Source: Amoeboaphelidium occidentale
Lineage: Eukaryota; Aphelidiomycota; Aphelidea
Direction: 5' to 3'
DNA length: 33,943 nucleotides
Assembly (NCBI GenBank): GCA_023515795.1
Contig: JALGPX010000007.1
Coordinates: forward strand, 108,140 to 142,082
The notes below the pieces were generated by a model, which was not told where the DNA came from, did no database searches, and saw only the letters and a program-made list of their open reading frames with translations. The position numbers were made by a program, and so were the translations under genes. Numbering within the stretch: position 1 is the stretch's first letter; each line of letters starts with the position of its first letter. Of the stretch, positions 1-33,943 are shown in pieces.

Positions 1-349
1 ATCCTTGTCTCTAAGGATGTAATGCTCGGTAGTATCTGGATAGTGGAGTTTATTAACCAAGAATAGATCAACTATCGCTTCTCAATAAGTGTAACGGACC
101 TCTTGTCTTACACTCGTCAATCGACTCAATCAAACACATCTTAGCAACGGTTGTCAACTGGCTATCGTGCAACGGTCTGACTTGATCAGTAAATAGATCA
201 ATACCAAAGCCATTATCTTCATTATCCAGCATACGGCCATCCTTCTTCTCCAGGAGCGAAACGTCGAAATTTTTTGTCGATCAGTTGATCTTCGTTAACC
301 CAACCGAAATTTTTTATTCGATTAGAGAGATTCCTTCCATTCAGCAACA
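1..349. other. Upstream region of RPS8, no gene seen
   Basis: No coding frame, tRNA or repeat element is recognisable here. The last 90 bases are the probable promoter of the ribosomal protein gene and carry two near-identical A/T-rich boxes described separately. The first 240 bases may belong to the 3' flank of a gene lying outside the window. Confidence 0.5.
265..322 (+). promoter_or_regulatory. Paired CGAAATTTTTT boxes upstream of RPS8
   Basis: Two copies of CGAAATTTTTTnnTCGAT-like sequence occur at 265-281 (CGAAATTTTTTGTCGAT) and 305-322 (CGAAATTTTTTATTCGAT), 28-85 bp upstream of the eS8 start codon. The AAATTTTT core resembles the RRPE-type element of fungal ribosome-biogenesis promoters; that link is inference. 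The spacing and repetition are seen directly. Confidence 0.45.
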
Positions 350-1017
350 ATGGGTACGCTGCATTACTTTTGACTATTGAACAGACGCTTACTTGTATAG
401 GTATCAGCAGAGACAGTTATCACAAGCGTTCCGCTACCGGTGCAAAGCGTGCTCAGTTCCGCAAGAAGAGAAAGTTCGAGTTGGGTCGTCAGCCTGCTAT
501 GACCAAGCTTGGTCCAAAGCGTATCCACCCTGTCCGCACACGCGGTGGTAACATGAAATTCCGCGCTATGCGTTTGGACAGCGGAACATTTTCTTGGGGA
601 AGCGAAGCTATTTCAAGAAAGACACGTATTATTGACGTTGTCTACAACTCCACCAACAACGAATTGGTCAGAACCAAGACTTTGGTGAAGAATGCCATTG
701 TTCAGATCGATGCATCTCCATTCCGTCAATGGTGGGAAGCTCACTATGGAAAGTCATTGGGCAAGAAGTCCGCAAAGAAAGAGACTGAAGAGGACAAGAA
801 GCAGTCTAACCACGTTAAGCGCAAGCTAGAGTCCCGTCAGAAGGATGCTCACGTGGAACCAGCTGTTGATGAACAATTCAATGCTGGTCGTTTGTACGCA
901 GCTATCTCCTCTCGCCCTGGCCAGTCTGGTCGTTGCGACGGATACATCTTGGAAGGTAAAGAATTGGAATTCTATTTGAAGAAGATTAAGTCCAAGAAAG
1001 CTGGCGGTCAAGCTTAA
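350..1017 (+). CDS. RPS8: 40S ribosomal protein eS8 (RPS8)
   Basis: Structural protein of the small ribosomal subunit. Two exons: 350-353 (ATGG) and 401-1017, joined across a 47-nt GT-AG intron (354-400). Splicing gives MGISRDS followed by [11 protein letters not shown], the conserved eS8 N-terminus, for a total of 206 residues. Further family signatures are [19 protein letters not shown]-like (here HPVRTRGGN), FSWGSE and [10 protein letters not shown]. The downstream reading frame stays open a little way into the intron, but starting there would lose the universal MGIS start, so the 4-nt exon is preferred. Split start codons in tiny first exons are common in fungal ribosomal protein genes. 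The C-terminal third has the lysine-rich insert and the [16 protein letters not shown] end typical of eukaryotic eS8. AATAAA follows 9 bases after the stop. Identity is secure. Confidence 0.97.
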
Positions 1018-1025
1018 GTTACTCT

Positions 1026-1031
1026 AATAAA
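1026..1031 (+). terminator. AATAAA polyadenylation signal of RPS8
   Basis: Canonical AATAAA begins 9 bases after the eS8 stop codon. The opposing GTPase gene ends at 1078, so the two 3' UTRs probably abut or overlap. Confidence 0.6.
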
Positions 1032-1077
1032 TGATGATACTAGTGCCACTTCAAGAAGCTGAATGCAATGTTTATTG

Positions 1078-3248
1078 TTATAACAACCTTGTAACCTTTC
1101 CAACGCCCTTCGTCTTGCCTTCTCTAAATAAGAGTCTGCGATCGACTCTCATAAACTCTGCGCATTGAAGGAAACGGAATCTAACTATCGCTCTATCTCC
1201 AGTTCTAATAACTTTTGCACCGTCGGAGCTATCAATTTTATCCTTCAGTTTATCACTATCAACTATTTCTACAATCTTTGCAGCTTGGCGTACATTACCG
1301 CAATGGATCATCGCTTGATAGTTTGGTGCTATTGTTGAACTGTGATACAATATAAGTATTTCCGCTTCGAATTCCCAATGTGCAACAGGATTAGAATCTT
1401 TGGAAACAAGAACCATTCCTTTTCGAAGGTTTGAGCGTTTAACTTTCTTTAGCGCCAAAGAAGAAGACTGACCTGCTGTGGTCACAGGAGAATTGATTCT
1501 CTTTCTTTGGATAGATTTAATTTGACAATTATGAAAGTGACCTAATTCATCTGGGCCAATAAGTAAATTGTCACCTTGATGGATCACTCCACCTAATAAT
1601 GTGCCTGCAACAACACAACCAACACCAGGAACAGAAAATGTGTCATTAATCATATACTCAACGGACTGATTAACATCGAAATCTTTGTGAGCCCGTAATA
1701 AATTCAAAAAACTCTTCAACAAATCAATACCAAAACCACTAACATTACTAATCTGAAACACAGGACAAACTCTCTCGCTAACGAAATTCTGCGATGTCAA
1801 TATAACATCCTCCATGCTTTTCACAAACACTGGAATTTTCCGACAACCGTTAGACTTGAGTATTTTTATCACCTGCTTAACAGTTGACTCAAGGACATTA
1901 GGTGGACACATGTCAACTTTTGTTATACAAACCAAAACTGGAACATTCAAAGCGAGAGCCAAACCTAAATGTTCTTTTGTCATGCCTATTATTCCAGCAT
2001 TAGAACCAACAATCAACATCACGTAATCAGGCATACATCCTGTCATGCCAAAAACTGTAGTCTTCAAATACTTTTCATGCCCAGCCAAATCCATAAACTG
2101 AATAGCCTTTGATGAATGACTTCCAATATGTTCCCACGCTGGACGACGGCCTTTCTCTCTAAATATTTGGTTGCCGTGACTATCAAATCCCATTATCTCT
2201 AAGCCCACAGAAGAAGTTCTGCCACTTTCAATTTCGTGTTTGTGCCGAAATAAGTTTACTCTAGCATGACCTCTACCATCATCAAGATCACCAGAAACCA
2301 AAACACCCAACAACGTCGATTTCCCTAAACATTAAGCACAGTTATGATATGGAGTTCTTTACCTGCATCAACATTTCCTACACATGCAATACGAACTTCT
2401 TCCAAATCTTCAATCTTTCCATTTGGTTTTCGTCGTATGAGTATATGACCAGTAAATCCCGTTAAATTGCTGGAAGACGATGAGGAAGTATCAGCTGAAA
2501 CAGAAGAATTATTCTTTCGTAACAAAATTGTCGCTTCTGCAGATAATCCCTCGCAAATTTGTGATACCGTCTGAAAAGCTTGACTGAATTCCGTCTCGGA
2601 TAATTCCAATGATTTCCCATCATCTAAACCATTTAAAACGAACCAAGAACAAAAGTACCTGAAACTCCGAGCTCAAAAATAAATTCTCCTCTGCCTTGAG
2701 TCAACTTGGACTGTAAAGTATCTTTGAGTCTTAAGTAGAAATCATCTCCTTCAGCGCAAAGGAACAGAGCCTTAAATTGAGTTAAAATCCAACAGAACAA
2801 TTACTTTAGAGTTTCCGTTATTATTCACCGTAGCGTCTGTGCCCTGGCTGCCTTTGTCGAAATATAAGTTAAAGTCGATCTTGTCTTCTGTAACAGAATT
2901 ATCCACTGCTGCTGATAATGATTCCTGTGTGATATCCATTAGCTTATCAGTGTAACTCGACGTAGAGGCAGCCTGTGTATTTGAAGCTGTTGATGATGAT
3001 GCAGCGGCTGATATCAGCGATGAAGCAAATGCTGATAACATTGTAGACTGCTTCCTTTGTGTCGTGTAGTTATTGTTATCGACTGTTTCTTGTGTGGACG
3101 CTTTTGCTGATAGATCATCTGATATACTGAGCTCAGCGACTTTCTTCATTAGCAGCGGATCTTCCTTATCATTTATCTTTTGATTTCTGTTGCCGCTGTT
3201 GTTGTTATTCCTCTGATCTTTCAATAGACTGTCTGTTCTCATTGTCAT
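1078..3248 (-). CDS. GTPBP1/GTPBP2-type translational GTPase
   Basis: EF-Tu-superfamily GTPase of the GTPBP1/2 group; animal members act in ribosome rescue and mRNA turnover. Four exons on the minus strand: 3248-2805, 2770-2659, 2623-2363 and 2324-1078, split by introns of 34, 35 and 38 nt; spliced length is 687 residues. Splicing joins GNVDAG to KSTLLGVL, restoring the P-loop (residues about 268-276). G3 [12 protein letters not shown] and G4 TKVDMC follow, then the GTPBP1-specific stretches FGMTG, GCRKIPV, QISNVSG and YSVPGVG-like [20 protein letters not shown] and [10 protein letters not shown]. The first 140 residues are Ser/Asn/Ala-rich and low complexity, longer than usual. The [10 protein letters not shown] block in exon 2 is also family-typical and supports the short introns. 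It shares a 369-bp divergent intergenic region with the MDC1-like gene. Confidence 0.93.
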
Positions 3249-3617
3249 TCGATTGCTATGAGATCACTGGGAAAATCTGCGGCGATTGAGTTTGCGCCGT
3301 AAGCTGACTCACAAGGAGGACTTCAAATGGGTGCAAGAAGGGGCTTTCATAGTGGCATCTATTTACCGGAACCCTACGTGATAAGATACGAGGATTAGAT
3401 CGTAATGTTAACAGGTGATCTATCAAGGAGCACTCATCTCAGGCCTTCTGATAAGTAGCATGGTAATCAAAAGCCAACCCTATAGAATCTGCCTGAACGC
3501 TTCGACCTTTTGTGTTTCAGGGTGCAGGGGCGTGGCGCATGGTTTTTTGCCTTCGCGCACAACACAGCAGCTGTTTCAAGTTCTTGTTGTTTCACTGCTC
3601 CTACTGACAAAATAAAA
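3249..3617. promoter_or_regulatory. Divergent intergenic region between GTPase and MDC1-like genes
   Basis: A 369-bp stretch between two divergently transcribed starts. Short open frames run through it but none shows family signatures. It probably holds both promoters. No specific sites are called. Confidence 0.4.
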
Positions 3618-5646
3618 ATGTCTTCTGAAGTGCCAGAACAGCCGCCTCTTATGGGCATCTTAAGGATACCTGCACAGTTTGGCAATGAGGAGAGAACATT
3701 TCCGGTAGTGCTTGGAAGTAACATTATTGGCAAGAACAAGGGCAGCATTATGTTGAATGATGATTTTGTTTCATCTTTACATGCAAATATACGTAAGTGA
3801 TCATTCAGGAAGTAGTTTAAACTTTATGAAGACGTTCTTGGTGAAGGTGAGCACTGGATCGAAGATGTTGGTTCTACCAATGGAACATATTTTGGTGATG
3901 CGATAATTGCTATTAGACCTAAAAGGTTCTATCAGCTAAGCGATGGTAAAATATTGCGTTTCGGTCGGACGATTGCTGTTTACAAGTTCTGTGAGAAATT
4001 GGGTGGTTGTGAAGGTGCAGCTGCTGTCGCTGGTAATCCAGAAGGTGTTGGCAATGATTCAAAGGAGAACGTTTATAATGAAACTGCTAATTTCATCGAA
4101 GATCAAATTGCCATTGCTGCAGGTGATAAAGTTAAACGTAACGTTTCTGAGAGGACCACTCAAGAAAGTTCAAACAGGACTGGCATTGTGTTGGTTCAAG
4201 ATACCCAAGAACAAGCGATTGATCACGCAACCTTACAAGAAGTTGATATGAAAGAAATTGAGTCTACTGGTGATGTGAACATTGAGGATGATATTATTGC
4301 AAAGAAAAGTAACGACAACCAAGAAACTCAACCTGTTGCACCGCCTAAGGGAGTCACAGGCAAGAATAAGTCTCCTAGATTTCCTTCTGTACTTGCTCAG
4401 CAGCAGAATGAACCTACGGAAGAAATCATTGTTGAAGGATCTAGTGTTCCGCTTAAAATAATGGAAAAACATGAAGATAGTGTTGTTGTGCTAGTGGAAG
4501 AAACAAGTAGCAAATCAGCCCCAAAGAAGTCGCCTATGCTTACAAAGAAGAGCAATAGTTTGACAGAAAAGTTTGAGGCTGAAGCCAAGGAGGAAATAAT
4601 AGTAGAAAGTGAAGAAACACATGCAAGGGAGTCGCCGATAGATTTGAAAGCAAGAGAAAATGTTGAAAAGAAACCCACAAAGGCAAAAGGTCGAGGAAGA
4701 AAGAGGAATTCAGTTGCATCCTCTGCAAATGAGCCTGCCTCTAAACGGAGAAACGCTTGCGACAAAATCATTGATGAAAATTCCAATGTACTGAACAATG
4801 TGACACCAGAAATGGAATTGCATAATGTTTCACACATAGAAAAAGATATTTCAAATATTGTTGAAATCAAAATTATACTAACAGGCTGTGAATTATCAGC
4901 TGCAAAGAAGAAAAAGATTGAAGACCTTGGAATACAAGTAGCTAAAAACTGGCAGAGTGCAACACATCTAGTATCAACATCTATCAAGAGAACAAGTAAA
5001 TTCCTTTGCTGCTTAACTTCTGGCAAAATACTAACAAATATGGAATGGATAGATGCTTGCATCAAAGACAAATCAGTTCTAGGTAAGAAATTGTTTAGGT
5101 TCGAGACTAAATATTCAAAGATACCAAAGATTTCCCTCTAACTGATCAAGAAGCAGAAAAGAAGTATAATTTTGTGTTGGAAGAGAGTTTGGAAAGATTA
5201 CAAGAGACAGGCGCATCTAAATTGATGGCTGGCTTGAAGTTTCATATCACTCCTTCAACTATTCCTGACTATCAGGATTTAAAAGAAATGATTGAGGCAT
5301 CAGGAGGGGTAACCAATAATGTTTACCATCTAATGTTTAGGATGTACTACCGAACCTTCCCCTAAGGAATGATCCAAATGTCCGAATCATTGGTTGTCGA
5401 GACGATAAAGAATTACTAAGCCAGTACAGCAAACTTGGATGGAAAGAACAAATTTTTGAAACGGAATACATCATGACAGGCATCTTGCGACAAAAACTGG
5501 AAGAAAAAGACCATTTCTATTACAAGTCTGCATTAACATCTTCTCCTGTCTCATCATCAAAAACAAGCAAAACAAACCTCGCTGCTTCTAGTAATGCTGG
5601 AAAACCCACCAAAGCTCGAGGCAGAGCAAAGCGATCACGTAAATAG
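3618..5646 (+). CDS. FHA plus tandem-BRCT protein, MDC1/Mdb1-like
   Basis: Predicted reader of phosphorylated H2A at DNA breaks. Four exons 3618-3792, 3832-5082, 5121-5308 and 5341-5646, with introns of 39, 38 and 32 nt; 639 residues. An FHA domain covers about residues 25-115 (HANIHVL, WIEDVGSTNGTYF); splicing at 3792/3832 joins its two halves. A charged low-complexity linker (about 120-400) ends in basic patches. A tandem BRCT fills about 404-615, with ILTG, THLVST, RTSKFLCCL, EKKYNF-L-ESLER, FHITPS, IEASGGDV and EYIMTGILRQK in MDC1 order. The phosphate-binding residues known from human MDC1 (Thr in LFTG, Arg and Lys in RTVKF) correspond to T409, R445 and K448. Length and layout match fission yeast Mdb1. 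The FHA has Lys for the usual Arg after Gly (GK at 38-39) and SSLH for SRxH, so phosphothreonine binding by that domain is uncertain. The basic tail resembles an NLS. Confidence 0.85.
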
Positions 5647-5765
5647 ACTTGTGTGCGTTATGAAACACCTCAGAAATATCGCTGGCTGTCTGTGATTGGG
5701 CGGAACTGCCACAGATTTCGTGTTCCGAAAGCAGAAACATTTTGTTATTATTACCATTAATCGCC

Positions 5766-7130
5766 ATGCTTGCCGAAAACACTTTAAAATCAGCAGACGC
5801 TTCTGCCAACTCCGTGGAAAAGCTTCAATCCTCTGAAGCTCAAGCGCAGTCCAGAGCTGAATTGAATCCTTACTTGGCCATTCTATCTAAAAGACTCAGA
5901 ACATTAAGAAAACGCTTGGTAAGCTTACCGGAAACGCTTTTGGAGTATTCTAACAACTTCATTTAGACCAAAATTGAAAAGTACGAAGAGGACATTTCTA
6001 AGGGCCAAGCTGAAAAGCTTAACGAAGATCAGCGCTTAGCTGTCCAAAAGAAGGACGAAGTGTTGCTTATTGTTCGAGAATTTGAGGAAGTTATGAAGTT
6101 AATGGAAGAAAAGGACACGGAGGAACTTAAGGCAGCAAAGAAGAAGAAGCGAGCTGACAACGTTCTTAAGCAGAAACAGGAACAGGAAATTGCAAAGGCG
6201 CAGTTCGACAAGCAACAGGCAGAATTCAAACGCATTCTGGAATTGCTTTTTGCGTGCCAATTCGTTTTGCCTGGCGTTCCTTCTGATGTTGTTCCAAGCG
6301 AAAATCAATTGGCTTTGAAGCAGTTTGTTAAGTTGGCATTTGGTGTTGGTTCACCATTCAATGAATCTTTGCCTGTTGACATGGCCACATTCATTGATAA
6401 CGGTTTGGGTAATTTGAATAACTTTCTTGCTGGTTCCGATGCTGAGGCTTTAACGGAGGTTTCATTTAAGACTTTGAGTGAAGACTTGGAAAAGATTGTT
6501 CAGTTTATTCGTAACCCTCCTCCTGAGCCTCAGTTCACTGTTGACGATGGCGAAGAAAAGATTGAAGTTTCTAGTATGTTGGCTGAACAGAATTCTGAAG
6601 CTCGTTTCGCTCCGTCTGAGTACAGCGTCGACGGAACCAGTTTGCATGATGTTCATGTGCAAAATGGCGCTTCTAATCTTGCGAATGGATATCACGGTGC
6701 AAAGTTAAGTTTCATGACACCATCAAACATTTTTGAAGATCCTGCTATCGTTTCTGCTACTGTACACCAGCAACAAAACCCTGCTCATTTCCCTGCTGCT
6801 TCATCAAGTTACGAGGAGGCTGAAAGTGAAGGTCAAAAAATCTCTTTCCAGACATCTGTAGAGATTATCGAGCAACCTTCATTGTCCACCGAAGAGGAAA
6901 ATAACTCTGTTATCCAAGAAGGCGAAGCAGCTCAAGAAAAAGGTGTTGAAGCTGCAGGCAAGGATGAGAAAAAACAGAGACGTGGAGGATATCGTGGTGG
7001 TTTCCGTGGAAGAGGCGGTGCTAGGGGTGGATTCCAGAATAATGGTGGCAGCTTTAGGGGAGGACGTGGTCGTTCAGGAAGAGGTGGTTTCCGTGGTCAA
7101 CAGCAAGCTCAACAGCAAAAGGCCGAATAA
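5766..7130 (+). CDS. Caprin-like RNA-binding protein with RGG tail
   Basis: Homologue of caprin, a stress-granule and mRNA-regulating partner of G3BP in animals. Two exons, 5766-5918 and 5967-7130, with a 48-nt intron that contains a CTAAC branch-site-like sequence; 438 residues. The N-terminal helical domain (residues 30-200) carries NPYLAILSKRLRTLRKRL followed by KGQAEKLNEDQ-AV and a long coiled coil, matching caprin homology region 1. Around 300-315 lies FMTPSNIFEDPAIVSA, close to the caprin-1 segment F-x3-S-x2-FE...DPAIVSA that holds the G3BP-binding site. Residues 388-438 are RGG/GYRGG-rich with a Gln-rich end. Cytoplasmic location is expected. The G3BP link is inferred from the motif alone. 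A poly(A) signal lies 35 bases after the stop. Confidence 0.85.
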
Positions 7131-7164
7131 TTTGCATTGTAAACAAGCCCATTAACGGTCAAAA

Positions 7165-7170
7165 AATAAA
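7165..7170 (+). terminator. AATAAA polyadenylation signal of the caprin-like gene
   Basis: AATAAA sits 34 bases after the caprin-like stop codon and about 120 bases before the kinase start. Confidence 0.5.
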
Positions 7171-7291
7171 ACAGTCATTTTTCTTTGGAAAACTTACAAG
7201 ATTATGACGAATTCAGATATAGTGCAAATATGGAGCAAATTGATTTGAGTTGTGATTGCCGAATCAGGCTATTCTTAGCGTTATCATCATC

Positions 7292-9860
7292 ATGGCGTCT
7301 CCTGTGTCGAAGCAAGATGCGCGTATAACAGCACCATTGAACGTCTCAACTACTCAACAGGCTGTTTCAAATCCTGCTACACCTAGACAGTATCCCATAG
7401 GCTCAAAAGATCAAACAAGCAATAGTGATAGTTCAAGGTCCTCGGCCCATGGCAACTCAAATCATGCATCAACAAAGTACAGTTTCATCGATATGAATAT
7501 TGATCTTTTCGTAGCGAGAAGAAAGACCAGCAAGCAAAGGATAGCTCCAAATCTTCTCAAAGCGCATCGAAAGCATCAAGAGCATCAGCAACTGGTTCAA
7601 AGATTGGCCCTTATGTTCTAGGCAAAACGCTCGGAATTGGATCAACAGGTTATCAATCGTCTCGAAGTGGATATGTTAATATTATAGGCCGCGTCAAGGT
7701 TGCGACTCACATTGAAACAGGTCAAAAGGTCGCTGTGAAGATCATCCCAAAGCAGAAATCAAAGAAGAAGGACGAGAAAGATGACTCTGAGTCTCTAAAC
7801 CGCAAGCTAGAAAGAGAGATCGCTATTATGAAGCTTATCCAACACCCTCATATCATGGCGCTGTATGATGTCTATGAGACTGCTGATGAATTGTAATCCA
7901 ATCAAATGCGTTTATGCCGCTAACCATGTTTCTAGGTATCTTATTCTGGAATTAGTCGAAGGAGGAGAATTGTTTGATTATTTGGTGAAGCAGGGGAAAC
8001 TTAAGGAAATGGAAGCATTAACTTTCTTCCAGCAGATAATCGCTGGTCTTGACTATTGTCACAAGCATTTGATATGCCACAGAGACTTAAAGCCAGAGAA
8101 TCTTCTTTTGGATACACAAAAGAAAATTAAGATTGCTGATTTTGGTATGGCATCGTTGCAGGTCACAGGAAAAATGTTGGAAACTTCTTGTGGATCGCCT
8201 CATTATGCGAGTCCAGAAATCATTAGAGGCGTTAAATATGACGGTTCTGCTGCTGATATTTGGTCATGTGGTGTTATACTATACGCGCTACTGACTGGTA
8301 ATTTACCTTTTGACGACGAGAATATTAGAAAACTCTTGCAGAAGGTCAAATCAGGCGTTTATGTTATTCCTGACACCGTACCAAGAGATGCTGCAGATTT
8401 GATTAGAAAAATGCTCGTGCTTAACCCAGCCAAGAGAATAACAATCAAAGAAATTGAACAACATCCTTGGTTTACAAAAATTCCGTATAATTCAAAACTC
8501 AGTGGCGACAGTCCTTTACGTTCTCCTCCAAGTACAGAGAGTATCAAACCTCTTGCACCTGAAGATTTGCCTTCAGTTGATGTTGACATCATCGCAAGTT
8601 TAGGAGTACTTGGATATGGAACAGAGGAAGAAATTATAAAGGCTTTGATAAGCCCTGAACCTAATTATGAAAAGGTTTTCTATTGGGTACTTCGCCAAAA
8701 GAAGACTGAGTTCCTTGAGAATTTCGATCCAGAACAAGAATGGACCAACAGCGAAGGTAAAAGTTTGAAAAGAAGAATAGGTAGCCATGGAAGTAGAACA
8801 AGTTTATTAGGTGATCGAAGCAGCATTTATAATTCAATTTATATGAGCGCAGATACTCTTCAAAAGAGTCCACCAGATTCTCCCACTGAAGACAAAAAGA
8901 CTCCTTTACCTGCAAAGAAAACATCAATATCAGAGGTTCCAACTTCTGACGCTCCCAAGAAACTATCTGGTGATGCACAAAAGAGAAGATCTTACAACAA
9001 ATCTCCTTTATCTGCCACAGTTTCTGGAGAAGAAGATGACAATGAATTTAAGCCTGAACTGGTAGAAAAAGCAAAGAAAGCCGCTTTGCAGGCCTTGGAA
9101 GGCCAGAGACCTCCCCAAACCGATGTAAACATTGAGTCAATTTTCGGCATTGGTGAGAAATCTGCCGCTAAATCACAAGGAACACTATTCGAACAGTTCA
9201 AGAATTCAGTTGTTATTGAGAATGCTCGTAATCCTGAACCTGATCAGTATCAGAGCCTACCAGCCTTGGCTCATAATTCGAAACAAGTTGATGATAAGAG
9301 GACTAACGATCAACAAGCTGAGCAGGCAGAACAGTATGACATGGGCACACCAAAGTTCCACAGGAAGAACCTTGATCTCTCCGTTAATATTTCATCCTCA
9401 AACTTACCTCTGAAGCATGCATCTGGTGCTATGAACCAATCTTCGCCATCGCTGTTTGCTCACAGATCATCAGAAGCAAGTTTGCCAAGCCCAAATATTG
9501 TCGTGACAAAGAAGAGCTGGTTTGCCAATCTATTTTCATTTAAACCGGAATCGTTCAGCGTCAATACTGCTGGAAGTTTGAGCGACGTCTTATCAAGAAT
9601 TCAGCTCAAGTTGAAAAAGGAGAACATCGACTTCCAACCATCAAAAGATGGAAACGCTTTGAAATGCCGCTATGATGATTTTGGTAGATCTAATGGAGTT
9701 AAGTTCCGCATAAGTGTCATTGCGAAAGAAAATGGAACAGTTGACATTACTTGTACCCAACAACAAGGTTTGTTTACTAGCATTTTGTTTATTTAACTTA
9801 ATAGGAGCCTTATCTGCCTTCCATCGTTTCGCCGAAGTATTCAGGGCCGATTTCCATTAA
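7292..9860 (+). CDS. Gin4/Hsl1/Cdr2-family (BRSK-like) Ser/Thr kinase with KA1 domain
   Basis: AMPK-related kinase of the group that couples septin or cortical cues to mitotic entry in fungi. Five exons: 7292-7476, 7515-7648, 7688-7892, 7936-9767 and 9805-9860, with introns of 38, 39, 43 and 37 nt; 803 residues. The kinase domain spans about residues 95-355: GIGSTGRV glycine loop (restored by splicing), K124 in [17 protein letters not shown] with D225, DFGMAS at 243, activation loop [14 protein letters not shown], which is the Gin4/Cdr2/BRSK form. A UBA-like helical stretch follows at about 390-435 ([14 protein letters not shown]...). A Ser/Pro-rich middle precedes a C-terminal KA1 domain (about 700-803: [17 protein letters not shown], then [16 protein letters not shown] across the last intron), a phospholipid-binding module. 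All catalytic residues are present. Placement among Hsl1, Gin4, Cdr2 and BRSK would need a tree. Confidence 0.93.
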
Positions 9861-9883
9861 GGTTTGCGTGGTCAGGAGTAGCG

Positions 9884-9889
9884 AATAAA
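9884..9889 (+). terminator. AATAAA polyadenylation signal of the kinase gene
   Basis: AATAAA begins 24 bases after the kinase stop codon, in the 108-bp gap before the converging AIM18-like gene. Confidence 0.5.
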
Positions 9890-9955
9890 GCTGTGTTTCA
9901 TCAGTCGTTCTATAGATCACTTCAAATACTTCTCACTTGTACCGCAAAGTTCACT

Positions 9956-9961
9956 TTTATT
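9956..9961 (-). terminator. AATAAA polyadenylation signal of the AIM18-like gene
   Basis: TTTATT on the plus strand reads AATAAA on the minus strand, 7 bases after the AIM18-like stop codon. Confidence 0.5.
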
Positions 9962-9968
9962 ATTGAGT

Positions 9969-10661
9969 CTAACCAACTAGCCCTTTGATAAGGCCTTGTT
10001 TCAGCTCTGGTATCGCATCGTTCCTGATGTAAATCGCTGGAACTTCAAAGCTAACAAAAGCAGAGCGAACACGTTTCATCTCTACGCCATTGTAAACCAT
10101 AACAAGTTCATCTCCATTTTTGATCATGAGAAGCTCTGAATTAACAGGAATTGTTTTAGGGAATGCAGCACAAAATTCCTTCATCGATTCTTCAGCTTCT
10201 GTCTTCTGCGCCTCAGTTGGCAACAGTTTGATGCGATCAGCCAAGTATTTCTCAATTGCATTTCTCAAATGAATACCATTAGTGTTCCTGGCTGGAACCA
10301 GGCGAAGTGCCACATTAGATTTTCTTACCACGTCATTGAGAAAGTCTTCCATATTCGATTTGACCTGATCTTCGCTCTTCCATGCCTTTTGTGACTTGAT
10401 CCTTTCTAGGTCTTTCGCGCTCATGTAAAATCCGAGGGCATAAGCGTTGAATTTAATAAATGTGACTCTTCTTATTCCATGCCCAAGTATATTGAAGTTC
10501 TTGCCCAAAGCATTCAGAGAAGTTGGAAATTTGATTCCACTTAGCGGTTCCACAACCTCCCGAGGGCTTTCCGCGTACAATCTTCTCCTTTGACAATAAA
10601 GAGAGGATGCCAATGAAGTAATTCCTATCGTAGCAGCAATTTTGGTTCCGTTTGCGATCAT
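9969..10661 (-). CDS. Chalcone-isomerase-like mitochondrial protein (AIM18/AIM46 family)
   Basis: Single exon, 230 residues. After a short N-terminal hydrophobic stretch and basic segment (about 5-30, a plausible mitochondrial targeting region), the chalcone-isomerase-like fold begins with FPTSLNALGKNFNILGHGIRRV and continues with FIKFNAYALGFYM, both family hallmarks. The lipid-pocket body includes VALRLVPARNTNGIHLRNAIE and a C-terminal VPAIYIRNDAIPELKQGLIKG. Fungal AIM18/AIM46 proteins lie in mitochondria and are fatty-acid-binding-like rather than true isomerases; the exact role is unknown. The start lies 51 bp from the stop of the MFSD1-like gene on the same strand, leaving very little room for a separate promoter. 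Length is somewhat short compared with yeast AIM18. Confidence 0.85.
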   Translation of the reverse strand: MIANGTKIAATIGITSLASSLYCQRRRLYAESPREVVEPLSGIKFPTSLNALGKNFNILGHGIRRVTFIKFNAYALGFYMSAKDLERIKSQKAWKSEDQVKSNMEDFLNDVVRKSNVALRLVPARNTNGIHLRNAIEKYLADRIKLLPTEAQKTEAEESMKEFCAAFPKTIPVNSELLMIKNGDELVMVYNGVEMKRVRSAFVSFEVPAIYIRNDAIPELKQGLIKGLVG

Positions 10662-10712
10662 GCTAAAGAAATACGAGGATAATCTATTTGTGACGTCGTT
10701 ACAACAATTAAA

Positions 10713-12263
10713 TTACGTTACTGCGAGCTTTTTCTTTAGTATGCTCCCGTGCCGTGTCTTGTCCAAGTGCATGGCTAAGAGGCAGCATATCGAACCACTG
10801 AATGCACAACCCACAAAGAATAATTCAAGAACTCTATATGAGCGATCGAATGTTATCAGCGCTGCGACAATATTCGGGAACAGAGCCAAAGCAAAGTTCA
10901 AAACACATGAAGATATGCCCATTGAAGATGATAGAATCTCTCTCGGCACGATCATTGCGAATATGGGCCAGAATAATAAAAGAAAGCTGTAACAAATACC
11001 CAAAATCAGAAGAGGCATAATCGGTATCAGAGCACTGCCCTGTAGAAAACCCAGACTGACATGGACTGTTCCTAATGCGATCATGCATACAAGTAGAACA
11101 TGCAATCTGTATCCAAACTTATCGACAAATATTCCAGTGAATGGTGTCAAGAACATTGATATCGTATCTGGAATAGCCATTATTCCTGCAGCAACTACGG
11201 GGTCCATACCAAAACGGTCTTGTAAGAATGCAGAATGAATAGTATTAAACGGAATAACCGTCCCATAACTCAGAATCATAACCAAACATATGACCCAAAA
11301 GCAAAATGGAACTCTTCGAAGAGCATTGATCAATTGAGAAAGAGAAGCGACAGAATGTTGTTTAGTTTCAGGCAACGAATTACTAGGATTTACACTGTTA
11401 TTCTCTTGAAGTTCCAAGTATCTTGGATGAAGTCGATAATGATAGTCAATATAGACAAGTAGTAATACAGCCAAAAATGAGAGAAAACAAGTCAAAACGC
11501 CGATCCATAAACAAGCTGGAACACCGCGAGCAACATTCAAAGGAATCCCATTTTCATCTTTGCTGTTAGATGGATTTGAGAATGCACGAACAGCAATAAC
11601 AGGAGATACCAAATCGTTAACCACACTACCAAATCGTCCAATAGAAAGATTCAATCCCATGGCCATGGCCATAAGACCGGTTTTTTCTTGTACAGAAGCT
11701 GAAACATCGTTATCATCATGGCTCTCTTGTAAGTCAACAATCTCTGCGCCATCAGATGCTAGAAGGGTCGCTTCATTCGGTTCTCTACCTGAAACAGATC
11801 GCGAAAGATTATTTAGTGGTATATCATCGTCTCTTCCACTGTTATCTTTGTCAGTTGATGGCCCAAACCATATCGCAGCAAAGGTAGTTTGTCCTACACC
11901 AAGACTCTCACCACCAAGCCCAAACAAAGTTCTGCCCAACAAAGCCAACCAAACGACCCTGTACGTTATACCCAAAGTAAATAAAACCTGCCCTATACAA
12001 ACCAGCGAAGACATTAAAACCACTACCCTCCCAATACCAAAAAGATCCATAATTGCACCAATAAAGAATGGCAGCACGATATTCGGCATGGAATAAACCG
12101 AATAGAACAGGTTCAAAGTTCTATCATACTCTTCATCAGACATTTGTAAGTATTCTTTCAATTGCTTATTCGTCGCCGCAGGGATGTCATAAGCATAGTA
12201 ATTCCCAAACATCAGGAAACATGTACAGCCAAGAATGATCCATTTCGCCTGAGACTGTTTCAT
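10713..12263 (-). CDS. Major facilitator transporter, MFSD1-like
   Basis: Single exon, 516 residues, about twelve hydrophobic segments. The N-terminus (LGCTCFLMFGNYYAYDIPAA, then YSVYSMPNIVLPFFIGAIMD and GRTLFGLGGESLGVGQTTFA) matches MFSD1, whose mammalian member is a lysosomal dipeptide carrier needing the partner GLMP. The loop between helices 4 and 5 (about residues 145-200) is an acidic, Ser-rich cytosolic insert. The second half has PFCFWVICLVMILSYG and FLTPFTGIFVDKFGYR, again MFSD1-like. Substrate and vacuolar or lysosomal location are inferred from the family. It is divergent from the VPS18 gene with 156 bp between start codons, likely a shared promoter. Confidence 0.82.
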   Translation of the reverse strand: MKQSQAKWIILGCTCFLMFGNYYAYDIPAATNKQLKEYLQMSDEEYDRTLNLFYSVYSMPNIVLPFFIGAIMDLFGIGRVVVLMSSLVCIGQVLFTLGITYRVVWLALLGRTLFGLGGESLGVGQTTFAAIWFGPSTDKDNSGRDDDIPLNNLSRSVSGREPNEATLLASDGAEIVDLQESHDDNDVSASVQEKTGLMAMAMGLNLSIGRFGSVVNDLVSPVIAVRAFSNPSNSKDENGIPLNVARGVPACLWIGVLTCFLSFLAVLLLVYIDYHYRLHPRYLELQENNSVNPSNSLPETKQHSVASLSQLINALRRVPFCFWVICLVMILSYGTVIPFNTIHSAFLQDRFGMDPVVAAGIMAIPDTISMFLTPFTGIFVDKFGYRLHVLLVCMIALGTVHVSLGFLQGSALIPIMPLLILGICYSFLLLFWPIFAMIVPREILSSSMGISSCVLNFALALFPNIVAALITFDRSYRVLELFFVGCAFSGSICCLLAMHLDKTRHGSILKKKLAVT

Positions 12264-12419
12264 CTAAACCAGAAAAGATATACGGTAATTCTGTAGGCCT
12301 TAGAAATAATTAAAAGCGACTACGGCTGAGTGCGATAATTTCCGGAAAAGCTTGAGCGCAACAGAATTGCGACAATCGCAGGTTTCTTGTTCAATAGTTT
12401 TCCTCCTTGCAAAGACAGA
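12264..12419. promoter_or_regulatory. Bidirectional promoter region MFSD1-like / VPS18
   Basis: A 156-bp gap separates the two divergent start codons, so both promoters must fit or overlap here. No individual elements are assigned. Confidence 0.45.
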
Positions 12420-15400
12420 ATGGACGATTTTACGGACTTTAATGATATAATTAAAAAGCAACAAAAGAAATCAAATGGAATATCAGCACAGCAAAGAGCG
12501 TTACAATCTTCAGTGGAAAGAAGTACGCCGGACATCATCAGCACGAGCGCAACTCCAGCCGCTGTTATTGGGACAGAATCAGCACAAAATCAGGCAATCT
12601 TCTCCAATAAGTTATTTTCCCTAAGCAGAGTTCAATACAATTTGAATGGCCAAAACAAAATAACGCACATCGTTGTGAAGAATAACATTTTGGTTTTGAC
12701 CCTCAGCAACAATCACTTACAAAAGATCAATTTGGATCATCCTGAAGTTATTGAAGATTATGAAATTAAATGCAGCCCCAATGATTTGGTTTACAGAATG
12801 TTTTTGGACTCCAGTGGGGTGCATTTGTTGGTCACAATGATCTCTGGGGATTTGTATTACTTCAATTTGAACCTCTGGCGGAAACCTCGCTTGCTGTCAA
12901 AGGCCAAGAATGTTACATTTGACTGCTGCTCTTTTCTAACTTCTAATGGGACGTCTTTGTCTGCGTCTACGAACCATTCTACTGGCCCTATTCTGCTTGG
13001 TACTAAAGAAGGTTATATTTACTACTTGGAAATTGAGTCCAGTGGTGAAGATCAACTAAATTTTCTTGGTGCTGCAACAGGTGTAAAGAAGGAAGTGTTT
13101 AAGCAATTGTTTGCTCTGAGAGATTGTTCCATCACTGGAATATTTACATTCCACAATGCTACAAGTTATAATTTTTACGTCCTGTTGACAACTTCTAATC
13201 GCATATATCAACTGAGTTCTCGTATTACAAAGGATTTAGTTGATCTCGGCGTAGTTGAGGCTTTCTTTGGTAGAATTAAGTCTGAACAGCAGCTAAGTTA
13301 TCAAGAGTTGCCAGGCGAGCTTCCTCCATTAACTGTTAGCGAGCTGCATATTCTGTTTAATCCTGCTACTAATTTACCAACAATTTTCGCATGGACTACT
13401 GCTGCAGGAATATATTACGGAGATTTAGTTGTTCTGGAAGAGAGATCTGATAATTCTACAGATCCGAATGTGATCGATAATACTCAGTTGTTGCCTTATC
13501 CAGTGGTTGCGCCTTTTAACGAAGGCATGGATAGTCCTAGTCAGGCAGGGAACTTGACCAACTTTACTATTTCTCAGTTTCATTTTATTCTTTTGTATAC
13601 AGACCGCATAAGGATCATTAACAGATTAACGGATGAAATTGCTCATGAAGAATTATTGCCATCAGATGGTTCTTTTTTCTTGATCAGCGATGAAATTAAA
13701 AGTACGTTCTGGATTTACAGTGCAGATCAAATTCATGAAGTACTGATGAATAATGAATATGAGGATATATGGAAAATATTCCTCAAACGGAAACAATATG
13801 AGCTTGCGTTGGAATACAGCTCCTACGGTGCGAATGCGGAGGAAAATAAGAATTTGGTGTACAAGGAAATGGCTGACGCATATTTTGATCAAGGAAGGTT
13901 CTCTTTGGCTTCAAATTATTATGCTAAAAGCAATATGATAAGTATTGAATCAGTTCTCTTGAAATTTATGAAACGCAGTAGCGATAAGACTGAACAGCAA
14001 ATATCAAAAATGGATTCACTTATATCTTACCTTCATAGCAAACTCAAAATGATTGCGGGTCTCTCAAATAATCTTTATTCCACTCAAAAGACGATCATTG
14101 CAACTCTTATCTTGCATTTGGAAATCTCAAAGAGGATTCAGATTGAAAATACCGCTGCGCTTAAAATTACATCACCAAACTTAGTTATCGAAGGAGATCA
14201 AACTGATACTCTTTTGAATCTGTTTACGAATGAATTAGTTGTATCCAGCCTTGATTACAGCACAACATCAAAAATGTTGGCTGATTTTGGATGTGTAAAT
14301 GAAATGATTTTCTTTGCATTATTAGTTGAAGACTACACCAAAGTTATTAACCATTACATTCATCAAAAACAGTACTCTAAAGCAATCGAAGTTCTGAGCA
14401 AGGTATGCTCTTGCTTTTTTAGTTTACAACTTTTAGGCTTCATCTCCTGATTTGTTCTACAGGTTTTCTTCCGTTCTCATTGAGAAAGTTCCTGTTGAAT
14501 TGGTAGATGCCTGGGTCAAGTATGCGCATATCCTAGTGAGCAAGGAGTTATTACCCGCGATGATGAAGTACAAATTTGATAAGGAAAGAGACAAAGAACA
14601 TCAGATTATTCGATTTCTGGAGTACACGATCAATTCCAATCTTTCATCTCTTTCTGAGCAAAATAATGAGCCAGATGATAATTTATTGGCAGTGTCGAAT
14701 TATCTTTTAAGTCTCTACATTTCATCAGAGAATTCTGAAGAACAGTTTGATTATTCCAACAGACTCATAAGACTGATAAAACTTAATCAAAACAACGGAT
14801 TCAAAAACATTGATTTATACTACGCATTGCGTTTATGTGTCAAGCAGAAGAAGTTTAACTCAAGCGTTGTTATTTACGGAGAATTAGGACTCTTTGAGGA
14901 AGCTGTTGAACTCGCACTTTCAACACAAGATCTAGAACTTGCGAAAGTTTATGCAAACAAGATTTCATCAAAAATTTTAGATGCTGGAGAATTCACTGCC
15001 CAGACTGCGTCGGAAAACCGCGTAAAGAAGAACCTCTGGCTGCGAATACTGCAGTTTGAGCTATCTACTTGCACACAGGAGAACAAATCGAAAGTCATCG
15101 ATTCAGTGCTTAAGGATATGGCTGATTTGAATGGTTTGATTACTGTTGAAGATATCCTTTCTATTGTGTCTGGTCCTGAGAGTACAGGAGATAATCATGC
15201 AACGCTTCTTGTTGATGATTTGAAGGAGGAAATAATATCAAGTCTCAAGAATTACAAGAGCAACATTGAGCTTCTGAAATCTGAAATGGAAGAAGCTAAA
15301 AGCGGCAGCGAAGAACTGCGTATGGTCAGTGAAAGAATGAAGTCCAGATTCTTGGTATTGTCTCAGAACTCAAAATGCTCCGTGTGCGCTGGACGGCTGT

Positions 15401-15642
15401 TTAGTAATCCTCCCAAGAAATCTTTGGCTTTCGCACCTAAAGACGGTCTTACTGGAAAGTTCCTTGCATTTCCTTGTGGTCATAATTTCCATGAATCTTG
15501 TTGCGTAATGTATTGTTTCGAGAATTACGGTAAAAGAGATCACGACATAGAAGGAGATTGTGCGCTTTGTGGTCTTCTAATGATCAAGAGTATTGATAGA
15601 CCATTTGTCTCAGACGAAGAACTGCGCAGCTGGGACCTCTAG
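12420..15642 (+). CDS. VPS18: Vps18/Pep3, core subunit of HOPS/CORVET tethering complexes
   Basis: Class C vacuolar sorting protein acting in endosome and vacuole fusion. Two exons, 12420-14402 and 14437-15642, joined over a 34-nt intron so that AIEVLSK runs into ASSPDLFYRFSSVL; 1062 residues, longer than yeast Pep3 (about 918). The N-terminal part (about 65-420) is a beta-propeller starting at FSLSRVQYN. The middle is helical with clathrin-heavy-chain-type repeats (LVDAWVKYAHIL, ALRLCVKQKKFNSSVVIYGELGLFEEAV). A coiled coil (about 930-965) precedes the C-terminal RING-like domain from C975: CSVC, FPCGHNFHESCC and CALC. I chose the ATG at 12420 because the upstream extension has no ATG. Human VPS18 uses the RING for complex assembly and possibly ubiquitin ligation. 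Confidence 0.95.
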
Positions 15643-16245
15643 CTTTAAGAATTTAATAAAGTCAGACTATTTTTAGACTTTCTCACGTCTAATGGCAAAA
15701 GATGTTAATGAGAGAAGTAGTAGAAGTCTAGTTGGTACTAAACCCAATTTACTCTGGCTTAATCAGTATTTGCATACTGATATAATGAAAAGGATCCATT
15801 TTTCAGTGACTATTGGTACCATAAAATGTGCAGGAGACTTTCAAAAATGTCTTAAATTACTCCCTGATATTATTAACCCGTGATTGTGCTCTGTAGGGAA
15901 TTATTGGTTGTGTCTAAAACGAGTTCGATAATGTTATGTCATTGATGATATAATTAGCACGTACAGCATATGATTAACGGTCTCATTAGATGTATTGTTC
16001 AGGTTTGATTTTTGTTCTTTGATGAATCTGATCTTTGATACCTGATCTTTGACACAACGAGCCTTTAAACCTTTCACGTTTCAGTTAATTTTTAGCCAGA
16101 TAAAAGACCAAGTAGGAGATCATGAAAGTGAGAGTTTATTGGTACGATTAGAACCACTCAGAAAAGGTAGGCAATCTTGTTTCCATAGCTGTTTGGATTT
16201 TGTCCGATCCAAGCGGTAAAAACTTTGTCTTCAAAATCTGACGAA
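15643..16245. other. Intergenic zone with a copy of the oxidase leader
   Basis: About 600 bases between VPS18 and the next intact ORF. It contains an AATAAA at 15655-15660 and a 50-bp copy of the multicopper oxidase 5' leader and start (15655-15704). A 63-codon open frame runs on from that copied ATG (15692-15883) but has no resemblance to the oxidase beyond the first five codons and no other coding signal. Nothing else is recognised. Confidence 0.5.
15655..15704 (+). repeat. Copy A of a 50-bp oxidase leader/start sequence
   Basis: Matches 18204-18253 over 50 bases with two mismatches and no gaps, covering the last 37 bases of the oxidase leader and the first 13 of its coding sequence (ATGGCAAAAGATG). 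It lies 12 bases after the VPS18 stop, so it also forms part of the VPS18 3' UTR. Confidence 0.85.
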
Positions 16246-17037
16246 ATGAGCAAAATCGAAATTCTTAAGTCTGTTCTTTCTGCCTTTGGCCCTTTTTTTA
16301 CTGGAGTTGGAACCTTCGGTATATACATGGTGACCAACAGTTCTGCAGAACGATCCAACAAAAACGAGGCCGAGAGGCTAGCATGGGAAAAAACGAAGCA
16401 TCAAAGAGAAGAGCAGGAACGCCGACGAATTGAGATGAAGAACTCTAAGGCGGAATTGCGTCAAATTCTATACGGGCAGGACCACAAGGCTGTATCTAAC
16501 TGCGCAGCTTTATTGATCGCTCGTATTAGCGACCCTGTGGACTCTAACAGTGATCATCGCTCAAGGCAAGAAGATTCCGAACAGAATTACCGTAGTCGCT
16601 GCGCAAAAGCTGAGGACTGGTACAAAAAGTACAAAAGCGAACGTTATGGCATTCGGGATATGTCCTTAGAGCAGCAAGAAGGAAATGCTACATTTCAGGT
16701 GAATATGTGCCGATCTTTGCTTCGTGACAATTTCATTCGCATGGCCAGTTTGATGGAAAGCTATGCGACGTCGCTAAATGAGTTGAACGAATTGCGACAG
16801 CCTACAGATCAGAAAACAGAACCTGAAATGATTAGTGGCAGTGACGCAAACGAAATATTCAACAGATATCAAAGATTTCACTGTTATGTCAAGCCATTTG
16901 ATGATGTCATGGGATATTTACAGAACGATGGTTTGATTTATGATCAGGATCGCTTTAAGAAAACAATCCTTGACGTAATACCAAACTCACAGATCCATTC
17001 ACTCCGCCAAGATCTTAACTCCTCTCCGATGATGTGA
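16246..17037 (+). CDS. Unrecognised membrane-anchored coiled-coil protein
   Basis: I do not recognise this 263-residue protein. The frame is intact from ATG at 16246 to TGA at 17037. One hydrophobic segment near the N-terminus (about residues 8-29, VLSAFGPFFTGVGTFGIYMV) is followed by a strongly charged helix rich in E, R and K (about 35-75), suggesting a membrane anchor with a coiled coil. The rest is mostly polar and helical, with CAALLIARISDP and a conserved-looking YQRFHCYVKPFDDVMGYL near the C-terminus. Homology to the oxidase 5' flank starts only a few bases after its stop. It may be a genuine species-restricted gene or the N-terminal part of a gene split by the inserted oxidase fragment; the two cannot be separated here. 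Confidence 0.55.
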   Translation: MSKIEILKSVLSAFGPFFTGVGTFGIYMVTNSSAERSNKNEAERLAWEKTKHQREEQERRRIEMKNSKAELRQILYGQDHKAVSNCAALLIARISDPVDSNSDHRSRQEDSEQNYRSRCAKAEDWYKKYKSERYGIRDMSLEQQEGNATFQVNMCRSLLRDNFIRMASLMESYATSLNELNELRQPTDQKTEPEMISGSDANEIFNRYQRFHCYVKPFDDVMGYLQNDGLIYDQDRFKKTILDVIPNSQIHSLRQDLNSSPMM

Positions 17038-17043
17038 AATAGT

Positions 17044-17231
17044 ATGGCAAACCTTTCCCACTGGGTTTTAATGGCGCCAATAAATAACTAGATTTATACT
17101 TTCTCAGGCCAGATGTCAAGAGACGACCTTGAAGATACCGACCTCTATTGTTTCAATTACTCTCAAGATGTCGGTATCATACAAAGTAACAATATCGGAG
17201 AGAGAAGAGGTCCTACAAATAATTCACTAAA
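17044..17231 (+). pseudogene. Partial copy of the multicopper oxidase promoter and N-terminus
   Basis: About 190 bases align with 18166-18360, the leader and first ~40 codons of the downstream oxidase. Starting at ATG 17113 the peptide reads MSRDDLEDTDLYCFNYSQD and continues to IGERRGP, against MAKDGYEDIDLYSFNYSED and IGGRRAP in the intact gene. Similarity stops about 17231, just where the oxidase membrane anchor should begin; the frame then runs into unrelated sequence. No copper motifs follow. It is a truncated paralogue, diverged well beyond allelic levels but with the N-terminal frame kept. Confidence 0.75.
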
Positions 17232-18160
17232 ATGCCGTTTTTTATTACTCAGATGCAAGGCGTTGTACAGGCCTGGGCACATAAGGAAACAGCAACGTCG
17301 TTCGAGTGTGCAGAATACTTACAAAGACAGATTCACGTCAATTATGGCGGCTCTTCAACTGTTCATATTGGCTTCTTGTATATTGCGGTCGGCAAAAACT
17401 TTGGTGTTTCAACAGATCGGTATATTTTGGTCATTCCGTTCTACAATCCTGCCGAACATGGATATAATTACAAGGTACAGAATCCATCTTGTATGCACGT
17501 GGATTTGCGGGCGTTTCTTCCATAGATTACTTTATGTATTTGCAAGAATCTTGGAACGAGAGTGCGAATTTGTTAGACGGGAATGGAAAAGCAGCCATAC
17601 TTACCTGCTCCCCTGTGCGATTGTACAAGTTTGTTGGGAATGATTTGAAGGCCATGGACTATACACAAAGTGATCACGAATCTCTTGCTGTATATGACGG
17701 CTTCCTTGAGTTCTGGATTCATGGCCCAAGAAATACCGCTGCAATCAAGTTACTTCCAGACACATTCAACCCGCAAGAGTTTCAGAATCTAGTTCAAAAG
17801 GTGCTGGATAAGGAAACGGATGCGGTTTAAAATCTTGCGAACTACGTTGAGAAATACCGTGCCAGTTGCAGAAGCTATTCATTTCCTACATTCCAATTGG
17901 AATTCAAGAATCCGATGGAAGGCCACTTGTCGTTCCCAGTGAAAAACTTAAGACTTCGTGTTGATGAATACGGGGGAAGTGTCGCTCCGAGCAAACCAGA
18001 CGTCAACGAGGTTCATATCAAAGCAGCCACTTCGGAATCTACTCGCTTGATCCAGTTATCGCACGTTTGGTCACTTGTGACTGATACCCTTCCACCTGAT
18101 ATTCTTGCTTCGGTGAACACTAAGAACGTTTTCCGATCCTTGAAAGAGTATCTTGTTTGA
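17223..18160 (+). pseudogene. Unrecognised ORF broken by one frameshift and one stop
   Basis: I do not recognise the family. Frame 17223-17474 (FFITQMQGVVQAWAHKE... to EHGYNYK) passes to the frame running from about 17474 by loss of one base: a third G after AAG would make NYKGTESILYARGF continuous. The second frame then runs to a TAA at 17828-17830 and continues beyond it in the same frame (NLANYVEKYRASCRSY...) to a TGA at 18158-18160. Together about 310 residues with no membrane segment and globular composition (LYKFVGNDLKAMDYTQSDHE, FWIHGPRNTAAIKLLPDTF). Its 5' end is missing: the frame opens right at the end of the oxidase-like fragment. This looks like a gene remnant fused behind, or interrupted by, that fragment. 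Sequencing error could explain one lesion but hardly both and the missing start. Confidence 0.55.
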
Positions 18161-18203
18161 TCTGATATAGGCATACATTTCCTTCCGGGTTTCTAACGGT
18201 GCC

Positions 18204-18253
18204 AATAGAGTAAGACTATTTTTAGACTTTCTCACGTCTAATGGCAAAAGATG
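18204..18253 (+). repeat. Copy B of the 50-bp oxidase leader/start sequence
   Basis: The presumed source copy, directly upstream of and including the start of the intact oxidase. See the copy at 15655-15704. A third, more diverged version lies at about 17083-17125. Confidence 0.85.
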
Positions 18254-20088
18254 GCTATGAGGATATCGATCTTTACTCGTTCAATTATTCTGAGGATGCT
18301 GGTATCATTAGAAGTAACAATATCGGAGGGAGAAGAGCTCCTGTAAAATACTCACAGAAGTTCTGGATCGGCGTGGCAGTAGCAGTTGTTACAACCATTC
18401 TCACGATTCTTATCACAATCACAGTGGTTCTTGATCCCTTTGCTCAAAGTGAATGCACTCCATGTGTTTCCAATGATCTGATGGCTGTTGTTCAGAAGGA
18501 TTGTCTTTGCGGTCGATCCAAGGTTAGAGAGTACTACTTGACCATAGATTGGGTTTTGGTAGATGGAATGGTTTCCGGTCAAAAACGAAGACTCATAGGC
18601 ATTAATTCAACGAGCCCTGGACCTACAATACAAGCATACAAGGCTGAAACAGTAATCGTGACTGTAAAGAACAGACTAGACGTGGAGACTGCTTTGCATT
18701 GGCATGGTATGAGTCAAAGAAATTCTACCGATATGGATGGAGCACCAGGCATAACCCAATGCCCAATTCCACCAGGAGAAACCATGGTCTATCAATTTAC
18801 TGCTGAAGATTCTGGAACTTATTTTTATCATGGGCATATGCCTGATCAATACCCTAATGGTTTGTATGGAGCATTGATCATACATGACCCCGTGGAGCAG
18901 TATGAATATCTTGATGAATTCGTGTTTATCATTGGTGACTATTACAATATTGAACCAAAGAGCTTGATAGAGAATTTCTATTTGACGCTCATATCCAAAG
19001 GCATGGAACCTATACCCAACGCTATTATTGTTAACAATGAACGAATAGGTCCATACAATATTCCTCGATCTATTGTAAGAGGAAATAGCCGAGTTAGAAT
19101 AATCTCAGCTGCAGCTTTATCTATGCACGAATTATCTTTCGGAGACTATTCGGTCAATATCATCGAGATTGACGGCACGGCTATTGAACCTTTCTCTGTT
19201 AATCAGCTACAGATTAATGCTGCTCAAAGGATATCGTTCCTAGTAGACTGGACTCAATGGAATAATTTTCACATGAAAGTTCGAGCAATGCACGAGGAAT
19301 ATGATGTTAACATTGACGACTACATATCACAATACGATCTTCCCGGAACACCTAAACTAAATCCAGTATACTATGTCTCCATCTTGGAGGAAAACTCTTT
19401 AGATGATACTGGTTATATTGAACCTACCGGCTCTATTGTGTTGCCAAGGGACACCAATATGATCGATGCGATACCTCTGAACAGTCAACCTCTCACAGCA
19501 AAACCAAACAAACTGCTGTACATCAACATGACTTTCAAAACTGGACCAGAAGGATACGAGAGGGGATATTTTAATGGAATATCAATGAACAGAAAAATGG
19601 TCAACAGAAATCCTCCGTTGATTTTAGACAGGAAAAACGTTACTTCACAAAATATTACAGCAAAAATCGAGCCTTCTCATATGGTAGCACATTTGAATTT
19701 AGAAAATCTTCCTATTATACAAGCAACAGAAGAATCTCATTATCGCGTATCAAGAGGCGATATCGTTGAGGTGCTTATTGAAAACATGGATGATGGAGCG
19801 CATCCAATTCACTTTCATGGCCACAAATTTTACGTGATATCAAGCTCAGAGTTCCCAGAAGCAGAAGAAGCGAACGAGGGAACGTTCATTAAGCGTGATG
19901 TTGTTTCAGTCCCGGCAAACGGATGGGCAAGATTAAGGTTGATAGCTGACAACCCAGGGTTGTGGGCTGTACATTGTCACATAGAATGGCATCTATCAGC
20001 TGGTTTGATGATTGTGCTCGAAGTGGAACCTTCTGCGATAATACTTAAAAACGAGCAACAAGCGAAACGGCTATGCAGAATAAAATAA
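18241..20088 (+). CDS. Membrane-anchored multicopper oxidase (laccase/ferroxidase type)
   Basis: Single exon, 615 residues. A 40-residue N-terminal cytosolic part precedes one membrane segment (41-64, FWIGVAVAVVTTILTILITI), giving an N-in, type II layout with the catalytic part outside the cytosol; yeast Fet3 is anchored at its C-terminus instead. Three cupredoxin domains follow. Copper ligand motifs are complete: HWHG (153-156), YFYHGH (194-199), HPIHFHGH (521-528) and HCHIEWHLSAGL (578-589). The axial position is Leu, as in Fet3 and many mid-potential oxidases. The substrate (Fe(II), phenols or other) cannot be fixed from motifs. Several NxS/T glycosylation sites are present. The leader and N-terminus are partly duplicated twice upstream. 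Its stop is one base from that of the converging coiled-coil gene. Confidence 0.93.
   Translation: MAKDGYEDIDLYSFNYSEDAGIIRSNNIGGRRAPVKYSQKFWIGVAVAVVTTILTILITITVVLDPFAQSECTPCVSNDLMAVVQKDCLCGRSKVREYYLTIDWVLVDGMVSGQKRRLIGINSTSPGPTIQAYKAETVIVTVKNRLDVETALHWHGMSQRNSTDMDGAPGITQCPIPPGETMVYQFTAEDSGTYFYHGHMPDQYPNGLYGALIIHDPVEQYEYLDEFVFIIGDYYNIEPKSLIENFYLTLISKGMEPIPNAIIVNNERIGPYNIPRSIVRGNSRVRIISAAALSMHELSFGDYSVNIIEIDGTAIEPFSVNQLQINAAQRISFLVDWTQWNNFHMKVRAMHEEYDVNIDDYISQYDLPGTPKLNPVYYVSILEENSLDDTGYIEPTGSIVLPRDTNMIDAIPLNSQPLTAKPNKLLYINMTFKTGPEGYERGYFNGISMNRKMVNRNPPLILDRKNVTSQNITAKIEPSHMVAHLNLENLPIIQATEESHYRVSRGDIVEVLIENMDDGAHPIHFHGHKFYVISSSEFPEAEEANEGTFIKRDVVSVPANGWARLRLIADNPGLWAVHCHIEWHLSAGLMIVLEVEPSAIILKNEQQAKRLCRIK
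20079..20084 (+). terminator. AATAAA overlapping the oxidase C-terminal codons
   Basis: AATAAA lies just before the oxidase stop codon (20086-20088), inside the coding region. If used, the message would end within the 3' coding part of the opposing gene. Confidence 0.35.
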
Positions 20089-20089
20089 T

Positions 20090-20770
20090 TTACTCAACTT
20101 CAAGTGTGAGCTTTCCCCGTAACTTATTGTAACCTGAAAGTGGCTTGACGTAAGTTACACAATTGTTTGAACCGCATAATTCAGTCGATTCCAATTCCGT
20201 GTTTGACAATCTCTTGTAAACATCCTTCACAATATTCTTTGCATTCTCATCCTTCGAAACTAAACCAGATAGTTTGTTCAACAGAAACAGACAATCTAAA
20301 TAATCGTGCTTATCTACAACGACCGAGCTTTCTGTTGAAACTCGCGACTCAGCCACGCGCTCAACCACTTTCGTTTCGCTAACAGTCTGCTTTCTAATAA
20401 AAATCTCCTTATCAACTTCCAATAGCTCCCTTTCACACTTTGCTCTTTCCCTTAACAGCATTGACTGTCTATCGTACGCTTTTACCAAATCAGTTTTACA
20501 GATTCGAATCTGTTCATTCATTCTGCACATTTGATCAACGCATTTCTTTATGTCTGCCCTTCTGAACGTGTCTGTTCTGTTCTGTTCCTGAATTGAGAGC
20601 AGCGATAGACTGTGGGAAATATGTTGTCTCTCAGTGAGCAAAAGATGTCTAGCAGAAACAAGCTTCTGAATGTGACCGTGCAAGTTTCGGATGTTGGTGT
20701 CTATTTGGCCTAAATCCGTTTGGATGGATTTCTTTACTGTTTCTAAGTCTTTAAGAGGTTTGTCTTGCAT
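20090..20770 (-). CDS. Unrecognised coiled-coil protein
   Basis: Family not recognised. From the ATG at 20770 the protein has 226 residues (MQDKPLKDLETVKKSIQTDL...). Nearly all of residues 1-150 is predicted heptad-rich helix with many E, K, R, L (ICKTDLVKAYDRQSMLLRER, KCERELLEVDKEIF), followed by a Ser/Val-rich hinge and a small helical end (DYLDCLFLLNKLSGLV). An upstream in-frame ATG at 20869 would overlap the USP39 coding end by 37 bp, so the inner ATG, 62 bp after the USP39 stop, is preferred. The composition would suit a small structural or kinetochore/centrosome-type protein but nothing specific supports that. It converges on the oxidase with one base between stop codons. Confidence 0.65.
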   Translation of the reverse strand: MQDKPLKDLETVKKSIQTDLGQIDTNIRNLHGHIQKLVSARHLLLTERQHISHSLSLLSIQEQNRTDTFRRADIKKCVDQMCRMNEQIRICKTDLVKAYDRQSMLLRERAKCERELLEVDKEIFIRKQTVSETKVVERVAESRVSTESSVVVDKHDYLDCLFLLNKLSGLVSKDENAKNIVKDVYKRLSNTELESTELCGSNNCVTYVKPLSGYNKLRGKLTLEVE

Positions 20771-20832
20771 GCGCCACAAATGATCTCGAAATGAATCGAA
20801 AAACTGGAAAAGCGAAAACTGTACACAATTTA

Positions 20833-22223
20833 CTATTTCGAAGTTCGTCGCCAAACTTGTAAGACACATTCTGTTAGGAAAAGAGTATCAGATGATACAG
20901 GCTGACTATGGATACCAGAAATTCTCAGCCAAACTCCATCTGAACGCTTTAAATCAGTCTTGAAAACGCCTTGTTCCACTGATCCATCATGAAACACAAC
21001 GCAGATCAACTCATACTTCAAAGGAGAACCATCAGAATTTAAAGCGTATGTAAGAGGCAAAGCCAATTCAGTCGTGTAATTCACAACAGTGTTATTCTTT
21101 TCTATACTGAAATTGTGCTTCTTGAATCTACAAACTGTTAGCAAGACACCTAGAAAACCATTTACCTATCGAATGCAAAAACTAAATACTCCGGAAAAGC
21201 TTGAATGATATACTTTCTTTCTTTTCCATTGTTCACTGTTGCAGTCTCCCCATCATATTTCTTCAATAACTCCAATAAATGCACCTGAGGAACTTCCATA
21301 ACATTAGACCTTTTCTTGCTTTTAGTAAGCACAGGAACAACAGGCAAATCCAGACTTAAAAATAAAAAGCCAACTTCATTAGTTATTGTAACAGCCTTGT
21401 CTTCGTGTCCTGGTTTCAGCGCATCAAGATCTCGCTCGTAAACTTTCAAGCGACCTCTCAAATTAGACTCCAACACGACACAATTATTCTTCTTTAGCTC
21501 ATTGTTAACTTGATTAAGAATCCACGAGTAGAATTGTAAGAACGAACTGAAAGTTTCCGTCTTCTTTCGTTTCTCAATTTCATTCTCCAAAGTATGCGGC
21601 GATATGAATGACTTGAACACTTTTGTATCATTCCACATCTTCTTGGTGACCAGAGCCAACTCATTCAGCAACGGAGCATTAAAAGAAAATTCATTTCGCT
21701 TTGACTGTAACAAGAAATCCCGCAGAGGTTTGAAGTGTGTAAGACAGTGCACCACGGCAGCCAACATCTCTTGCTTCCGGAACACGGAACTTGGAGAGGT
21801 CGTGGAAGAAGTGGAAACAGACGATGTGACACCCAAATATCCAACGTAATACGAAGAACCAAATGCGTCTTCTTTATGCGGTTGTTTATCATTAGCACTG
21901 TACTCTAAAGCTTTCTTGACTGTTGGGTAAATATTGTCCTTAACGGCATTCAATAGCGGTTGCCCTTCGGTGCTGATTTGGTAGTTATCTGGCAAGCAAT
22001 AGAACTTTAAAGAGCTCAAATTGACATAAAGATTATGATCATGGTCCATAGAATGATAATATGCATAAGACTGGGGACCTCTGCCCTTAAAGAACTTTCC
22101 ACAAACTAAACAAGCGTACACGTTCTGCGTTGACAGAGAAATAGAGCAATAGAAGGGCACATCAAAGTCCAAATTTTTTGGTTCAATTGTACCCAAATAA
22201 GGACAGTCGTTTCGTAAAGTCAT
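20833..22223 (-). CDS. USP39/Sad1-like splicing factor (inactive ubiquitin protease)
   Basis: Component of U4/U6.U5 tri-snRNP assembly. Two exons, 22223-21166 and 21127-20833, with a 38-nt intron whose removal joins LVFAFDR to FKKHNFSIEKNNTVVNY; 450 residues. The N-terminal UBP-type zinc finger is clear: CPYLGTI, CSISLSTQNVYACLVCGKFFKGRGPQS-AY-H, LKFYCLPDNY. The catalytic-like domain follows (DFLLQSKRNEF, FSSFLQFYSWILNQV, FLSLDLP) and ends VLQVWRRTSK. The block that in human USP39 reads GLNNIKANDY, where active proteases have Cys, is replaced by a Ser/Thr-rich stretch (about residues 130-150), so it is surely inactive as a protease. Its start is only 19 bp after the stop of the tail-anchored protein gene on the same strand. 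Confidence 0.92.
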
Positions 22224-22241
22224 TTAAGAAAGAATCTTATG

Positions 22242-22247
22242 TTTATT
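22242..22247 (-). terminator. AATAAA overlapping the stop of the tail-anchored gene
   Basis: On the minus strand the stop TAA (22245-22243) is embedded in CAATAAAC. Cleavage 10-30 bases further would fall at or inside the USP39 start region. Confidence 0.4.
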
Positions 22248-22815
22248 GGATAGGCTTCAAATGAAATGCCAAAAATGCTCCGGTGCCAAAGAGCAACATG
22301 AACAGGAGCGTAAGAAAAGCAACACAAATCCATCTCATAAGAGTTTCTCTTTTGATCTTATTCTTCTTGACCGTTTTGGGGTTTGTCGCTTGTTCATTAG
22401 CACCTTCGTTGTGATCATGTTCACCTTCAGCCGTTTCAACGGTAGCGATAGCGATTTCTTCTGACTCATTCGCGCCTGTATTAGCGTCAACGATCTGACC
22501 ATCTTGCTTGCTTAAACACAATATCTGAACCATATCAGCTTGTCTTTGTGCTTTTGCATTTAACAAATCCTTTTGCTTTTCAAATAAAATTCTGTCTTGA
22601 GAAGTAATCTCTTCTTCTTCAAAAGTTTTCAACAACACGTCTGCCTCTGCGATACTCTTTGCTGCGGTTTCAAGATCATCATTGCTGATCGCGAACTGGA
22701 TTTGAAGGAGCTTCGAGATGAAATCAGTGGTGGAAGGGGAAGATTTTGTCTGTTCAACAGTATCAACGTCGTCTTTTACGATGACCACATCATCTGGGCA
22801 CTCTGGCAATGTCAT
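22243..22815 (-). CDS. Unrecognised tail-anchored membrane protein
   Basis: 190 residues, single exon, family not recognised. A long acidic soluble part with two helical stretches (FISKLLQIQFAISNDDLETAAKS, then EKQKDLLNAKAQRQADMVQIL) is followed by a basic stop (KTVKKNKIKRETLMR) and one hydrophobic segment at about 164-186 (WICVAFLTLLFMLLFGTGAFLAF), with only about five residues after it. This is the layout of a tail-anchored protein with its N-terminus in the cytosol, inserted by the GET pathway into the ER or another membrane. It shares a 217-bp divergent region with the secreted protein gene. No known tail-anchored family (SNARE, Get2 and others) is matched by eye. Confidence 0.7.
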   Translation of the reverse strand: MTLPECPDDVVIVKDDVDTVEQTKSSPSTTDFISKLLQIQFAISNDDLETAAKSIAEADVLLKTFEEEEITSQDRILFEKQKDLLNAKAQRQADMVQILCLSKQDGQIVDANTGANESEEIAIATVETAEGEHDHNEGANEQATNPKTVKKNKIKRETLMRWICVAFLTLLFMLLFGTGAFLAFHLKPIQ

Positions 22816-23032
22816 TTGTTAAAGCAGAAAAGTTATCAAAGATTACAGGGGACAACTGAAAAAGGGTCACAAATCAACGCGTTGACAAAAGCAGCGTTCC
22901 AATACTGCTTAATGGAGCATTACAACGGCGACTACGTGTTTTTACTTGTTTTGACTTGTTACGTCGATGTCGCGGTTTCATGTTGATTTTTTTTTTGCGG
23001 TGCAGTGTCGATCTTTTCGAAATTTGTCAACA
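22816..23032. promoter_or_regulatory. Bidirectional promoter region, tail-anchored / secreted protein genes
   Basis: A 217-bp gap between divergent start codons, with a run of ten Ts at 22987-22996 and a TTTTCGAAATTT palindrome-like sequence near 23013-23024. No known factor site is assigned. Confidence 0.4.
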
Positions 23033-24562
23033 ATGAAATTTTGCTCTTTGCTTTTTGTTGCTTTAGGCGCGTTAAATCAGTTCGCTTTAAGTGCTGAATT
23101 CTCTTGGACCAAGAATATCAATGGGGACTACAAGCTGATGCGTCCTTTGGGTTGTTATGCGCCTACATCTGATCGCGTTTACGTTTACGGCGGAACTAGC
23201 TCAAGCTCTAGGCCATTGCAGGCTATTATCTCTGAAGTAGACATAATATCTGGTGAAAGCAAAGGGAATATTACGTTGTCAAACGAAAATTGGATAGATT
23301 TACGTGATATGAAAGATACGTTCCGTGATAACAATTTTGTCTTGGTTGGATCGACAAAGTATCGCACGATTTTTGGAGCATCTTCTGAAGTTGCTACTTC
23401 CAATGCTTACGGGTTTGTGGCAAAGGTCGATTTTGATTTCAGTGGAAACTTGACTGCTTCTTGGGCAAAGATCTATGGGAGCTACGCAGGTGATGTCACG
23501 TTCACAAGCGTCGTCATTGGAACAGATGGTTCTATTGCTGCTATTGGTGAAGTCAGAGGAGAAGTTGTAGGTATTCAAGCTGTATCTTATGGGTCTATTG
23601 ATATTTTGGCAATCAGATATGATCCTAACGGAAACATCGCTTGGTCCTACATTCTGGGTGGAAGATACGCAGAGGCACCTGGTTCAGTTCTTATCGACGG
23701 TACTGGAAATGTTTATGTGTCTGGTATGACCACCGATGGATTTGCATTCCAAGGAACTTTTGTCCATGCTGGATTTTTTGTTCTGAAGATTTCTCAAGAT
23801 GGCGCGTTGCTTTGGGTCAATTCATGGAACCTTCGCTCTTTTGGGCATGTTGTAAAGGCCTCATTTACTGAGAATGGTGAAATCGCTGTTTTGACTTCTT
23901 TTGATAAGAATCGAAGAGGAGTTGGTCAGAAGTTTGCCTTGAACATTGTCGACCAAGCCGGTTCTTCTGTTGCTAATATGACATACAGTAATGATTATGA
24001 TGTCAATTTTGTTGCTACAGATTTTGCCGCTAAGGGAGCAACTAGGTATGTAATTTACGGAGAGAATGCTGCTTCTTCTCAGCCTGTTTTGCTTGAAGTT
24101 GATGTGAAATCATCTGAAAGCTTTCTCTGCTCCAGGACTGAGATTTCAACTCCTGTTTCCGGAACAGGATCTCTTTGCTGGACTGTTGGGGATCGTGCCA
24201 TGGTTAGTGTTTTTGACACGAGCCGAAATTCTGTTTACGGAGTAGTGGATGTACCAAGATCTGATACTTGCGCGTCTATCGGAGGAAATAACACAGAGTC
24301 AGCTAGCATTTTCTCAACTCCTGCAGCGAGTAGCCCTACTGTTTCAATAATCGCAACAAGCACCGTTCCTGTTGAAACACCAGAACCCAACGTTACAGCT
24401 ACAACTACTGCTACTATTGAGACTGTAGTGTTGTCTCCTATTGCGCCATCTCCAAGCCGTAATCTTGTCGGAACAGGTCAGGCAACGAATGGTGCCTCAT
24501 CTTCAAAGGTATTTGGTAGCCTCATGGCAGTATCATTCGGTGTTCTCGCCATGATACTCTAA
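23033..24562 (+). CDS. Secreted, probably GPI-anchored, beta-propeller-like protein
   Basis: 510 residues, one exon. A classical signal peptide covers about residues 1-21 (MKFCSLLFVALGALNQFALS). The body has repeated beta-rich units around VAKVDFDFSGNLTASWAKIYG, AIRYDPNGNIAWSYILGG, VLKISQDGALLWVNSW, resembling SBBP-type or PQQ-like beta-propeller blades (D-x-x-G-N/A-x-x-W pattern). A Ser/Thr/Pro-rich stalk (about 425-480) likely carries O-glycans, with several N-glycosylation sites. The C-terminus is NGASSSKVFGSLMAVSFGVL and a few further hydrophobic residues, a good GPI signal. Expected at the cell wall or plasma membrane. Function unknown. I chose the ATG at 23033 because it begins the signal peptide; the longer upstream frame has a poor start. 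Confidence 0.8.
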   Translation: MKFCSLLFVALGALNQFALSAEFSWTKNINGDYKLMRPLGCYAPTSDRVYVYGGTSSSSRPLQAIISEVDIISGESKGNITLSNENWIDLRDMKDTFRDNNFVLVGSTKYRTIFGASSEVATSNAYGFVAKVDFDFSGNLTASWAKIYGSYAGDVTFTSVVIGTDGSIAAIGEVRGEVVGIQAVSYGSIDILAIRYDPNGNIAWSYILGGRYAEAPGSVLIDGTGNVYVSGMTTDGFAFQGTFVHAGFFVLKISQDGALLWVNSWNLRSFGHVVKASFTENGEIAVLTSFDKNRRGVGQKFALNIVDQAGSSVANMTYSNDYDVNFVATDFAAKGATRYVIYGENAASSQPVLLEVDVKSSESFLCSRTEISTPVSGTGSLCWTVGDRAMVSVFDTSRNSVYGVVDVPRSDTCASIGGNNTESASIFSTPAASSPTVSIIATSTVPVETPEPNVTATTTATIETVVLSPIAPSPSRNLVGTGQATNGASSSKVFGSLMAVSFGVLAMIL

Positions 24563-25821
24563 TAGAGATTTGCAAATCTTGAAAAAATCGAGCCCGCGCA
24601 CCCCGAGTTAGCTGTTCAGCGAGTCCGAGTTAGCTTCTCACACGAGAAAACGGAATTAAAACACCTAGAAAAGTCCTCTTACCTTCATTTATTGCTTCTG
24701 TTGGACTGAAAGTCAAATAACATTATGATATTGCACAAGGAACCGCAGTTCAGAATTACGATACTGATGATACTACAGCTGCGAGACGTAAATGGTGACT
24801 TGGAACTTCAGATCTACTCCGCTTCATTACCCTCCGCTATTTCAAGTTCACGTTGGAGAGACTGAATAGTCGGTGTGGAGTACACGCTTATGGAAATTGA
24901 CTGTAATTTGTTCTGAACTGTATGGCGATATCAACGAACGTGTGAAGCTCAATATGCCAAAGTTTCAGCTTCACAGCGTCAGCGCATTATTTATGCGCCA
25001 AAAGTGGTTTCAACGAGATATCCAACTCAACTCTAAACCAATACCCATAAAACTCCCAAGCGCGAGTCTATCTTTATTTATCTTTCGAATGACGCTTAAA
25101 GTGTTGGAAATCTTAGAGTCGTGGTGTTGTTGTTACAGACTGATATTTGATCTCATGCACAAACTCGATGGATGACTTCTTGAACATCCTTTTCGCATGA
25201 TTTCAATCGTTCATCTTTGACAAGCGAAGCATTCTATATGCTATTTTTCATTCACTAGCGACAAATGTTTATTCCTTGTTTGATCTACAATGCGTGCATC
25301 AATTTTGACGCTAAACACACTCTTAGCACGAGAAAGGTCACAATCAGAGAAACTAATGGCAATAGCATTCTCAAGACCCACCCTGGGAACTTGAATTTCG
25401 CGCATAGGAAACTTCACATGATGAACTTTCAGAATCATCCATCAGATTTGGCACAAGTTTTCGGGACGCAAGATTCGTTGCCACCTGAAACTTGAAATAG
25501 CGCTGTTTCAATAAAAAAAATCAGAGAAAATCAAGACTGTTCGTAATGAATTGCGTTAAATATCACTCTTTGAGCCCTAAGTTTATTCGAAGCCCTAACT
25601 GATCAGCTTTAATGTCTTTAAACATGAGTGTTTCACATCATCAGCGCGCAATATCATCGTGAAAATCCGTCAATTCCATGTCTCCTGGTCGTTTAAGAGT
25701 GAATAAGATACCATCGACTTCAACACGAACCGCGTTGTTTCAAGTCGACCCAAGCAGGGAAATCATACGCCACACGCATAAACCATCTTTCAAGGCATTT
25801 TCCGTTAGTAATCAAGCTCTC
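24563..25821. other. Gene-free stretch upstream of the Fanzor relic
   Basis: About 1.26 kb with only short open frames lacking family signatures. Near its start CCGAGTTAGCT occurs twice within about 35 bases (around 24603 and 24628). The left boundary of the Fanzor-bearing element, if it survives, should lie here, but no terminal repeat or target-site duplication could be recognised by eye. Confidence 0.5.
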
Positions 25822-26125
25822 TTTTGCTCTTTTTGTATGACTACGGATTCTATGAGTACTTTCGAGCACAAGAACAAGTTCCATTTACTACGAGTTGAGG
25901 ACGGCGTGGACTTGGATTTTAATATGAGATTTGATGAGAATGAGATGCCAAAGACATTTACTACGGACAATGTTTTGAGTATGAGTATGGTTGAGCATTC
26001 TGGAGTAGCAGTTGATGTGGGCGATTCTAGTGGCATTGGGCCAAGATCAGGAGGAAAGAAACGGAAGGAACCAGAAGCCGGCAAAAGGTGCAAGTGTGGT
26101 AGTACGGAGCATCAGAGAATCTCCA
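25822..26125 (+). repeat. First member of duplicated block 1 (304 bp), abutting N 26126
   Basis: Nearly identical to 26127-26430, the same length, with roughly 5% differences. The single N at 26126 separates the two. Both encode the same N-terminal part of the Fanzor-like protein, ending in the CKCGSTEHQRIS zinc-knuckle-like motif. Probably an unmerged allelic or paralogous contig end. Confidence 0.85.
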
Positions 26126-26126
26126 N

Positions 26127-26430
26127 TTTTGCTCTTTTTGTATTACTACGGATTTTATGAGTATTTACGAGCATAAGAATAAGTTCCATTTACTACGAGT
26201 TGAGGACACTATGGACTTAGATTTAAAAATGAGAAATGATGAGAATGAGATGCCAAAGACATTTACTACGGACAATGTTTTGAGTATGAGTATGGTTGAG
26301 CATTCTGGGGTAGCAGTTGATGTGGGCGATTCTAGTGGCATTGGGCCAAGTGCAGGAGGAAAGAAACGGAAGGAACCAGAAGCCGGCAAAAGGTGCAAGT
26401 GTGGTAGTACGGAGCATCAGAGAATCTCCA
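26127..26430 (+). repeat. Second member of duplicated block 1 (304 bp)
   Basis: Partner of 25822-26125. This version continues past the shared end into NKNCPLYKPRLKL and so links the N-terminal segment to the rest of the Fanzor-like gene. Confidence 0.85.
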
Positions 26431-26470
26431 ACAAGAACTGTCCACTGTACAAGCCTAGGTTGAAACTGTA

Positions 26471-26722
26471 GTGTCGAGATACTGAGTTGCCTGAAAAGAC
26501 CGTGACCACTACAACTGGTTTGAACTCAGTATTGCGCATTACTCCTCTCAAAAACATCATTATGGATGCTGTTGCACGCTGTACCAACATCCAAGTTGAA
26601 GTTTCACGTCTATTGAATGGATACATGATTTGAATGATTGAAGAGAACAGACCCATTCCAGAATTAGGATTTAGTGATGGGATTATGAGAGAGTTCTATC
26701 AAGCAGTATGTTCCATTGATGC
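26471..26722 (+). repeat. First member of duplicated block 2 (252 bp), abutting N 26723
   Basis: Aligned without gaps to 26725-26976. Including the base just before the block, I count ten differences, nine of them transitions, six being A here against G in the partner. One creates a TGA (26631-26633) where the partner has TGG. Confidence 0.85.
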
Positions 26723-26724
26723 NC

Positions 26725-26976
26725 AGTATCGAGATACTGAGTTGCCTGAAAAGACCGTGACCACTACAACTGGTTTGAACTCAGTATTGCGCATTGCTCC
26801 TCTCGAAGACATCATTATGGATGCTGTTGCACGTTGTACCGACATCCAAGTTGAAGTTTCACGTCTATTGAATGGATACGTGATTTGGATGATTGAAGAG
26901 AACAGACCCATTCCAGAATTAGGATTTAGTGATGGGATTATGAGAGAGTTCTATCAAGCAGTATGTTCCAATGATG
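26725..26976 (+). repeat. Second member of duplicated block 2 (252 bp)
   Basis: Partner of 26471-26722, coding through without the stops found in that copy. The base pair just upstream gives CAG (26724-26726) where the first copy has TAG (26470-26472). Confidence 0.85.
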
Positions 26977-28556
26977 CAGTTAGAAATCCACACCAGCATA
27001 AAGTTGTTTCAACTCCTTCTATTAATGAGTATATGGATGAGGTATACTCGAGGTGCAGGCCTGATCATTTGGCGTGGAATGATGCTACTAAACTAGCGCA
27101 GCTCATTTCAAATATGGCGAGAATGCATTCCACGAACTGTCAAAACCATGTGGTCACTAATATTTTGAAGTGGATAAAGAAATGGTTGATTTGGAAACTT
27201 GGTAAACAATTGAGAGCGTTCTAAGTGTAGACAATTCTAATGAGGTAGTTACAGTAGCAATAAATGAAATCCCACGAACTGAAAAAGATGAAAGATCCTA
27301 CTCTATCCCTCTAAACATTATTGAGAGCGCTAATCCGGAACAACTGAATGGGATATATGATCGAATTAATCACTATTACGAAATATTGGGAGTTATCCTG
27401 CATAATAAGCCGTTAAATGAGGACTCTCTTAAGGCATCATGGTGGAAATACTTGAAACCGATATCCAGACTCTTGAAATTATTTGTAAATAATTATAAAC
27501 AAGATGCTCAGAATCGTCTAAAGAATGGGATTCACGGAGAGGTTTGAGATTGTTTAGTCTCACTCCCATCAGTACTTTTAAAAAATAGTTCATACTTCTT
27601 GATACTGACGCTTTACATGATTAAATGACTTCTGAAAATATTAGGATTGTAGTTCCGAGGATTAAACTGGTTTCAGATTGAACGTGATGAAGTGGTGGCG
27701 TAGAGCGTTTAATATTGACAAGCTCACTAGTGCCACAAAGCGTTTTGGGTTCTCTGTCTCCACTTATGGTTTTGAATACCACCAGCTTAACATGAAACAG
27801 TTTGAGAGATCTGAGATCAATGATTGGGGTTACAACTATGAGGGAGAATTTATACCGTTGGACATTAATGGGCAGACTCGTATTGTTGCTTAAGACCCTG
27901 AAAGAAACTCTCTGTATGTGGCTGTGGCTGGGAATACCGCTGCGGATGTTTTGGAATGTTCAAACAGTCGCTGGCAAGAGATATCAGGGACTAGATACTC
28001 TACCAAGAAGGCAAACACTTGGATAACAGCTGATCGTGACAGGCATATGGCGATTACTTTAACTCCAACACCGTGCTGTTCTAATACAGATGGTTACATT
28101 ACACACTTGTTACATGTTTTGGAATATCGCGATGAGTTTCTTGGGTTCTACCGGGCCATGCGTTGGAGAAGACTCCGGTGGAAGACGCGAATTAAACGAC
28201 AGAAGGCGTATGATACTTTATATAAGGAGCTTGCTGCTGGTGCTGAAGATGTTGTGATTGCTTATGGTGGTGGAGGTTTCAGTCACAACTCCAGAGGACA
28301 TCCACCCACTCCAAACAAACATCTTTTCGTGGAATTGAATCGAAGAACAAGGTGCTGGTTGGTTCCTGAATTCAGAACGAGCAAATTGTGCTCATTGTGT
28401 GATAACATATTGGTTCAATCTGATATCTGGTCGATCAAGAGTTGTAATAATCCCAACTGCTAGACCCGCTGGAATCGTGATATCAATGGAGCAAGGAATA
28501 CCAGAAGAGTTTTCCTTCATATGAATGCCAATGGTGGTGAAAAGCCGGAAGCGTTC

Positions 28557-28651
28557 CGTAGGGGAAACTAGTCTGATGTTTCAACACAACTTGATCATGG
28601 TGCAGGTACTTGAGAGGATTTCCAATTGGGTAGCTGGGAAAGCCATGATCA
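28557..28651 (+). ncRNA. Candidate Fanzor guide (omega-type) RNA scaffold
   Basis: Fanzor guide RNAs typically overlap the 3' end of the nuclease gene and run into its 3' flank. Here the gene's last codons are followed by an imperfect hairpin: outer arms TGATCATGG (28592-28600) and CCATGATCA (28643-28651), inner arms TTTCC (28619-28623) and GGAAA (28637-28641), with a 13-nt loop. The same stem occurs in the duplicate (28859-28918). Position fits; structure was judged by eye only. It could equally be a palindrome tied to the TELO2 promoter. Confidence 0.3.
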
Positions 28652-28822
28652 GCGATAGCCCGAATTCGCATTAGGGCAATTTCGTGTATTGAGTCTTGTT
28701 GCATTAATGATCGCGCGAGTACGAATGTCAGTTTGTTCGTTGATCATTTTGCGTGAAAAGCACAATAATAGAGATAATTTCAATTTGACGCTTAAATCTT
28801 TTTCTCAATATGGTTCAAACCT
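28557..28822 (+). repeat. First member of duplicated block 3, abutting N 28823
   Basis: Nearly identical to 28824-29092, which is three bases longer (ACGAATTATGTCAG against ACGAATGTCAG). It runs from the last codons of the Fanzor-like gene to the first codons of TELO2, so the TELO2 start appears twice. The first copy of the start, near 28810, runs into the N. Confidence 0.85.
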
Positions 28823-29079
28823 NCGTAGGGGAAACTAGTCTGATGTTTCAACACAACTTGATCATGGTGCAGGTACTTGAGAGGATTTCCAATTGGGTAG
28901 CTGGGAAAGCCATGATCAGCGATAGCCCGAATTCGCATTAGGTCATTTTCGTGTATTGAGTCTTGTTGCATTAATGATCGCGCGGGTACGAATTATGTCA
29001 GTTTGTTCGTTGATCATTTTGCGTGAAAAGCACAATAATAGAGATAATTTCAATTTGACGCTTAAATCTTTTTCTCAAT
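28572..29079. other. Spacer between Fanzor relic and TELO2, doubled by the assembly
   Basis: If the two copies of block 3 are one locus, the true spacer is about 240 bp. It must hold the Fanzor 3' UTR or element end, a hairpin-forming sequence described separately, and the TELO2 promoter. No terminal inverted repeat is recognisable. Confidence 0.5.
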
Positions 29080-29092
29080 ATGGTTCAAACCT
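28824..29092 (+). repeat. Second member of duplicated block 3 (269 bp)
   Basis: Partner of 28557-28822. This copy is continuous with the TELO2 coding sequence that follows. Confidence 0.85.
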
Positions 29093-31320
29093 TAAACCTT
29101 TGCGATAACACGAACATTACCGAACTTCTGGTTTCTATTTCTCCTACTGAATTAGTCATTCGTATTGCCTCCGAAGTGTTTAATGGAACAGAAGCTAAGG
29201 ATTTGCCTGTGGATCAAATGGCGTTACTGATTAATCGATTCTTACTGCGGGACAGAAAGCACGCTGAGATTTTGGCTACGGAGCTCATAAGACTTTGCCA
29301 AAAGGAAAAAGAAGCATCTTCAGAATTTAGAGAAACCTTTTGGCAGGACGTCTGTCTGAAGATAAATCGCTACGCGATGGAGTCACTCTTGCTTGCATTC
29401 TTGACCTCTGAGGGCTACAAACCAGAAGATATCAAAAGGCTATTCCATCAGACGCTTTGCCCTGCAGACAAAAGTTTATTTAAAGCGTCAGAGATATTCA
29501 AATCTTCCTTCAAGTGTGTAAATTTATCATCAAAAGCTTTGGAAAGTATCATAAAGGCAGCTGAATTGTGCGACTGTTTGAAGGACTTCTTTGGTGACAT
29601 TCTCCAGATTTGGTCGCTCCCTATGCGAATACTCCACAATAACGATTTGGAATATCAGCTGATGTTATGTAAAGCCTTAACTCTATGTTACAAGAACTTT
29701 GATCGCGAAAGCAGACTTGAGAACCAAAAGTTACGCTCTTATTTGTCGGAGGGCATAATGCACTATTTGAGCTGTTCCAATGAAAGAATCAGATACGCAG
29801 GATTGTTCACTGCCGAGATTCTGTCGCCGCTGGTTTACGGGAATGACAGCAGTTACCAAAAACTTGACTTTGGATTCTACTCCAGCCAAAGCGAAAATGA
29901 CCTGGATTTTATGGAAATCAAAAGCATTATATCTGAATTCATGACGAATGATATCAAAGAATCTTTAGAGAATCTTACTTTGGATAACGCTGGTAACAAT
30001 GACGAACCCCAATGCTCCAACGATCAAGCAGACTCCGATGACGAATCTGACGTTTCATCTCTGGCTGCTTTTCAGGAGACTCTTAAGGAAGAAAAGCCAC
30101 GCGAAGTACCAAATTTCATATGGGATTTTGTTTCTCTGTTGAAATCTTCGGATGAGCCATGGAAACAAGAATTGGCGTTGAAACATTTACCTGATTTTAT
30201 TCAAGAAGCTTACTGCTCTATAGATAGTTTAATGAACAAGAGAGATCTACATATTGCAAACTTATTTGAGATTATACTGAATTTACACGTTAATTCCAAT
30301 AATGATTCATGGATGCAAGAGAGATTTCTTTGTCTGAAGGCTGCTGTAAAAGCTTATCCTGAAGTCATTGGATTAGATGCGATAAACATGTTCACTTCAA
30401 CCATAAGTAGAACCCTTGGTATCATGCAGCGCAAAGTGATTCTCTCAGTTCTCACATGTGCAGCCGTAGAGTTGATGTCAAGTGGAGGCTTTTCAGCGCC
30501 GTCTTATCAATTCAAAGATATGTCTATTGCTGTAACACATAGATTGATTGCAGGTGAGAGTTCCGTCGTTGGAGCTGGGAAAACTAGAATATTGCATCCA
30601 CGAAGCAGAGAACTTCGAATGGCGTCAGAAAGCGGGACTGTGACGAGTAGGAGCGCATCTGATTACATGTTTCTCAACTCGTGGTTTTCTGCACTATGCA
30701 ACTTCGAATGGATAAAATTGTACGTGGAGGACGATGATGAAATGCAGAAAGGCCTGATCAACAAGCTGAAACACATGGACAACATAGCATTATCTTTACT
30801 AACGTCTTATATCAAAAGTTTAGCTACATTTGTGCAGCTATGCGGCCCTTTTAATTTAAATGCTTTGGATATGTTTTATGGTTTGAACAACTGTTTGGCA
30901 ATCATGTGGAATATCTTCAAGAATTCAACACTATCGTCAAATTCTTCATTTGTTTCAGCGCAAGATGTTAATTCTGCCACAGAACTAGATCAGCAACAAG
31001 TTTCAGCATTGTATTCTTCCGATTTCAGGTCTGCGTTCTTGCAGTCTGTTGCAATGCAGCTTGCATTCATCGAAGAAAATCCTGCGCTAGAAAAAGGAAG
31101 GAACATCTCAATAACTTCAGTGTTCCCGTTTGAACTAGCAAGCATCTTTTTACGGCATGGAGAGAGTGGAACAGTCGATTATGTTGAAGAAATGTTGATG
31201 GAATGGATGATGGTCGACGTTGCGAAATGGGACGCAACACCGCTGAACAGACAATTAGCAAGTTTTATTCTTTCCAAGCTGCAAGAGAGATGTAAATCCT
31301 TTCTGCCTATATCCCCATAA
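29080..31320 (+). CDS. TEL2: Telomere length regulation protein TELO2/Tel2
   Basis: Scaffold of the TTT (Tel2-Tti1-Tti2) co-chaperone complex that stabilises PIKK kinases (ATM, ATR, TOR). Single exon, 746 residues, comparable to yeast and animal members. All-helical, repeat-like composition throughout. An acidic Ser/Asp linker (about 305-330, SDDESDVSSLA), the site of CK2-type phosphorylation in animal TELO2, leads into the conserved C-terminal Tel2 domain starting near residue 343 (PNFIWDFVSLLKSSDEPWKQ, ALKHLPDFI) and including RTLGIMQRKVILSVL and RRMASESG-like RELRMASESG. Assignment rests on this domain and its placement; the N-terminal half is poorly conserved. The start is duplicated by the assembly around N 28823; the downstream copy is used. 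It lies 101 bp before the decarboxylase start. Confidence 0.82.
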   Translation: MVQTLNLCDNTNITELLVSISPTELVIRIASEVFNGTEAKDLPVDQMALLINRFLLRDRKHAEILATELIRLCQKEKEASSEFRETFWQDVCLKINRYAMESLLLAFLTSEGYKPEDIKRLFHQTLCPADKSLFKASEIFKSSFKCVNLSSKALESIIKAAELCDCLKDFFGDILQIWSLPMRILHNNDLEYQLMLCKALTLCYKNFDRESRLENQKLRSYLSEGIMHYLSCSNERIRYAGLFTAEILSPLVYGNDSSYQKLDFGFYSSQSENDLDFMEIKSIISEFMTNDIKESLENLTLDNAGNNDEPQCSNDQADSDDESDVSSLAAFQETLKEEKPREVPNFIWDFVSLLKSSDEPWKQELALKHLPDFIQEAYCSIDSLMNKRDLHIANLFEIILNLHVNSNNDSWMQERFLCLKAAVKAYPEVIGLDAINMFTSTISRTLGIMQRKVILSVLTCAAVELMSSGGFSAPSYQFKDMSIAVTHRLIAGESSVVGAGKTRILHPRSRELRMASESGTVTSRSASDYMFLNSWFSALCNFEWIKLYVEDDDEMQKGLINKLKHMDNIALSLLTSYIKSLATFVQLCGPFNLNALDMFYGLNNCLAIMWNIFKNSTLSSNSSFVSAQDVNSATELDQQQVSALYSSDFRSAFLQSVAMQLAFIEENPALEKGRNISITSVFPFELASIFLRHGESGTVDYVEEMLMEWMMVDVAKWDATPLNRQLASFILSKLQERCKSFLPISP

Positions 31321-31421
31321 ACTTTTTTGTTTACATCCCAAAACGCGCGTTTGGTTTGTTGTTGCAAAGCCACATCGCAAAACGCTTCGCCTCGTTATTG
31401 TGCTTTTCATTACAAGTTTAA

Positions 31422-32960
31422 ATGGTGTTCCTATCATCGTTAATTAAGACTGAAAAGTCAAAGGACGAGGGCCCCTCATCCAGCGATTTCGTTGAGTCTA
31501 CAGTTTATGGTTCAAGACATGCTTGGGACGATATCCCACGCTACAAGTTACCAGAACGCGATATGCCTGCAAAGACAGCTTACAAACTAATCAGAGATGA
31601 GTTGGCTTTGGATGGTAACCCAATTCTGAATCTTGCTAGCTTTGTTACCACTTACATGGAAGAAGAAGCTGACAAGTTAATGCTTGAGAATATGTCCAAG
31701 AACTTCATCGATTGGGAAGAATATCCTGAAACTGCTGAAGTTCACGTGAGATGCGTCAATATGGTTGCAAGATTGTTTAATGCTCCTATTGAGGCAAATG
31801 AAGAAGCTTTGGGTTGTTCAACAATTGGTTCAAGCGAAGCGATCATGCTCGCTGTTTTGGCAATGAAACGCCGTTGGCAACAGAGAAGAAAAGCTGAGGG
31901 CAAAGATTTTAGCAAGCCAAACTTGGTGATGGGCTCCAATGTTCAAGTTTGTTGGGAAAAAGCTACTCGATACTTCGAAATTGAAGAGAGATTTGTTAAT
32001 GTTACAGAAGATCTTTTGTGCATGGATCCAAAGAAAGCTGTAGATTTGGTTGATGAGAATACTATTGGTGTTGTTGCCATACTTGGTTCAACTTATACAG
32101 GACATTATGAAGATGTTAAAACATTGAATCAGCTGTTGAACGATTTGGAGAAGAAAACTGGTTTAGACGTCGGTATCCATGTTGATGCAGCTTCAGGAGG
32201 CTTTGTTGCACCATTTGTCGTTCCGGATTTGGAATGGGATTTCCGTTGCAACAAAGTTTATTCCATTAATACGTCTGGACACAAGTATGGTTTGTGTTAT
32301 CCGGGAATTGGTTGGGCTGTCTGGCGCGAAAAGAAATACTTGCCTGAAGATTTGGTATTCAAAATTGATTATTTGGGTTCAGAGCAGGCTTCATTCACTC
32401 TAAACTTTTCAAAGAGTGCTTCAAACGTGATTTCACAGTATTACGTCTTTGTTCGTTACGGAAGAGCTGGTTTCACTTCGATAATGAAAAACCTGACTCG
32501 TATTGCAGATTCACTTGCAGAGAACTTGCAACAGACCGGCAAATTTAAGATTTTGAGTCAAGGAGGCGGTTATGGTTTGCCACTAGTTGCATTTTCTTTG
32601 ATCGGAAACTATCCGTTCGATGAATTCACTTTGTCTCACAGGTTGAGAGAAAAGGGTTGGATCGTACCTGCTTACCATATGGCACCGGATTTGCATGAAA
32701 TGAAGCTTCTTCGAGTTGTTGTCCGCGAAGATTTTTCTAGAGGCCGTGCAAATAAGCTTGTTCAGGATGTGATGGCCGTACTGAAGGACCTGGAATCTGA
32801 TCATAGTATCGCCAATGGAACCAAATCAGAAAAATTGTCAGAATCGAGGAAGTTCGAATTATCAAGATTGTCCAGGTTGTTTAAATTGACCGCAAGTTCG
32901 ATTTCCAAGTTTCGCCAAGGCGCACAGAATCACCAGAAGGTATCTGGCGGTGTTTGTTAA
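31422..32960 (+). CDS. Glutamate decarboxylase (PLP-dependent)
   Basis: Converts glutamate to GABA and CO2 in the cytosol; in fungi part of the GABA shunt and oxidative-stress tolerance. Single exon, 512 residues, normal for class II-fold decarboxylases of the GadB type. Visible signatures: SRHAWDDIPRYKLPERDMPA, EEADKLM-EN-SKNFIDWEEYP near the N-terminus, GCSTIGSSEAIMLAVLAMKRRW, VCWEKATRYF, GSTYTGHYED, HVDAASGGFVAPF with D255, and the cofactor lysine K288 in NTSGHKYGLCYPGIGWAVWR. The C-terminal extension (about 470-512) is Ser/Lys/Arg-rich with an amphipathic basic stretch (ELSRLSRLFKLTASSISKF) that looks like a calmodulin-type target; this is inference, although plant enzymes are calmodulin-regulated at this place. 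Catalytic residues all present. Confidence 0.95.
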   Translation: MVFLSSLIKTEKSKDEGPSSSDFVESTVYGSRHAWDDIPRYKLPERDMPAKTAYKLIRDELALDGNPILNLASFVTTYMEEEADKLMLENMSKNFIDWEEYPETAEVHVRCVNMVARLFNAPIEANEEALGCSTIGSSEAIMLAVLAMKRRWQQRRKAEGKDFSKPNLVMGSNVQVCWEKATRYFEIEERFVNVTEDLLCMDPKKAVDLVDENTIGVVAILGSTYTGHYEDVKTLNQLLNDLEKKTGLDVGIHVDAASGGFVAPFVVPDLEWDFRCNKVYSINTSGHKYGLCYPGIGWAVWREKKYLPEDLVFKIDYLGSEQASFTLNFSKSASNVISQYYVFVRYGRAGFTSIMKNLTRIADSLAENLQQTGKFKILSQGGGYGLPLVAFSLIGNYPFDEFTLSHRLREKGWIVPAYHMAPDLHEMKLLRVVVREDFSRGRANKLVQDVMAVLKDLESDHSIANGTKSEKLSESRKFELSRLSRLFKLTASSISKFRQGAQNHQKVSGGVC

Positions 32961-32965
32961 GATAA

Positions 32966-32971
32966 AATAAA
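32966..32971 (+). terminator. AATAAA polyadenylation signal of the decarboxylase gene
   Basis: AATAAA begins 5 bases after the stop codon. The converging transposase gene ends 38 bases further on. Confidence 0.6.
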
Positions 32972-33009
32972 GTCACGAGCATTACAATTATTGGTACTTG
33001 CATAATACA

Positions 33010-33906
33010 TTAAATTTTTATTGGATAGCCATGAGTCTTGAACGCCTCTTTCGCGCGCTTAGGCATACTGTCCGCTAAATGTTCACATACCGAATCCTCG
33101 ATGTTGTTCCATTCGTGGAGGACCGAATCAATCAAAGCATGTTTGGGCGTGAACATAGTATGGTCACTGTACAGTCTTCTCTTGATGATAGCCCATAAAT
33201 TCTCAATAGGATTGAGGTCCGGACTTTGCGTTGGCCACTCAAGGATTTTGATCTTTTCCTTCCTGAGAAAAGCCAAAGTTTTCTTCACGGTGTGAGGACG
33301 AGCATTATCCTGCATAAAGACAAACCCTTGCCTGTGCTCCTGTTTTAAGTGTTTCATCTCAGAGACCAAGTAGTTGTCTAACAAATCGATATACTTGTCT
33401 TTGTCTACCGTTCCTTCTACAGGAATTAAAGGCCCAACACCATATTTTGTGAAAGCGCCACAAAAAGTGACTTTAAAACCGCCCTGTTGAACTTGCGGGT
33501 TAGATGGTATTTCCCAATATTGTTGAGTACAGTGTACCAACACCTTTACTTTTCTGTTGCGAGGGCACGCTTCAACTGTTACCTCATCGCTCCAGACCAC
33601 ATGGTCCCAAAACTGCTCATCATCATCTTCATGTTTCTCCGCAAATACCAACCGCTTCCTCCTATTATCTGAAGATACTGGTACAACTTTAGGTGCTTCC
33701 TAAGCATCCCAGCCTCTACTGGCCAGGAAACATTGAATAGAAGTTCTGTGTGGAATTGTTTCAAATGGCGGATCATGTTGTTTCAACTTCTCAGCGATCT
33801 TAGTATACTCAATAAAGGGGCCATATCTAGCAATATCAAGGATAGCCAAAGCCAGTGGGCCCCTGATGAGTCTGTGTCTGCGTACTACCTTCGGAGGAAG
33901 CTGCAA
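33010..33906 (-). mobile_element. Tc1-type (DD34E) transposase with one in-frame stop
   Basis: Cut-and-paste transposase of the IS630-Tc1-mariner superfamily. One reading frame from about 33906 down to TAA 33012-33010, interrupted only by TAG at 33702-33700. Upstream part: helix-turn-helix region (GPLALAILDIARYGPFIEYTK, IPHRTSIQCFLASRGWDA). After the stop: EAPKVVPVSS-NRRKRLVFAEKH, then the catalytic triad in WSDEVT, FMQDNARPHT and SPDLNPIENLW, with 34 residues between the second Asp and the Glu. The frame has no ATG start in the window; TTTGCAG just upstream could be a splice acceptor or the true start may lie beyond the window edge. Terminal inverted repeats could not be matched because the right end is cut off. 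About 298 residues excluding the stop. The lesion makes this copy probably inactive unless the stop is an assembly error. Confidence 0.88.
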
Positions 33907-33943
33907 ATGATTAACATATGAAACATAGGCTTGGCGGACTTGT

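Follow-up and report, generated by a model that had tools for sequence, protein, structure and literature searches.

A damaged copy of a likely Fanzor1-family transposable element in the aphelid Amoeboaphelidium occidentale

Positions 24570 to 28765 of the window, the whole stretch of 33,943 nucleotides analysed here, very probably represent a broken copy of a likely transposable element with a Fanzor1-family gene. Unbroken relatives of this gene are predicted to cut DNA under the guidance of RNA from the 3' end of the element. Fanzors, which are investigated as programmable nucleases, represent the eukaryotic equivalents of TnpB and Cas12. The first-pass annotation of this DNA had spoken of a fungal genome; the host is the aphelid A. 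occidentale, an algal parasite close to fungi, which NCBI places in Fungi. Its assembly comprises 13,559,732 bases with a GC content of 39.93% and a largest scaffold of 366,412 bases, according to the available part of the genome report (PMC10608142), and the GC content is about 40% across the window. A literature search found no paper naming both Fanzor and aphelid.

The RuvC and zinc-ribbon half of the gene is located on the plus strand at 27672-28571 in frame +3, contains stops at 27891-27893 and 28461-28463 and ends with a TAG at 28569-28571. The first-pass annotation had described a nuclease relic at 25852-28571, and the zinc ribbon TSKLCSLC...CNNPNC, the NRDINGARN sequence, the VVIAYGGGGFSHNSRGHPPTP block and the Asp of DPER, on which this description was based, are all present where it had placed them. 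The RuvC-I Asp lies in DPER (27894-27896), the RuvC-II Glu occupies a shifted position in VPEFRTSKLC (28368-28370), six residues ahead of the C4 zinc ribbon CSLC ... CNNPNC (28389-28460), and the RuvC-III Asp in WNRD (28479-28481) is reached only via read-through of the TAG at 28461. A whole-genome scan revealed the Pfam zinc-ribbon domain TNB at window positions 28359-28499 with 32.1 bits, and a profile search of the read-through of 27678-28568 yielded 30.5 bits, the cut-off being 26.3 bits; the 189-aa open frame by itself scored only 14.5 bits, since the domain is interrupted by the TAG at 28461. The spacing between the RuvC-I Asp and the RuvC-II Glu is 158 residues, the same as in SpuFz1 of Spizellomyces punctatus. 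The motifs of the window are not a product of chance. The active site had been described as kept, which is true of all three catalytic residues, but the adjacent Gly is changed (DPG to DPE). Among the seven aligned near copies that cover RuvC-I, the window included, the Asp is kept in all, with DPG in four and DPE, DSG and DHG in one each, and the sister gene P0001 has DPG. The presence of DPER in place of DPG thus marks the window copy as the relic of a Fanzor1 member and not as a working member.

Assignment to Fanzor1 is supported by several features. A RuvC fold is predicted, with the zinc ribbon (TNB) between RuvC-II and RuvC-III, and the Glu is found at the alternative Fanzor1 position six residues before the zinc ribbon (PMC10711439), as VPEFRTSKLC in the window and as EFRTS, EYRTS or EFKTS in most relatives covering the site. 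The motif D-x(125,275)-[TS][TS]-x-x-[C4]-x(5,50)-RD is matched by D at 27894, TS at 28377, C4 at 28389-28460 and RD at 28476, a match that relies on read-through of the TAG at 28461. The nearest solved proteins, by sequence as well as by predicted fold, are SpuFz1 and PpFz1, in which all three catalytic positions match, and the Fanzor identity proposed at the outset is thereby upheld; no unrelated zinc-ribbon family gave a better match, and the RuvC fold was predicted for the C-terminal half. An AlphaFold prediction for full-length P0001 (5 sequences) was set aside at a pLDDT of 40.5. The window very probably contains the relic of a Fanzor1 element.

The N-terminal half carries a CxC-x4-H-x7-C knuckle, CKCGSTEHQRISNKNC, at 26394-26441 on the plus strand. 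The pattern C-x(1,2)-C-x4-H-x7-C is present in the window and in 14 of the 22 related proteins and in none of the shuffled ones; P0002, P0008 and P0009, which are negative, start later in the alignment, the stretch is missing from the gene model of P0022, and altered forms of the knuckle occur in P0005, P0010, P0012 and P0017. SpuFz1 has no counterpart of the knuckle within the confidently aligned stretch, and the terms "knuckle" and "CCHC" were not found in the main text of the published Fanzor studies compared; a literature search combining Fanzor with zinc knuckle or CCHC gave no Fanzor among the matches listed. It can be speculated that the knuckle binds RNA or the ends of the element.

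The element (24570-28765, plus strand) measures about 4.2 kb as assembled and about 3.6 kb without the duplicates at assembly seams. Its left boundary is common to about 20 copies, whose shared start corresponds to window positions 24566-24570, and its right boundary is sharp at 28765-28767. It is flanked by a 10-bp direct repeat, TAATAGAGAT, at 24560-24569 on the left and at 28766-28775 on the right, which is a candidate target-site duplication; the host gene at 22955-24562 ends with its stop codon in the first three bases of the left repeat, and a TEL2-like gene is located downstream of the element. The 5' non-coding part (24570-25836, plus strand) is repeated in many other Fanzor-bearing scaffolds and gave 105 matches, itself included. 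The 26-nt right terminus (28742-28767, GATCATTTTGCGTGAAAAGCACAATA) has 29 genome matches with at most three mismatches, among which the window's own right end is counted twice owing to a seam, and the reversed control has none. Many copies have TATTGTG at the left end, the inverted counterpart of CACAATA at the right end, but the window copy lacks this inverted match; the C26 copy has TAACTCCTGC on both sides. Two of 14 same-scaffold end pairs, which are not independent since several scaffolds yield more than one pair, match over 10 bp, and the other 12 share at most 5 bp. Between scaffolds, 10 of 406 end pairs reach 8-9 bp, seven of which pair the common TATTGTG-type left end with C192, so the left boundary may differ among copies. 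The left flank of C203 (L067) and the right flank of C172 (L038) share nine bases, AAACGATAT, as would be seen if a single insertion were divided between two scaffolds, and scaffolds may thus mispair ends. The final 19 bases of the right terminus are also found alone, without the remaining 3' end, at C118:12677-12695 and C52:59765-59783, where the sequence was inspected, and at C27:6531-6549, which is a pattern match alone.

The zinc-ribbon model has 90 genome matches on 65 contigs, which form about 79 clusters; 84 of these matches lie above the cut-off, two of them only together with in-frame neighbours, and the 189-aa piece matches 97 places, the window included. These copy numbers are rough and refer to the matches listed, as seams double some copies and the search covered 11.3 Mb of the 13.56 Mb given in the accessible portion of PMC10608142. 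The nearest copies are about 80-95% identical in DNA, and the RuvC half of the window shares near 70%, 50% and 36% protein identity with further subfamilies. The element is thus repeated, with its own ends and direct repeats. Searches of the genome for six transposase families gave 15 matches in total, namely MULE (3), hAT (6), DDE_3 (5) and a serine recombinase (1); IS1595/Merlin had no genome match, and neither had Helitron, for which the positive control was also silent. The ends of the element were sought in seven of the nine MULE and hAT loci, where a single AAAAGCACAA was found without the rest of the terminus and was rejected, and they were not found at any of the three MULE loci. The window itself contains a Tc1/mariner-type transposase at 33010-33699 on the minus strand (DDE_3, 53.6 bits), and two of the five genome matches to DDE_3 are located on its scaffold.

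The coding region is followed by a conserved 3' non-coding end (28572-28767, plus strand), which is predicted to be the scaffold of an omega RNA (guide RNA). These 196 bases are 99% identical to C142 and 98% to C183a, with four gapped columns each, and are thereby better conserved than the coding half, which is 93-94% identical to the same copies (dS of 0.16 to C142 and 0.17 to C183a). The flank past the terminus (28768-28787, plus strand) differs from copy to copy and is a candidate guide segment by analogy. For SpuFz1, small-RNA sequencing revealed a guide-RNA scaffold followed by the guide, as described in the available part of PMC10432273, and we infer that the conserved 3' end and the variable flank have the same layout. 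RNA guiding, cleavage and transposition are likewise proposed from the characterised Fanzors: RNA would be transcribed across the 3' end of the element, the first bases of the flank would act as the guide, the RNA-bound protein would cut matching DNA beside a short motif, and repair would then keep or restore the element. Unbroken relatives are therefore predicted, by this analogy, to be RNA-guided DNA cutters.

A possible, if rather unlikely, alternative is that the 3' end has been conserved as a terminal or subterminal repeat bound by a transposase, or by recent gene conversion, and that no guide RNA is made. Such a role would suit the short inverted repeat TATTGTG/CACAATA, which the left end and the final bases form in several copies, and the recombination evident from differing 3'-end types on near-identical genes. 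Compensatory base changes are absent as well: none of 16 pairs has changes on both sides among 21 sequences (19 of them distinct; the set contains only the first of the two C154 ends and excludes the two short termini, L085 and L086), so that conservation and structure are indistinguishable in the 3' end. The fold of 28570-28787 has a z of -2.0, and Rfam gave no match in the window. However, the roughly 196 conserved bases far exceed the inverted repeat, and the 5' end is less conserved, with 87-91% identity to other copies over 25619-26000. In addition, the RNA of a characterised Fanzor1 arises from exactly such a 3' place.

The window's type of 3' end (96-99% identical) is shared by C183a, C142 and C203, and other copies carry different types. 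C183b (L030, C183:87834-91400), which has no N in the compared stretch, is 95% identical in the nuclease half and 69% in the 3' end, with 42 gapped columns, and C55, without an N after 27972, shows 94% and 70%, respectively. Second-type 3' ends, 65-70% identical to that of the window, were also found in C44, C26, C171 and C178, although C26 and C171 have an N inside the compared stretch and the nuclease halves of C44 and C178 are just 85% and 78% identical; C123 has a third type (68%). Compared with the loci L032 and L034, L030 thus has a near-identical nuclease half but a different 3'-end type. As assembled, near-identical nucleases are joined to different kinds of 3' end, and guide exchange is therefore worth testing. 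The possibility that guides come from other copies has been suggested with regard to ghost loci in Spizellomyces, which has 42 Fz loci and 134 ghosts in the accessible text of PMC10432273. Right ends at C140:51503-51528, C88:2835 and C88:157, on contigs absent from the listed zinc-ribbon matches, are candidate ghost elements of this kind. The 3' end of the window copy could at most supply RNA to a sister protein. A more far-reaching model, which we regard as unlikely, is that aphelid Fanzor1 is modular, with a knuckle nuclease and interchangeable 3' guide ends that are swapped among subfamilies, and that dead copies could supply guides in trans to unbroken ones; the family would have spread to about 79 clusters in a genome with only 15 matches to the six transposase families searched.

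The gene had been described as broken by several stops and frame changes, which was confirmed for six in-frame stops and three frame changes, but part of the breakage is due to assembly seams. Frames were assigned by comparison with P0014 and P0015, and all pieces lie on the plus strand. A first N-terminal piece (25837-26125, frame +1) belongs to a redundant contig end (25822-26125), and a second one follows after a seam (26142-26722, read in frame +3 and interrupted by in-frame stops at 26469 and 26631). Behind the next seam are the part of the N-terminal half after the knuckle (26724-27221, frame +3), a piece preceded by a frame change (27209-27538, frame +2), a piece with in-frame stops at 27586 and 27622 (27538-27672, frame +1) and the nuclease half in frame +3, whose stops at 27891 and 28461 complete the six. 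Single Ns form the seams at 26126 (25822-26125 repeated at 26127-26430, 94.1% identical), 26723 (26470-26722 repeated at 26725-26977, 96.4%) and 28823 (28557-28822 repeated at 28824-29092, 97.8%), and the right end of the element reappears past the last one at 29037. The duplicated flanks measure 253-304 bp and are 94-98% identical; as the same sequence stands on either side of each N, the repetition of the N-terminal blocks reflects contig ends and not a biological duplication.

An alternative is that the living organism has an intact gene, which only looks broken because of the seams and because one contig combines several nearly identical copies. Of 99 distinct single-N joins at the loci examined, 43 have overlapping ends with a median of 290 bases and 56 do not. 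The sides of the window's seams differ by 2-6% and may thus come from different copies. Further loci with single-N joins include L012, L015 and L021. This explanation is nevertheless unlikely, since a single contig piece, 26724-28822, contains all three frame changes (near 27190-27210, at 27538 and at 27672) and the last four of the six stops, and other near copies are damaged too, by stops or a changed DPG; only the stops at 26469 and 26631 sit in the piece ahead of the second seam. The seams account for part of the broken look of the gene, the copy is truly damaged, although the contig may be a mixed one, and a full protein is impossible from the window copy as assembled.

Intact relatives had been expected in the same genome, and one exists in a sister subfamily, although no complete gene was found in the window's own. 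The sister gene L050 on C90 has an open frame of 751 codons that is free of stops and Ns; its 749-aa gene model P0001 (MP638_003169) is identical to this frame over 711 residues and presumably starts with a predicted upstream exon. Within the window's own subfamily, only unbroken C-terminal halves were found, e.g., 311 aa in L011. Over the RuvC half, dN/dS is 0.12-0.29 when the window is compared with the near copies L088, L030, L032, L034, L042, L033 and L023. The window has four synonymous and two amino-acid changes of its own in this half, compared with 2 and 7 in C183b, 3 and 7 in C142, and 10 and 8 plus two stops in C203, all of which are small counts. These values fit a family that was once under selection, a recent loss in the window copy and decay of several sisters. 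The recent loss suggested earlier is thus compatible with the low dN/dS, but three frame changes and six stops represent real decay.

The element was compared with the most similar Fanzor systems described. SPu-1, which encodes SpuFz1, comprises elements of about 2.1 kb with inverted repeats of 30-33 bp and TA duplications in the available description; unlike SPu-1, the aphelid element has about 3.6 kb, a 10-bp repeat and ends that are short and imperfect. PpFz1 of Parasitella parasitica has a RuvC insertion of about 100 residues that binds cyclophilin, and its Asp-Glu spacing is 270 residues versus 158 in the window. The MuDR-like Fanzor1 elements of Mucorales (ROr-4, PBl-3, MCi-4) have no transposase of their own and 9-bp duplications, near the 10 bp of the window, as far as the accessible text describes them; their inverted repeats resemble those of known MuDR elements, whereas the aphelid MULE loci lack the ends of this element. 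CMe-1A of Cyanidioschyzon merolae, likened to the aphelid element by description and not by sequence, comes from a different host and has a similarly high copy number, with about 150 Fanzor copies in Cyanidioschyzon, but no inverted repeats in the portion of the source available (PMC3627910), versus short ones here.

A bacterial TnpB or an IS607-type Fanzor2, native or contaminant, is extremely improbable. In its favour are weak matches to the bacterial TnpB models NF040570 and NF038281 with 19.3 and 17.5 bits, far below their cut-offs, a single serine recombinase elsewhere in the genome, and the fold comparison, in which the Z of GtFz1 is level with those of Fanzor2 and TnpB and no better. 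This sole serine recombinase match (C172:89432-89881, L097), which is possibly part of an IS607-type element, lies on a scaffold that also carries Fanzor copies. Domestication by the host, with a short protein still being produced for a different role, is almost certainly not the explanation. It would be suggested by the 357-aa GenBank model MP638_005954 (P0022), which matches the N-terminal half of the window's gene, but this model repeats the N-terminal block across a seam, and the locus belongs to a large set of copies that have element ends.

The P0014 model contains a similar internal repeat that matches such seams, and the P0020 model (MP638_003276) fuses the N-terminal half of a Fanzor to a protein with PF01300 and PF03481, which we take to be Sua5-type; this fusion represents an insertion or a gene-prediction error. 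Some deposited A. occidentale gene models are thus shaped by seams, and counts and lengths derived from the annotation can mislead. High-copy Fanzor families are already known, and the features that deserve attention are the exchange of ends and the knuckle. The aphelid lineage is a likely rich and little-studied source of Fanzors, in which several subfamilies, an unbroken member and differing 3' ends would allow the acceptance of guide RNAs from other copies to be tested.
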